64,000 nucleotides of DNA from Corynebacterium bovis DSM 20582 = CIP 54.80 (GTDB taxonomy: Bacteria > Actinomycetota > Actinomycetes > Mycobacteriales > Mycobacteriaceae). Of the stretch, positions 1 to 64,000 are shown piece after piece (the stretch's first letter is position 1; each line of letters starts with the position of its first letter). The notes under the pieces are model-generated. The model was given only the letters and a program-made list of their open reading frames with translations, searched no databases and was not told the DNA's origin. Where the stretch lies: assembly GCF_030408615.1 (NCBI RefSeq), contig NZ_CP047187.1, positions 1,860,001 to 1,924,000 of the forward strand, given 5' to 3'. Made by a program: the position numbers and the translations under genes.

Positions 1-115
1 GCCCGCACGCACGGTCCCGGCGCACCGGGCCTGACCCGGCCCCCGGGCCCCTCGCACCGGGTCTGACCCGCGCACCGGGCCGCTCCCCCGCCCCCCCGGG
101 CCCCCGCCCCCGCGG
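1..115. repeat. GC-rich repeats downstream of proA
   Basis: This short gene-free edge segment contains three imperfect copies of a GCACCGGGYCTGACCC-like motif. No coding frame or clear terminator is visible. It lies just past the proA stop codon, so it is the 3' intergenic region of that gene. Confidence 0.4.
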
Positions 116-1411
116 TTACGGCCGGACCTGGCCGTCCGCGTGGATGACCCACTTCGTGGACGTGAGCTCCGGCAGGCCCATCGGCCCGCGGGCGTGGAGC
201 TTCTGCGTGGAGATGCCGATCTCCGCGCCGAAGCCGTACATCTCACCGTCGGTCCACGCGGTGGAGGTGTTGATGTACACCGCAGCGGAGTCGACGTTGC
301 GCTCGAAGTACTCCGTCGCCCGGTAGTCCCGCGCGCTGATCGCCTCCGTGTGGCCCGAGCTGTACTTCTTGATGTGGTCCACTGCGCCCTCGACGCCGTC
401 GACGACCGCACAGGCGATGTCGAAGGAGAGGTACTCGTCGTACCACTCCTGGTCGGTGGCCTGGACGATGTCCTTCGCCCCGAGGGCCTCCAGCTTCCCC
501 TTGTCACCGTGGACCGTCACCCCGGCCGCCTGGACGCCCTCGATGACACGCAGCGCGTCGGCGTCCGACAGGGCGGAGTCCAGCAGCATCGTCTCGGTGG
601 AGTTGCACACCGAGCAGCGCCGGGTCTTGCCGTTGACGATGAGCCGGACGGCCTCGTCGATGTCGGCGGACCCGTCGACGTAGTGGTGGCACGTGCCCGT
701 GCCCGTCTCGATCGTCGGCACGGTCGCCCCGGTGACGACGGCGTCGATGAGCCCGGCGCCACCCCGCGGGATGACGAGGTCGACGAGGCCGCGGGCGGTG
801 ATGAGGTCCTGCACCGAGTCGTGCGTCCGGCACGGCAGGAGCTGCACCGTCTCCCGGGGCAGGCCGTGCCGGGCGCACACGTCCTGGAGGATCTCGACGA
901 GGCGCGTGTTCGAGTGGACGGCGGACTTCGAGCCGCGCAGGAGCGGCACGTTCCCGGACTTCACGGCGAGGCCGAAGGCGTCCACCGTGACGTTCGGGCG
1001 GGCCTCGTACACCATGCCCATGACGCCCAGCGGCACCCGGACCTGCTTGAGGCGCAGGCCGTTCGGCAGGGTCGTGCCGCGGACGATGTCACCGACCGGG
1101 TCCGGGAGGCCCGCGACCTGGCGGAGGCCGCCGGCGATCCCCTCGATCCGGTCGGTGTCGAGGGTGAGGCGGTCGATGAGGGACTCGTCCAGCCCCCGCT
1201 CGCGACCGGCCTCGATGTCCCGACGGTTCGCGTCGAGAATAGACTCCGCCTCGGCGACGAGCGCGTCGGCGGCGTCGGTCAGCAGCGCGTTCTTCTGCTC
1301 CGTGGACAGGACCAGCTCGCGGGCCACGTCCTTGGCTTTGCCGGCCTTCGCGAGGACCTCCTCGCGCTCGGCGGCTCGTTCAGGGGACAGGTCGTCGTGT
1401 CGGTCAGTCAT
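116..1411 (-). CDS. proA: gamma-glutamyl phosphate reductase ProA
   Basis: Second enzyme of proline synthesis: NADPH-dependent reduction of gamma-glutamyl phosphate to glutamate-5-semialdehyde in the cytosol. The 431-residue product has the aldehyde-dehydrogenase-like fold of ProA, with YEARPNVT near residue 136 and the conserved RRCSVCNSTET segment whose first Cys (about residue 266) is the expected nucleophile. Length is normal. I chose ATG 1411 (MTDRHDD) over the in-frame ATG at 1423, because a TATGGT hexamer sits exactly 7 nt upstream of 1411 and overlaps the 1423 codon, the geometry of a leaderless transcript. proB, the kinase making its substrate, lies just upstream on the same strand with its stop 36 nt away. 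Confidence 0.95.
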   Translation of the reverse strand: MTDRHDDLSPERAAEREEVLAKAGKAKDVARELVLSTEQKNALLTDAADALVAEAESILDANRRDIEAGRERGLDESLIDRLTLDTDRIEGIAGGLRQVAGLPDPVGDIVRGTTLPNGLRLKQVRVPLGVMGMVYEARPNVTVDAFGLAVKSGNVPLLRGSKSAVHSNTRLVEILQDVCARHGLPRETVQLLPCRTHDSVQDLITARGLVDLVIPRGGAGLIDAVVTGATVPTIETGTGTCHHYVDGSADIDEAVRLIVNGKTRRCSVCNSTETMLLDSALSDADALRVIEGVQAAGVTVHGDKGKLEALGAKDIVQATDQEWYDEYLSFDIACAVVDGVEGAVDHIKKYSSGHTEAISARDYRATEYFERNVDSAAVYINTSTAWTDGEMYGFGAEIGISTQKLHARGPMGLPELTSTKWVIHADGQVRP

Positions 1412-1418
1412 GGTCCCC

Positions 1419-1424
1419 ACCATA
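1419..1424 (-). promoter_or_regulatory. -10 element of leaderless proA transcript
   Basis: TATGGT read on the minus strand, with 7 nt between it and ATG 1411. There is no ribosome binding site in that gap, so transcription would begin at or next to the start codon. Confidence 0.5.
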
Positions 1425-1447
1425 CCGACTCGTACGGACAGCCGGGC

Positions 1448-2737
1448 CTAGCCCGTCGCGCCGTACTCCCGCGAATGCCGGTTGGAGTAGGTGCTCAGGT
1501 AGTCCGCGTGGATGACGGGACGCTGGGCGAACTCCGGCAGCTCGGACGTCGGCTTCCCGATCATCCCCTCGAGCGTCGCCGAGTCGTAGTTCACCTCGCC
1601 GCGGCCGATGACCCGCCCGTCGGGACCGACGAGATCGACGACCTCCCCGGACGTGAACTTCCCGTCCATCTGCGTCAACCCCACGGCGAGGAGCGACTTG
1701 TGGTCCTCCACCGCCTTCACCGCGCCGGCGTCCAGGTGCAGGGTGCCCATCGCCTCGGCGGCGTAGAGGACCCAGAACTTCCACGCGGACAGGCGGTCCT
1801 CCCGGGGCCAGAAGGTCGTCCCGATGCGCGCGTCGTCGAGGGCGGCGCCGATGTTCTCCGTGGACGTCAGGAGCACGGGGATGCCGGCCCGGGAGGCCAG
1901 GCGGGCGGCGGAGACCTTCGCGGCCATGCCGCCGGTGCCGAGCCGCCCAACGTCCCCGGCGACGACCCCGCGCAGGTCCTTGCTCGTCCGCACCTCGGGG
2001 ATGAACGCCGCGCCCGGTTCGGCGGGGTTGCGGTCGTACAGGCCGTCGACGTCGGAGAGGAGGATGCAGGCGTCGGCGAACGCGAGGTGGGACACGAGTG
2101 CGGCGAGGCGGTCGTTGTCGCCGAAGCGCATCTCGGACGTCGCGACGGTGTCGTTCTCGTTGACGATGGGCACGGCGCGGAGCTGCCGCAGCCGGTCGAT
2201 GGTCCGCTGGGCGTTGCGGGCCCGGTCGCGGCGGCCCGCGTCGGAGGCGGTGAGGAGGACCTGGCCGATGGTCCGGCCGTAGCGGGCGAAGCTGCGCGCC
2301 CACTCCTGGGCGAGGAGCACCTGGCCGACGGCGGCGGCGGCCTGCTTCGTCGCGAGGTCGGTGGGCCGCTGCTGGAGTTCCAGGGGGCCCATGCCGCAGG
2401 CGACGGCGCCGGAGGACACGACGATGAGGTCGGTGCCCCGGTCCATCCGCGCCTCGAGGGCGTCGGCGATCATGTCGATCTGACCGGGGCTGACGCGCCC
2501 GTCGTCGTCGGTGAGGGACGAGGACCCGATCTTCACCACCACACGCTTCGCCGCGCGGATCTTCGCGCGGATCTCCGAGTCGTGCCCCATCGCCGGGTCC
2601 GCCTCGGACGCCTCGGGTTCCGGGAACTCGATGGTCGTGGCGGGGACGATGGGCCCCGGCTGGTGCACGGCGTCGCTGCCGAACTCCAGTGGCACCGGAT
2701 GCGCATGGTCAGGGATGTTCCGATCGGTGTCAGACAT
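1448..2737 (-). CDS. proB: glutamate 5-kinase ProB
   Basis: First step of proline synthesis: ATP-dependent phosphorylation of glutamate to gamma-glutamyl phosphate. The 429-residue protein shows the amino-acid kinase fold ([10 protein letters not shown] nucleotide loop, [20 protein letters not shown]) followed by a C-terminal PUA domain. The kinase core starts about 55 residues in, so the Pro/Glu/Ala-rich N-terminus is longer than usual. An ATG at [10 protein letters not shown] would remove most of it. I keep ATG 2737 because AT-rich AATAAT lies 7 nt upstream, promoter-like in an otherwise GC-rich gap. PUA domains in ProB are linked to proline feedback control in other bacteria. obg lies upstream in the same direction, separated by about 126 nt. 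Confidence 0.93.
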
Positions 2738-2863
2738 GGGCACAATTATTACTGACCGGGTGCACCCCATGCCACGGCGGGAGCGGGTGCACTGCACTCA
2801 CCGGCGTCGGCCGGCGTCGGGGGCGTGCCGCGACCGGCGGGGACGACGGCGACGCCCCCGCGG

Positions 2864-4378
2864 TCACCCCTGCCAGCGGTCGCGGCTCGCCTCTTCGCCG
2901 TCGCCGTAGTCGAACTCGTCGATGAGGCCACGCCGGGCCTGGGACGCCCGCTTGCGCTCGGCGGCGCTCTCCCGCTCGGTGCGGGCGAGGCGCGCGTCGG
3001 TGCCGCGGTGGGAGGGCGTGACGTCGACGCCGGCCGCGGTCTGCGGCTCCCACTGGAAGGTCACCCCGCCGATGGTGACGTCGCACCCCTCGACGGCCCC
3101 CGCACGGTACAGCTCCTGCTCGACCCCGGCCTTGGCCAGCCGATCGGCGAGGAAGCCCACGGCCTCGTCGTTCTCGAAGTCGGTCTGGAGGATCCACCGG
3201 TCGAGCTTGTCGCCGGTGACGATGAACGCGGTCTCGTCCTGCGGGTCGACGTGCACCTCGAGGTTCTCCACGTAGCCGCGGCGGGGGGTACGACGCACAC
3301 CCTTGGGGGTGATGACCTCGGCGGGGGGCTCCTGCGCCGCGGTGGTCGCCCGGTGCTCCGCGACGATCGCGGCGAGGGCGAACGTGAGCTCCTTGAGGCC
3401 CTCGTGGGTGACGGTGGAGATGCGGTGGATCGGCCAGCCGAACCGGGACAGCTCGTCCTCCATGAGGTCGGCCATGTCCCGGGCGTCGGGCACGTCCATC
3501 TTGTTGAGGATGATGATGCGCGGCCGGTCGCGGAGGTCGCCGAGGCCGGCGTCGGCGGAGAGGTCGGAGCGGTACTCGTCGAGCTCGTGCTCGAGGGCCC
3601 GGATGTCGTCGACGGGGTTGCGGTCGGGCTCGGTGTTCGCGCAGTCGACGACGTGGGCGAGCACCGCCGTGCGCTCGATGTGACGGAGGAAGTCCAGGCC
3701 GAGGCCCTTGCCCTCCGAGGCGCCGGGGATGAGGCCGGGGACGTCGGCGATGGTGAACACCTCGTGGCCGACGGTGACGACGCCGAGGTTCGGCTGGAGG
3801 GTCGTGAACGGGTAGTCCGCGATCTTCGGCTTCGCCGCGCTGAGGGCGCTGACGAGGGAGGACTTCCCGGCGGAGGGGAAGCCGAGGAGCCCGACGTCCG
3901 CCATGGACTTCAGTTCGAGGACGACGTCCCGGACCTCCCCGGGCTCGCCGAGGAGGGCGAAGCCGGGGGCCTTGCGCGCCTTCGAGACGAGCGAGGCGTT
4001 GCCGAGGCCGCCGTGCCCGCCCTGGGCGATGACGACCCGGGAGCCGGGGCCGGTGAGGTCGGCGAGGATCTCGCCGTCCTCGTCGAGGACGACGGTGCCG
4101 GCCGGGACGGAGAGCGTGACGTTCTCGCCGCGGGCGCCGCTGCGGTGGTCGCCGGCGCCGTTCCCGCCGCGCTGGGCCTTGATGTGCGGGTGGAAGTGGA
4201 AGTCCAGCAGTGTGTGGACCTGCGGGTCGACCTCGAGGATGATGTCACCCCCGTGGCCGCCGTTGCCGCCGTCGGGGCCGCCGAGGGGCACGAACTTCTC
4301 CCGGCGGACCGACGCGCAGCCGTTGCCGCCGTCGCCGGCCTGGAGGTGCAGGACCACGCGGTCCACGAAACGAGACAT
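2864..4378 (-). CDS. obg: GTPase Obg/CgtA
   Basis: Essential GTPase acting in 50S ribosome assembly and stress signalling. The 504-residue product has the glycine-rich Obg fold (about residues 1-158), a G domain with GFPSAGKSS (G1), DVPG (G3) and NKMD (G4), and the C-terminal OCT domain found in Gram-positive Obg proteins. A further basic, charged tail of about 60 residues ends in EASRDRWQG. It follows rplU and rpmA, the classic actinobacterial order. A long hairpin lies between rpmA and obg, so readthrough may be partial. Confidence 0.96.
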
Positions 4379-4438
4379 GGTGACACCCTCCCGAGGGGCC
4401 GTGATGGGGTTGTGTGAGATGGGGACGCCGGAGAACGG

Positions 4439-4482
4439 ACCGCGCCCCGCGTCTCCGGCGGACCGGAGGCACGGGGCGCGGT
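4439..4482 (-). terminator. long hairpin between rpmA and obg
   Basis: An 11-bp perfect outer stem (4439-4449 with 4472-4482) is extended by a 6-bp inner stem (4453-4458 with 4463-4468) around a 4-nt loop, with only small interruptions. It starts 18 nt past the rpmA stop and ends about 60 nt before obg. No strong U tract follows, so it could be an attenuator, an mRNA processing site or a 3' stabilizer for rplU-rpmA rather than a full terminator. Confidence 0.6.
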
Positions 4483-4500
4483 GGGACGTGTCGGCCCGGA

Positions 4501-4773
4501 TCAGGCCTCGACGGTCTCGGCGTCGTTCTCGACGATGTTCACCAGGCGGCGGTTGCGGCGCGTGGAGAACGCGACGGCGCCGGCCTTGAGGGCGAAGAGC
4601 GTGTCGTCGCCACCGCGACCGACGTTCTCGCCCGGGTGGAAGGAGGTTCCGCGCTGACGGATGAGGATCTCGCCGGCCTTGACCTGCTGGCCACCGAAAC
4701 GCTTCACACCGAGGCGCTTGGACTCGGAGTCACGACCGTTGTTGGAGCTGGAAGCACCCTTCTTGTGTGCCAT
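4501..4773 (-). CDS. rpmA: 50S ribosomal protein L27
   Basis: Component of the large subunit near the peptidyl-transferase centre. At 90 residues it has normal family length and begins [16 protein letters not shown], followed by the conserved [18 protein letters not shown] and [17 protein letters not shown] segments. A GAGGAAA-type ribosome binding site precedes ATG 4773. It sits 43 nt downstream of rplU and forms an operon with it. Confidence 0.98.
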
Positions 4774-4816
4774 TGTTTTCCCTCCTCAGGAAACTCAGGA
4801 ATTAGTGCTCGGTGTG

Positions 4817-5122
4817 TTACTTGATGCCGGTGACCTTGACGACCGTCAGCTTCTGACGGTGGCCGAAGCGGCGCTTGTAGCCGGTCTTGCTGCGGTAGTG
4901 CATGCCGCGGATCTTCGGACCCTTGGTCTGGTCGACGATCTCCGCGTTGACGCTCACCTTGGCGAGCGCGTCGGCACCGGTGGTGACGTTCGCGCCATCG
5001 ACGAGGAGAACCGGGGTGAGAGCCACGGACGTACCCGGCTCACCCTCGATCTTCTCGACCTTGACGAGGTCACCTTCGGCAACCTTGTACTGCTTTCCGC
5101 CGGTCTTGACGATCGCGTACAT
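4817..5122 (-). CDS. rplU: 50S ribosomal protein L21
   Basis: Large-subunit protein binding 23S rRNA, and first gene of the rplU-rpmA(-obg) unit. The 101-residue sequence starts [18 protein letters not shown] and ends with the typical [17 protein letters not shown] region. AAAGGGG lies about 10 nt before ATG 5122. Its roughly 390-nt upstream gap carries a structured leader candidate (5176-5199). Confidence 0.98.
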
Positions 5123-5510
5123 GGAAGGGCTACCCCTTTATTCTCTACTCGACTCAGGCACCCGTCCCGGTGGCCCTGACACGGCGCGAACCGTGCCAGT
5201 CCCCCCGAGGAGGCGTCCTGTCTGGACAATTGGCTTCACTGTGTCCAACGACCGGCCCCGCCCCCGGTGACCATGCACGGGGCGGTCGGCGGGCAGCGTG
5301 ACTGCGGCTGCCGTGCGCGCGTGCCGCGCACAGGCGCACGTGACCGTCAGTTGAACAGCGACTGCTCAAGACTACCCGCCGACGGCCCGTACACCAAAAT
5401 TCAGCCGTCCGGGACGTCCGGCGCACCGGGCGGGTGCACCGGGACGGGCCCGGTGCGCGGGAGCAGCCGTCGGCCGGCGCCGGGACGGGCCCCGCGGGCC
5501 GTCGCCGGGG
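5123..5510 (-). promoter_or_regulatory. gene-free rplU upstream region with leader hairpin
   Basis: No coding frame is credible here. On the minus strand, a 9-bp stem (5191-5199 with 5176-5184, loop of 6) stands 54 nt before the rplU start. Further up, TGGACA and TGTCCA arms about 14 nt apart (roughly 5222-5247) could form a second hairpin. The layout suits a ribosomal-protein mRNA leader. Whether L21 binds it cannot be told from sequence. Confidence 0.4.
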
Positions 5511-8500
5511 TCAGCCGTTGCGGCGGACGACCCGGCGGCGCCGGCTGCGGCCCGACGACCGCCCGCCGCCGCTGCGCCCGGCACCGGTGTCCCGGTCGTC
5601 CGGGGTCGCGTCACGGTCGGCGGCACCGCCGCGTCGCCCGCCCCGGGCCGGGGCGTCGCCCCTCCCGGAGCCTCCGGACGGTCCACCCGACGGGGCCCCG
5701 TCCTCCGGGGTCACGCCGAAGTCGGCGGGGGTCGGCGCCACGTCCGACCGTGAGTTGCCGCGGACGGACCGACGCCGGCGCGGCGAGGTCTCGAACTCCC
5801 GACGGGCCTCCTCGTACGCGGCGCGGGCGTCGCGGACCGTGCCGCCGCCCCGGCGCGTCCCGGCCTCCCGGGCCGCCCCGTCGGTGCGACCCTTCGTGTT
5901 CCCGGTGTTCCCGGTCTTCTTCGTGTTCCCGGTGTTCCCGGTCTTCGTGCCGCCCGTGGCGGTGCCGGTGTCCGTGGCGTTGCCGGTGTGCTTGGCGTTG
6001 CCGGTCTTCCCGGTCTTCCCGGTCTTCCCGGTCTTCCCGGCGCCCTTCGCGCCCTTCGCGCCCGTGGCGTTCCCGGAGCCCGTGGTCTTCCGCACCACCC
6101 GGCGGGTCCGCCGGGACCGGCGCTGCCCGTCGCCCGTGGAGTCGCCCGTGGAGTCGCCCGTCGCCTCCGCGTCGCCGGTCCCGGCGCGCGTGCCGGCACC
6201 GGACGCGGCCGTGTCGCCGTCGCGCCGGAGGACGTCCTCGGGGACGTAGTTCTCACCGGTCGGCTCATCCGGGTCCTCCGCCGCCGCGCGGCGCAGGGCC
6301 TCGGCGGCGATCTCCGCCACGTCGGCGTCGTCCGTCCGGCGCGGGCGCCCGGTGCGCGTCGGCCGACCGGTCGCCGCGAGCCCGGTGCCGCGGCGGACGA
6401 TGCGACGACGCCGCACGACCGTCGGACGGTCACCGCTGCTCCCGGCCCCACGGGCCGACGCCGCGGACGACTCCGCACCCGTCTCCGCACCCGTGTCCGC
6501 ACGCACGTCCGCGTCCGCGTCCGCCCGCCCGTCGGCGTCCGCCGACCGGCTGCGCCGCGTCGCACCGGAGACCCCGGACTGCTCCGACCGCCGCGCGGCA
6601 CTGACGGTCCGGCGACCGGACCCCCGGCGGCCCCGGCGCGACCGTCCGCGCCCGGACCCGTCGTCACCGCTGTCGTCCGCGGTCCCGGCGGTCCCGGCGG
6701 TCCCGTCCGCCCCGGCGTCCCGCCCGGAGCGCGCCCCGGCGTCCCGCCCGGAGCGCGCCCCGTCGTCACCGCGGCCACGGCCCCGGCCGGCCCCGGCCGC
6801 GGCTGCGTCGTCGTCCTCCCCGGACTCCTCCGCCTCGTGCGCCCGGCGCACCTCGTCGGCGGTGCGCTTCCGGATCTCCTCGGCCCGTTCCTGCTCCCGC
6901 TGTGCCTGCCGACGACCTTCCCGGCCACCGTGATCGCGGCGGCGGTCGCCGTCGTCCTCCTCCGGCTCCACCGGGTCGGGGTGGATGACCAGCCCGCGCC
7001 CGTCGCACGCCTCGCACGGCGTGGAGAACGCCTCGAGCAGCCCGGTGCCCAGGCGCTTGCGCGTCATCTGGACGAGGCCGAGCGACGTCACCTCGGAGAC
7101 GTTGTGGCGCGTCCGGTCCCGCGAGAGGTGCTCGGTGAGCCGGCGCAGCACGAGGTCCTGGTTCTCCTCCAGGACCATGTCGATGAAGTCGACGACGATC
7201 ATGCCGCCGATGTCCCGCAGGCGGATCTGGCGGACGATCTCCTCCGCCGCCTCGAGGTTGTTCTCCGTGACCGTCTGCTCCAGGTTGCCCCCGGCGCCGG
7301 TGAAGCTGCCGGTGTTGACGTCCACGACCGTCATCGCCTCGGTGCGGTCGAAGATGAGGTGCCCACCGCTGGGCAGCCACACCTTCCGGGACAGGGCCTT
7401 CTCCAGCTGCGCGTCGAGCTCCTTGGCGGCGAAGACGTCCTGGCCGCCGTGCTGCCGCCGGTTCCAGCGGACGAGCCGGTCCTCCAGGTCGGGGGCCATG
7501 CGGTGGACGTAGGACTGCACGACGGACCACGACGCGTCGCCGTCGACGACGAGCTCGTTGAAGCCCTCGTTGAAGATGTCGCGGATGACCTTGACGAGCA
7601 TGTTCGGCTCCTCGTACATGGTCTCCGGTGTCGAACCGCGCCGCGAGCGGGCCTTCTTCTCCCGCGCCCGGATCTCCAGCCAACGGTCGTGGAGGGCGGT
7701 GACGTCCTCGCCGATCATCTCCTCGCTCACGCCCTCGGCGGCGGTGCGGATGATCGCCCCACCGTCACCCGGGATGACCCGCTTGAGGACCTCCTTCAGG
7801 CGCTTGTGCTCCCCTTCCGGCAGGCGGCGGGAGATGCCCGCGCTCGTGCCGCCGGGCAGGTAGACGAGGAACCGCCCGGCGAAGCTGATCCGGTTGGTCA
7901 GCCGGGCGCCCTTGTGCCCGACCGGGTCCTTGATGACCTGCACGAGGATCTGGTCGCCCTGCTTCAGCGCGGCGTCGATCCTCCGGTGCCGGGAGTGCAG
8001 GTACTCCGACCTCCAGTCCACCTCACCGGCGTAGAGGACGGCGTTGCGCCCCGTGCCGATGTCGATGAACGCGGCCTCCATGCTGGCCAGGACGTTCTGC
8101 ACCCGGCCGAGGTAGATGTTGCCGACGATCGACTGCTGCGTCTCCGAGGTGACGAAGTGCTCGACGAGCATCCCGTTCTCCGTGACACCGACCTGCGTGG
8201 TCGTGCCGGCGTGGTCGGTGCGCTCGGAGTCCCGGACGACCAGCGAGCGGTGCACGAGCTCCCGGCGGGCGCGGAACTCCGCCCGCGAGATCGGGCGCGG
8301 GGTCTCGTTGTCCTGCTCCTGGCGCCACCGTCGCTTCGACTCCAGGCGGGTGCTGCCCTTGAGCTTCACGGGCTCGTCGACGACCTCGACGGTGCGGCCG
8401 CCCTGGTCCTTGCCGTCCTTGCCGTGGGCGCCGTGGTCCTTGCCGTTGCCGCCCTGGTTGCCGTGGTCCTTACCGTTGCCGCCGTGGTCCTTGCCCTGGT

Positions 8501-9878
8501 TGCCCTGGTCCTTCTGGCGGCCCTTCCGGGAGCCCCGGGAGGTCTCCTTCGGGGACTCCTTCGGGGACTCCTGCCGGTCGTCGTCCGGGGTCCGGGAGGG
8601 GGTCGACGCCGCGCTCCCCCGGTCACCACCGCGTCCGCGACCGCGGCCCCGTCCCCCGCGACGGTTCCGGCCGTCCTCTGCCTGGCCCGCGTCCCCGTCG
8701 CGGTCGTCGGAGCGGTTCCCGCCCCGCGCCCGGTCGGTGGACCCGGCGTCGTCGGAGACGCGTGCCGCCCCGACGCGGCGGATGATCCGCCGCACCCGCC
8801 GACGCCGCGGGGCACCGGTGCCCGTCGCCGGGTCCGTCCCGGCGTCCTCGCGGGCGTCCTCGCGGGCGTCGCCGTGAGTGTCCTCGCGGGCGTCCTCGCG
8901 GGTGTCGTCGCGGCTGTCGGAGGCCTCCGCCGTGCCGGCGGACGCCTGGCGTGCGGACGTCCCGTCAGCGTCAGGAGCCTCGGGGGCCTCGGACGCCTCG
9001 ACGGACGCCTGCCGTCCGGACGTCTCCGCCGCGGTCGTGCGCTTCGTCGTGCGACGTCGCGGCCGCCGGCGGGACGACCGCTGGCCGCCGGACTGCTCCG
9101 CGCCCGACGCGTCCGCGTCGGTCTGCGTGTCGGCCGCGGTCTCCCCCGGGTCCGCGGCAGCGGCGGTGGCCGCGGTCGCGGTACCGGCGGTGGTGCCGGC
9201 CCCGTCCTCCGACGGCGGGAGGAAAACCGGCATCTCCGACGACGCGGCGTCCGGGGCCGGCGTCCCCGACCGCCCGGACGTGGCCGCGTCGTCGGCCGTC
9301 GCGGCCTTCGTGGTCTTCGTGGCCTTCGCACCCGCGGTCCGCTTCGTGCTCTTCGTCGCCCTCGTCTTCTTCGCCGGCTCCGCCTTCGCCTCGCTCGCGG
9401 CGTTCGCGGCATTCTCAGCGTTCTCCGGGCTCGCGGCCTCCCCGGTGTCCTGCGCGGCCTCCGCGCCCGTCGGGGCCTTCGCGCTCGTCGCACCCGCCGT
9501 CCGCTTCGTGCTCTTCGTGCTCTTCGCGGCCTTCGTGGCCTTCGTACTCTTCGTCGCCTTCGCAGCCTTCGCGCCACCCGACGTGCGGCGCGTCGCCGCC
9601 GCTCGGGTCGTCGTCCCCTCCCCCGTCGCCGCGGACCCCGCACCGTCCCCGGCCCCCCCCTGGGCACGGGCGGCCGCGACAAGCGCCTCCACCTGGTCGC
9701 GGGTCACCGACGACGACGCCACCTTCCCCTCGACCCCCGTCGCCGCGAGGGCGGCGATGAGGTCCTTGCTGGTCACACCGATCGTCTTGGCGAGGACGTG
9801 CACCCGCACCTTGGCGGGGACCTCATCGAGGACGATCGTCTCCGCCGCGCGGGCGGTCTCCGGGCTGAACTGGGCCAC
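5511..9878 (-). CDS. rne: ribonuclease E/G
   Basis: Endoribonuclease for mRNA decay and rRNA processing, and the likely degradosome scaffold. Start GTG 9878 (VAQFSPETARA) is chosen because AAGGAGAAAC directly precedes it. It gives 1455 residues, well above typical actinobacterial sizes. Order: an IF2-N-like small domain (about 20-65); a long Lys/Ala/Thr-rich then Gly/Asp/Arg-rich disordered arm (70-500); the catalytic core with the S1-like segment containing NIYLGRVQNVL (near 586), FIDMVLEENQD and the Zn-link CEACDGRG (near 956); and a 480-residue Arg/Gly/Thr-rich C-terminal arm. The C-terminal arm includes a GKT repeat coded by a 9-bp DNA repeat (about 6002-6040). rplU-rpmA follow downstream as in other Mycobacteriales. 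Confidence 0.95.
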   Translation of the reverse strand: MAQFSPETARAAETIVLDEVPAKVRVHVLAKTIGVTSKDLIAALAATGVEGKVASSSVTRDQVEALVAAARAQGGAGDGAGSAATGEGTTTRAAATRRTSGGAKAAKATKSTKATKAAKSTKSTKRTAGATSAKAPTGAEAAQDTGEAASPENAENAANAASEAKAEPAKKTRATKSTKRTAGAKATKTTKAATADDAATSGRSGTPAPDAASSEMPVFLPPSEDGAGTTAGTATAATAAAADPGETAADTQTDADASGAEQSGGQRSSRRRPRRRTTKRTTAAETSGRQASVEASEAPEAPDADGTSARQASAGTAEASDSRDDTREDAREDTHGDAREDAREDAGTDPATGTGAPRRRRVRRIIRRVGAARVSDDAGSTDRARGGNRSDDRDGDAGQAEDGRNRRGGRGRGRGRGGDRGSAASTPSRTPDDDRQESPKESPKETSRGSRKGRQKDQGNQGKDHGGNGKDHGNQGGNGKDHGAHGKDGKDQGGRTVEVVDEPVKLKGSTRLESKRRWRQEQDNETPRPISRAEFRARRELVHRSLVVRDSERTDHAGTTTQVGVTENGMLVEHFVTSETQQSIVGNIYLGRVQNVLASMEAAFIDIGTGRNAVLYAGEVDWRSEYLHSRHRRIDAALKQGDQILVQVIKDPVGHKGARLTNRISFAGRFLVYLPGGTSAGISRRLPEGEHKRLKEVLKRVIPGDGGAIIRTAAEGVSEEMIGEDVTALHDRWLEIRAREKKARSRRGSTPETMYEEPNMLVKVIRDIFNEGFNELVVDGDASWSVVQSYVHRMAPDLEDRLVRWNRRQHGGQDVFAAKELDAQLEKALSRKVWLPSGGHLIFDRTEAMTVVDVNTGSFTGAGGNLEQTVTENNLEAAEEIVRQIRLRDIGGMIVVDFIDMVLEENQDLVLRRLTEHLSRDRTRHNVSEVTSLGLVQMTRKRLGTGLLEAFSTPCEACDGRGLVIHPDPVEPEEDDGDRRRDHGGREGRRQAQREQERAEEIRKRTADEVRRAHEAEESGEDDDAAAAGAGRGRGRGDDGARSGRDAGARSGRDAGADGTAGTAGTADDSGDDGSGRGRSRRGRRGSGRRTVSAARRSEQSGVSGATRRSRSADADGRADADADVRADTGAETGAESSAASARGAGSSGDRPTVVRRRRIVRRGTGLAATGRPTRTGRPRRTDDADVAEIAAEALRRAAAEDPDEPTGENYVPEDVLRRDGDTAASGAGTRAGTGDAEATGDSTGDSTGDGQRRSRRTRRVVRKTTGSGNATGAKGAKGAGKTGKTGKTGKTGNAKHTGNATDTGTATGGTKTGNTGNTKKTGNTGNTKGRTDGAAREAGTRRGGGTVRDARAAYEEARREFETSPRRRRSVRGNSRSDVAPTPADFGVTPEDGAPSGGPSGGSGRGDAPARGGRRGGAADRDATPDDRDTGAGRSGGGRSSGRSRRRRVVRRNG
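6002..6040 (-). repeat. 9-bp tandem repeat inside rne
   Basis: Four consecutive copies of GGTCTTCCC (plus strand) encode a GKT-type tripeptide array in the disordered C-terminal arm of RNase E. Related GNT and TKKTGNT units continue on both sides. Unit length is a multiple of three, so copy change would keep the frame. Confidence 0.8.
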
Positions 9879-10104
9879 GTTTCTCCTTTGTCGGGGGGAC
9901 GGCGGTACCACGGGCGCAGAAATCGCAGCCGCACGCGGTCGCCCGGTCCCCCGGAATGTCCACTGATTGAAAAAGCTGGTCGACGGTCCACTGCATCATC
10001 GTTGTGCCTGCCGTCGCCGCCATTGTCTCACACCGGGTCACACACCGGTCCGGCTCACCCTGACCACGGCCCCCTCCGCCCCGGACACTGCACCGGGAAA
10101 TACC

Positions 10105-10110
10105 TATACT
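10105..10110 (+). promoter_or_regulatory. -10 element of leaderless transcript
   Basis: TATACT with 7 nt to ATG 10118 and no ribosome binding site in between. This is one of the best -10 matches in the window. Confidence 0.6.
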
Positions 10111-10117
10111 CGTACAC

Positions 10118-10930
10118 ATGCACCAGGACCCGAGCCGCGCCGCCCTGTCCCCTGACGCCGCCCGCCTGCTGGACATCCACCACCGGGCGTCGCCGACGTG
10201 GCGTACCGCCGCCCCCGCCGTCGTTTTCGTCCTCGGCACGGCCCTCGCCGTCACCCTGCCGCTCCGGGGCATCGAGCCGGTCGTGCTCGCCGTCACCGCG
10301 GTGGTCATGCTCGTCGTCGCCTGGTGGGGAGCCCGCGTGCCCGGGACCCGCCCGAACAGCTACGACCCGCTGCGCCCCGACGCCGTCGCCGCCGACGGCA
10401 CCCGCCCCCGGGCCACCGTCGTGACCGTCGCCGTCTTCCTGCTCTACCCGGTGTTGACGCTCGCGACCGCGCTGCCGGGCTGGTTGGGGCTGCCGGGCTG
10501 GTGGGGCTGGGTCGTCTGTGTCGTCGTCGCGGCCGTCATCGCGGCCGTCCTCCTCCGCCCCGGTACGCAGAACCCGGACTACCGGCGACCGGCCGAGCTC
10601 TACCGGCTCCACCCGGGGTACCGCCCCGCCGACGACGCCGAGCAGCTCGCCGCCGTCCTCCACGCCCTCCACGCCTGCCCGGCCGGCGTCCAGGTGACCC
10701 GCGACCGGCTCCGGGACGCCGCCGGGTTCGGGGACGACGACCACCTCGACGCCGCACTCGCCGCGCTCACGGCGTCGGGTGACGCCGCCGTCCTCGTCGA
10801 GCGCCGCAGCGACGGGACGCGTGAGACCTGGCACACCCTCTCCCCCGAGGGCCGGGACCGGTTCCAGGCCCGCGTCGCCGGCACCGATGCCGCCGGCACC
10901 GCCACCGGTCGGGCCGGGGCCGCGGCGTAG
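10118..10930 (+). CDS. membrane protein with winged-helix-like C-terminus
   Basis: Not a family I can name. The 270-residue product has two hydrophobic hairpins (about residues 28-72 and 103-145, so about four membrane segments), then a cytosolic part. Residues about 165-260 read like a winged-helix domain: a helical stretch with HALHACPAGVQVTRDRLRDA, a second helix with DDDHLDAALAALTASG, and a wing-like stretch ending WHTLSPEGRDRF, similar in style to MarR/PadR tails. It is divergent from rne and convergent with ndk. A membrane-bound regulator is one reading. A structural membrane protein with a helical tail is the plainer one. Confidence 0.75.
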   Translation: MHQDPSRAALSPDAARLLDIHHRASPTWRTAAPAVVFVLGTALAVTLPLRGIEPVVLAVTAVVMLVVAWWGARVPGTRPNSYDPLRPDAVAADGTRPRATVVTVAVFLLYPVLTLATALPGWLGLPGWWGWVVCVVVAAVIAAVLLRPGTQNPDYRRPAELYRLHPGYRPADDAEQLAAVLHALHACPAGVQVTRDRLRDAAGFGDDDHLDAALAALTASGDAAVLVERRSDGTRETWHTLSPEGRDRFQARVAGTDAAGTATGRAGAAA

Positions 10931-11076
10931 CCCGGCGCTGCTCCCGGCACCGCCCCAACCGACGGCCGCGCCGGACGCGACGGACGCGACGCCCCCCCCC
11001 ACGAACGGGGACGCCGCCGCACCCCAGGCCCCCGGTCAGGGGCGCGGGAATACGGCGGCGGTGAGGTCCGGCAGGG

Positions 11077-11487
11077 TCAGAGGTTCGGGAACCAGATGCC
11101 GATCTCGCGCTCGGCGGACTCCGGGGAGTCGGAACCGTGGACGACGTTCTCCGCGACGGACAGGGCGAAGTCACCGCGGATCGTGCCCGGGGTGGCCTTC
11201 GACACCGGGTCGGTGCCGCCGGCCAGCTGACGCCACGCCTCGATGGCGCGCTCGCCCTCGACGATGCCGGCGACGAGCGGGCCACCGGTGATGAAGTCCA
11301 CGAGCTCACCGAAGAACGGCTTGTCCTTGTGCTCCTCGTAGTGCTTCTCCGCGGTCTCGCGGTCGGTGACGCGGAGGTCCAGGGCGGCCAGGGTGAGGCC
11401 CTTGCGCTCGATGCGGGAGATGATCTCGCCGACGATGCCACGGGTGACGCCGTCCGGCTTGATGAGGATGAGGGTGCGTTCAGTCAT
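11077..11487 (-). CDS. ndk: nucleoside diphosphate kinase
   Basis: Transfers gamma-phosphate between nucleoside tri- and diphosphates through a phospho-histidine, balancing NTP pools. The 136-residue product begins [17 protein letters not shown] and contains the active-site segment [16 protein letters not shown] with the catalytic His in NVVHGSD. I start at ATG 11487, because the upstream ATG would add a non-family extension and TACCAT stands 7 nt before 11487, again a leaderless layout. It is followed downstream by nothing on its strand and preceded by the DUF4233 gene. Confidence 0.97.
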
Positions 11488-11494
11488 GCCCGTC

Positions 11495-11500
11495 ATGGTA
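11495..11500 (-). promoter_or_regulatory. -10 element of leaderless ndk transcript
   Basis: TACCAT on the minus strand, 7 nt before ATG 11487. No Shine-Dalgarno fits in the gap. Confidence 0.5.
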
Positions 11501-11584
11501 GCTGACGGGTGCCCGTCGCTCAGCGCACACCCGACGCCCACACCCCCATGTCCCCCGCACCCCCGTGCCCCCGCCGCCGGGCGG

Positions 11585-12094
11585 TCACTCCCCGGCGTCG
11601 TCCCGGCGTTCCGTCGGCCAGTGCTGCGCGGGCAGCAGCCCGCGGCGCTGCCGCTCCCGGATCGTGTGCCGCAGGTAGTACACGTACACCCACGCGGCGG
11701 CGAAGATCACGCCCGCGATCCCGATCGCGGGGTGCACGACGAACCCGGCGACCGCCAGGACCTGCAGGATCACGTTGACGGGCGTGGCCCACCGCCGCTT
11801 CTGCAGTCCGCTCATGAGGAGCATCACCACCCCGAGGACGGCGACGTAGGTGATGTTGAACGGCGTCGCGTACGCGCCCTCGTCGACCCGGAGGACGACG
11901 GTCAGTGCCAGGAGGACGACGATCGCCTCCATGACCAACGCCCCGGACATCACCCACGTGCCGCTGGCCAGCGGGTCCGTCGCCGTCTCGTGACCGGGGC
12001 CGAGCGGACCGTAGCGGTCGTCCCCCGCCGACCCCGACCTGCCCGCCGCGGCCGCTCCGGCCGTGCCGTTGTCGTCCGTGCTGCGCCTGTTCAC
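11585..12094 (-). CDS. DUF4233 membrane protein
   Basis: Conserved actinobacterial membrane protein of unknown function, almost always found between folC and ndk, as here. The 169-residue product has a polar, Gly/Ala-rich N-terminus of about 45 residues, then four hydrophobic segments (roughly residues 47-67, 78-95, 103-120 and 122-140), and a charged tail. GTG 12094 is preceded by AAGGAG 8 nt upstream. Its place in the folC-ndk cluster suggests co-expression but says little about function. Confidence 0.85.
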
Positions 12095-12182
12095 CGTCGT
12101 CGCTCCTTCCGGCTCCCGCCGTCAACCCTGTCCACACCGTCGTCACCACCGGTCACGACCGGCCACCGGCCGTCACCCACCG

Positions 12183-12776
12183 TCACTCGCCGTCACCGTC
12201 CGTCGCCGGCGCGGGGCGCTCCCACCGCGGCCGGGGCGGCTCCCACCGCCGCAGCCCGTCGAGCAGCCCCGCCGGGGTGTCGGCGACGACAAGCCCGTCC
12301 CGGGCCCCGGCGGAGAGGAACCCCCGCCGCACCATCGTGTCGACCATCTCCACCAGCGGGTCCCAGTAACCGTCGACGTCGTACAACGCCACGGGGCACC
12401 GGTGGATCCCGAGGATCTGCGCGGTCCACACCTCGAAGAACTCCTCGAGCGTACCGACCCCGCCGGGCAGGGCCACCATCGCGTCGGCCGCGTCGGCCAT
12501 CCGGGCCTTCCGCTCGCCCATCGTGTCGACCACCTCGAGGCGGCCGAGCCCCGTGTGCGCGGTCTCCCCGTCGACGAGGGCCCGCGTCGTGACCCCGAGG
12601 ACGTCCATGCCCGCCGCGACGGCGGTGTCCCCGACGATCCCCATGAGCCCGGCGCGACCCCCGCCGTACACGAGACTGTGCCCCGCGTCGGCGAGCCCCC
12701 GCACGACCTCCCGGGCGGCCTCCGCGAACCCGGGCCCGTCGCCCGGGGACGACCCGACGTACACCGCGACGCGCAT
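12183..12776 (-). CDS. LOG-family (TIGR00730) nucleotide hydrolase
   Basis: Rossmann-fold protein of the LOG family, whose members release bases or cytokinins from nucleoside 5'-monophosphates (phosphoribohydrolase). The 197-residue sequence has the family signatures GGGRAGLMG and PGGVGTLEE. The start ATG shares one base with the folC stop (TGATG), so it is translationally coupled to folC. In Mycobacterium tuberculosis a related protein makes cytokinins. Whether this one acts on cytokinin nucleotides or general purine nucleotides cannot be seen. Confidence 0.88.
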   Translation of the reverse strand: MRVAVYVGSSPGDGPGFAEAAREVVRGLADAGHSLVYGGGRAGLMGIVGDTAVAAGMDVLGVTTRALVDGETAHTGLGRLEVVDTMGERKARMADAADAMVALPGGVGTLEEFFEVWTAQILGIHRCPVALYDVDGYWDPLVEMVDTMVRRGFLSAGARDGLVVADTPAGLLDGLRRWEPPRPRWERPAPATDGDGE

Positions 12777-14425
12777 CAGGCCGGCTCCTTCCCGAACAGG
12801 GTCCGCGCCTCACCCGCGGTGACGACGGACCCGGTGATGAGCACACCCGCGCCGGAGACCATGCCGTCCCCGCCGTCGTCCTCGGCGAGCTGGGTCGCCA
12901 GCTCCACCGCGCCCGGCAGGAGCGGCGCGACGTGCACCCGCTCCTCGCCGAAGGCGTCCCGCGCGTACTCGGCGAGGGTCTCGACGTCGAGGGCCCGCGG
13001 GGAGGTCGACTGCGTGACGACGACCTCGTCCATGACCGGTTCCAGTTCCGCGAGGATGCCCCGGGCGTCCTTGTCGCTCAGCACGCCGACGACGCCGACG
13101 AGCCGCCGGAAGGAGAAGTCCCGGTCCACGGCCTTCGCGAGCGCCCGCGCCCCGTGCGGGTTGTGGGTCGCGTCGATGAAGACGCTCGGCGCGCTGCGCA
13201 CCCGCTCGAGCCGGCCGGGCGACCGGACCTGCGCGAACCCCCGCCGGACGGTGTCGACGTCCAGCTGGCGGTTCGCCCCGGCGCCGAAGAACGCCTCGAC
13301 GGCGGCGAGGGCGAGGGCGGCGTTGCGCGCCTGGTGCTCCCCGGACAGGGGCAGGACGATGTCCGTGTACGTGCCGCCGAGGCCGCGGAGGGTGAGCTGC
13401 TGCCCGCCGACCGCGACGGTCGACTCGACGACGCCGAACTCGCTGCCCTCCCGGGCCACCGCCGCGTCGGCCTCGACGGCCTGCCGGAGGATGACCTCCA
13501 TCGCCTCGGGCTCCTGTTCGGCGACGACGGCGACGGTGTCCGGCGGGCTGAGCAGGTCGTCCGTGTCCCACGGGGAGGAGATGATCCCGGCCTTCTCGCC
13601 CGCGATCGCGGCGATCGTGTCGCCGAGGTAGTCGGTGTGGTCGAGGCCGACGGGCGTGATGACGGAGACGTCGGCGTCGATGACGTTCGTCGCGTCCCAG
13701 CGGCCGCCCATGCCGACCTCGACGACGGCGACGTCCACCGGGGCGTCGGCGAAGGCCGCGTACGCCATGCCGACGAGCACCTCGAACGTGCTCATCCGCG
13801 GCCCGCCCGCCGCCTCGGAGCGGGCGTCGACCATCTCGACGAACGGCTGGATCTCCCGCCACGTCGCGACGTAGTCCCGCGGGTGGAGCGGCACGCCGTC
13901 GACGGCGATGCGTTCGGTCGGCAGCTGGAGGTGCGGGCTCGTCGTCCGCCCGGTGCGCCGGTGGAACGCGCGGAGCAGGGACTCGATCATCCGCACCACG
14001 GACGTCTTCCCGTTCGTCCCGGCGACGTGGATGGACTGGTAGGAGCGCTGCGGGGACCCGAGGAGGTCCATGAGCGCGCTGATGCGGTCGAGGGTCGGGT
14101 CGATGCGGGTCTCGGGCCAGCGGGCGGTGAGCTCGGCCTCGACCTCCCGCAGCTCCTCGAGGTCCGCGGCGGTCACGGGCCGGGGCGGCCGCGCGTCCGG
14201 GTCGTCGGCGACCCCGGTCCCGGAGGTGTCGACGCTGCCGCCGGCGCCGTCGCCGGTCCCGTCACCGAGGTCGACGGGCAGGCTCAGCCCCGTCTCGTCG
14301 AGGCCCACCTCGCCGATGCCCGGCAGGGACTCGAGGGCCCGGTCGATGTCGGCGTCATCCATCACGGCGTCCGGGTCCGCCCCGGCGGGGTCCGGGTTCG
14401 CGCCGGTGGTGTCGTCGGCGGTCAC
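12776..14425 (-). CDS. folC: folylpolyglutamate/dihydrofolate synthase FolC
   Basis: Adds glutamate to dihydropteroate and folates (Mur ligase family). GTG 14425 overlaps the valS stop by 4 nt (GTGA) and has GAGGGG upstream, giving 549 residues. The core begins near residue 90, with P-loop [30 protein letters not shown] and [10 protein letters not shown]. The acidic N-terminal extension (Asp/Gly-rich, about 85 residues) is unusual. An internal ATG at 14362 would shorten it by 21 residues. The open frame continues far upstream, but that part is antisense-style translation of valS and is not protein. Confidence 0.93.
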
Positions 14426-17178
14426 GAGGGCAGCCCCTCGAGCCGGGCCGTGATGCGCGCGACGTCGCCCTCGGCGACCGCCTGCCGCTCGCGGATCCCG
14501 GCGACGACCGCCTCCGGGGCCTTGGCGAGGAAGTTCTCGTTGCCGAGCTTCTTCGCCGCGTTGTCCAGCTCCTTGCGCGCGGCGGCGAGGTCCTTCTCCA
14601 GGCGGCGGCGCTCGGCTGCGACGTCGACGGTGCCGGACGTGTCGAGCTCCACCGTCACCGTCACCCGGCTGAGGCGCACCTCGACCGACGCCGTCGGCGT
14701 GAAGTCCTCCCCCGGCTCCTCGATCCGGACGATCGAGCGCAGGGCCGGCTCCAGGCCGAGGATGTCCGCCGCCGCGCAGTCGACGCGCGCGGGCACCTTC
14801 TGCGTCGGCTTCACACCCTGGTCGGCGCGGAACCGGCGCACCTCCGTGACGAGGCGTTCCATGTCCGCCATCCGGCGGGCGGCGTCCGCGTCCGGCTCCG
14901 CCCCGCCGTTCGTCAGCTCCTGCCCCGGCCACGCGGCGACGACGATGCTCCCCGGGTAGCCGTCGACACCGTCGGTGAGGGCGTCCCACAGGGTCTCGGT
15001 GACGAAGGGCATCGCCGGGTGGAGGAGGCGCAGGACGGCGTCGAGAACCCGGCCGAGGACGAGGCGGGTCGACTCGCCCCGGGCGAGCTCCTCCTCCGTC
15101 GCGGCGTCGGCGTCGCGGGGGATCTGCACCTTCGCGATCTCGACGTACCAGTCGCAGAACTCGCCCCACGCGAAGCGGTACAGCGCCTCGTGGGCGACGG
15201 CGAACTCGTACCGGTCGAGGTGCTCGTCGACGAGCGCCCGCACCGCCTCCAGGCGGTCGAGGATCCAGCGGTCCGCGTCCGTGAGCGTCGCGCGCGGCGG
15301 CAGCTCCCCGACCCGCGCGCCGTTCATGAGCGCGAAGCGGGTGGCGTTGAACAGCTTCGTCGCGAAGTTCCGCGACGACTGGGCGGAGTCCTCACCGACG
15401 GGCAGGTCCGTGCCCGGGTTCGCGCCGCGGGCGAGGGTGAAGCGCAGGGCGTCCGCGCCGTAGTCCCGCACCCAGTCCATCGGGTCGATGCCGTTGCCGA
15501 GCGACTTGCTCATCTTCCGCCCCTGCGCGTCACGCACGAGACCGTGGAGGACGACGTCGGTGAACGGCACCTGCGGCCGGCCGTCGCGCGCCGCGCGGGC
15601 GGCGTCGTCCCCCGACAGCGGCGACCCGTCGACGGTGTCGGCGAACGTGGCGAACATCATCATGCGCGCGACCCAGAAGAACAGGATGTCGTAGCCCGTG
15701 ACCAGCGTGGACACCGGGTAGAACCGCTCGAGCTCCGGGGTGGCCTCCGGCCAGCCCATCGTCGAGAACGGCCACAGCGCGGAGCTGAACCACGTGTCGA
15801 GGACGTCCTCGTCCTGCACCCAGCCCTCACCCGTCGGCGGCTCGTCGTCGGGGCCGCAGCACACGATCTCGCCGTCCGGCCCGTACCAGACGGGGATCCG
15901 GTGGCCCCACCACAGCTGGCGGGAGATGCACCAGTCGTGCATGTCGTCGACCCAGTCGAACCAGCGCGGCTCCTGGCTCGCCGGGTGGATGGTCGTGTCC
16001 CCCTCCCGGACCGCGTCGCCGGCCATGCGGGCCAGCTCCTCCACCCGGACGTACCACTGGAGGGACAGGCGCGGCTCGATGGCCTCGCCGGAGCGCTCGG
16101 AGTGGCCGACGGAGTGGACGTACGGGGCCTTCCGGGCGACGATGCGCCCCTGCTCCTCCAGCGCGAGGCGGATCCGCTCCCGCGCCTCCGCCCGGTCGAG
16201 GCCGTCGAACTCCGTGCCCGTGCCGGTGACCCGGCCGGACTCGTCGAGAACGACGGGCATCGGCAGGTCGTGGCGCTGACCCATCGCGAAGTCGTTCGGG
16301 TCGTGCGCCGGGGTGATCTTCACCGCACCCGTGCCGAACTCCGGGTCGACGTAGTCGTCGGCGATGACGACCATCTCGCGGTCCGCGATGAACGGGTGGG
16401 GCAGGCGGGTGCCGACGAGGTCCCGGTAGCGGTCGTCGTCCGGGTGGACGGCGACGGCGACGTCACCGAGCATCGTCTCGACACGGGTCGTCGCGACGAC
16501 GACGTGCGGGGCGGCGTCGTCGAGCGACCCGTACCGGATGCTCACGAGCTCACCCTCGTCCTCGGAGTGGACGACCTCGATGTCCGAGATCGCGGTGCGC
16601 AGCACCGGCGACCAGTTGACCATCCGGTTCGCCCGGTAGATCAGCCCCCGGTCGAACAGCTCCTTGAACATCGTCTGCACCGCCCGGGACAGGCCCTCGT
16701 CGAGGGTGAACCGCTCCCGCTCCCAGTCGACCGAGTCCCCGATGGCGCGCATCTGGGACTGGATGACGTCCCCGTAGCGCCGCTTCCACTCCCAGACCTT
16801 GCCGACGAACTCCTCGCGGCCGTAGTCGAACCGGTCGCGCCCCTCGGTCTCCTTGAGGGACGCCTCGACCTTCGTCTGGGTGGCGATGCCCGCGTGGTCG
16901 CTGCCCGGCAGCCACAGCACCTCGTAGCCCTGCATCCGCCGCCGGCGGGCGAGGACGTCCATGAGGGTGTGGTCGAGGGCGTGACCCATGTGCAGCTGGC
17001 CGGTCACGTTCGGCGGCGGCAGCACGATGGAGAACGGCGGCTTCGTGCTCGCGGCGTCGGCGTGGAAGTAGCCGGCGTCGACCCAGCGCTGGTAGAGGTC
17101 CGCCTCGACGGCGGAGGGGTCCCACTGCGCGGGCAGGGCGTCGGCACGGTTGGCGGCGTTGCGTTCGGAGTCACTCAC
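14422..17178 (-). CDS. valS: valyl-tRNA synthetase
   Basis: Charges tRNA-Val. Class I synthetase with the HIGH-type motif [12 protein letters not shown] near residue 50, the editing (CP1) domain, KMSKS in [14 protein letters not shown], the anticodon-binding domain and the C-terminal coiled coil. 918 residues is the usual length. I start at GTG 17178 ([11 protein letters not shown]) rather than 13 codons earlier, because TAGACT lies 7 nt upstream of this GTG and there is no Shine-Dalgarno. It is the first gene of a coupled valS-folC-LOG unit. Confidence 0.96.
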
Positions 17179-17185
17179 GCCGGCC

Positions 17186-17191
17186 AGTCTA
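17186..17191 (-). promoter_or_regulatory. -10 element of leaderless valS transcript
   Basis: TAGACT on the minus strand, followed by 7 nt and then GTG 17178. The same hexamer recurs before rpiB, bcp and rph. Confidence 0.6.
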
Positions 17192-17241
17192 GTGCAGGCC
17201 CGCCCGCCGCTCCGCACCCGCCGTGAGCAGGACGGACAGGG

Positions 17242-19754
<2,513 letters not shown>

Positions 19755-19781
19755 GCTCGCGGCTCACGGGCCGCGCCCCCT

Positions 19782-19800
19782 CCCGGGCCCCCGGCCCGGG
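19782..19800. terminator. hairpin between convergent genes
   Basis: Perfect 8-bp stem CCCGGGCC/GGCCCGGG with a 3-nt loop between the stop codons of the tetR-like gene and clpX. It lacks a U tract and could serve both strands. Confidence 0.4.
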
Positions 19801-19881
19801 CGTCCTCCCCCGCGTCACCCGGCCCCGGCGCCGCCGCCCACCGGCAGCGCCGGCCGCCCCCCCGGAGCCTCCTCCCCGGGC

Positions 19882-21168
19882 TCAGGCGCTGCGCTTGTCC
19901 CGCTCCGCGACCTGGTCGTGGGTGAGCCGCTGCGGCTCGCTGTCCCCGTCGACGCAGTCGGCGGTGATGACGACCTCGCCGGTGTCGTCGTCGTCCGGGA
20001 TGGTGAACATCACGGGCAGGAGGATGCCCTCCATGATCGACCGCAGGCCACGGGCCCCGGTCTCCCGCTCGAGCGCCTGCCGGGCGATGGCACGCAGCGC
20101 GTCGTCGTCGAACGTGAGGCGCACCCCGTCCATCTCGAACAGCCGCTGGTACTGGCGCACGAGCGAGTTCTTCGGCTCGGTGAGGACCCGCACGAGCGCG
20201 TCCTCGTCGAGGTGACCGACGTGCGTGACGACGGGCAGGCGGCCGATGAGCTCGGGGATGAGCCCGAACTTCACGAGGTCGCCCGGCTCGACGAACTGGA
20301 ACGGATCCGGCTCCTCGTCCGACTTGCCCCGGACCTCGACGCCGAAGCCGAGGCCCTTCCGGCCCCGCCGCTCGGCGATGACCTTCTCCAGCCCGGCGAA
20401 CGCGCCGGCGACGATGAACAGGACGTTCTTCGTGTCGAACTGGATGAACTCCTGGTTCGGGTGCTTGCGCCCGCCCTGCGGCGGGACGGAGGCGACGGTG
20501 CCCTCGAGGATCTTCAGCAGGGCCTGCTGGACGCCCTCGCCGGACACGTCGCGGGTGATGGACGGGTTCTCCGACTTGCGGGAGATCTTGTCCACCTCGT
20601 CGACGTAGATGATGCCGCGCTGGGCCTTGGCGACGTCGAAGTCCGCGGACTGCAGGAGCTTGAGGAGGATGTTCTCGACGTCCTCACCGACGTAGCCGGC
20701 CTCGGTGAGGCTGGTGGCGTCCGCGATGGCGAAGGGCACGTCGAGCATCCGCGCGAGGGACTGGGCGAGGTAGGTCTTGCCCGAGCCGGTCGGGCCGAGC
20801 ATGAGGATGTTCGACTTCGACAGTTCGACGTCGTCGTCGGAGCGGCGCGCCGAGGCGTTGGACTCCTCCACCCGGATGCGCTTGTAGTGGTTGTACACGG
20901 CGACGGCGAGGGTGCGCTTCGCGGCGTCCTGGCCGATGACGTACCGGTCGAGGAACTCGGCGATCTCCGCCGGGCGGGGCAGGTCGTCCGTCCGGTCGCG
21001 CTGGTCACCGGCGGTGACCATCTCCTCCTCGATGATCTCGTTGCACAGTTCGATGCACTCGTCGCAGATGTACACGCCGGGGCCGGCGATGAGCTTCCGG
21101 ACCTGCTTCTGGCTCTTACCGCAAAACGAGCACTTGAGCAGCTCAGCGCTTTCCTGCATCGGTGCCAT
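19882..21168 (-). CDS. clpX: ATP-dependent Clp protease ATP-binding subunit ClpX
   Basis: AAA+ unfoldase that feeds substrates to ClpP. The 428-residue product starts [20 protein letters not shown], with the zinc-binding CSFC and CDEC pairs, Walker A GPTGSGKT, Walker [10 protein letters not shown], and the IGF-type docking loop region near [17 protein letters not shown] lies about 11 nt before ATG 21168. The frame is open 34 codons further upstream, but those residues are not family-like. It is separated from clpP2 by about 210 nt with a 13-bp hairpin, so it probably has its own promoter. Confidence 0.97.
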
Positions 21169-21338
21169 GGTGGTGAGGACTCTCCTGTGGACTCGCTGTA
21201 CCCGGGGGCACGGGGACGTACTCCGGTGTACTCGGGTGTGCTCGGGCCGGCTCGCGCCGGCGGGGACCACGGACGGTCCCGATCATGATTCGGTCATGAT
21301 ACCCCCGGGTCCGGACAGTCGCGGGGAGCGACGCAGTC

Positions 21339-21368
21339 CCCCGGCCGGGCCGCGGGGCCCGGCCGGGG
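21339..21368 (-). terminator. 13-bp hairpin after clpP2
   Basis: CCCCGGCCGGGCC (21339-21351) pairs perfectly with 21356-21368 around a 4-nt loop, 12 nt past the clpP2 stop. No U run follows. It probably ends or stabilizes the clpP1-clpP2 mRNA before clpX. Confidence 0.6.
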
Positions 21369-21380
21369 AGGTGGGCCGGG

Positions 21381-22094
21381 TCAGGACTGGGCGGACAGCT
21401 TGCGGTAGTCGAAGACCTGGTCGATGATCCCGTACTCCTTCGCCTCGGCGGCGGTGAGGATCTTGTCACGGTCCGTGTCGATCCGCACCTGCTCCGCGGT
21501 CCGGCCGGTGTGGCGTGCGAGCGTCGTCTCCATGAGCGTCCTCATGCGCTCGATCTCCTTGGCCTGGATCTCGAGGTCGGAGACCTGGCCCTGGACCCCG
21601 CCGGTCGCGGGCTGGTGGATGAGGACGCGCGCGTTCGGCAGCGCGGCGCGCTTGCCGGGGGTGCCGGCGGCGAGGAGCACCGCGGCGGCGGAGGCGGCCT
21701 GGCCGAGGCACACGGTCACGACGTCGGGGCGGACGTACTGCATCGTGTCGTAGATCGCCATGAGGGACGTGAAGGACCCGCCGGGCGAGTTGATGTACAT
21801 GGTGATGTCCCGGTCGGGGTCCAGGCCCTCGAGGACGAGGAGCTGGGCCATGATGTCGTTCGCCGAGGCGTCGTCGACCTGGGTCCCGAGGAAGATGATG
21901 CGCTCCTCGAAGAGCTTGTTGTAGGGGTTGGACTCCTTCGCCCCGTACGTCGAGTGCTCGACGAACGACGGGAGGATGTACCGGGAGGTGGGCATCTGAG
22001 GGCCGCCCGGCTGTGCGGCGTCACCGGCGGCGTGCCGTCCCTGGCCGGTGAGCTGCGTCGCGTGGGTCACGCCCTGGGTGCTCGTGGTGTGCAT
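21381..22094 (-). CDS. clpP2: ATP-dependent Clp protease proteolytic subunit ClpP2
   Basis: Serine protease subunit that in actinobacteria assembles with ClpP1 into a mixed tetradecamer. 237 residues from ATG 22094, which has AGGAGA 6 nt upstream. The family core starts near [26 protein letters not shown]. The catalytic Ser lies in [14 protein letters not shown], and the His in LIHQPA. The first 33 residues are an N-terminal propeptide-like extension. It lies 64 nt downstream of clpP1 in one operon. Confidence 0.96.
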
Positions 22095-22158
22095 GATTCG
22101 TCTCCTACCTGATCCTGTGTGTCGGGGTGCCGGTCCGCGCGGTGCTCCGCGCGGCGTC

Positions 22159-22800
22159 CTACTTCTCCTTGGCCGACGAGATGACGTGGTCGACGAATCC
22201 GTACTCCAGCGCCTCGTGGGCGTTGAACCACCGGTCACGGTCGGAGTCCGCCTGGATCTTCTCCAGCGGCTGGCCCGTGTGCTCGGAGATGAGCTCGGCC
22301 ATCTCACGCTTCGTCGCGGCGAACTGCTCCGCCTGGATGGCGATGTCCGCCGCCGTACCACCGACACCGGCCGACGGCTGGTGCATCATGATCCGCGCGT
22401 GCGGGAGGGCGTAGCGCTTGCCCTTCGTGCCGGCGGAGAGGAGGAACTGCCCCATGGAGGCGGCGAGGCCCATGCCGTAGGTCGCGATGTCGCACGGCGC
22501 GTACTGCATCGTGTCGAAGATCGCCATGCCCGCGGTGACCGACCCGCCCGGGGAGTTGATGTACAGGGAGATGTCCCGCGACGGGTCCTCCGCCGAGAGC
22601 AGGAGGATCTGCGCGCAGAGCCGGTTGGCGATGTCGTCGTCGACCTGGCTGCCGAGGAAGATGATGCGTTCCCGCAGCAGGCGCTCGAAGACGGAGTCGT
22701 TGAGGTTCAGCCCTGCCGTGGCGTCCGCCATCCGCGGTGCCACCGGACCGCCCGCGACGGACCCGTTCCGGTCGCGCCCGGAAAAGTCGTTCGTGCTCAT
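22159..22800 (-). CDS. clpP1: ATP-dependent Clp protease proteolytic subunit ClpP1
   Basis: Partner subunit of ClpP2. 213 residues, with [17 protein letters not shown], the catalytic Ser in [14 protein letters not shown] and His in [14 protein letters not shown] precedes ATG 22800. The first about 23 residues are a variable, probably processed N-terminus. It is first of the clpP1-clpP2 pair and lies about 375 nt downstream of tig. Confidence 0.97.
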
Positions 22801-23175
22801 TGTTCTCCTCGGTCTCGTTCTCGGTGTGCGCGGCCCCGGGTCGTGTCACCACGGGTGGGGGCCGCGCCGGACTCACTGCGTCACCACCCTAGTCAATGGT
22901 CCGGGGGTGGTGGGCCGGGACGACGCCGTGTTCGCTGTCAGCGCACGGAACGCCGCGCGGCCCCACGCGGTGGGGCGCGGCGCGGTCGCCCGGGGCGGGG
23001 CCGGGCCCCGCCGTCCGCGTGCCGCCGCCCGGGCCGGCGGTGCCGGTGGGCGGCGCCGTGAACGGCGACAACACCCGGTCACGGGCGTGGCCGGGTGCTG
23101 TCGTCGGTGGGGCGGAGGTGCGCCGTCACGCCGGCGACCGGCGTGGCGGGGTGTCACCGTCCCCGGGGAGGTGTC
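22801..23175. promoter_or_regulatory. gene-free clpP1 upstream region
   Basis: No gene is visible. It holds the clpP1 ribosome binding site (AGGAGAAC) and, just past the tig stop, a 10-bp hairpin at 23125-23147 (GTCACGCCGG/CCGGCGTGGC, loop CGA, with one T-G pair) that may end the tig transcript. I could not pick a convincing clgR-type operator by eye. Confidence 0.35.
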
Positions 23176-24858
23176 CTAGTCGTCGGACGCCTTCCCGGTG
23201 CTCTTCGTGGAGCTCTTCTTCGCCGTGGACTTCGTGGCGGTCGACTTCTTGGCGGTCGACTTCTTCGCGGTGGACTTCGTCGCCGCGGCGTCGTCGTCCT
23301 TCTTCGCGGCGGTGGACTTCTTCGCCGTCGACTTCTTCGCGGTGGACTTCTTCGTGGTCTTCTTCGCGTCCTTCGCGTCGTCCTTCTTGTCGGACTTCGC
23401 CTCGGACTTCTTCGCGTCCTTCGCGTCATCCTTCTTGTCGGACTTCGCCTCGGACTTCGCGTCGGACTTCTTCGCGGCCTTCTTCCCGTCCTTCGCGTCG
23501 GCGTCAGCCTCGGCGTCGGCGTCGGAGCCCTCGGCGGACTCGTCGCCGAAGAACTCCTTCGGGTCGATGCTCGCGCCCTCGGTGTCGGCGACGGTGACCT
23601 TGCAGATGTTCAGCGCGAGGGCCTTGCCGCGCCGGACGTCGGCGAAGAGGTTCGCGATCTGGCCGGACTGCTGCAGCTGCATGACGAACTGGTTCGGGTC
23701 CATGCCGTACCGCTGCGCGGTGAACATGATGTGGTCCGTGAGCTCCTGCTGGCTGACCTCGGGCTTCTCGATGTCCGCGAGGGCGTCGAGGAAGAGCTGG
23801 GTGCGCACGGAGTCCTCGGCGGCCTCGCGGCTGTCGGCCTCGAACTTCTCGCGGGTGATGTCCTGCGCGGCGAGCATCTGCTCGAAGATCTTCTCGTCGC
23901 CGCCGAACTGCTGGAGGAGCTGCTGCATCTGGCCGTCGACCTGCTCCTTGACGACGGACTCGGGCAGCGGCACCTCGGTCTTCTCAAGGGCGGCGGCGAG
24001 GACCTTGTCGCGGATCTCCGCGGCCTGGGCGCCCTTCTTCTGCTCCTCGACCTGGCCGACGAGGGACTCCCGCAGCTCGTCGAGGGTGTCGAACTCGGAG
24101 GCGAGCTGCGCGAAGTCGTCGTCGAGCTCCGGGAGCTCCCGCTCCTTGACCGACTTCACCGTGACGGTGACCTCGGCCTCCTCGTTGGCGTGGTCGCCGG
24201 CGACGAGGGTGGAGGTGAAGGTCTTCTCCTCGCCCTCCTTCATGCCGACGAGCGCCTCGTCGAGGCCGTCGATGAGCTCGTTCTCGCCGACCTGGTGGGA
24301 GAGCCCCTCGGTGCTCGCCTCGTCGACGGCCTCACCGTCGACGGTGGCGGACAGGTCGATGGACACGAAGTCGCCCTCGGCGACGGCCCGGTCGACGGGC
24401 TTGAGCGTCCCGAAGCGGGCGCGCAGCGAGTCGAGCTCCGCCTGCACGGCGTCGTCGTCGGCGGCGAGCGGCTCGACCTCGACGGAGATCGACGCGAAGT
24501 CCGGCACGTCGATCTCGGGGCGGACGTCGACCTCGGCGGTGAACGTCACGGACTCGTTGTCCTTGAGCTCGGCGATGTCGATCTCGGGCTGGCCCAGGAC
24601 CGGCAGGCTGTGCTCGTCGACGGCGGCACCGTACCGGGACGGGAGCATCTCGTTGAGGACCTGGTCGAGGATCACACCGCGGCCGAGGCGGGCCTCGAGG
24701 ATCTTCGGCGGCACCTTACCGCGCCGGAAACCAGGCATGTTCACCTGCTGGGCGAGGCTGGCGTACGCCTTGTCGAACTCCGGCTTCAGCTCCTCGAAGG
24801 GAACCTCAACGGTGATCTTCGTGCGGGTCGCGCTCAGCTGTTCAACGGAGCTCTTCAC
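23176..24858 (-). CDS. tig: trigger factor with long Lys-rich tail
   Basis: Ribosome-bound chaperone and peptidyl-prolyl isomerase. GTG 24858 ([19 protein letters not shown]) follows CAGGAG and gives 560 residues. The ribosome-binding signature is GFRRGKVP near residue 46. The PPIase domain is about 150-245 and the chaperone helices run to about 430. From about residue 431 a 130-residue tail consists of Asp/Ala/Glu then Lys/Ala/Ser/Thr repeats ([11 protein letters not shown] type), absent from ordinary trigger factors of about 430-450 residues. The tail is likely disordered and nucleic-acid or ribosome binding. Confidence 0.94.
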
Positions 24859-24997
24859 GGATGCACACTCCTGTGTGGTCTTCGGGTCGTCGGCGACTCC
24901 GCTGTGGGGTGTCACCGGAAATGGTCGGTTGCTGATTTTATCGGGGTGCCGACCGGCGGGGCCGTGCGGGGTCCACACGTGAGCCGTCGGTCACCAG

Positions 24998-25071
24998 TCG
25001 GGATAGCGGGATTCGAACCCACGACCCCTCGCTCCCAAAGCGAGTGCGCTACCAAGCTGCGCCATATCCCG
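24998..25071 (-). tRNA. tRNA-Pro (TGG)
   Basis: 74-nt cloverleaf: acceptor CGGGATA with TATCCCG, anticodon stem CTCGC/GCGAG around loop TTTGGGA (anticodon TGG), T arm with GGTTCGAATCC. Discriminator is A and no CCA is encoded. Confidence 0.95.
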
Positions 25072-25634
25072 GTCGCCACCGTCACCACCGGAGGGGACGA
25101 CGGCCACCGTCGCCCGGGTCCGGGGTGGGTGCCCGTCGCCTGCGGTGATCCGGGTCACCCGTGCCGTGTCCCGGGGGTCCCGCGCCGCGGACCGCGGGCC
25201 GCGGCCGGGCACGGTCGGGTCGGCGCAGGCCGGTGACGTGCGCGACCAACTGTACGTGGTGGGTTCGCGCGACGCTACAGCCGGGGCCCCTTTGCCTGAC
25301 GGGTCCGACCCCCGGGTCGCGCGCCCCGGTGGGCACCCCGGCGGACACCCCCGACGGGTCCCGTCGCGCGGCCCGCGGACGGCCCCGGCGGGTCCGGCCC
25401 GGCGCCGACGGCGATCCCCGGAACGACGGAGGCCCCGGAACGACGGTGGGCCGGAACGACCGAGCCCCGGGACGACGGCGCCCCGGGATGACCGGGCTCG
25501 GGAACGACGGACGCCCCGGAACGGCGGCGCCCCCGGAACGACAGTCGCCCCGGGCCGACGCGATCATCGACCCGGGGCGACCGGTGGTCCCCCGCGTCCG
25601 CCGGGCTGAACCGGGCGGGGCGGAGGGGGTGTGG
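25072..25634. other. gene-free gap between tRNA-Pro and tRNA-Gly
   Basis: Open frames here have biased, repetitive composition and no family resemblance, so I call no gene. The part 25416-25560 is a degenerate tandem array. The remainder is GC-rich spacer. Confidence 0.6.
25416..25560. repeat. degenerate array of CCCCGGAACGACGG units
   Basis: About nine imperfect units of 14-19 bp with consensus CCCCGGAACGACGGNG. The 10-mer GGAACGACGG also occurs in the 3' end of the tRNA-Gly gene as read on this strand (25637-25646). In transcription order the array lies about 75-220 nt past tRNA-Gly. Confidence 0.75.
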
Positions 25635-25706
25635 AGGGAACGACGGGAATCGAACCCGCGTCTTCAGCTTGGAAGGCTGAGGTATTAGCCACTATACGAC
25701 GTTCCC
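25635..25706 (-). tRNA. tRNA-Gly (TCC)
   Basis: 72-nt cloverleaf: acceptor GGGAACG with CGTTCCC, anticodon stem TCAGC/GCTGA around loop CTTCCAA (anticodon TCC), T arm GGTTCGATTCC. The CCA end appears to be encoded (25632-25634). Confidence 0.95.
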
Positions 25707-26124
25707 GGGCGGTCACCTGCGGTGACCTGCTGCGGTGTCCGGGCTGCGGGGCCCGGTACGTCACCGGCCCGCGGGGACCGGACCGGTTCACGACCATACA
25801 CCACCGCGTCGCCGCCGACGAAACCCCCGGGCCCGGTCCGGGCGGCGGCCCCGACCGTGCTCCCGGCCGCGCTCCCGGTCGCGTTCCCCGTCGCGCTCCC
25901 AGTCGCGTTCCGCGGGCCGCCGGACCGCCGGCCCCCTCCGTCCACCGTGCTCCCGGACGGCCATCTTGGCCGCGTCCACCTCCGCCGTCGCGGACGCGGC
26001 CGCGTTCACGTCCACTGTCACGACCGTGTTCATGTCCCGGCCACGGGACGTGCACCGGCTCCTCGCCGCCGGGACACCGGGACGCCACCGCGGGGTCACC
26101 CGGGTGCCCTACGCTCCCCGGACC
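25707..26124. other. gene-free upstream region of phospholipase gene
   Basis: No gene recognised. Two repetitive stretches are visible: a CGCTCCCGGTCGCG-like repeat around 25858-25915 and GC-rich spacer. TACGCT at 26110-26115 lies 9 nt before ATG 26125 and could be the -10 of a near-leaderless transcript, since no Shine-Dalgarno is present. Confidence 0.4.
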
Positions 26125-28179
26125 ATGACGTCCACGACCCCCGACCCCGCCGACCACTCCTCCGACCGCGCCGACCGTCCGCACCCGGACACCACCGGCA
26201 CCGGCACCGCCGACGCCACCCGCCCCGCCCCCACCACGGCCGACTCCCCCGCCGCCACCGCCGACCCGGACACCCCGACCCCGGCCCGGGGCGGGGTGTC
26301 CCGCCGCGCGGTCCTCCGGGCGGGCGCCCTCGGTGCCGCGGCGGCCGCGGCGGGCGTCGCGGGGTCGTCCCTCCTGCCCGGCCCGCTGCTCGACCGCCTG
26401 GCCGAGGCCGCCCCGGCGGGGTCGCTGCGCGACGTCCGCCACGTGATCTTCCTCATGCAGGAGAACCGCGCCTTCGACCACTACTTCGGCAGCCTCCGGG
26501 GCGTGCAGGGGTTCAGTGACCCGGCCCCGCTGCGTCGCCGCGACGGCGGCACCGTGTTCGAACAGCGCACCGCGGATGGTTCGACCGTGCTCCCGTTTCT
26601 GATCCGGAATGCGGCGGGACGGCAGAACATGAACGCGGAGAACGTCGACGCCCTCGACCACGAGTGGGACAGCGGGCAGCAGGCGTTGGACGGCGGATGG
26701 TGCGACCGGTGGGTGCCGGCCAAGACGGCGTCGACAATGGCCTTCTACGACCGCCGCGACCTGCCCTTCCACTACGAGCTCGCGGACGCCTTCACCATCT
26801 GCGACCAGTACTTCTGCTCGGTGCCCACGAGCACCTCCCCGAACCGCAACTACTGGTTCTCCGGGTGGACCGGCTGGGAGCCGCACGCCCCGGGGACGCG
26901 GGCCGTCGACAACCGGGCCTACGACGACGGCCACCCGGGCTACGACTGGCCGTGCCTCGCGGAGATCCTCGACACCGCCGGAGTGGGATGGAAGGTCTAC
27001 CAGGAGTGGGACAACTTCACGGACAACAACCTGGAGTACTTCCACTACACGAAAGCCGTCTCCCGGAAGGTCTTCGACCGGTGGGGCAGTGTCGGGGAGA
27101 ACTACTACTCCGCCCTCGCGAAGGCCGTCGCGGACGGGGACGGGGCCACCCGCCGCCGCCTGGAGGACCAGCTCGCCGACCGCCTCGCCACCCTCACCGA
27201 CGACGAACGCCGGCTGTTCGACCTCGCCCTGTACCGCTCCCCGACCGGCACGCTGACGGACCGCGTCGCCGCCGACATCCGCGCCGGCACCCTCCCGGAG
27301 GTCTCGTGGATCGTCGCGGGCACGGACGAGTCGGAGCACCCCTCGGGCTCGTCGCCGCGCGCGTCGGCGAACCTCATCCACCGCCTCCTCGACGCCCTCG
27401 GCCGCTCCCCGGAGACGTGGCGCCACACGGCCGTGTTCATCACCTACGACGAGAACGACGGCTACTTCGACCACGTCCCGCCGCCGCGCCCCCCGGAGGG
27501 CGAACCGGACGAGTGGTACCGGGGCCTGCCGATGGGACTGGGCAACCGGGTCCCGATGATCGTCGTCTCCCCGTGGACCGTCGGCGGCCACCGCTGCTCC
27601 GAGGTCCACGACCACACGTCGGCCGCCCGCTTCCTCGAACGGTGGAAGGGCATCACGGTCCCGACGGTCTCCGCGTGGCGCCGCCGGGTGTGCGGCGACC
27701 TCACCGGGGCGTTCGACTTCTCCACCCCCGAGGCGTACACCCCGACCACCGCCCCGGCACCCGCCGACCCGCTCACGCCACGGTGGACCCCCGACCCGCC
27801 GGAGGAGCCGGTCATGCCGTACCAGGAGCCGGGAACCCGCCCGCAGCGGCCGCTGCCCTACCGGGTGTCGGCCACGGCCGAGCCCATCCCGGACGGCCGT
27901 CACCTGCGGCTGACGTTGCGCAACGCCGGCCCCCGGCACGCGAACCTGCTGGTCCACCCGTTCCACGACCCGCACGCGACGGTCGGCGCCCACGACGTCC
28001 TCGGCGAGGTCACCGTCGACGTGCCGCTGCGGGACGGCCGGTGGGATGTCACGATCACGGGCCCGGCCGGGTTCCGCGCCGATTTCCGCGGTGACCTCGG
28101 CGGCGGCCGGCCGGGCGGGTCCCGCGGGCCCGCCGGGTCGGGGTCCGCGGATCAGCCCTCACCGGTCAGCTCCAGGTAG
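26125..28179 (+). CDS. Tat-exported phospholipase C (phosphoesterase family)
   Basis: 684-residue secreted phospholipase C of the non-hemolytic, phosphatidylcholine-type family. After a Thr/Pro/Ala-rich N-terminus, SRRAVLRAGALGAAAAAAG (about residues 58-76) is a twin-arginine signal. The catalytic domain has LMQENRAFDHYFG, VPTSTSPNRNYWFSG and YDENDGYFDHVPPP. The end (about 570-665) matches the C-terminal domain of bacterial phospholipases C (RNAGPRHANLLVHPF). Likely roles are phosphate and choline scavenging or host-lipid damage. Its last 28 bp overlap the convergent methyltransferase gene. It sits in the accessory segment beside tRNA-Gly. Confidence 0.9.
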   Translation: MTSTTPDPADHSSDRADRPHPDTTGTGTADATRPAPTTADSPAATADPDTPTPARGGVSRRAVLRAGALGAAAAAAGVAGSSLLPGPLLDRLAEAAPAGSLRDVRHVIFLMQENRAFDHYFGSLRGVQGFSDPAPLRRRDGGTVFEQRTADGSTVLPFLIRNAAGRQNMNAENVDALDHEWDSGQQALDGGWCDRWVPAKTASTMAFYDRRDLPFHYELADAFTICDQYFCSVPTSTSPNRNYWFSGWTGWEPHAPGTRAVDNRAYDDGHPGYDWPCLAEILDTAGVGWKVYQEWDNFTDNNLEYFHYTKAVSRKVFDRWGSVGENYYSALAKAVADGDGATRRRLEDQLADRLATLTDDERRLFDLALYRSPTGTLTDRVAADIRAGTLPEVSWIVAGTDESEHPSGSSPRASANLIHRLLDALGRSPETWRHTAVFITYDENDGYFDHVPPPRPPEGEPDEWYRGLPMGLGNRVPMIVVSPWTVGGHRCSEVHDHTSAARFLERWKGITVPTVSAWRRRVCGDLTGAFDFSTPEAYTPTTAPAPADPLTPRWTPDPPEEPVMPYQEPGTRPQRPLPYRVSATAEPIPDGRHLRLTLRNAGPRHANLLVHPFHDPHATVGAHDVLGEVTVDVPLRDGRWDVTITGPAGFRADFRGDLGGGRPGGSRGPAGSGSADQPSPVSSR

Positions 28180-30734
28180 CGGGCGAAGAGCAGGTCCCGG
28201 CGCACCCGCTCCGTGACGGGGCCCGGGGACGCGCCGAACGCCGCGTCCACGACGCGGTCGAGGGCGTCGTGCGCCGCGCGCAGCGCCGGGTCCATCGCCG
28301 CCGGGTCGTACGCCTCGGCCAGGCTGCGCCCCGGGTGCAGCGCCCGCGCGGCGAGCACGCCCCGGCCCGCGGCGACGACGGCGGCCCGGCTGGCGGCGTC
28401 GAGAACCGGCACCGGCAGGTTGTTCCACGTCACCGTGTTCGACAGGCTCAGCGAGGACCCCAGCCGGCCCCCGACGGTCCGCATCCACGTCACCGCCATC
28501 GACGACGACGCGAGACCGAACAGCACGCCCCCGTCGTCCGGCGCGGCGTAGACCTTGTTCGACACGACGACCCCCGGGGCCAGCGCCGCGACCGGCAGGT
28601 ACGGCCGGAGCTCCGAGCTGACCTCCGGCAGGCCGACGACCGGCCCCGCGGCGGTGAACCCGCGCTGCCGGAACAGGTGGTCGTGCCGGAACGCGCGCGT
28701 GGACTCCGCCCGGGACGCGGCACGGAACGCCCGCACCGCCGCGAGCCTCCGCCGCAGCTCCGGCGACCGCTCCAGGTCGGCGGGGTCCGCGTCGACGAGC
28801 CACAGGCACCACCGCCGCCCGCCGTGGAGCAGCTCCCGGGAGCCCACGTACGGCCGCAGGTACCGCGCCGCGACCGGGTCGGCGGCCACCCGCGCGTACT
28901 CCTCCGGCCCCACGACGAGGTGACCGCCGTCGACCGGCTTCGACCCGTACGCCAGCGGCGGCACCTCCGGGCTCAACGGCCGGGGGCGTTTCTCCACGAG
29001 CACCATCGGCCCGTCCACGAGGTACGCGTTGATCGAGGTCCCGACGGGCACCTCCACCGGCCGGCCGTCCGGGCCCGGGTGGTCCCACAGCACCGGCGGC
29101 GGGTGCCCCTCGCGGTCGAACCCGATGATGACGCAGCGCACCGCCGCCCGCCCCGGCACCTCCGAGGTCCACGGGAACGTCCGGTGGGCGAACCGGATCC
29201 GCCAGCCCTCCCGGACGATCGGGCGGAACAGCCGGGCCGGCTGGTCGCCCTGGGTGACCGAGCTCGTCGTCACGAAGGCGAACGCGCCCCGCCGGTCCGC
29301 CAGCAGCCGGAGCGTCCGGGCGTGCCAGCCGGTGGCGTAGTCCAGGCGGGACAGCTGCACGCCCGGGCCCCACGCGGCCCGCAGGTCCCGGAGCTGGTCC
29401 GGGGTGCGCGTGTGGTCGCCGAGGAACGGCGGGTTGCCGAACACGTACGTCATCCCCGGGGTGCGCGGGACGACGGCCCGCCAGTCGAGGCGCAGGGCGT
29501 TGGCGTGGATGATGTGCGCGGTGGCGGGGGCGGTGGCGGTGCGCGCGGTGGCGGGTGCGGCGGGGGTCGTCGCGGTGGCGGGGGCGGCGGGGGACGTCGC
29601 GGTGGCGGGGGCGGGTACGGCGGCGGGGTCGGCGTCCACGTGCCCGGCGACGGCGGCGGCGAGCGCGCGGTCCGCCAGGTGCCCGGCGAGCGTCATGACC
29701 GTCCCGGCGACCGTCGCCGACCACCCGTTGATCTCGATGCCGTGGAACTGCCCGAGGCTCACCCGCTGCTCGGCGCGCGCCCGCTCCCCCGCGCCCGACG
29801 CACGGGCGGCACCACCGCCCCGGCCGTGGCCGACGGGCCCGCCGGCGGAGGGGTCCGTCGTCCCCCTCCTCACCCCTGCACCCGGCCCACCCCCCTCCCC
29901 CTCCTGCTTCCGCTCCTGCTCCCGCTCGCGCTCGCGCTCGCGCCCGAGGATCGCGACGATGACCTCCGTCTCCACCGCGCGCATCTCCCGGTACGCGACG
30001 GCGAGGAAGTTCCCGCACCCGCACGCGGGGTCGACGACGACCGTCTCCGCGAGCCGGTCGCGGAAGCGCCGGAGCTCCGCGACGGTGGTGGACGGGTCGC
30101 GGAGCAGGCGCCGCGCCTCCGCCCGGAGCTCGTCGAAGAACAGGGGGTCGACGACCCTGAGGATGTTCTCCTCGGTCGTGTAGTGCTCGCCGCCGGCCCG
30201 CCGGTCCTTCGCGGACGTCACCAGCTGGAGGGCCGACCCGAACACCGCCGGGGAGATGCGCGTCCACCGGAACCGGCACGCGGCGAGCAGCGCCTCACGC
30301 ACGTCGGCGGGGAGGGCGCCCGGGGGACACTCCTCGGCGAACAGGCCGTCGGTCACGGGCGGGAACCCGGCCATCGCCGCCGGGACGTGCCGACGGTCCC
30401 CCTCCGCGGTGCCGAGCAGCCGGAACAGGCGGGCGAGCTGCGGGCCGAGCGTGGCCGGGGTCGTGTGGTGGAGGACGAAACGGTGGAACAGGCCGGGTTC
30501 CCACAGGCCGGCGTCGTCACCGTAGAGCAGGAACAGCAGGCGCGTGAGGACGACCGCGGTCCGGCGGGACCGGCCGGCACCGGTGGGGGCGTACCCGGCG
30601 CCGGCGGAGGCGTACGCTGCGCCCGTGTGCGCGTGCCCGGCCCTGTCCCCGGTCAGCGCGGCGTGGAGGTCCGTCATGAGCCGGAGCGCCCGGGCGGGGT
30701 CACGCAGCGGCGCAGCATCTGTGCAGCGCGTCAC
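28152..30734 (-). CDS. MmeI-like DNA adenine methyltransferase, no nuclease domain
   Basis: 860 residues resembling the methylase part of type IIL MmeI-family restriction-modification enzymes. Helical spacer: LTRLLFLLYGDDAGLWEPGL (63-82) to GGEHYTTEENIL (181-192). Methylase: motif I VVDPACGCGNFL (233-244) and motif IV FGNPPFLG (432-439). Then FAHRTFPWTSEVPGRAAV, and a target-recognition-like part with YLVDGPMVLVEKRPRPLS and YGSKPVDGG. MmeI proteins have about 150 residues with a D-EXK nuclease before the spacer. Here the GTG start leaves only about 60, Ala/Gly-rich and with no such motif. Two low-complexity inserts (about 265-320 and 370-405) split the methylase. No separate nuclease gene is adjacent. 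Confidence 0.85.
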   Translation of the reverse strand: MTRCTDAAPLRDPARALRLMTDLHAALTGDRAGHAHTGAAYASAGAGYAPTGAGRSRRTAVVLTRLLFLLYGDDAGLWEPGLFHRFVLHHTTPATLGPQLARLFRLLGTAEGDRRHVPAAMAGFPPVTDGLFAEECPPGALPADVREALLAACRFRWTRISPAVFGSALQLVTSAKDRRAGGEHYTTEENILRVVDPLFFDELRAEARRLLRDPSTTVAELRRFRDRLAETVVVDPACGCGNFLAVAYREMRAVETEVIVAILGREREREREQERKQEGEGGGPGAGVRRGTTDPSAGGPVGHGRGGGAARASGAGERARAEQRVSLGQFHGIEINGWSATVAGTVMTLAGHLADRALAAAVAGHVDADPAAVPAPATATSPAAPATATTPAAPATARTATAPATAHIIHANALRLDWRAVVPRTPGMTYVFGNPPFLGDHTRTPDQLRDLRAAWGPGVQLSRLDYATGWHARTLRLLADRRGAFAFVTTSSVTQGDQPARLFRPIVREGWRIRFAHRTFPWTSEVPGRAAVRCVIIGFDREGHPPPVLWDHPGPDGRPVEVPVGTSINAYLVDGPMVLVEKRPRPLSPEVPPLAYGSKPVDGGHLVVGPEEYARVAADPVAARYLRPYVGSRELLHGGRRWCLWLVDADPADLERSPELRRRLAAVRAFRAASRAESTRAFRHDHLFRQRGFTAAGPVVGLPEVSSELRPYLPVAALAPGVVVSNKVYAAPDDGGVLFGLASSSMAVTWMRTVGGRLGSSLSLSNTVTWNNLPVPVLDAASRAAVVAAGRGVLAARALHPGRSLAEAYDPAAMDPALRAAHDALDRVVDAAFGASPGPVTERVRRDLLFARYLELTGEG
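29545..29630 (-). repeat. 27-bp tandem repeat in methyltransferase gene
   Basis: Two full units (29545-29571 and 29572-29598) plus a variant third encode a nine-residue Ala/Pro/Thr repeat in the second low-complexity insert. In-frame copy changes would only lengthen or shorten the linker. Confidence 0.75.
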
Positions 30735-31144
30735 GCGGCGAACGTATCACATCCGCAGCACGCCGGGAACGGTTCCCGCGGAGTCCGTTCAGCCGGTCAC
30801 CCGGGGACCGCGGACAGGGCCCGGACGAGCTGCGGAACCCATTCCGGGAAGGAGAAAGTCGCGGCGGTGAATATTACTCCACCGCTGTTCCGGATATCTC
30901 CCGGGAACGAGCCCGGAGTGATCAGGTCACCGGGAACCCACGGCGGAGCGGCGTCGGTTCGGGATGAACTCCGTTGGGCCGGGAATGGCCGGGAATGGCG
31001 CCGAGTGGCACAGAATGCCCCGGAATGGCGTCCGACGCATTCAGGTGCACTTAATCTCGCACGCATCCGGGACGACCGGGCCGACCCGCCCCCGCGCGGC
31101 CACCTCCGGGACCGCCCGGCACCGTCCGCCCCGCCCCGCGCGGG
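30735..31144. promoter_or_regulatory. methyltransferase promoter region with CCGGGAA cluster
   Basis: No gene found, and no remnant of a nuclease domain could be recognised in three minus-strand frames by eye. TACGTT at 30741-30746 (minus) lies 6 nt before GTG 30734, a leaderless layout. A perfect 7+1+7 palindrome CGGGAACGGTTCCCG (30764-30778) sits where the -35 should be. CCGGGAA occurs six times on the plus strand: 30763, 30844, 30901, 30930, 30979 and 30989. GC falls visibly from about 30840 to 31060. Confidence 0.5.
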
Positions 31145-32902
31145 TCAGAGCCCCTTGAAGCTCGACGGCCGCGGGATGTTGCGCAGGTTCGACCGGGCCA
31201 TGCCCAGCATCTTGCCCACGCCACCCTCGAGGACGGTGCGCGTCGCCGCGCGGGTGAAGCCGGCGACCTGCTCGAGGGAGATCTCCGGCGGGATGGACAG
31301 CGCGTTCGGGTCCGTGACCACGTCGACGAGCACCGGGCCGTCGTGCGCGAGGGCCTTCCGCAGCATCGGCTCGACGTCCTCCGGCTTCTCGATGCGGAAG
31401 GACGTGATGCCGCAGGCCTGCGCGATGTCGGCGTAATTGACCTTCTCGTGGTCCGTGCCGAAGTCCGGCAGGCCGGCGACGAGCATCTCCAGCTTGACCA
31501 TGCCGAGCGTGGAGTTGTTGTACACGATCGTCTTCACCGGCAGCTGGTGGAGCTTCACCGTCAGCAGCTCGCCGAGGAGCATCCCCAGCCCGCCGTCGCC
31601 GCTCATGGAGATGACCTGGCGGTTCCGGTCCGCGGCCTGCGCGCCCATGGCCTGCGGCAGCGCGTTCGCCATCGTGCCGTGGCGGAAGGAGGCGAGGAGC
31701 CGCCGGTTCGCGGACGGCGTGATGTACCGCGCCTGCCACACATTGCACATGCCGGTGTCGGCGGTGAACACGGCGTCGTCGTCGGCGAGCTCGTCGAGGA
31801 CGTAGGAGACGTACTCCGGGTGGATGGGCGTCCGGCTGCTGATGTTCTTCGTGTACGCCTCGATGACGTGGTGGAGGTTCTTCTCCTGCTTGCGGAGCAT
31901 CGAGTCGAGGAAGCTGCGGTCGGTCTTCTCGCTGATGAGGGGGAGGAGGTCCTCGATCGTCGCGGCGACGTCACCGACGACCGGGAGGGACACCGCGGTC
32001 CGACGCCCGATGTTCGCGCCCTTGATGTCGATCTGGGCGGTCAGGGTCTTCCGGGGCAGGAACTCCGAGTACGGGAAGTCGGTGCCGACGAGGATGAGCA
32101 GGTCGGCCTCGTCGAAGGCGTCGTTGCACGCGCCGTAGCCGAGGAGGCCGGACATGCCGACGTCGTACGGGTTGTCGTAGTGGAGGTACTCCTTGCCGCC
32201 GTAGGCGTGCCCGACCGGGGCCTTGATCTTCTCGGCGAGGGCGAAGACCTGCTCGCGCGCGCCGGCGCAGCCCGCACCGCCGAAGAGCGTGACCTTCTCC
32301 GCCTTGTTGACGGCGTCCGCGAGGGCCCGGACCTGGTCGTGGTCGGGGCGGACCCGGTGCGACGACGTCGCGTACGCGCTGTCGATCGCGGGGGTGTCGA
32401 CGGCGTCGTCGGCGGCGATGTCACCGGGGATGACGATGACGGACACGCCGTTGCCGGCGACCGTGGACTGGATGGCGTTGTGCAGGATCGTCGCACCCTG
32501 GCGGGCGGAGTTCACCATCTCGCAGTACCCGGAGCACTCCTGGAACAGCGCCTCCGGGTGCGTCTCCTGGAAGTAGTGGGAGCCGATGAAGTGCGACGGG
32601 ATGTGGCTGGCGATCGCGAGGACCTTCGCCCCGTTGCGGTGGGAGTCGTAGAGCCCCTGGATGAGGTGCGTGTTCCCCGGCCCGCACGACCCGGCACACA
32701 CGGCGAGGTCGCCGGTGACGACGGACTCCGCGCCGGCGGCGAACGCCGCCGCCTCCTCGTTGCGCACGTGGAACCACTCGATGGAGCTGCGCTTCACCGC
32801 GTCGACGATGGGGTTGAGGCTGTCGCCGACGAGACCGAAGATCCGCTTCACCCCCTGCTTCTCGAGGGTCTCCACCAGCTGCTCAGCATAGGTTTTCGCC
32901 AT
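31145..32902 (-). CDS. pqo: pyruvate:quinone oxidoreductase / pyruvate oxidase
   Basis: ThDP- and FAD-dependent peripheral membrane enzyme that oxidatively decarboxylates pyruvate to acetate and CO2, passing electrons to quinone. The 585-residue product starts MAKTYAEQLVETLEKQGVKR, with GAAGGAC before ATG 32902. It has the ThDP glutamate region FHVRNEEAAAFAAGAE and the ThDP-binding GDG motif SGDGGLGMLLGELLT followed by YNNSTLGMVKLEM. It resembles corynebacterial Pqo and E. coli PoxB more than acetolactate synthase. It stands alone. TACGCT at 33039-33044 (minus) is a candidate -10, with a leader of about 130 nt. Confidence 0.9.
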   Translation of the reverse strand: MAKTYAEQLVETLEKQGVKRIFGLVGDSLNPIVDAVKRSSIEWFHVRNEEAAAFAAGAESVVTGDLAVCAGSCGPGNTHLIQGLYDSHRNGAKVLAIASHIPSHFIGSHYFQETHPEALFQECSGYCEMVNSARQGATILHNAIQSTVAGNGVSVIVIPGDIAADDAVDTPAIDSAYATSSHRVRPDHDQVRALADAVNKAEKVTLFGGAGCAGAREQVFALAEKIKAPVGHAYGGKEYLHYDNPYDVGMSGLLGYGACNDAFDEADLLILVGTDFPYSEFLPRKTLTAQIDIKGANIGRRTAVSLPVVGDVAATIEDLLPLISEKTDRSFLDSMLRKQEKNLHHVIEAYTKNISSRTPIHPEYVSYVLDELADDDAVFTADTGMCNVWQARYITPSANRRLLASFRHGTMANALPQAMGAQAADRNRQVISMSGDGGLGMLLGELLTVKLHQLPVKTIVYNNSTLGMVKLEMLVAGLPDFGTDHEKVNYADIAQACGITSFRIEKPEDVEPMLRKALAHDGPVLVDVVTDPNALSIPPEISLEQVAGFTRAATRTVLEGGVGKMLGMARSNLRNIPRPSSFKGL

Positions 32903-33541
32903 GGTCAGTCCTTCCCCGGGTGCACCGGTTCGTGCGTGGTGTCTGTCCGCCGCGGGAGCCGGTGTCGCCGTCCCTGCGGCCCGTGTGACCTGCGCCGGGG
33001 CATCCCCCCGGGCCCGGCGGCACGGTGTACGTCCATCCAGCGTAGACACGTGCGGACGGCGTCGCCACGGCCCCGCCGCCGGTGGGCGGGAAACCGAACT
33101 CACCGGACGGCCGGTGTGGGGTCACCCTCGTTCACCCGCCGCGCGCACCCCTCGACGCGGTGGGGACGGCTCCTCCCCGGTGCCGGGGACGCCCCACGCG
33201 GCCGAGCCGCGGATGTGGTTCCCCCGTACGGTTACCCCCGTTGAAATTCCAAAACTCAGGTTCCGAAAACCCCAGTACAACCGCTACCCACAGACGGACA
33301 TGAGCCCTTGATGAGCCCCCTCAGACGACGCTCAGGTCCGTGTGTCACCGCCGCTGTGGTCACGGCACGTAACCGCCCCCTCCCGCGGGCCGTCGGGAAC
33401 AACGTTCAGGACGGTCACAGTTTCGGGGAATAAATTCAGATATTGAAATATGTAATATACATCAGATCAGCTGGGGTATCAGTTGGACAAGTATCACGGT
33501 TGAGATTGTCACTGAGAACGGAGGTCACTAGGGTCGAACGC
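32903..33541. promoter_or_regulatory. long intergenic region with AT-rich pocket
   Basis: No gene recognised. From about 33240 GC drops. 33430-33465 is strikingly AT-rich and contains two overlapping dyads: ATATT-GA-AATAT (33440-33451) and ATGTA-ATA-TACAT (33450-33462). Downstream, TTGTCA (33506-33511), a 17-nt spacer and TAGGGT (33529-33534) make a textbook promoter, with 7 nt to ATG 33542. The dyads lie about 45-65 bp upstream of the -35 and look like regulator sites. Confidence 0.6.
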
Positions 33542-33769
33542 ATGACTCCGAAAATCATCGACTCTGACACAGGGCATGAACTGTGGACGGCGGCACAGTG
33601 CGCGGAGCACTCGGGCACGGCGCTTGGCACGTTCACGAGCTACGCCGGTCGTGGGCGCGCCCCCCAGCCCGTCGCCAAGTACCACGGCCTGACCCTGTGG
33701 GACGCTGAGGTCATCAAGGACTGGCACCAGGAGCGCCGGAAGAGCTCCAGCGCCAGTGCACGCTCCTGA
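33542..33769 (+). CDS. small AlpA/excisionase-like DNA-binding protein
   Basis: 75 residues. ELWTAAQCAEHSGTALGTFTSYAGRG followed by PQPVAKYHGLTLWDAEVIKDWH reads as a small MerR/AlpA-type helix-turn-helix with its wing, a layout shared by phage excisionases and prophage regulators. Translation appears leaderless from the promoter at 33506-33534. It has lower GC than its neighbours and stands alone: no integrase is in the window. It could be a relic of a lost element or a stand-alone regulator of itself or of the methyltransferase/pqo region. Confidence 0.75.
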   Translation: MTPKIIDSDTGHELWTAAQCAEHSGTALGTFTSYAGRGRAPQPVAKYHGLTLWDAEVIKDWHQERRKSSSASARS

Positions 33770-34212
33770 CCCACCGCACCACATCGCTGACCGAGACAGT
33801 TCACCCGTTTCCGGCGGCGCACCTGCTGACGGACCCGCATTCCGCCACCCGTCACCGCCTCCATCTCCCGAGACGTCCCATCGGCCCGACCGGCCCGGCG
33901 GGGCGTCTCAGACATGTCGGGGCCGCTCCTCCCCCGCCCCCGCTCCCGGCACCGGGACCCGGGCCGGGCACGACGCGGGCCCCGTCGGAAAATAAATTCG
34001 ACCGTGACACTCCGGGGCCGGAGAGCCGGCACCCGAACCCCCTCCCGCACGGCTGTATCACGTGACCGCGCGGCGGCTGTACCACGTGGCCGCGCGACGG
34101 CTGCACCAGCTGACCCCACCGCGCGGCACAGCACCGCACGGCACGGCGCCACGCGGCACAGCACCGCGCGGCAGGGCCCGGCCTCACGGGCGGCCCGGCC
34201 CGGCGTGACGTC
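33770..34212. repeat. gene-free gap with 24-bp and 30-bp tandem repeats
   Basis: No gene. Three 24-bp units begin at 34050, 34074 and 34098 (CGGCTGTAYCACGTGRCCGC type), followed by a 30-bp duplication from 34122 and 34152 (CGCGGCACAGCACCGC core). It is the 3' flank of rpiB and of the small DNA-binding gene. Confidence 0.65.
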
Positions 34213-34698
34213 CTACGCGTCCTCCCCCGCAGCCGGCAGCGCCGGGGCCACCCCGGTCCGCTCGTACTCGGCGAGGATGTCGATCCGCCGCTGGTGCCGC
34301 TCCGCCTCCGACCAGGGCTGCTCGATGAAGGCGTCGACGATCGCCAGCGCCTCCTCCTTCGTGTGCATCCGCCCGCCGATCCCGATGAGCTGGGCGTTGT
34401 TGTGCTCGCGCGCGAGCTTCGCGGTCTCGACGGACCACGCCAGCGCGCATCGGGCGCCCGGGACCTTGTTCGCCGCGATCTGCTCACCGTTGCCGGAGCC
34501 GCCGAACACGATGCCCAGGGAGCCCTCGTCCGCCACGGTGCGGCGGGCCGCCTCGACGCAGAACGCCGGGTAGTCGTCGTCGGGGTCGTAGGTCAACGCG
34601 CCGCAGTCGACGACGTCGTGCCCCGCTGTCCGCAGGTGGTCGGCGACGGTGTTCTTGAGGTCGAAGCCGGCATGATCGGCACCAAGGTAAATTCGCAT
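34213..34698 (-). CDS. rpiB: ribose-5-phosphate isomerase B
   Basis: Interconverts ribose-5-phosphate and ribulose-5-phosphate in the pentose phosphate pathway. The 161-residue product begins MRIYLGADHAGFDLK and has the active-site stretch VFGGSGNGEQIAANK. The usual catalytic Cys of E. coli RpiB is absent and a Glu is present instead, as in the mycobacterial enzyme. TAGACT 6 nt before ATG 34698 indicates a leaderless mRNA. rpiB next to a mycothiol DsbA-like gene and pepN is the mycobacterial order, here interrupted by the porin-like gene and the toxin-antitoxin pair. Confidence 0.95.
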   Translation of the reverse strand: MRIYLGADHAGFDLKNTVADHLRTAGHDVVDCGALTYDPDDDYPAFCVEAARRTVADEGSLGIVFGGSGNGEQIAANKVPGARCALAWSVETAKLAREHNNAQLIGIGGRMHTKEEALAIVDAFIEQPWSEAERHQRRIDILAEYERTGVAPALPAAGEDA

Positions 34699-34704
34699 AA
34701 CCCC

Positions 34705-34710
34705 AGTCTA
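34705..34710 (-). promoter_or_regulatory. -10 element of leaderless rpiB transcript
   Basis: TAGACT on the minus strand with 6 nt to ATG 34698. Confidence 0.55.
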
Positions 34711-34894
34711 ACGGGCGCCCCCGCCGCCCGACCGCCCCGTCCCCGCCCACGCACGGCGCTCCGTCCACGCGCCGGCGCGGCCCCGTCCCCACGCACGGTG
34801 CTCCGCCCCCCCCCCACACCGGACCGGCCCGGCCGCCCCCCACACCGGGCGGCCGGTCGCCCCCACCGGGCGCCCGGTCCCCCGGACAGCAGAA

Positions 34895-34925
34895 GACCCC
34901 GTGCAGCGCAGGGCTGCACGGGGTC
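34895..34925 (-). terminator. rho-independent terminator after porin-like gene
   Basis: Perfect 12-bp stem (34895-34906 with 34914-34925, 7-nt loop), 45 nt past the stop of the 50-residue gene. The minus-strand sequence after it is TTCTGCTGT, moderately T-rich. Strong termination suits a highly expressed short mRNA. Confidence 0.75.
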
Positions 34926-34970
34926 CGTCGTCGGTCACGTCACGCGGACGTGCCGGGTGCCGGCGTCAGC

Positions 34971-35123
34971 TTACTTGCTGACGGCGTCGGTGACACCCTT
35001 GATCGCGGAGGACCCGAGGTCGGAGCCGGCGAAGATGGTGTCAACGATGGCCTTGGTCAGCTTGATGGAGCTGTCGGCGATGCCGGAGAAACCCTTGAAC
35101 AGAGCGTCGATCTGATCAGACAT
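34971..35123 (-). CDS. 50-residue porin-like amphipathic peptide
   Basis: Starts MSDQIDALFKGFSGIADSS at ATG 35123, with AAAGGATTCACC upstream, a strong ribosome binding site. No signal peptide or cysteine. Hydrophobic residues (I, L, F, V) recur every three to four positions, giving a long amphipathic helix, and the C-terminus is Lys-ended. Size, composition and lack of signal match the PorA/PorH class of corynebacterial mycomembrane channel peptides. I see no strong identity to either. Its own terminator and strong ribosome binding site suggest high expression. A membrane-active peptide of another kind is possible. Confidence 0.65.
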   Translation of the reverse strand: MSDQIDALFKGFSGIADSSIKLTKAIVDTIFAGSDLGSSAIKGVTDAVSK

Positions 35124-35616
35124 GGTGAATCCTTTCGTGAGGGGTCCTGGCACCCTTGTCGGATGCCGGTACCGCCCCAGTGTCTCAACGTGGTCTCGGC
35201 ACAGTCCAGAGACTTTCGTCTACACTTTCCGCCCGCCGGATCGCCGAAAGTTCCGTCTGCAGCCCCGGTTTCGCCTGGTCACGCGCGGTTCACCGGGCGT
35301 TCACCCGGGCGTCACCCGACCCCTCCGGCCCACCCCGGCGCCACCCCCTCCCCGGGGTGTATGCGGCCCCTCCCCGGGGCCGCGTCCCACCGGCGGTGAG
35401 ACCGGACGCGTGCACCTCCGTCGACGATCTCCGCATGGCACAGGCGGCAGCCACAGCAGTCACGAGGCGCGCACGAGAACGTTTGTTCTCCTGTTGTGCC
35501 CACTCGCGTGTCACCCGGTCGCGACAGTGCAGCTATCGCCATTGCGGTATACCGCACGCCGCGGTGCCGGAACCCTCTCGCGAGGGACGACGGGAACGGC
35601 GCGACAGGCAGGGAGA
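35124..35616. promoter_or_regulatory. gene-free region between porin-like gene and doc
   Basis: No gene is supported. Nearest the porin-like start lies its leader with AAAGGA. GAGAACGTTTGTTCTC at 35475-35490 is a 6+4+6 dyad spaced like an actinobacterial LexA box but with different arms. Composition shifts from GC-rich to about 60% GC towards 35616, marking the edge of the toxin-antitoxin segment. Confidence 0.4.
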
Positions 35617-36006
35617 TCACCTGAGCCAGAGAGCAAGTTGGCGGGCGATCGGCACGAGGTCCCTGGTGTTCTGTGTGGCGACATCGACAACGAAGTCTGC
35701 CACTCTGAGTGCTTCCACCTGAACGAGGTGATACCCGGACTCCTGGAGATAGGACACGGTCGACAGCCACGCCGTCCGCTTGTTCGCATCGACGAACGCA
35801 TGCGCCTTGCACAATCCATGCAGTAGCGCGGCAGCACGCTCCAGGGGTGAACGGTAGAGGTACTCACCGCCGAAGGTGGCGAGTGGTGCAGCCAGCGCGC
35901 TCTCCAGCTTCCCCCGGTCAAGAAGGCTGTCTCCAGGAGTGAGCCCGAGCTCAGTTGCGTTGGCCCGGATGACAACGTCCGGAGCCAGGCAGTATTCGCC
36001 GCTCAC
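35617..36006 (-). CDS. doc: Doc-type (Fic fold) toxin
   Basis: 129-residue Doc-family toxin. The Fic motif is HAFVDANKR (69-77), with the Doc-specific NKR in place of GNGR, which in phage P1 Doc turns the fold into a kinase inactivating EF-Tu. The start GTG 36006 overlaps the antitoxin stop by 4 nt (GTGA), so it is made by coupled translation after the antitoxin. Base composition is lower in GC than the surroundings, indicating acquisition. A different Fic activity cannot be excluded from sequence. Confidence 0.9.
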   Translation of the reverse strand: MSGEYCLAPDVVIRANATELGLTPGDSLLDRGKLESALAAPLATFGGEYLYRSPLERAAALLHGLCKAHAFVDANKRTAWLSTVSYLQESGYHLVQVEALRVADFVVDVATQNTRDLVPIARQLALWLR

Positions 36007-36581
36007 CGATCAGCGAGAAGCTCGAGCGCGTCGGCCCAGCGCACACGGTTGTCCATCATCGTGGCTCGCTGTTGCTCAGCTGGTGACCGGCTTGCAGTGT
36101 CCCGGATGCACCCCGGCGCAGTGGGCACGTCTCCACCGGAGAACTGCTGGACTGCGTAGTAGCGCCTCATGTCGGCGACGTCGATCAGTGTGTCGCACTG
36201 AGCGTCCGCAGGAAGGCCGCCGCGAGCAGTTTTCCACGGTGCTTCCTCATGGACCAATGCGACGATCTGTTCCTTCGTCAGACTCCCGTAGTGCTCGATG
36301 ACGGCGTCGATCATCGCCTTCTGTTCATCGCTGAGTTTCTCCGGGTGAGCATCCGGGATACACGTCCCCGTGTGTCCATCGCGGGAGTACTTGTTCTCCC
36401 GGTGGAGTCTCGGGGCCACAGGACCGTCCCTCCACGCCTGGAAGTCGTCCTCGATGAGCCGGTGACCCGACCAGGCCAGGGTCCAAGCCTGCGCATAGTA
36501 CGTCAGCTTCTGGAGACGCCATGCATCGACCCACCCCAGCTTCGAGTAGATGTACTGCCCGACGTCGATTGCGCGAATCAT
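36003..36581 (-). CDS. Panacea (DUF4065/SocA-like) antitoxin
   Basis: 192 residues with the Panacea domain (YIYSKLGWVDAWRLQKLTYY, then AWRDGPVAPRLH) known from SocA and from PanAT toxin-antitoxin pairs, where the domain neutralizes many unrelated toxins. ATG 36581 has GGAGGAGATACC, one of the strongest ribosome binding sites here. TATGCT at 36694-36699 (minus) is a plausible -10. The gene is upstream of and overlaps doc, the standard antitoxin-first order. The last about 50 residues (after RRYYAVQQFSGG) are a variable tail. Confidence 0.88.
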   Translation of the reverse strand: MIRAIDVGQYIYSKLGWVDAWRLQKLTYYAQAWTLAWSGHRLIEDDFQAWRDGPVAPRLHRENKYSRDGHTGTCIPDAHPEKLSDEQKAMIDAVIEHYGSLTKEQIVALVHEEAPWKTARGGLPADAQCDTLIDVADMRRYYAVQQFSGGDVPTAPGCIRDTASRSPAEQQRATMMDNRVRWADALELLADR

Positions 36582-36852
36582 GGTATCTCCTCCCTCCTGC
36601 ACGGATCCGGCCGACATGCGGTGGTCCCGCCTCGTCGCTTCGCCGGATCGTTCCGGTGGTACCTGGTGTCCTGACGTCCTCAGCGATGTGCCCAGCATAG
36701 CCGGAGCGCCGCGTCGTTCCCGGTGGTTTCGCCCCGTCCGGGCGCCTTCCGGGCGGTGTCCCGTCGGCTCCCGTGCGGGACGGATGCGGGATGGCCGGTG
36801 CTCGGTGAGGGACGAACGCCGGAGACCAACCCCATTACCGCAGGTCAGATGC

Positions 36853-37491
36853 CTAGCTCGCGTCCGGGTTCTCGGTCCGCGAGCGCTTGAGCTCGAAGAA
36901 GTGCGGGTACCCGCCGAGCGTCACCGCGGCGTCGAACAGCGTCCCGGCCGTCTCGCCCCGCGGCACGCGGGTGAGGACGGGGCCGAAGAACGCGTGGTCG
37001 CCGAGGCGGAGGACGGGGGTCCCGACGTCGTTGCCGACGAGTTCCAGCGCCTTCGCGTGGGACTCCCGCAACTGCGGCTCGTAGGAGCCCTCCTCGTCGG
37101 GTCCGCGGTGGGCGACGTCGATGAGGGAGGCGGGGAGACCGGCCTCGGCGAGGGCCTCGCTGATGAGCCCGTCGTGACCGTGGAGCCCGGAGCCGCCGCG
37201 CTTCTCGTTGTGGATGCGGGTGCCGATGGCGGTGTAGTAGGCGTCGAGCGCCTCGGGGTGCTCGGTGTACACGGCGGCGGCGACGCGCGCCGGACCCCAC
37301 GCGGCGAGCAGGTGCTCGCGGTAGCCGTCGGAGATGTCCTCGTTGTCCTCGTTGAGCACGGCGAGGCTCATCGGGGCCCACTCGACCTCGATGTCGCGGA
37401 CCGTGCCGACCTCCTTGAGCCACCGGCTCGTCACCCACGCGAAGGGGCAGGTCGCGTCGAAGTACATGGTCACAGTGGTCGTGTCCGTCAT
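36853..37491 (-). CDS. DsbA-family reductase, Rv2466c-like, single-Cys motif
   Basis: 212-residue thioredoxin-fold protein of the DsbA family with a helical insert, closely resembling the mycothiol-dependent nitroreductase Rv2466c: matching stretches include AWGPARVAAAV, GNDVGTPVLRLG, FFGPVLTRVPRGE and YPHFFELKRSRTE. The active site reads CPFAW: the second Cys of CPWC is replaced by Ala, so a monothiol mechanism with a mycothiol mixed disulfide is likely. AGAGGACAT precedes ATG 37491. It is divergent from pepN, as in mycobacteria. Confidence 0.9.
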   Translation of the reverse strand: MTDTTTVTMYFDATCPFAWVTSRWLKEVGTVRDIEVEWAPMSLAVLNEDNEDISDGYREHLLAAWGPARVAAAVYTEHPEALDAYYTAIGTRIHNEKRGGSGLHGHDGLISEALAEAGLPASLIDVAHRGPDEEGSYEPQLRESHAKALELVGNDVGTPVLRLGDHAFFGPVLTRVPRGETAGTLFDAAVTLGGYPHFFELKRSRTENPDAS

Positions 37492-37606
37492 GCGGGGATG
37501 TCCTCTCAGGGTCGTGCCCGGCGCGGTGGAGGCCGGGGCACCGGCAGTTCAGGCACCCACCCTACGCAGATCGCCGGCACCGGGGGCCGGTGTCCGGTCG
37601 GGAGGC

Positions 37607-37612
37607 TATCGT
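37607..37612 (+). promoter_or_regulatory. -10 element of leaderless pepN transcript
   Basis: TATCGT with 7 nt to ATG 37620. No Shine-Dalgarno. Confidence 0.5.
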
Positions 37613-37619
37613 TGGCCAC

Positions 37620-40351
<2,732 letters not shown>

Positions 40352-40355
<4 letters not shown>

Positions 40356-40855
40356 GCCGTCCCGGCCCGCTCCCCGACCCCTCGCGGTCCCCACGTCCCG
40401 GCCCGGCCGGTGGTGGCGTGCCCGGCGGTGCCGGCGCGGACCCCCGGGAGCCGGCGCGGCCGCAGACGTTCTACGAGGCCGTCGGCGGGGAGGAGACCTT
40501 CCGGACCGTCGTGCACGAGTTCTACCGCCGGGTGCGGGAGGACGACATCCTCGGCCCCATGTACCCCCACGACGACTGGGACGGCGCGGAGGACCGGCTG
40601 CGCTGGTTCCTCGCCCAGTACTGGGGCGGGCCGCAGGAGTTCACCGCGCGGCGCGGCCATCCCCGGCTGCGCATGCGGCACGCCCGGTTCACCGTGGACC
40701 CCGCCGCGCGCGACCGCTGGCTGGAACTCATGGGTGCCGCGATGGACAGCGTCGACCGGTACACCCTTCCCGACGCCTACCGCGAGGCCATGTGGGACCA
40801 CATGGTCCGCGTGGCGGACATGCTGGTCAACACCCCCGGCGAGGGGACGCTCTGA
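40352..40855 (+). CDS. glbO: group II truncated hemoglobin
   Basis: 167 residues. A Pro/Gly-rich N-terminal extension of about 36 residues precedes the globin: TFYEAVGGEETFRTVVHEFYRRV, MYPHDDWDGAEDRLRWFLAQYWGG and MRHARFTVDPAARDRWLELM, where the His of MRHARF is the proximal haem ligand. Tyr in the FYRR segment (B10) and Trp in the C-terminal MWDHM region fit group II (TrHbO), which handles O2 and peroxide. It is translationally coupled to pepN. Confidence 0.93.
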
Positions 40856-40894
40856 CGGGTCGCGGCGTCGTCCCCCACCCCTGACCGGGCGGGA

Positions 40895-40920
40895 CCGGGA
40901 GCACACCGATGCGCTCCCGG
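40895..40920 (+). terminator. hairpin after glbO
   Basis: Perfect 8-bp stem CCGGGAGC/GCTCCCGG with a 10-nt loop, 39 nt past the glbO stop. No U tract directly follows, though a short run of A lies 15 nt further on. Confidence 0.45.
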
Positions 40921-41050
40921 GGCCGTGGCAGGCTTGAAAAAGCCCGCCCGAGCGGGGACAGTGAGTGACGACCTTCACCCCGGGACCCGAGGCCGGCCTC
41001 CGCGCCGACCGGTCGGCGCCCGGGGGTTCCCGTCGAGAGGACCAACAGCC

Positions 41051-41380
41051 GTGAGCCCCGTCACCCCGCCCGTCATCGCCACCCGTCGCGGTATCGCCGT
41101 GACGGCACTGCTGGCGCTGGGGGTGCTGGGGGTCCTCGCCGCGACGGAGTCGACCGTCGTCGAGCGGACGGTCATCCTCGTGCCCGTCGTCGGCCTGCTG
41201 TTGTTCGCCATCGCCCTCAACACGTACCGGGCGCGGCACGGTGCGGAGCTGGCGGAGTCAGCGTGGCTGCGGGATACGGGCGAGTCCGCCGGGGCGCGGG
41301 GCGAAGGCGGTGCCGAAGAGCCCGTCGATGCGGATCCACGACCCGGTGACGCTCACGCGGACACGGTCGTGAACTCGTAG
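41051..41380 (+). CDS. small two-TM membrane protein
   Basis: Unrecognised. GTG 41051 (VSPVTPPVIATRRG) with AGAGGACC about 9 nt upstream gives 109 residues: two membrane helices (about 13-32 and 37-57) joined by a short TESTVVERT loop, then a polar Gly/Glu/Asp-rich tail. The last 123 bp overlap the convergent gene 41258-42154. A longer in-frame start at 40925 adds a basic stretch without family character. The C-terminal tail may be loosely constrained because of the overlap. Confidence 0.6.
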   Translation: MSPVTPPVIATRRGIAVTALLALGVLGVLAATESTVVERTVILVPVVGLLLFAIALNTYRARHGAELAESAWLRDTGESAGARGEGGAEEPVDADPRPGDAHADTVVNS

Positions 41381-42154
41381 CGCCTCGGCCGCCGGTTCGG
41401 TCGCGAGGCCGAGTGCCCCCATCGCGGCGATGACCCGCCCCCCGACGGCGACCGGGCCGGTGGCCGGGCTGTCGAGCGTGAGCACCTCCTGGTCCAGCAG
41501 CGACCGGGCGACACCCGCCGGGCCCGAATGCTCCCTGCTCTCCGCGGACATCCCCGCGTAGAGCTCCCTGACCGCCGCACCCGGCACCGTCTCCACGACG
41601 GTGAAGCCGGACACCGGCGGCGGGCTGCCCGTCCACAGGATGTCGACGCGCGGCCCGAGGGTGAGGACGTCCGCGGTGGGCGCGGTCCCGGTCGTGGGGT
41701 CTGACCCGCCGGCCGGTGCGCCGGGGGCGTCCGGGGTCCCGACGGCGGCAGCGTCCGCGGTGGGTGGGGTGCCCGTCGCGGTCGCCGTCGCGGACGGGTC
41801 GGTCGCCGTCGCGGACGGGTCGGTCGCCGTCACGAGGGCGCGGTCCACCGCGGCGAGCACGCGGTCCGCCATGACGACCGCCCCGTCGGTCGTGTCCCCG
41901 CCGAGGACCCCGCTCCTCCCCCGCTCGGCCCCGGGGCCGGACGCCCCGACGGGGCGGGCCGCGATCCGCTGGGAGACGATGCAGCCCAGCGGCGTGGAGA
42001 TGAACAGGTCCGTGCGGTCGTCCGCCACGACGCGGAGCCGGACGACGGCCTGGCCGTCCATCCGCACGGCCCGGGCCAGCACCCCGACGATGCGGCGCAG
42101 CGTCGGGGCCTGCGCCCCGGCCGGCCGGGTCAGGGTGAGCGTGACGTCATCCAT
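41258..42154 (-). CDS. conserved-looking protein of unknown function
   Basis: 298 residues, no family recognised. N-terminal part (1-75) is a compact domain with MDGQAVVRLRVVADDRTDLFISTPLGC in its middle. Residues about 95-155 are Thr/Ala/Pro-rich and include a TATDPSA repeat from a 21-bp DNA repeat. The C-terminal part (165-298) has TLGPRVDILWTGSPPPVSGF and RVRVSVTGSWIRIDGLFG. No signal peptide or membrane helix. It lies between the 26-bp repeats downstream of ettA and a convergent membrane gene with which it shares 123 bp. Confidence 0.65.
   Translation of the reverse strand: MDDVTLTLTRPAGAQAPTLRRIVGVLARAVRMDGQAVVRLRVVADDRTDLFISTPLGCIVSQRIAARPVGASGPGAERGRSGVLGGDTTDGAVVMADRVLAAVDRALVTATDPSATATDPSATATATGTPPTADAAAVGTPDAPGAPAGGSDPTTGTAPTADVLTLGPRVDILWTGSPPPVSGFTVVETVPGAAVRELYAGMSAESREHSGPAGVARSLLDQEVLTLDSPATGPVAVGGRVIAAMGALGLATEPAAEALRVHDRVRVSVTGSWIRIDGLFGTAFAPRPGGLARIPQPR
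41780..41821 (-). repeat. 21-bp tandem repeat in unknown gene
   Basis: Two exact units (41780-41800 and 41801-41821) plus a partial third encode a seven-residue ATDPSAT-type linker repeat. Confidence 0.7.
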
Positions 42155-42179
42155 CCCTCGTCCGTTCTGTCGTGGTGGG

Positions 42180-42265
42180 CCGCCGGGCAGTTCTGTCGCC
42201 GGGCGCCGCCGGGCGGTTCTGTCGCCGGGCGCCGCCGGGCAGTTCTGTCGCCGGGCGCCGCCGGG
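42180..42265. repeat. 26-bp tandem repeat, three copies
   Basis: Units at 42180-42205, 42206-42231 and 42232-42257, then a partial copy, differ only at one A/G position (core GGCRGTTCTGTCGCC). It fills the gap between the ettA stop and the start of the upstream unknown gene. Confidence 0.85.
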
Positions 42266-42278
42266 GCGGCGCGGGGCG

Positions 42279-43949
42279 TCAGCGGGTGAGCTTGCGGTGC
42301 GTCACCCGCGTCGGGCGGGCGGCGTCCGGACCGAGCCGCTCGACCTTGTTCTTCTCGTAGTCCTCGAAGTTGCCCTCGAACCAGAACCACTGCCCCTCGG
42401 CGACGTTGCCCTCCCACGCGAGGATGTGCGTGCAGGTCCGGTCGAGGAACCAGCGGTCGTGCGAGATGACCACGGCACAGCCGGGGAAGTTCTGGAGCGC
42501 GTTCTCCAGGCTGGACAGCGTCTCGACGTCGAGGTCGTTGGTCGGCTCATCGAGGAGGATGAGGTTGCCGCCCTGCTTCAGCGTCAGCGCGAGGTTGAGG
42601 CGGTTACGCTCACCACCGGACAGCACCTTCGACGGCTTCTGCTGGTCCGGGCCCTTGAACCCGAAGGCGGAGAGGTACGCGCGGGACGGCATCTCGTTCT
42701 GGCCGACGTGGATGTAGTCCAGGCCGTCGGACACGACCTCCCACACGGTCTTCTCCGGGTCGATGTTCTCCCGGTTCTGGTCGACGTAGCTGAGCTGCAC
42801 GGTCTGGCCGACCTTGACCTCGCCGGAGTCCGGCTCCTCCAGGCCGACGATCGTCTTGAACAGCGTGGTCTTGCCCACACCGTTCGGTCCGATGACGCCG
42901 ACGATGCCGTTGCGCGGCAGGGTGAAGGAGAGGTCCTTGATGAGGGTGCGCCCGTCGAACCCCTTGGTGAGGTCGTTGACCTCGACGACCTGGTTGCCCA
43001 GGCGCGGCGGGGTCGGGATCTGGATCTCCTCGAAGTCGAGCTTCTTGTACTGCTCGGCCTCCGCAGCCATCTCCTCGTACCGCTGGAGGCGGGCGCGGTT
43101 CTTCGCCTGCCGGGCCTTCGCCCCGGACCGGACCCAGGCGAGCTCCTCCTTGAGGCGCTTCTGGAGCTTCTGGTCCTTCTTCCCCGCGACCTCGAGGCGC
43201 TGCGCCTTGGTCTCGAGGTAGGTGGAGTAGTTGCCCTCGTAGGGGTAGAGCTTGCCGCGGTCGACCTCACAGATCCACTCGGCGACGTGGTCGAGGAAGT
43301 ACCGGTCGTGGGTCACGGCCAGCACGGCGCCGGGGTACTTCGACAGGTGCTGCTCGAGCCACAGCACGGACTCGGCGTCGAGGTGGTTCGTCGGCTCGTC
43401 GAGCAGCAGGAGGTCCGGCTCGCTGAGCAGCAGCTTCGCCAGGGCGACGCGGCGGCGCTCACCACCGGACAGGTGCGTGACCTTCTCCTCCGGCGGCGGG
43501 CAGCGCAGGGCGTCCATCGCCTGCTCCACCTTCGAGTCGATCTCCCAGGCGTCGGCGGCGTCGATCTTCTCCTGGAGGTCGGTCATCTCCTCCATGAGCT
43601 CGTCGGTGTAGTTCGTCGCCATCTCCTCGGCGATCGCCTCGTACCGCTGCTTGATCTCGAAGATCTCGCCGAGGCCCTCCTCGACGTTCTGCCGGACGGT
43701 CTTGTCCTCGTTGAGCGGCGGCTCCTGCTGGAGGATGCCGACGGTCGCGCCCGGATCGAGGAACGCCTCCCCGTTGGAGGGCTGGTCGAGACCCGCCATG
43801 ATCTTCAGGATCGACGACTTGCCGGCACCGTTCGGGCCGACCACGCCGATCTTCGCGCCCGGGTAGAACGCCATCGTGACGTTGTCCAGGATCACTTTGT
43901 CGCCGTGCGCCTTGCGCACGTTCTTCATGGTGTAAATGAACTCGCCCAC
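42279..43949 (-). CDS. ettA: energy-dependent translational throttle EttA (ABC-F)
   Basis: ABC-F ATPase that binds the ribosomal E site and gates translation by ATP/ADP ratio. GTG 43949 (VGEFIYTMKNVRKAHG) gives 556 residues, the EttA length. Two ABC domains: Walker A GPNGAGKSS (about 39) and GPNGVGKTT (about 357), two LSGGE signatures, LLLLDEPTNHLD and LILLDEPTNDLD. The arm and a basic linker lie between them. No membrane part. ssb lies upstream, as in mycobacteria. Confidence 0.96.
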   Translation of the reverse strand: MGEFIYTMKNVRKAHGDKVILDNVTMAFYPGAKIGVVGPNGAGKSSILKIMAGLDQPSNGEAFLDPGATVGILQQEPPLNEDKTVRQNVEEGLGEIFEIKQRYEAIAEEMATNYTDELMEEMTDLQEKIDAADAWEIDSKVEQAMDALRCPPPEEKVTHLSGGERRRVALAKLLLSEPDLLLLDEPTNHLDAESVLWLEQHLSKYPGAVLAVTHDRYFLDHVAEWICEVDRGKLYPYEGNYSTYLETKAQRLEVAGKKDQKLQKRLKEELAWVRSGAKARQAKNRARLQRYEEMAAEAEQYKKLDFEEIQIPTPPRLGNQVVEVNDLTKGFDGRTLIKDLSFTLPRNGIVGVIGPNGVGKTTLFKTIVGLEEPDSGEVKVGQTVQLSYVDQNRENIDPEKTVWEVVSDGLDYIHVGQNEMPSRAYLSAFGFKGPDQQKPSKVLSGGERNRLNLALTLKQGGNLILLDEPTNDLDVETLSSLENALQNFPGCAVVISHDRWFLDRTCTHILAWEGNVAEGQWFWFEGNFEDYEKNKVERLGPDAARPTRVTHRKLTR

Positions 43950-44166
43950 TGGAGTGTAAGCACCTTTCAGCAGTCTGCGGCACACAGATGTCCCTGTTTT
44001 CCGAGCGCCAGTGTACGTGCCCCGTCCCTGAATCCCCATCCCGCCCCGGCCACCGCGGACGACGCCGCCCGACGACGCCTCCCGCGCCGGTCCCGCCGGT
44101 CCCCCCGTCCCACGGCGACGGCGGGGACGCCGGTTCCACCCCGGCCTCCCCGCTCCCGCCGGCCCG

Positions 44167-44802
44167 TCAGAACGGCGGTGCCGCCGCACCCACCCCGGCC
44201 ACCTCCCGGGCGGTGGTCGCCCCGGATGTCGCCGTGGACCCCGGTTCCCCGTCGGGTGTCGACGAGCCCGACGCCGTGCCGACCGCACCGCCGGTCGCCC
44301 CGGTTCCACCGTCCGCGGGGCCACCGGGGCCGCCGGTGGCGTCGGTGGCGTCGCTGTCGGCGTTACGGCGTGCGATCCGTTCCGCCTCGCGCCGGCGCTC
44401 GTCCTCGGTCATGCCGTAGCGGTCGTCGTCGCTGCGCCGCGGGCGGACCGCCGTGACCTCGACCCGGTTGAGGTCCGGGCCGCAGTGCGTCGCCTTGAGC
44501 CGGATGGCCTGGCGCTGGCGTGTCGTCCCGTCGGGCAGCTCCTCCTGCCACCGGGACATGATGAGCCGGCCGACGACGATGAAGGCCATCCCCTTGCTCA
44601 CCGACGTCAGGACGTTGCGTCCGAGCTGGCCCCAGCACTGGACGTCGATGTAGACCGTGTCCCCCTGCTGCCACTCCGTGCCGTCGAACCAGCGCCGGTC
44701 CGACGCCATGCGGAACGTGACGAGGTCGAAGGTCCCCTTCCTGCGCTCCGGATTGCCGACGACGTTGCCCGCGAGAACGACGCTCGCGATGTTGAGGCTC
44801 AT
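44167..44802 (-). CDS. ssb: second single-stranded DNA-binding protein
   Basis: 211-residue OB-fold protein (residues 1-115; NIASVVLAGNVVGNPERRK, YIDVQCWGQLGRNVLTSVSKGMAFIVVGRL), then a Gly/Thr/Ala-rich linker ending in APPF instead of the usual acidic DDDIPF tip. It resembles the SsbB-type paralogue found beside ettA in mycobacteria rather than the main replicative SSB. The loss of acidic residues at the tip may weaken partner binding. GAGGGGGGA precedes ATG 44802. Confidence 0.88.
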   Translation of the reverse strand: MSLNIASVVLAGNVVGNPERRKGTFDLVTFRMASDRRWFDGTEWQQGDTVYIDVQCWGQLGRNVLTSVSKGMAFIVVGRLIMSRWQEELPDGTTRQRQAIRLKATHCGPDLNRVEVTAVRPRRSDDDRYGMTEDERRREAERIARRNADSDATDATGGPGGPADGGTGATGGAVGTASGSSTPDGEPGSTATSGATTAREVAGVGAAAPPF

Positions 44803-45048
44803 GCCCCATCCCCCCTCTGGATGTCAGTGTGTGGTCGCCGTGGACCGGTGCCGGGCGGCCCGGTCGGGCGCGCACCCTCGGTGCGTGGCGCCCAGTCAAC
44901 CAGCGGTTCCCCCGGCCCGACAGCCCCCTGCCGTCAGGCTGTGGACAACCCCGCTCCCCGGGCGGCCGCGGGCCCCGCCCCCGCCGGGCTGTCCACAGGC
45001 GTGCGCCGGCGGGTGGCGCGCACCGCCGGTGTGTGTCAGGCGCGGGTG

Positions 45049-47346
45049 TCAGCCGCGGGTGTCCGGCTCAGGCCCGTCGACGCCGCCCGCGTTCCCCGCG
45101 CCGCCGTCGTTCCCGACGCCGTCTTCGTCCCCGACGCCGTCTTCGTTCGCGACGCCGCCCGCGGCTCTCCGCCGGGGCCGCGTCGCGGCGCGGCCGTCCC
45201 CGCGCGCACCCCGGCCCCCGCGGATGAACCCGTGGACCTCGTCCTCGGCGTAGTCGTCCGTGTAGTAGCCGGAGTCCCCCGGCACCTCACCCTGCTGGAG
45301 ACCGGCGAGCATCGCGTTGTAGGCGTCGAGCTCACTGTCCTCGTGGTGCTCGGCCCGGCGTTCCTCCGTCCGGTCGAACCGGGCGGCCTCGCGCCGGTCC
45401 TGCCGGAGCCACTGGACGAAGTGCGCGCCGACGACGATGAGCAGCGGGATCTCGCCGAGCCCCCAGGCGATCGCCCCGCCGTTGTGCTGCTGGGCCAGCA
45501 GGTCCACGGGGAAGGGCAGGTGGAGGGACTCGTAGTAGTCCCGGGCGATCGGCTCCCGCATCTGCATCATCGTGATGCCGAAGAACGCGTGGAACGGCAT
45601 GACCGCGAAGATGGTCAGCATCTTCGCCAGCGGGCTCAGCTGCCGGGGCGCGGCGTCGACACCGATGACGACCCAGTAGAAGACGTACCCGGAGATGAGG
45701 AAGTGCACGTTCATGAACAGGTGCCCGGCGTGGTTCTCCGCGAGGAACCCGAACAGGGACGTCAGGTACAGGATGTAGAAGCTGAGGACGAACTGGACGG
45801 CGGCGACGACCGGGCTCGTGAGGAACCGGGACACCGGGTTGTTGATGAACACGACGATCCACTCGCGGGGCCCCCGCACGCCCGTCCGCCCCGCCGCCGG
45901 CAGGGCCCGGAGCAGGAGCGTCACCGGCCCACCGAGCACCCAGAACACCGGGATGAGCATGGTGAGGATCATGTGCTGGAGCATGTGCGGCTCGAACATC
46001 GCCATCGCGTACAGGCCCAGCCCGCTGCTCGTCGCGACGAGCAGCGACACGTTGCCGAGGGTCCAGCAGACCACCCGGATGACCGGCCACTCGCCGCCCC
46101 GGCGGCGCAGGGAGATCCACGCCCACAGGTACACCGCCTCGAGCAGCAGGGCGCCCGTGCCGAAGACGAGGTCGAAGCGCCACGTGCCGAGGAACGACGC
46201 CCACCCGGGCGGCTCGGTGAGGGTGAAGCCGAGGACGAGCTCCATCGGCGTGACGTCCGCCACCTCCCCGACGGGCGGCGGGATCCGGGACAGGGAGACG
46301 GCCACGCCGATGGTCGCCGCCATGATGAGCACCTCGACCGCCGCGAGGCGGATGAAGGGCCACCGCCGGGGGGAGCCGTCGTCCCCCTCCCCCGACCGGG
46401 ACCCGCCGAGCGCGGGGATCGTGACCTTCCGGTGGGCGAACCCGATGAGCCCGAGGACGACGGTGAGCACGGCCTTCGCCGTGATGACGTGGCCGTAGTC
46501 GGTGGTGAACCATTCGTCGAACCGCAGGCGGATCGCGGCGTTGACCACGCCGGACACCGCCAGGCCGATGATGCAGAAGAGCGCGAGGATGCTGTACCGG
46601 CGGGTGATGACCTCCAGGTGCGGCCCCCGGCGCAGGGCGTGCGCGATGAGCGCCATGAGCCCGCCGATCCACAGGGCGGCGAGGATGATGTGCCAGAGGA
46701 AGGAGTTCACGCCGTAGTCGTGGTTGCCGCCGGACGCGGAGTGCCCCTCGAGCGCGAGGGGGACGAGACTGACGACCGCCAGCGCGAGGAACACCGGCTG
46801 CCAGATCCACCGCCGCGTGAACAGGGAGAACAGGGCCGCCGCCCCGGCGAAGACGGCCACCCACAGCATCGCCGTCGCCGTGGACACCTGCTCCAGGGCG
46901 ACGGACCACAGGGCGGGCCGGATCGTCTGCGTCAGCGGGGCGCCGGACAGGTCGGAGAGGTACAGGGGGATGAGCAGCAGCGCGCACAGCGCCCAGACGA
47001 GCATCGACCACGTGCCGGTGCGCGCGGCCCGGTAGCCGTCGAGGTCGAGGGCCCCGTCCGTCCGCGGCGGGGTGCCGAACGCGCTCATGAGGAAGGAGCC
47101 GACGCCGAGGCACGCGAAGAGCGTCCCCGCCGACCGGACGAACGGCAGGCCGACGGTCGTGAGCTTCCCCGGGTCCGGGATCCCGAGCGCGGCGAGCGAC
47201 AGGCCGAGGAAGGAGAAACTCACCCACGCGCCGACGACACCTGCGACGAGGGCCGCCGCGCCGTACGTCCAACCCGGGGAGACGAGCCGTGCGCGGGACC
47301 GGGTCCCGGCCGGGGTGGCGGAGCGATCATGCTGCTGGTCAGCCAT
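45049..47346 (-). CDS. CopD-CtaG fusion membrane protein
   Basis: 765 residues with about 15 membrane helices. The N-terminal half resembles the CopD copper-resistance domain (GHSASGGNHDYGVNSFLWHI and GFAHRK regions with His residues). The C-terminal half matches cytochrome-oxidase assembly factor CtaG of actinobacteria (MFEPHMLQHMILTM, NVHFLISGYVFYW). Probable role: copper handling for aa3 oxidase maturation. The last about 90 residues are a cytosolic, acidic Gly/Asn/Asp-rich tail. TAAGGT 7 nt before ATG 47346 indicates a leaderless mRNA. Confidence 0.9.
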   Translation of the reverse strand: MADQQHDRSATPAGTRSRARLVSPGWTYGAAALVAGVVGAWVSFSFLGLSLAALGIPDPGKLTTVGLPFVRSAGTLFACLGVGSFLMSAFGTPPRTDGALDLDGYRAARTGTWSMLVWALCALLLIPLYLSDLSGAPLTQTIRPALWSVALEQVSTATAMLWVAVFAGAAALFSLFTRRWIWQPVFLALAVVSLVPLALEGHSASGGNHDYGVNSFLWHIILAALWIGGLMALIAHALRRGPHLEVITRRYSILALFCIIGLAVSGVVNAAIRLRFDEWFTTDYGHVITAKAVLTVVLGLIGFAHRKVTIPALGGSRSGEGDDGSPRRWPFIRLAAVEVLIMAATIGVAVSLSRIPPPVGEVADVTPMELVLGFTLTEPPGWASFLGTWRFDLVFGTGALLLEAVYLWAWISLRRRGGEWPVIRVVCWTLGNVSLLVATSSGLGLYAMAMFEPHMLQHMILTMLIPVFWVLGGPVTLLLRALPAAGRTGVRGPREWIVVFINNPVSRFLTSPVVAAVQFVLSFYILYLTSLFGFLAENHAGHLFMNVHFLISGYVFYWVVIGVDAAPRQLSPLAKMLTIFAVMPFHAFFGITMMQMREPIARDYYESLHLPFPVDLLAQQHNGGAIAWGLGEIPLLIVVGAHFVQWLRQDRREAARFDRTEERRAEHHEDSELDAYNAMLAGLQQGEVPGDSGYYTDDYAEDEVHGFIRGGRGARGDGRAATRPRRRAAGGVANEDGVGDEDGVGNDGGAGNAGGVDGPEPDTRG

Positions 47347-47353
47347 ACCCGGG

Positions 47354-47359
47354 ACCTTA
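47354..47359 (-). promoter_or_regulatory. -10 element of leaderless ctaG-like transcript
   Basis: TAAGGT on the minus strand, 7 nt before ATG 47346. Confidence 0.5.
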
Positions 47360-47379
47360 CTACCCGGGGTGGACATCCC

Positions 47380-47538
47380 CGACGCCGCGGGCCGGGGCGG
47401 GTCCCACCCTCGCCGCCCCTGGGGGGAGGGGGTCACGACGCCGCGGGCCGGGGCGGGTCCCACCCTCACCGCCCCTGGGGGGAGCGGGTCACGACGCCGC
47501 GGGCCGGGGTGGGTGCCACCCTCACCGTCCCACGGGGT
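47380..47538. repeat. 56-bp tandem repeat, nearly three copies
   Basis: Units start at 47380, 47436 and 47492 with only a few differences (start CGACGCCGCGGGCCGGGG). The array fills the gap between the ctaG-like gene and tRNA-Arg and would sit upstream of both promoters. Confidence 0.85.
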
Positions 47539-47614
47539 GGGCTAGGATGATGGTCGCCCTCGGCACGAACGCTTCCGGGTCTTCACCTCGGGCTGCGTCG
47601 ACGGCCGTGGCACG

Positions 47615-47688
47615 CCTCCGTAGCTCAGTGGATGAGAGCATCCGGTTTCTACCCGGCTGGTCGCGGGTTCGAATCCTGCCGGGGGCAC
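47615..47688 (+). tRNA. tRNA-Arg (TCT)
   Basis: 74-nt cloverleaf: acceptor GCCTCCG with CGGGGGC (one T-G pair), anticodon stem CCGG/CCGG around loop TTTCTAC (anticodon TCT), T arm GGGTTCGAATCC. Discriminator A, CCA not encoded. Confidence 0.93.
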
Positions 47689-47695
47689 CCAGCGG

Positions 47696-47725
47696 GCGGC
47701 GGATCACCCCGGGATCCCGCCGCCG
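47696..47725 (+). terminator. hairpin after tRNA-Arg
   Basis: 11-bp stem with a single-base bulge (47696-47706 with 47714-47725), 7 nt past the tRNA. No U tract. Confidence 0.45.
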
Positions 47726-47978
47726 TCACCCCCGCCCGGCACCGTCGACAGCGGTGCCCGGCGGGGGTTCCACATGTCCCGCGCCGCACGTCGTCGCCCC
47801 GCGCCCGCCCCGGCGGCCACCCCCTCCCGAAGTAATACAGTCGCATTTGTAACGACCCATCAGTTCTTCGCGTTCAGTGATGTGAACCGCGCCGGCGCTC
47901 CAGTCCGGCAGCACGGTCCACCACCCGTCCACACCCGGCCGCCCCCGGCGCCGACCCCTCACCGAACGGAAGACCCCC

Positions 47979-48569
47979 ATGCGACCGACGACGCTCCCGC
48001 CGACCCGTACCCGCCGCGCCCGCCGCACCCTCCCCATCGCCGTCTGTGCAGCTCTCGCACTCGCCACCGCCGCGTGCTCCTCCGACGACGAGGGGTCGAC
48101 GGCCCCCTCCACGAGCGCGCCCTCCAGCTCCACGACGACCACCACCACGTCCGCCACCACGTCCGCGTCGTCGTCGACCACCCCCGCCCCGGCCTCCCCC
48201 GGAGCCGCCGATCCGAGCGCGGAGCCCGGCGTCGACACCCACACCCACGACAGTGACACAGACGTGCACGACGACCACGGCGCCGACGCCCCCGCCCCCG
48301 CCCACCACGACGCCCCGGCCCCCGAGGCGCCCGAGAAGGAGGCCCCCCTCCCCGCGGACGACCCCGCGCCGGAGCAGCAGGCCCCCGCCCTCATCCCGGC
48401 ACCCGCCCCCGCGCCCGCACCCGAGGCCGCTCCGGACCCCGTCGCCTACTACGACAACTGCGCCGCCGTCCGCGCCGCCGGCGCCGCGCCGCTGTACGCC
48501 GGACAGCCCGGGTACAGCCCGGACCTCGACCGGGACGGCGACGGCGTCGCCTGCGAGTCGAAGCGGTAA
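47979..48569 (+). CDS. excalibur-domain lipoprotein
   Basis: 196 residues. A basic N-terminus and hydrophobic stretch end in lipobox LATAACSS (Cys at about 33). There follows a Ser/Thr-rich then Pro/Ala/Asp/His-rich linker (about 36-155), and a C-terminal excalibur domain with YYDNCAAVRAAGAAPLYAG and DLDRDGDGVACE, the calcium-loop type found on surface proteins. GGAAGA lies 7 nt before ATG 47979. The region just upstream (47826-47884) is AT-richer and probably holds the promoter. Likely anchored outside the cytoplasmic membrane in the wall zone. Confidence 0.85.
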   Translation: MRPTTLPPTRTRRARRTLPIAVCAALALATAACSSDDEGSTAPSTSAPSSSTTTTTTSATTSASSSTTPAPASPGAADPSAEPGVDTHTHDSDTDVHDDHGADAPAPAHHDAPAPEAPEKEAPLPADDPAPEQQAPALIPAPAPAPAPEAAPDPVAYYDNCAAVRAAGAAPLYAGQPGYSPDLDRDGDGVACESKR

Positions 48570-48914
48570 CCGCCCCGGCCCACCTCTCCACCACACCACC
48601 GCCACCACCCCGCCACGCCCCTCCCCCGATCCACCACACCACCGCCACCCACCGCGTCACCACCACCCTCCACACCACCGACCCCCGGGGCCCCTGACGA
48701 CCCCGGGGCGCGCGGGCGTCCGCCGTGTAGCCTGAACCGCAGACCGACCGCGGGCACCACCGGGGCGGCCGCGTCCCGCACCGGCCCCCGTCGGCACCCC
48801 GCCGACGCCCGGCCCGGCACCACCCGGACCTGACCGGCCCACCGGCGGTCGTCGCACCCCACCCGGCCCCCGCCGGGCCCGCCCCGTCCAGGCACAGTCA
48901 GGAGTCGATCCCCA
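48570..48914. other. gene-free C-rich gap before SDR gene
   Basis: No gene. 48570-48690 is an ACC-rich low-complexity stretch. TAGCCT near 48727 could be the -10 of the downstream gene. AGGAG lies about 10 nt before GTG 48915. Confidence 0.5.
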
Positions 48915-49727
48915 GTGGCAGCACACGGTCACATCCCCGCACCCCGGCCGACTGCGGTCGCCGTCGTCACCGGCGCGTCGTCCGGCATCGGCCGGGCCAT
49001 CGCCCTCGAGCTCGGGCGACGCGGCCACAACCTGCTCCTCGTCGCCCGCACCCCCGGGCCGATGGAGGAGATCCGGGACGCGCTGCCCGGCGTGACCGTC
49101 ACCGTCCGGCCGTGCGACCTCGCCGACCCGGACGCCCGGGCGGAGCTCATCGCCGAGCTGCGGGACCTGGAGGTCTCGGTCATCGTGAACTCGGCGGGCA
49201 TCGCGACCTTCGGGGCCTTCCACAAGCTCAACCCGGAGCACGAACGCACCCAGTTCGAGCTCAACGCGACCGCCCTGTTCGAGCTCACCGCCGCGGTGCT
49301 GCCCGGCATGGTCGAGCGGCACGCGGGCGGGATCGTCAACGTCGGCTCCGTCGCCGGCAACGCGGCGATCCCGAACAACGCCACGTACGTCGGCACGAAG
49401 GCGCTGGTCAACACGTTCACGGAGTCCCTCCACCACGAGCTGCGGGACACGGGCGTCGCGTGCACGCTCCTCGCCCCCGGCCCCGTGCGCGAAGAGGTCA
49501 AGGCCGACACCGAGCGGACGGTCGTCGACCGCGCGACGCCCGACTTCGTGTGGACGACCTACCCGGACTGCGCGCTCGACACCCTCGCCGCGCTCGACGC
49601 GAACCGGATGCGCGTGGTGCCCGGCGGGTTGTCGAAGCTGGGCAACATCCTCACGACGTACCTTCCCCGGCGGCTCACCGCCCCGGTGCTGGGGGCGCTG
49701 TACTCCCGGATGTCCGAGACCGACTGA
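48915..49727 (+). CDS. cmrA: short-chain dehydrogenase, CmrA-like mycolate reductase
   Basis: 270-residue classical SDR: NAD(P) motif [10 protein letters not shown] near residue 20, [11 protein letters not shown], and catalytic YVGTK with a preceding Ser in VGSVAGNA. Its place directly upstream of orn is that of Rv2509 and the corynebacterial mycolate reductase CmrA, which reduces the beta-keto group of newly condensed mycolates. The substrate is inferred from synteny and order-level biology, not from residues. GTG 48915 is used, with AGGAG upstream. Confidence 0.78.
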
Positions 49728-49791
49728 CCGCCCGGGACGCGTCGCCACCCCGACCGACCCCACCGCCCCCCTCCCGACCCGAGAAGGACCC

Positions 49792-50460
49792 ATGAGCTCC
49801 GGCAACACCACCCCGAACCAGATCGCGAAGAACGACCGCATCGTCTGGGCCGACTGCGAGATGACGGGCCTCGACCCGTCGCGCCACGTGCTCGTCGAGA
49901 TCGCGGTCGTCGTCACCGACGCCGACCTCAGACCCCTCGACGACGGCATCGACATCGTCATCCACGCCACCGACGACGAACTCGCCGAGATGGACGACTA
50001 CGTGACGACCATGCACCGCTCCTCCGGCCTCACGGACGAGATCCGCGCCAGCTCCGTCAGCGTCGCCGAGGCCGAGCGCCGGGTCATCGACTACCTGCGA
50101 CGGTTCATCGCCGTCGAGGGCGCGGCGCCGCTGGCCGGCAACTCCATCGCGACGGACCGGCGTTTCATCGCGGAGCAGATGCCGGGTCTCGACGCCTTCC
50201 TGCACTACAGGATGATCGACGTGTCCTCGGTCAAGGAGCTCGCGCGACGCTGGTACCCGCGGACGTACAGCGGACAGCCGGGCAAGGGGATGGCGCACCG
50301 GGCGCTCGCGGACATCCTGGAGTCCATCCGGGAGCTGGACTTCTACCGGCGGACCGTGTTCGTCGCCCAGCCCGGGCCGACGAGCCTGCAGGTCGACGCC
50401 GCCGCGAAGGAGTCCGTCCGCGCCGTGCCGGTGGGCGGCTCCGCGGACACGGCGGGGTGA
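49792..50460 (+). CDS. orn: oligoribonuclease
   Basis: DEDDh 3'-5' exonuclease that degrades 2-5 nt RNAs and pGpG to mononucleotides. The 222-residue product has [10 protein letters not shown] (Asp and Glu), [29 protein letters not shown] and [12 protein letters not shown] (His and Asp). AGAAGGACCC precedes ATG 49792. It is followed by tRNA-His. Confidence 0.97.
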
Positions 50461-50655
50461 CACGGCCGACGGTCCGGGAAAACCCGCCACTTCCAGCCCG
50501 TTTGGTCGTCCGGTGCAGGTGACATAGTATTGGGCACGCTGTTCACGCGGCCCTCCGGCCCAGCGTGACGTCCCTCGCGACCCCGGTCGCCGGGACTCCC
50601 CGCGGTGGTTCTCCGCCGCAGGTCACACCGCCGGACGGACATGCAGGACAGCAAT

Positions 50656-50729
50656 GGTGACTGTAGTTCAGCTGGTAGAGCACCAGGTTGTGATCCTGGG
50701 TGTCGCGGGTTCGAGTCCCGTCAGTCACC
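50656..50729 (+). tRNA. tRNA-His (GTG)
   Basis: Includes the encoded extra 5' G (50656) opposite discriminator C. Acceptor GTGACTG with CAGTCAC, anticodon loop in CAGGTTGTGATCCTG (anticodon GTG), T arm GGGTTCGAGTCCC. Confidence 0.95.
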
Positions 50730-50736
50730 CCGAGGC

Positions 50737-50772
50737 AGAACCCCCGTCCGCATCACTGCGGGCGGGGGTTCT
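50737..50772 (+). terminator. 16-bp hairpin after tRNA-His
   Basis: 50737-50752 pairs with 50757-50772 (one T-G pair, 4-nt loop), starting 7 nt past the tRNA. No clear U tract follows. Probable terminator of the orn-tRNA-His unit. Confidence 0.65.
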
Positions 50773-50856
50773 CGCATGTCCGGGGCCTCCCCGGCACAGT
50801 CGGCGGCACGGGACTAGCCTCGGCCACACCCACCCGCCCCTCCCGAAAGGCCCCAC

Positions 50857-51873
50857 ATGCTCCCCCTGTCCCTCATCGACTTCGCGACCGTCCACCGCGG
50901 CGAGGCCCCCCGTGACGCCTTCCGCCGGTCCGTCCTCATGGCGCAGAAGGCGGAGCGGCTGGGGTTCTCCCGCATCTGGTACGCCGAGCACCACAACATG
51001 CCGAGCATCGCGTCGAGCGCCCCGGCGGTGCTCATCGCCCACGTCGCCGCGCACACGGAGTCCATCAACCTCGGCGCGGGCGGCGTCATGCTGCCGAACC
51101 ACGCCCCGCTCGTCGTCGCGGAGCAGTTCGGCACGCTCGCGGAGCTCCACCCGGGGCGGATCGACCTCGGGCTCGGCCGCGCCCCGGGCACGGACCAGAC
51201 CACCCTGCGCGCCCTGCGCCGGGACCCGCGCAGCGCCGAGTCCTTTCCCGAGGACGTCCGGGAGCTCCGCGGCTACCTCGAGGGCCGGTCGGTGATCCCG
51301 GGGGTCCGGGCCGTCCCCGGCGCCGGCACGGATGTGCCGGTGTACATCCTCGGGTCCTCGCTGTTCGGCGCGCAGCTTGCGGCCCAGCTGGGCCTCCCGT
51401 ACTCCTTCGCCTCCCACTTCGCCCCCGCGGCACTGGAACAGGCGGTCCAGGTGTACCGGGACACGTTCCGCCCGTCGGAGGCCCTGTCGGAGCCGTACGT
51501 CATCGCGGCGGTGAACGTCACGGCGGCGGACACCACGGAGGAGGCCGCGGAGCAGGCGCACCGGGTGCGGCGCCGCCGGGTGGCGGGGATGATCGGGCAG
51601 CGTCGGCCGAGTGCCCCGCACCTCAGCGACGACGAGCTCGACCTCGTCATGGAGTCCCCGGCCGGCCGGCAGATCGTGGACATGCTGCACTACTCGGCGA
51701 TCGGCACCGGGGAGGAGGTCCGCGCGTACCTCACGGCGTTCGCGGAGAAGGCGCAGGCGGACGAGCTCATGGTGGCGTTGTCCTCGCCGTCGGAGGAGAC
51801 GCAGGACCGGTCGATGGACATCCTCGCCGAGGCGTGGGGGCTCGGCGGAGGGGCCCCTGCGGACCGGGTGTAG
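50857..51873 (+). CDS. LLM-class flavin-dependent oxidoreductase
   Basis: 338-residue luciferase-like monooxygenase of the short (MsnO8-like) group: [50 protein letters not shown] and YSFASHFAP are the family's F420/FMN-binding landmarks. AAAGG precedes ATG 50857. A flavin reductase gene starts 11 nt past its stop, so the two probably form a two-component monooxygenase. The substrate is unknown. Confidence 0.88.
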
Positions 51874-51876
51874 ATT
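51871..51876 (+). promoter_or_regulatory. possible internal promoter before flavin reductase
   Basis: TAGATT overlaps the stop codon of the LLM gene and stands 8 nt before ATG 51885. GAAGG in the gap is too close to the ATG to act as a normal ribosome binding site. Confidence 0.35.
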
Positions 51877-51884
51877 CTGAAGGT

Positions 51885-52418
51885 ATGGCACACCTCAGCG
51901 AGCTGTTCAGGACCGCCTTCCGTCATCATCCGACCGGTGTCGCGCTCATCACCGCCCGTGTCGGTGGTGAGCCGGTGGGGATCACGGCGAGCAGCGTCGC
52001 CTCCCTCGCGGTGGACCCGCTGGCGGTGAGTTTCTCGCTGACGAAGCGGGAGGGCAGCGCGGGGGCGATCTACGACGCGGAGAGCTACCTCATCCACTTC
52101 CTCGGGGAGGATCACGCGGACGTCGCGTACCAGTTCTCGCGGTCGGGGGGACGACGCTTCACGCCGGACCAGCCCTGGGAGACCGTGGAGACGGGCGAGC
52201 CGATGCTCACGGACGCGCTGACGGTCATGCGTGCGGTGCCGGAGGACCGGATCAGCGTGGGGCAGTCGACGCTCATCGCCGCGCGGGTGACGGACATCCT
52301 GCAGGCGCCGGAGGACGACACGGGCTGCGCCGCGGCGGCGGACCGGCAGGAGCCGGCGCCGTTGATGTTCCGGGCGCACAAGTTCTACCGCTTCCCGGTG
52401 GACCAGCCGCCGCTGTGA
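51885..52418 (+). CDS. flavin reductase family protein
   Basis: 177-residue FMN-binding split-barrel protein: FRTAFRHHPTGVALITAR, GITASSVASLAVDPLAVSFS and a C-terminal MFRAHKFYRF. Likely supplies reduced FMN to the LLM oxygenase encoded just upstream. I chose ATG 51885 over a 17-codon longer start because the family begins with the SELFRTAF-type helix. Confidence 0.88.
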   Translation: MAHLSELFRTAFRHHPTGVALITARVGGEPVGITASSVASLAVDPLAVSFSLTKREGSAGAIYDAESYLIHFLGEDHADVAYQFSRSGGRRFTPDQPWETVETGEPMLTDALTVMRAVPEDRISVGQSTLIAARVTDILQAPEDDTGCAAAADRQEPAPLMFRAHKFYRFPVDQPPL

Positions 52419-52503
52419 GCGCCGTTGTGAGCGCGTCGGGCGCGTGACGCCCCTTGCCCCCCCGGGCTCACCTTCCCCCCGTGACCGGCGGCCGGCGCGG
52501 GCC

Positions 52504-52716
52504 CTACTCGGCGCGGGTCGCGGTGTAGCCGGCCTCGTAGACGGCGGCGAGGACGTCGTCGTCGGTGACGGCGTCGGGGGCGTCGAGGGTGAGGGTGCCG
52601 GTCTCGGCGCTGACGGTGACGTCGCTCACGCCGTCGAGCGCGCCGACCTCCTCGCGGACCGCATTCTCGCAGTGTCCGCAGCTCATGCCGGTGACGGTGT
52701 AGGTCCGGGTGCTCAC
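52504..52716 (-). CDS. CopZ-type heavy-metal chaperone
   Basis: 70-residue HMA-fold protein: YTVTGMSCGHCENAVREEV has the Cu(I)-binding MxCxxC. GTG 52716 follows GAGGAGACACCT. No copper ATPase is adjacent, and the CsoR-like palindrome at 52784-52798 lies 68 bp upstream, so it is probably induced by copper on its own. It lies about 90 nt from the convergent flavin reductase gene. Confidence 0.92.
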   Translation of the reverse strand: MSTRTYTVTGMSCGHCENAVREEVGALDGVSDVTVSAETGTLTLDAPDAVTDDDVLAAVYEAGYTATRAE

Positions 52717-52783
52717 AGGTGTCTCCTCATCCCGACCGGTTGCCCGGTCGTGTTCTCAACTGGCAGTGACCACCGCCCGACAG

Positions 52784-52798
52784 TACCCCCCTGGGGTA
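52784..52798 (-). promoter_or_regulatory. CsoR-like copper operator
   Basis: TACCCCCCTGGGGTA: inverted TACCCC and GGGGTA arms three bases apart, the G/C-rich palindrome bound by CsoR-family Cu(I) sensors. It lies upstream of the CopZ-like gene. No csoR gene is in the window. Confidence 0.65.
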
Positions 52799-52876
52799 TG
52801 TCGCGCATCCGCCGCCCTCACCCGGCGCCGCCGGCCCCCGCCCTCACCCGGGCCTGAGCCCGGGGCCCGGCCCCGC

Positions 52877-54085
52877 TCACGCCGCGTCGGCGTTCCCGGC
52901 CGACCACACGTCCCACGGGATGTTCCAGTCACCGAGGCCGTCCGTGCCGTCGAGGGTCGGCCCGAGGGTGCCGGAGACCTCGACGAGGTCGCCGCGCTTG
53001 ACGTTCTCGTAGACCCACTCGGCGTTCTCCGGGGAGACGTTGAGGCACCCGTGCGAGTCGTTCTGCACGCCCTGGATGCCGACGTTCCACGGGGCCGAGT
53101 GGATGTAGATCCCGGAGTAGGACATCTGTGTCGCCCACTGGATGTTCGAGCGGTACCCCTCCGGCGCGGACACGGCGAGGCCGAACGTGCTGGAGTCCAT
53201 GACGATGGACGGCACCTGGTCGCCGACGATGTACGTCCCGTTCGGCGTGGGGTACTTGTCCTTGCCCATGGACACGGGCATGGACCGCCACTCCTCCCCG
53301 TTCTTGTAGAAGGTGAGGATCTTGTTCGCGTCGTCGACCTTACCGACGACCTCGTCGCCGATGGTGAACGCCGCGTGCCGGTCGACCTCGCCGTACGTGC
53401 CGCCGCCGAGGTCGTGCCCCTTGAGCGCCGCGTCGACGGTGACGTGCGTGCCGGGCGCCCAGTGGTCCTTGGGGCGCCAGCGCACCTCCTGGTTGCTCAC
53501 CCAGTAGAACGCCCCCTCCACGGAGGGTTCCGTCGTGACCTTGATGAGTTTCTCGACGGCCCGGCGGTCGTGGATGACCTCGTCGAACCGCAGGGCGATG
53601 GTCTGGCCGACGCCCACGGTCGCGCCGTCGAGCGGGGCGAGCGCGCCGTTGGTGACGGTCTCCGGGGCGAAGGTGGTGAAGGTCTCCGAGAGGGTCCGGT
53701 CGCCGGCGGCCGCGGTGAGGGTGTACGTCGTCGAGTAGTTGAGCCCGCCGGTCGAGGTCCACGTGCCGGCGGCGGTGTCGAGGTCGCCGTCGACGACGGT
53801 GCCGTCCGCGTCGGTGAGGCTCACCCGTGACAGCCCCTCCCCCTTCACGGTCACCGGCTCGGTCACGCTCACGCCGGTCGCCCCGTCCTTGACGTTCGAG
53901 GTGGGGGCCTTCGGCGCGTTCTCCGTGGAGTCCGCCGAGGAGCCGGAGGCCGACGACTGCGACCCGTCCCCCTTGTCGATCGTGCAGGCTGCGGTGGTCG
54001 CGAGGGCCACTGCGGCGGTGGAGGCGACGATGAGCCGGAGGGCTGTCGTCGCCGGGCGGCGGCCGGGGCGTCGGTGAGTGAACAT
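52877..54085 (-). CDS. L,D-transpeptidase lipoprotein
   Basis: Makes 3-3 cross-links in peptidoglycan (Ldt class). 402 residues from ATG 54085. Basic start, hydrophobic segment and lipobox LATTAAC (Cys about 34), a Ser-rich linker, two Ig-like domains (about 60-255), then the YkuD catalytic domain with IYIHSAPWNVGIQG and the nucleophile motif SHGCLNVSP. The layout is that of mycobacterial LdtMt2. The Trp-rich C-terminal tail (DWNIPWDVW) packs on the catalytic domain in that family. Confidence 0.93.
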   Translation of the reverse strand: MFTHRRPGRRPATTALRLIVASTAAVALATTAACTIDKGDGSQSSASGSSADSTENAPKAPTSNVKDGATGVSVTEPVTVKGEGLSRVSLTDADGTVVDGDLDTAAGTWTSTGGLNYSTTYTLTAAAGDRTLSETFTTFAPETVTNGALAPLDGATVGVGQTIALRFDEVIHDRRAVEKLIKVTTEPSVEGAFYWVSNQEVRWRPKDHWAPGTHVTVDAALKGHDLGGGTYGEVDRHAAFTIGDEVVGKVDDANKILTFYKNGEEWRSMPVSMGKDKYPTPNGTYIVGDQVPSIVMDSSTFGLAVSAPEGYRSNIQWATQMSYSGIYIHSAPWNVGIQGVQNDSHGCLNVSPENAEWVYENVKRGDLVEVSGTLGPTLDGTDGLGDWNIPWDVWSAGNADAA

Positions 54086-54849
54086 GACGTGTCGCTTTCT
54101 GTCCGGCCGATGGATCGCCACCGGCCGCGTGATGACGTGTGAGTGAACCTGGTGATGCAGAGGTGCCGTGGTGTGACGCGCGGCGACGGTCACGGCCGTG
54201 GGGTCCGTGCCGTGAGGTGCCGTGCCCCACCGCGGCGGGGGTCGTGCCTGTCCTCCTGTGACGGGAGTGTGCCCCGGGGTTACGGGTCCGGGACATCTGT
54301 CCCGGCACCGGTCCCCGAGGCGGGGTGGGGGGACCCGCCGCCCGTCGATGGTCCACATCGTGTGGTGGAGCGGCTGGTCCCCCGGTCGGAAGGAAGGTTA
54401 CAGCCGCGGTGGGGCAGGGACCGCATTCCCGCCACGCCTGTCCCCAACTTGTGTCCGAATCGTTATCGGCATGACACGCCACCGTGATGCAGCCCGGTTC
54501 ACCTGGCAATTCTGTGGGTTCACTGTGCACGGGTCGCGCGTCGCCGGGGTCCGGCCCCGGGAGGGGGACGACGGCCCCCTCCGCCGGCGGGCGGGTGCGC
54601 GACGGGGTGCGCCTCCCCTCCGGCGCGGGCGGCGGGCGGCGGGCGCGCGGAGCAGGCGGGTGGCGGACGGGCAGGGCGCCGCGGGCGCGCAGGGGTCGAG
54701 CGGGGGGAGCAGGCGGGCGCGGGCGGGCCGGTCCGGTGGACTCCCCTGTGAAAACACCCCGCAACCTGGAGATTTGTCGGGTCCGGCGGGGTGGGGCTAT
54801 AGTTTCCCACGTCGCACGGCAGACCGGCAGAGTCCGGAAGCCAGGACAT
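54086..54849. promoter_or_regulatory. long gene-free gap, LDT upstream and tRNA-Lys promoter
   Basis: No credible gene in 764 bp. Near its right end, TTGTCG (54774-54779), 18 nt and TATAGT (54798-54803) form a good promoter for tRNA-Lys about 47 nt on. The middle (54540-54740) is GCGGGCG-rich low complexity. GAGGTGCCGTG occurs twice (about 54160 and 54211). Three AT-richer islands near 54440-54530 may hold the transpeptidase promoter. Confidence 0.5.
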
Positions 54850-54922
<73 letters not shown>

Positions 54923-54929
54923 CAGTTCC

Positions 54930-54963
54930 ACCCCCGTCGGGATCCGTCCCGCCGGGGGTTTTT
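54930..54963 (+). terminator. rho-independent terminator after tRNA-Lys
   Basis: 13-position stem with one mismatch (54930-54942 with 54947-54959, loop TCCG) followed directly by TTTTC. The only textbook U-tract terminator in the window. Confidence 0.85.
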
Positions 54964-55066
54964 CGTGTCCCCTCCCGGCACCGCGGTCCGGGCGCCGCCG
55001 CCCCCACCGGCGCGCACACGCACACCGTCAGCGCCGCGCCCACGCCGTCAGCGCGCGCCCACGCCG

Positions 55067-56158
55067 TCAGCGGCGCGCCCACCGCCCGAGGAGCACGGGG
55101 ATGTACGCGCCGACGACGAGCATGACGACGACCCGCACGACCTGCACCACGGTGACCACGGCCCCGGCGTGGGCGTCGTGCGCGTAGGCGAGGACGGCGT
55201 AGATCCCGCCCGGGGTCGTCGCGAGGTACGCGTCCAGGAGCGGCAGGCCCATCCCCCGGGCGATGACCCACGCCGCGGCGAGGCACCCGGCGAGGGCGGT
55301 GACGATCGCGCCGACGATGATCGGCAGGGCGGAGGCGAACTGCCGCAGCGAACTCCACGTCAGCGTCCCCCCTGCCTGGACGCCGACGAGCGCGTAGGCG
55401 AGCGTCGTCACGATACCGTGCGGGAGGAGGAACGCCTCCGGCACCCCCACGGCCGCGAGCACGACGACGAGGGGGATGCTGAGCAGCAGGAACGGCGAGG
55501 GTACCGGCACGACGGCCGCGATGAGCCGCACGAGGACGTACACCCCGACGACGCCGACGACGGGCCGCCAGTCCACCGCCCACCACGCGTCGGGCCCGGT
55601 GCCCGCACCACCACCGGCCCCGCCCCCGCCTGCCCCGTCCCCCGGCGCGCCGAGCACCCCGACCATGACCGGGATCGTGAGCACGACGAGGGTGAGCCGC
55701 AGGTACTGGGTGAGGGTGACGAAGCGGGCGTCGGCGTCGAGGTCCCGGGCCATCATCGTCATCGCGCTGGCCCCGCCGGCGAGCGTGGACAGCACCGCCG
55801 TCACGGGGCCGACGCGCGCCCACCGCGTGAGCAGCACGGCCGCACCACCGCACACGGTGAGGGTGACGACGGTCGACAGCAGCGCCGGCCAGGCGAAACT
55901 CACGACGGTCCGCAGCCCCACGTCCACCAGCGGCACGGCGCACAGCATGGAGATCACGACCTGCGCCGGGGTCATCGCCGACCGGGGCGGGGTGACCCGG
56001 CGGTCGCCGACGACCGCCCACGCGCCGAAGACCAGCAGGAACGACACGATCCACGGCGCGGGCACGCCGAGGTGGACGCACAGCACCGCGAGCAGTCCCG
56101 CGCACAGCGAAACCCCGGCGACCTCGATGAGTCGCCGGGGTCGGGTCACGCCGGGCAT
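55067..56158 (-). CDS. AbrB-family membrane transporter
   Basis: 363 residues of the AbrB/ammonia-monooxygenase-like permease family (PF05145), with about ten membrane helices in two repeats. Landmarks are TLAGGASAMTMMARDLDADARFVTLTQYLRL in the first repeat and YLATTPGGIYAVLAYAHDA near the end of the second. The family is probably a secondary exporter. Substrate unknown. A Gly-rich loop (GAGGGGAGGGAG) splits the two halves. It precedes tRNA-Lys tail to tail. Confidence 0.85.
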   Translation of the reverse strand: MPGVTRPRRLIEVAGVSLCAGLLAVLCVHLGVPAPWIVSFLLVFGAWAVVGDRRVTPPRSAMTPAQVVISMLCAVPLVDVGLRTVVSFAWPALLSTVVTLTVCGGAAVLLTRWARVGPVTAVLSTLAGGASAMTMMARDLDADARFVTLTQYLRLTLVVLTIPVMVGVLGAPGDGAGGGGAGGGAGTGPDAWWAVDWRPVVGVVGVYVLVRLIAAVVPVPSPFLLLSIPLVVVLAAVGVPEAFLLPHGIVTTLAYALVGVQAGGTLTWSSLRQFASALPIIVGAIVTALAGCLAAAWVIARGMGLPLLDAYLATTPGGIYAVLAYAHDAHAGAVVTVVQVVRVVVMLVVGAYIPVLLGRWARR

Positions 56159-56184
56159 CCGTCCGACGCGCGGACCGCGCGGGG

Positions 56185-56463
56185 TCAGCGTGTCGCCGCC
56201 AGGAGCCGCTGGATCTCCTTGAGCTGCTTCTTCTCCTTGCGCTTGCCCGCGGCGGACAGCGCGATGAGGAGGGCCACGCCGGCGGCGACGCCGCCGAGGA
56301 CCATCTGCACCTTCGGCTCCCGGAGGACGCCGACGGCCTGCCCCTTCGCGTCGTCGGCGAGGTTCTTCGGGTCCGCGCGGATGCTCAGCTCCTCGAGCGT
56401 CTGGGCGAGCTGGGTGCGGGTGCGCTCAATGTCACGCTGGATGGCGTCGGTGCTGCGGGCCAC
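56185..56463 (-). CDS. DUF3618 protein
   Basis: 92 residues from GTG 56463 with GGGAG 7 nt upstream. Helical N-terminus STDAIQRDIERTRTQLAQTLEEL is the DUF3618 hallmark, followed by one membrane helix (about 55-72) and a Lys-rich cytosolic end. Function unknown. It lies divergent from bcp, a frequent pairing in corynebacteria. A longer open frame upstream is Arg-rich and not credible. Confidence 0.88.
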   Translation of the reverse strand: MARSTDAIQRDIERTRTQLAQTLEELSIRADPKNLADDAKGQAVGVLREPKVQMVLGGVAAGVALLIALSAAGKRKEKKQLKEIQRLLAATR

Positions 56464-56731
56464 GGAAAACTCCCTCGGGTCGGATGGCGGCTGAGCCTGG
56501 TGGATCGGTCTCTGCCGGTCTTGGTCGGTCTCGGTCGGTCTCGGTCGTGACCGGGCGCGCCGGCGGGCGGCCACGTGTCTCGTCACCGTCATTGTAGAGG
56601 TTCAGGGTCGTCGCGCGCAGAGGAGGGTTCGTCCCGACGCCGTCCTGCGCCCCCGACCCCGCCCACCCGGGTCCGGTACACCCGTGCTGCAGTCGGCGGC
56701 GCACGGGGACGTGCAGCCGCGCGTCCCCGGT

Positions 56732-56737
56732 TAGACT
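56732..56737 (+). promoter_or_regulatory. -10 element of leaderless bcp transcript
   Basis: TAGACT with 7 nt to ATG 56745 and no Shine-Dalgarno. Confidence 0.6.
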
Positions 56738-56744
56738 GACCCCC

Positions 56745-57269
56745 ATGGCAGCCTCAGAGGACACGACCCCCACGACAGACACGACCGAGACGACGGACGA
56801 CCGGGTCCGGCTGGAACCGGGCCAGGAGGCCCCGGCGTTCTCCCTCCCGGACGCCGACGGGAACACGGTGTCGCTCGCGGACTTCCGCGGGCGCAGCGTC
56901 GTCGTCTACTTCTACCCGAAGGCCGACACCCCCGGGTGCACGACGGAGGCCTGCGACTTCCGTGACTCCCTCGACGCGCTGGAGGGCACGGGGACGACGG
57001 TCGTCGGCATCTCCCCCGACCCCGTCGAGGCCCTCGCGGCCTTCCGCGACAAGCACGGCCTGACCTTCCCCCTCCTGTCCGACCCGGACCGGACCGTGCT
57101 CCGCGCCTACGGCGCCTACGGGCAGAAGAAGAACTACGGGAAGGTCGTCGAGGGCGTCATCCGGTCGACCGTCGTCGTCGACCCGGAGGGCCGGGTGACG
57201 CTCGCGAAGTACAACGTCAAGGCCACCGGGCACGTCGCGCGGATCGCCAAGGAGATCGGCGCGGCCTGA
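56745..57269 (+). CDS. bcp: thiol peroxidase Bcp (peroxiredoxin)
   Basis: Reduces peroxides using thioredoxin-type donors. 174 residues: a Thr-rich first 20, then the AhpC/TSA core with peroxidatic Cys in TPGCTTEACDFRD and the resolving Cys five residues on, as in the E. coli-type BCP, then VRSTVVVDPEGRV-like C-terminus. Leaderless start. Confidence 0.95.
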   Translation: MAASEDTTPTTDTTETTDDRVRLEPGQEAPAFSLPDADGNTVSLADFRGRSVVVYFYPKADTPGCTTEACDFRDSLDALEGTGTTVVGISPDPVEALAAFRDKHGLTFPLLSDPDRTVLRAYGAYGQKKNYGKVVEGVIRSTVVVDPEGRVTLAKYNVKATGHVARIAKEIGAA

Positions 57270-57376
57270 CACGCCCCCGCGCGGGAGGGTCGCGTCGTCC
57301 CCCTCACCCGGCCCCCCGCGCGGCGACCCCGACCTCCCCGACACCGCCCGCCCACGACCGACGGCAGATACCCACC

Positions 57377-59191
57377 ATGACCCACTCCCCCTCCGGACCG
57401 GCTCCCGCAGCAGCGGCCCCGCGCCGCCTGGCCGACCCGACATCCACCCCGACCCCGACCCCGCGCCCCGCCCGACCCCGGGCCGGGCGCCACCGCCTGC
57501 CCCCGACCCGCCCGAAGGGGTGGAGCACGGCGGTCGCGACGATCTCGTCGGTGATGATGACGCTGGACATCACCATCGTCCTCGTCGCCCTCCCGTCCAT
57601 CGCGAAGGACCTCGACCTGTCCCTCAGCGGCGGGCAGTGGGTCATCAACGCCTACAGCCTCGCCTTCGCCTCGCTCCTGCTGTCCGCGGGCAGCATCTCG
57701 GACATCATCGGCCGCCGGACGATCTTCCTCATCGGCCACGTGCTCTTCCTCGCCGCCTCCGTCGGCTGCGTCACCGCCGGGTCGGAGGGGATGCTCATCG
57801 CCTCCCGCGCGGTCCAGGGCGCCGGCGGGGCGCTGGTCTTCGGCACGAGCATCCCGCTGCTCAGCGACGCGTTCCTCCCCTCGGAGAAGGGCCGCCGCAC
57901 GAAGGCCATCGCCGTGCTCATGGGCACGAGCGCCGCGGCGAGCGCCCTCGGCCCGCTCATCGGCGGCGCGCTCGTCGAGTACGGGGCGTGGGAGTGGATC
58001 TTCATCATCAACATCCCCATCGGCATCTTCGCCGTCCTCGCGACGCTGCTGGTGATCCCCGACATCCACCGGGAGACCGCGGACGACCGGTCCTCCGACC
58101 TGCCGCCCCTCGACCTGCCGACGACCGTCATCGCGGCGGGGATGCTGTTCACCCTCAACTACGGCATCATCTCCGGCTCGGACCGGGGGTGGACGGACGG
58201 GCTCGTGCTCTCCAGCTTCGGCGCGGCGCTGCTGCTGTTCGTCGTCATGGCCTCGATCCAGCTGTCGAAGGGCGACCGCGCGATGGTCGACCTGCGGTTG
58301 TTCTCCATCCCCTCGTTCTCGACGGTCACGTTCGCCGCGTTCGCGGCGCGGATGTTCAGCTTCGGCATGATGCCGTTCCTCGTCCTGTGGCTGTCCGGGC
58401 ACGTCGGCCTCACCGCCCTGGAGATCGGCTACGTCTCGACCGCCATGGCCGGGCCGATCGTGCTCTTCGCCCCGGTCGGGCTGCTGCTCGGGAAGCGGAT
58501 GCGACTGGGCTACGTCCAGGCGATCGGCATGGTCGTCGTCGCGGCGGGCCTGCTCCTCGGGCTGCTCGTCCAGCCGGAGTCCGGGTGGCCGGCGCTCATC
58601 CCGGCGTACGTCGCCATCGGCGTGGGCACGGGCATCATGCTGCCGCACCTCATGGACCTCGCCGTGTCGGTCGTGCCGGAGGGCCGGACGGGCACGGCCA
58701 GCGGCATCGCGAACACCGCCCTGCCGCTGGGCACGTCCTTCGGTGTCGCCGCGTACGGGGCGTACCTGTCCCACACGGTCCGCGACGCCCTCGACGGCGC
58801 ACCGCAGCGCATCCTCGACGCGGCGGAGGGCGGGCAGTTCGCCCTCATCGAGAAGGTCTCGCCGCCGTTCGCCGCGACGGCCCTCGACGCGTTCGTCGAC
58901 GCGCTGCACGGCATCTTCGTCATCGCCGCGGTCCTCGCGGTCATCGGTGCCCTGGCCTGCGCGGTGTTCATCCGCGAACGGCACGACGACACCACGGCCC
59001 CGGAGCCGGAGCCCGCGCCCGTCGCGGAGGGGGCCGTCGGCACCTCCTCCCCCGACCCCGCACCCCGTCCGGCGGCGGACGTCCCCGCCGAACCCGTGCG
59101 GTACCTGGCCCCGCGACGTCCCCTCCCCCCGCCGCTGCCGACCGACACCCCCGGCCGGCACGCCGCGGCCCCGGACGACGACCGCCGCTGA
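57377..59191 (+). CDS. 14-TM MFS drug exporter (DHA2 family)
   Basis: 604 residues. A basic, Pro-rich N-terminus of about 45, then MTLDITIVLVALPSIAKDL (motif D1 of EmrB/QacA transporters), GRRTIFLIGHVLF (motif A) and RAVQGAGGALVFG (motif C region), in 14 predicted helices. The C-terminal 70 residues are Pro/Glu/Ala-rich and cytosolic. Likely exports hydrophobic compounds by proton antiport. No regulator is adjacent. Confidence 0.88.
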   Translation: MTHSPSGPAPAAAAPRRLADPTSTPTPTPRPARPRAGRHRLPPTRPKGWSTAVATISSVMMTLDITIVLVALPSIAKDLDLSLSGGQWVINAYSLAFASLLLSAGSISDIIGRRTIFLIGHVLFLAASVGCVTAGSEGMLIASRAVQGAGGALVFGTSIPLLSDAFLPSEKGRRTKAIAVLMGTSAAASALGPLIGGALVEYGAWEWIFIINIPIGIFAVLATLLVIPDIHRETADDRSSDLPPLDLPTTVIAAGMLFTLNYGIISGSDRGWTDGLVLSSFGAALLLFVVMASIQLSKGDRAMVDLRLFSIPSFSTVTFAAFAARMFSFGMMPFLVLWLSGHVGLTALEIGYVSTAMAGPIVLFAPVGLLLGKRMRLGYVQAIGMVVVAAGLLLGLLVQPESGWPALIPAYVAIGVGTGIMLPHLMDLAVSVVPEGRTGTASGIANTALPLGTSFGVAAYGAYLSHTVRDALDGAPQRILDAAEGGQFALIEKVSPPFAATALDAFVDALHGIFVIAAVLAVIGALACAVFIRERHDDTTAPEPEPAPVAEGAVGTSSPDPAPRPAADVPAEPVRYLAPRRPLPPPLPTDTPGRHAAAPDDDRR

Positions 59192-59250
59192 CCCGCGCCC
59201 CCCGGGCGCACCGCAGGGGACGCGCACCCGCGTCAGCGGATGCGCCGTGG

Positions 59251-59332
59251 TGCGCCCGGGGGGACTTGAACCCCCACGTCCGAGGACACCGGGACCTAAA
59301 CCCGGCGCGTCTGCCGATTCCGCCACGGGCGC
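59251..59332 (-). tRNA. tRNA-Leu (TAG)
   Basis: 82-nt class II tRNA: acceptor GCGCCCG with CGGGCGC, anticodon loop TTTAGGT in CCGGG/CCCGG stem (anticodon TAG), variable arm GTGTCCTCGGAC-like, T arm GGGTTCAAGTCCC. CCA appears encoded at 59248-59250. Confidence 0.95.
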
Positions 59333-59386
59333 GTCGCCGGTTCATCGTAGCAGCGCGGGAATTGCCGCTCCCCCGCTGGTGAGGGG

Positions 59387-59392
59387 TAGGGT
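59387..59392 (+). promoter_or_regulatory. -10 element of leaderless lprD-like transcript
   Basis: TAGGGT with 7 nt to GTG 59400, the same spacing as seen for the small DNA-binding gene at 33542. Confidence 0.55.
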
Positions 59393-59399
59393 GGACCGC

Positions 59400-59921
59400 G
59401 TGTCCGACAGTCGCCAGGAGAACCCGTTCCCGCTGCGGGTGAGGGTCGTCCAGATGATCTTCCTCGCCCTCGCGGTCGTGGCGACGCTCCTGCTCGCGTG
59501 GTGGCAGTGGACCCGTTTCCGGTCCGGCTCCGGCAGCTTCCAGAACCTCGGCTACGCACTGCAGTGGCCGGTGTTCGGCGTGTTCTTCATCATCGCCTAC
59601 CGGAAGTACATCGAGTACGAGCGCGACCGGATGCTCGGGGACGAGACCCCGGCCGCGCCGTCCACCGACGACGAGATGCGCGCCCTGCCGGAGGACCTGC
59701 TGCCCACGCGGGTCCCGGAGCCCACGGTGGAGGTCGACGACCGCCGCCGGTCGAGCCGGCGCGGTGACCTCACGGCGGCGCTCGACCGGGACCGTCGTCC
59801 CGGCGGCCTCGGCGGGGACACCCCGGCCGGGACACGCACCGACCGTCCCCGCACCCCGCACACCACCCGGGGGTCCGGCACCGCCGACCCCGCTTCCCAC
59901 GGAGGATCCTCAGCCCGATGA
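59400..59921 (+). CDS. LprD-like membrane protein
   Basis: 173 residues. One to two membrane helices (about 16-34 and 47-63) carry the conserved WWQWTRFRSGSGSFQNLGYALQWP region typical of the mycobacterial LprD (Rv1343c) family, then a polar Arg/Asp-rich tail. No lipobox Cys is visible, so the 'lipoprotein' label of the family may not apply. Coupled to the DUF3817 gene by an ATGA overlap, the same pair as Rv1343c-Rv1342c. Function unknown. Confidence 0.8.
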   Translation: MSDSRQENPFPLRVRVVQMIFLALAVVATLLLAWWQWTRFRSGSGSFQNLGYALQWPVFGVFFIIAYRKYIEYERDRMLGDETPAAPSTDDEMRALPEDLLPTRVPEPTVEVDDRRRSSRRGDLTAALDRDRRPGGLGGDTPAGTRTDRPRTPHTTRGSGTADPASHGGSSAR

Positions 59922-60442
59922 CCGACACCCCGCGCAGCGAGAACCCCCGCAGCGACGCCCAGCACACCGCCACCCCGGCCACCGACGCGACCGGCACGGC
60001 CGGCCCCTCGACGGCCCCCACCGGCACCCCGGCGACGGGGACCGCGGCGGCCGGGACCGACGGCGCCCCCGTCGTCAACGGGCGGCCCGTGACCCCCACC
60101 CGGCAGCGGCAGGTCCGGGGCGCCCTCACCCGCTACTCGGTGATGGCCTACGCCACGGGTGTGATGCTGCTGCTCCTGTGCGTCGTCATGATCGTACGGT
60201 ACATCATTCTGCCCGCGACGTCGGGCGGGGAGATCCCGTCGTGGACGAGCTGGGTGGCGAGGATCCACGGGTGGCTGTTCATCGTCTACCTCGTGACGTG
60301 CCTCGACCTCGGGGTGAAGGCCCGGTGGGAGCCGGTGAAGTGGCTGACGACCGGCCTCGCCGGCGTCATCCCCGTGATGTCCTTCATCGTGGAGCGCAAC
60401 CGCCGCCGCGAGGTCCGGAGCACCTTCCTGCTCGACGCCTGA
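59918..60442 (+). CDS. DUF3817 membrane protein
   Basis: 174 residues. A 65-residue Thr/Ala/Pro-rich, disordered N-terminus precedes the DUF3817 core: three membrane helices with RYSVMAYATGVMLLLLC, HGWLFIVYLVTCLDLG and KWLTTGLAGVIPVMSFIVE. GGAGGA lies 11 nt before ATG 59918. Conserved neighbour of lprD, rdgB and rph in Mycobacteriales. Function unknown. Confidence 0.88.
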   Translation: MTDTPRSENPRSDAQHTATPATDATGTAGPSTAPTGTPATGTAAAGTDGAPVVNGRPVTPTRQRQVRGALTRYSVMAYATGVMLLLLCVVMIVRYIILPATSGGEIPSWTSWVARIHGWLFIVYLVTCLDLGVKARWEPVKWLTTGLAGVIPVMSFIVERNRRREVRSTFLLDA

Positions 60443-60529
60443 CCCCGGCGGTCTACCCGACGCCCGACCCCGGCGGTCTGCCCGGCGGCCGACCCCGGCG
60501 GTCTGCCCGGCACCCGACCCCGGCGGTCA
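60441..60529. repeat. 25-bp tandem repeat, three and a half copies
   Basis: Units at 60441-60465, 60466-60490 and 60491-60515 plus a partial copy share GACCCCGGCGGTCTRCCCG. It lies between the convergent stops of the DUF3817 and M20 genes and overlaps the last two bases of the former and the last three of the latter. Confidence 0.85.
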
Positions 60530-61885
60530 GTCGGCCCGGGAGGTCTCCACGCTCGTGGCCTCGACGTCGCTCTCCGACGGGCGGTCGCCGTCCTCCCCCT
60601 CGTCCGCGGGGCGCTCGGGCCACTCGTGCCCGAGGCAGGACAGCACCGCGACGGCCGCGGCCTCCGTCGCCACCGGCAGGGACGACAGGTCCGGCAGGAA
60701 CGCGGGGTTGTGGTTCGTGGGGATGTCGACGTCGAGCCTCCCCGACCTCTCCGCCCGGTCCCACTGCCGGCACGGGGTGATCCCCACCGTCCAGAACAGG
60801 TACGGCACACCGAACGCCTTCGGCAGGACGGAGAAGTCCTCCGACGCCGTCCACGGCTCCATGTCCACGGACTCGTCGCCGAAGTGGGCGTCGAAGTCCG
60901 GGCGGACGATGTCGAAGACCCCCGGGTCGTTGTCCGTCGCCCCGAGCAGGCCGAGGAACCGGAAGTCCGGTTCCCGCTCACACCCGCTCGCGACGGCCTC
61001 CGCGCGGACGATCCGCTTGACCGCGTCCACGCACTTCTTCCGCAGCACCTCGTCGTAGAACCGGCAGCTCAGGGCGATGCGCGCGCTGTCGGGGATGACG
61101 TTGCTCGCCTTGCCCGCCTCGACCGACGCCACGGTGACCACGGCGAACTTGTCCGGCGGGACCTCCCGGGACACGATCGTCTGGAGTTTCATGACGACGG
61201 ACGCCGCGAGGACCACCGGGTCGACCGCGCGGTGCGGCATCGAGGCGTGCGCGCCCCGGCCGAACAGCGTGATCTCGACGGTCGTCGAGGAGGTGAGCAC
61301 CGGGCCCGGGGCGGTGAACACCCGCCCCGCCGGGCCGGGCACGACGTGCTGGCCGAGGCACACGTCCGGCCGGGGGATGAGGTCCGCCAGCCCGTCGGTG
61401 ACCATGCGGTGCGCGCCGGTCGACGCCTCCTCCGCCGGCTGGAACAGGGCGACGACCGTGCCGGACCACCGCTCCCGGGTGGCGTCGAGCAGCGTCATCG
61501 CGCCGAGCAGGCTCGTCGTGTGCGCGTCGTGCCCGCAGGCGTGCATCGTCGGCACCCGCCGGCCCTGCTCGTCGAGCTGGGAGTGGATGGAGGCGTAGTC
61601 CACGTCCGTCGCCTCGGCGACGGGCAGGCCGTCGAAGTCGGCGCGGATGAGGACCGTCGGGCCGTCGCCGTTGGCCAGCACCGCCGTGATGCCGTAGCCG
61701 CCGATACCCGTCGTGACCTCCCAGTCCGGGAAGCGGCCGAGTTCCTCGGTGATCCGCGCGGCCGTCCACTCCTCCGCCCCGGACAGTTCCGGGTGGCGGT
61801 GGAACGTCTTGTACAGGCCCTCCAGCCAGCTCAGGTCGGCGTCAGCGTTCGCGACGATGTCGGCGGGGGTACCCTGCAGGCTCAC
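60527..61885 (-). CDS. M20-family amidohydrolase
   Basis: 452 residues of the M20D group (hippurate hydrolase/AmiA-like): metal ligands in MHACGHDAHT, FQPAEEAS, LGQHV and the final His in NHNP near residue 405, plus the dimerization lid between. Cleaves N-acyl amino acids. The exact substrate is unknown. GTG 61885 (VSLQGTPADIVANAD) with AAAGGAC upstream is chosen over the much longer open frame, whose first 150 residues are an rdgB shadow. It lies 35 nt downstream of rdgB and may share its mRNA. Confidence 0.9.
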   Translation of the reverse strand: MSLQGTPADIVANADADLSWLEGLYKTFHRHPELSGAEEWTAARITEELGRFPDWEVTTGIGGYGITAVLANGDGPTVLIRADFDGLPVAEATDVDYASIHSQLDEQGRRVPTMHACGHDAHTTSLLGAMTLLDATRERWSGTVVALFQPAEEASTGAHRMVTDGLADLIPRPDVCLGQHVVPGPAGRVFTAPGPVLTSSTTVEITLFGRGAHASMPHRAVDPVVLAASVVMKLQTIVSREVPPDKFAVVTVASVEAGKASNVIPDSARIALSCRFYDEVLRKKCVDAVKRIVRAEAVASGCEREPDFRFLGLLGATDNDPGVFDIVRPDFDAHFGDESVDMEPWTASEDFSVLPKAFGVPYLFWTVGITPCRQWDRAERSGRLDVDIPTNHNPAFLPDLSSLPVATEAAAVAVLSCLGHEWPERPADEGEDGDRPSESDVEATSVETSRAD

Positions 61886-61920
61886 GGCGGCAGTCCTTTC
61901 GGTGGCTCGGCGGCGCGGTG

Positions 61921-62568
61921 TCACCGACCCAGCATACTGAGCCGCCCGAGCAGCGGAGCGAGTTTCGTCAGAGCTGCTCCCCGGTGGGAGAGCTCGTCCT
62001 TGCGGCCGGGGGTGAGCTCCGCCGCGGACCGCCCGGGCTCCTCGTCCGGACCGAACAGCGGGTCGTAGCCGAAACCGTGCGTGCCCTGCGGTGCCCGGAG
62101 GAGGGTCCCCCGCCACGTGCCGCGCACGGTCGTCTCGGCGGCGACGCCCTCCCCGCGCGCCCGGTCGGCGAGCTCCGGGGGCAGGACCAGCGCGCACACG
62201 GAGACGAACTCCGCGCCCCGGCGGTCGTCCGGCACGTCGGCGGTCTGCGCGAGGAGCAGGCGGTTGTTCGCGTCGTCGTCCCCGTGGCCGCCGCTCCACC
62301 GGGCGGAGAGCACCCCGGGCATCCCGTTGAGCGCGTCGACGCACAGCCCCGAGTCGTCCGCGACCGTCGGCAGCCCGCTGTGCCGGGCCCCGTCACGGGC
62401 CTTGATGAGGGCGTTGTCCTCGAACGTCGCCCCGGTCTCCGGGGTCTCCGGGTACTCCGCCACGTCACGGAGGCCGACGAGCTCCACGCCGGCGACACCG
62501 GCGGCGCCGAGCACCCGCTCCAGTTCGACGAGCTTCTTCGCGTTGCGTGAGGCGACGAGGAGTTTCAC
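61921..62568 (-). CDS. rdgB: XTP/dITP pyrophosphatase (RdgB/HAM1)
   Basis: Removes ITP, XTP and dITP from nucleotide pools. 215 residues: [40 protein letters not shown] and HGFGYDPLF are the family landmarks. The GTG start overlaps the rph stop by 4 nt, so the pair is translationally coupled, as in most Mycobacteriales. Confidence 0.95.
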
Positions 62569-63395
62569 CGCGCCTCCCCGTCGGTCGCGGAGGTGCCCGT
62601 CGTCACCGACTCCCCCGGACCCGGCCGCGGGGCCGCGAGTGCCTCCCGCTGGACGTCGATGATCCGGCGGAGCCCGCCCTCGGCGAGGTCGAGGAGGGCG
62701 GTGAGGTCCCCACGGCTGAACTCCGCGTGCTCGCCGGTGCCCTGGATCTCGACGAACCGGCCCGCGGCGGTCATGACGACGTTCATGTCGACGTCCGCGC
62801 GGGAGTCCTCCTCGTACGGCAGGTCGAGGCACGGCACGCCGTCGATGACGCCGACGCTCACCGCCGCGACCGGCTCCCGCAGCGGCGTGCCGGGGACGAC
62901 GCCCCGCTCCGCGAGGACGTCCAGCGCGTCGGCGAGGGCGACGTACGCCCCCGTGATCGCCGCGGTGCGCGTCCCGCCGTCCGCCTGGAGCACGTCGCAG
63001 TCGACCATCACCGTGTTCTCACCGAGTTCCCGCAGGTCGACGGCCGCGCGGAGGGCCCGGCCGACGAGCCGCGAGATCTCGTGCGTCCGGCCCTTGACCT
63101 TGCCGCGCATCGACTCCCGCGGCATCCGCTCGTGCGTGGACCCCGGGAGCATGGAGTACTCGGCGGTGAGCCAGCCCTCGCCGGAGTCCCGCTTGAACCG
63201 GGGCACGCCGACCTCGACGCTCGCCGTGCACATGACCTTCGTCGAGCCGAACTCGACGAGCACGCTGCCCGCCGGGTTGTCCGTGAACCCGCGGGTGATG
63301 CGGACGGGGCGCAGCTCGTCGGTCGCGCGGCCGTCGGCGCGGGTCACGGCGGGTGTCGCGGCGTGTGTCGCGGTGGTGGTTCCGGAATCAGTCAT
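62565..63395 (-). CDS. rph: ribonuclease PH
   Basis: Phosphorolytic 3' exonuclease maturing tRNA ends. 276 residues: [37 protein letters not shown] and [20 protein letters not shown] 20-residue Thr/Ala-rich N-terminus and Ser/Thr-rich C-terminal tail flank the normal core. TAGACT 6 nt before ATG 63395 supports this start and a leaderless mRNA. First gene of the rph-rdgB(-M20) unit. Confidence 0.95.
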
Positions 63396-63401
63396 GGGGG
63401 C

Positions 63402-63407
63402 AGTCTA
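63402..63407 (-). promoter_or_regulatory. -10 element of leaderless rph transcript
   Basis: TAGACT on the minus strand with 6 nt (all G/C) to ATG 63395. Confidence 0.55.
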
Positions 63408-63571
63408 CCGACGGGGTTGTCGACGCCGCCCCACGCGTCAGCCACCGGCGGCGCCGGACCACCCGCCGCGCGGTCCCCGCCCCCCGCACCGCGGGAATTC
63501 CGACGAACGGTGACGGCCCTGTAGCGTTGTGCGCGTCGGAAGTCCCGGACGAGACGGAGGAGCCCGACGTC

Positions 63572-64000
63572 ATGACCGCACCCCGTGGAATCGGACGCGA
63601 CATCTGGGCGCTGTCCGTCGCCACGTTCATCAACCGGGCGACCGGCTTCCTCGGCCTGTTCGCCGCGATCTTCTTCTCCGTCACGGGCATGGACCCGGGC
63701 ACGGTGGTCGTCGCGCTCGTCGTCGTGGGTGTCGCCGGCGTCGCGGGGTCGGTGATCGGCGGGCAGCTGGCCGACCACGTCGGGAAGGTCCCCGTTCTCG
63801 TCGGCAGCACGCTGGTCAACGTCGTCCTGTTCACCGCGCTCGCGCTCGTCGACCATGCGCTGACCGGGTGGGTGATCGCCCTGTCGGCGGTGAGCGTCCT
63901 CGTGTCGCAGGCGTTCGTCGGCCCGGCGTCGGCGCTGGTCGCGCAGTCGGCGGAGGGTCCGGAGCGGGTCACCCGCTTCGCGTTCTACCGCATCTTCATC
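63572..64000 (+). CDS. MFS transporter, N-terminal part (runs off window)
   Basis: 143 codons are visible, open to the window end. GGAGGAGCCC precedes ATG 63572. MTAPRGIGRDIWALSVATF leads into a first helix, then GSVIGGQLADHVGKVPVLVG is MFS motif A, followed by two more helices. The layout fits a 12-TM efflux transporter of the MdtH/YfmO-like kind. TAGCGT near 63523 is a possible -10. The substrate cannot be told from the fragment. Confidence 0.82.
   Translation, partial: MTAPRGIGRDIWALSVATFINRATGFLGLFAAIFFSVTGMDPGTVVVALVVVGVAGVAGSVIGGQLADHVGKVPVLVGSTLVNVVLFTALALVDHALTGWVIALSAVSVLVSQAFVGPASALVAQSAEGPERVTRFAFYRIFI

Follow-up and report, generated by a model that had tools for sequence, protein, structure and literature searches.

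Does an MmeI-type methyltransferase that has no nuclease still mark DNA, and if so, at which site? The question is raised by a minus-strand gene of Corynebacterium bovis DSM 20582, which was analysed within a stretch of 64,000 nucleotides (64 kb, referred to below as the window). If active, the gene product would constitute a natural experiment in the conversion of a restriction–modification enzyme to a solitary epigenetic methylase, and the MmeI specificity code would yield a sharp prediction for it: m6A at ACCCAN. To the following account we give an even chance: the lineage lost its nuclease, and the protein is a lone orphan m6A methylase, predicted from its residues to methylate ACCCAN and, at an earlier time, ACCCAG.

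The 860-aa protein matched the Pfam families MmeI_hel, MmeI_Mtase, MmeI_TRD, and MmeI_C, each above its own cut-off, and gave no Pfam match to the nuclease domain MmeI_N at E≤1. Among the features that mark the type IIL (MmeI) family, the helical spacer preceding the methylase (Pfam, structure model, and superposition), the gamma-class m6A methylase (motif I, NPPF, catalytic His, and Trp), and the MmeI-type target recognition domain (TRD) followed by the C-terminal bundle (Pfam and structure superposition) were found, and the N-terminal PD-(D/E)XK nuclease was absent. In the sequence alignment with the MmeI structure (PDB 5hr4), MmeI residue 188 onward corresponded to query residue 61 onward; in the superposition of the structure model, MmeI 160–906 corresponded to query 11–860. 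The nuclease of MmeI comprises residues 1–155 (PMC4833311), so that the structure comparison proposed in a sequence-only reading of the locus placed the match wholly past it; according to the alignment, the first residue of the methylase is the point at which the nuclease of its relatives stops. The main claim of that reading, an MmeI-like methyltransferase without its nuclease, was borne out by the domain content, the alignment, the structure model, and the tree. The best PADLOC family was type IIG (771 bits, versus 69 bits for the top DrmMI model). Identity as the DISARM methylase DrmMI was rejected, with the DrmMI model far below type IIG and no PADLOC match in the nine neighbouring frames (of 38 predicted in addition to the methylase) that were submitted. 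The NCBIfam search with the protein gave no match. Plasmid records matching it numbered 340 (top identity 57.4% among the best 20 of the 340 listed); phage records gave six distant matches, none spanning 80% of the query. The coordinates of all features are collated in Table 1.

Table 1. Features of the locus (window positions; residues are numbered from the GTG start).
Feature	Position	Strand	Remarks
Nuclease-less MmeI-type adenine methyltransferase (predicted)	28152..30734	(-)	860 aa, GTG start
MmeI_hel spacer domain	30339..30557	(-)	residues 60-132, Pfam
MmeI_TRD target recognition domain	28404..29012	(-)	residues 575-777, Pfam
MmeI_C helical domain	28164..28394	(-)	residues 781-857, Pfam
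His184 (MmeI His314)	30183..30185	(-)	residue comparison
Motif I VDPACGCGNFL, AdoMet binding	30003..30035	(-)	residues 234-244
Motif IV NPPF, catalytic	29424..29435	(-)	residues 434-437
Low-complexity, insert-bearing stretch 269-325	29760..29930	(-)	12/57 differ from P0003; low model confidence 286-310
Low-complexity, insert-bearing stretch 363-403	29526..29648	(-)	22/41 differ from P0003; low model confidence 371-403
Gly759-Ser760-Ser761, at place of MmeI Glu806-Ser807-Arg808 (base-6 reader)	28452..28460	(-)	residue comparison
Predicted -10 box TACGTT (extended: TGATACGTT)	30741..30746	(-)	6 nt before GTG
In-frame TGA ending frame upstream of GTG	30747..30749	(-)	five codons upstream; open frame 864 aa only
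Interval tRNA-Gly to TPP-enzyme gene	25707..31144	(.)	5.4 kb; holds methylase and phospholipase-C-like gene
Phospholipase-C-like gene (Phosphoesterase + PLipase_C_C)	25735-28179		convergent with methylase, frames overlap 28 bp
TPP enzyme, poxB-like	31145-33103		Pfam

Whether the short N terminus could result from a misplaced start codon was assessed from the upstream sequence. TANNNT occurs in the window at 6.8e-4 per strand-base and TGNTANNNT twice in 128,000 strand-bases; with densities this low, the placement of TACGTT before the GTG is more than chance. According to the cited passages on Corynebacterium glutamicum (PMC3890552), TAnnnT lies 3–11 nt upstream of ~97% of the mapped start sites, leaderless mRNAs account for ~33%, and GUG is the start codon in ~21% of the leaderless ones. 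A leaderless start at GTG 30734 is therefore likely; a start set by a leaderless promoter, as put forward in the sequence-only reading, is plausible on sequence grounds. The closest database proteins, P0002 and P0003, start at the ATG of residue 20; the first helix in the structure model comprises residues 8–28, which mildly favours the GTG over that ATG. The lack of a nuclease is independent of this choice because of the in-frame TGA, which also rules out an in-frame extension of the start to include one. A search for an out-of-frame nuclease remnant in the 410-bp upstream gap (30601–31500 searched with the 190-residue N termini of database relatives longer than 900 aa and of eight loci) found none; the best match (E 0.002) was antisense and lay within the adjoining TPP-enzyme gene. 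MmeI_N gave no match at E≤1 across the 2.65-Mb genome, a search of limited sensitivity, since it was positive in only four of 14 control genomes.

Most relatives carry the part that is missing here. Of 240 aligned sequences, 222 keep 150 residues or more ahead of the MmeI-188 column, and the 18 with a shorter N terminus include the window protein, P0002, and P0003. Other short N termini belong to sequences labelled partial at source (P0011, P0043, P0076, and P0109), to frames open at a contig end (L059 and L066), to loci at or near contig ends (L098, L112, and L115), to a locus with an in-frame stop (L107), and to P0120 (137 residues). Database proteins at E≤1e-30 numbered 1411; among the best 120 listed, 115 carry PF20464 (MmeI_N), the five without it being P0002, P0003, P0011, P0076, and P0109. 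P0002, which represents a cluster of 40 member sequences, is near-identical to the window protein, and P0003 is 91% identical to it; the source code of the latter, "lgn", is taken to denote metagenome assemblies, and both are known as protein sequences only. In a 48-row tree, in which composition was flagged, the three nuclease-less proteins formed one clade (support 100/100); the other 45 rows keep the nuclease region, 29 as judged by MmeI_N and 16 by length (at least 181 residues before query residue 60), and the rows nearest to the clade include proteins of Corynebacterium variabile. The stem of the clade measures 0.86 changes per column, the distance between P0003 and the window protein ~0.08. 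Since the clade is nested among nuclease-bearing enzymes on this long stem, the nuclease was most likely lost in this lineage.

The remaining four of these 18 are truncated MmeI-type proteins from elsewhere. Three genomes of the same genus (L086, L103, and L105) carry N-terminally truncated frames of 650 aa, in which the nuclease is missing along with some of the spacer and the K-D pair described below is kept; these are probably remnants. A 777-aa protein from a Planctomycetaceae MAG (L069, 1736–4084), which also keeps the K-D pair, seems to have lost most of its nuclease by an in-frame internal deletion that left approximately the first 28 residues. Loci with a first frame of at most 700 aa were left out of the comparison of catalytic and specificity residues and of all later comparisons.

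In the alignment with MmeI, H184, DPACGCGNF, E334, NPPF, and W522 of the methylase were all intact; the counterpart of H184, MmeI His314, stacks on the flipped adenine (PMC4833311). Differences between the window protein and P0003, gaps included, were unevenly distributed: 14/457 in residues 404–860, 2/37 in 326–362, 15/209 in 60–268, 6/40 in 20–59, and 34/98 in the two insert-bearing stretches (Fisher p 0.023 for 404–860 versus 60–268 and 8e-18 for 404–860 versus the inserts). Substitutions affected 41 of 758 core columns, and the substituted columns are more variable among relatives than the rest (p 0.008). This pattern suggests present constraint on methylase and TRD, in a protein-level comparison with inserts that are of low complexity. 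Widely conserved positions have nevertheless changed to an unusual extent: 10 of 112 at 95% conservation, the highest of 221 sequences tested, and five of 79 at 98%, the second highest, with sequences more than 60% identical to the tested one left out in each case. A first-pass test (32/199 near-invariant columns changed, versus at most 2.5% in relatives) was discarded as unfair, because the relatives have close sisters within the set, and was replaced by this milder one. Many of the changes fall within the helix that follows motif II (residues 337–355, window 29670–29726). This helix is strongly off the family consensus in the window protein, P0002, and P0003 alike.

The changed positions, together with the long stem branch and the loss of the base-6 pair, would also be expected of a decaying relic, that is, of a methylase inactive or nearly so after nuclease loss, the frame of which survives because stops are rare at 77% G+C. 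The genus does contain broken or truncated relatives (the three genomes with frames of 650 residues, and loci interrupted by in-frame stops), and the length of the open frame says little for function, since at this G+C content even the opposite strand stays open over 1055 codons; the high G+C may moreover drive part of the amino acid drift. The integrity of every tested catalytic residue, the strong contrast in divergence from P0003 between core and insert-bearing stretches, and the frame being unbroken in P0002 and P0003 as well all speak against decay, which we consider possible but doubtful.

The predicted orphan methylase has a marked peculiarity in its recognition domain, which, like the long stem branch, goes unmentioned in the sequence-only reading. 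Type IIL enzymes carry Glu-Arg or Lys-Asp as the pair that reads base 6; the window protein has Gly759 and Ser761. Among the other sequences compared, all 234 rows with letters at this pair carry either K-D (179) or E-R (55, MmeI included), four further rows having gaps, and G-S was found in the window protein, P0002, and P0003 only. All nine other specificity positions are common to 24 rows, of which three have G-S, 20 K-D, and one E-R; the nuclease-bearing P0004 is among the 24.

Bases were assigned from the published MmeI contacts and covariation (PMC4833311). On this basis, base 1 would be A (A676/Q690), base 2 would be C (Y596/K599, as in MmeI), and bases 3 and 4 would likewise be C (E704/N726 and K727/S763, respectively), with the methylated A as base 5. 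Arg689 occupies MmeI position 737, at which enzymes that read G typically have a positive residue (PMC4833311), contrary to the A reading from Ala676/Gln690; base 1 thus appears ambiguous and is the least certain of the site. Base-2 residues predict poorly (PMC4833311). As a best guess, the remaining determinants fit ACCCA, and the nine shared positions, which occur mostly together with K-D, point to ACCCAG as the likely ancestral site and ACCCAN as the predicted present one.

The assignment was also tried on a second enzyme of the genus. The C. striatum pTP10 enzyme is presumably CstMI, with the site AAGGAG. Its residues gave AAGGAG, as expected for CstMI. It has Phe/Met at the base-2 position, as published for CstMI, in which this pair goes with A at base 2 (PMC4833311). 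Counts in the 64-kb window (seen/expected) were 26/21.8 for ACCCAG, 40/40.5 for ACCCAC, 7/9.0 for ACCCAT, 0/1.8 for ACCCAA, and 73/73.1 for ACCCA, with no clear avoidance or excess of these motifs.

In an active orphan methylase, the G-S residues might instead be specific for a different base at position 6, and their presence in all three nuclease-less proteins may mean that a new specificity has become fixed. All other sampled enzymes with letters at this place use K-D or E-R, and glycine has no side chain for a base contact; we therefore consider a new specificity very unlikely. The change could also abolish DNA binding rather than relax the reading.

The surroundings of the gene were inspected for a partner. 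Besides the methylase, 38 frames were predicted in the window, and Pfam families were matched by 35 of them (10118–10930, 21424–21753, and 41258–42154 being without any), and no restriction-type partner was recognised among the 38. The methylase gene is flanked by a phospholipase-C-like gene and a TPP-enzyme gene, so that no nuclease or helicase gene adjoins the methylase, as would be expected of a DnmA-like orphan, and the adjacent helicase and nuclease genes of a DnmA-YeeB-YeeC cluster are missing. The earlier suggestion of an unrecognised defence system to which the protein would supply the modification half hence found no support in the window; a putative orphan, regulatory or epigenetic methylase is the best reading.

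In other genomes, the tRNA-Gly gene lies much closer to the TPP-enzyme gene: ~90 bp (G028) and ~170 bp (G024) with the tRNA in the same orientation, and ~160 bp (G030) and ~1.6 kb (G003) with the tRNA inverted. The stretches of G019 and G001 lack both the trigger-factor gene and the tRNAs and are uninformative for the interval. Neither the methylase nor the phospholipase gene gave a match at E≤1e-4 in any of these six stretches; the two genes were either inserted here or lost in the relatives. The interval ends share no direct repeat of at least 10 bases, and one inverted G/C-rich 12-mer was found. With the tRNA-Gly inverted in two of four genomes (L134–L137: G028, G003, G030, and G024) and variable surroundings, the place looks like a rearrangement hot spot.

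Elsewhere in the same genome, a 1613-aa open frame with helicase-like and N6-methylase sequence was found (L140, G000:C1:2081395-2084943), which may be a single-chain restriction enzyme resembling type ISP. A 311-aa Mrr-type nuclease is encoded at 1018–1953 of L141 (G000:C1). Mrr-type enzymes can attack methylated DNA, and it would be telling if such a nuclease coexisted with an active methylase. Given these two genes, the protein might belong to a split restriction or BREX-like system as its modification half, the nuclease or translocase being encoded at another locus of the genome. Precedents exist in the cited passages of PMC4752239: in the type IIG-like systems AchA6III and OspHL35III, likewise with an MmeI-type methylase–TRD protein that has no nuclease motif, the nuclease is on a separate protein, and in one type II system at least 36 kb separate the nuclease gene from the methylases. 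The partner genes of AchA6III and DnmA are adjacent, however, whereas none was recognised for the window methylase among the 38 frames (three without a family match), and the helicase-methylase frame has methylase motifs of its own (NPPY); we judge a split system highly improbable.

Under the preferred reading of an orphan methylase, the recognition domain would still read five bases, at best guess A-C-C-C-A, and base 6 would no longer be read; the last A of ACCCA would be methylated on one strand, and the ancestor would have handled ACCCAG. Without a cutting domain, a loosely read site would be harmless, and the pressure that fixes the base-6 pair in restriction enzymes would thereby be lifted. 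Speculatively, the marks might influence gene expression, as those of DnmA are reported to do in Bacillus subtilis. If the shortened reading is true, it would point to restriction itself as the force that keeps recognition specificity fixed, and to sites that can shorten once the nuclease is gone.

No report of this gene was found among the papers listed on MmeI nuclease domains and orphans, relaxed specificity, Corynebacterium methylomes, and C. bovis methyltransferases. Nuclease-less MmeI homologues are already known (DnmA, AchA6III, and OspHL35III), and the novelty lies in the base-6 change. With MmeI itself, the window protein shares the spacer, the gamma-class m6A methylase, the TRD, and the C-terminal bundle, together with the catalytic His, motif I, NPPF, and Trp; it differs in lacking the PD-(D/E)XK domain, in having Gly/Ser for Glu806/Arg808, and in its low-complexity inserts. 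The pTP10 enzyme and other Corynebacterium MmeI homologues are ~50–60% identical to it in the best segments and differ in that the nuclease region and a K-D or E-R pair are present. DnmA (YeeA) of B. subtilis is described in the cited passages of PMC7261158 as an MmeI homologue that has no nuclease motif and methylates the non-palindromic GACGAG, its marks affecting the expression of some genes. By that description, dnmA is followed by yeeB and yeeC (a putative helicase and endonuclease), whereas genes of other kinds flank the window methylase, and DnmA lacks the motif from its N-terminal domain, whereas the window protein lacks the whole domain. CamA of Clostridioides difficile (CAAAAA) is more distant: it matched from query residue 159 at 12% identity, and the spacer is mostly without a counterpart. 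The base pair after its target adenine is uncontacted, according to the cited passages of PMC8187626, and we tentatively suggest, as a possibility that we do not rate highly, that nuclease loss freed the recognition domain in this clade, giving an orphan methylase that would read five bases (best guess ACCCA), ignore the next base, and so converge on CamA.
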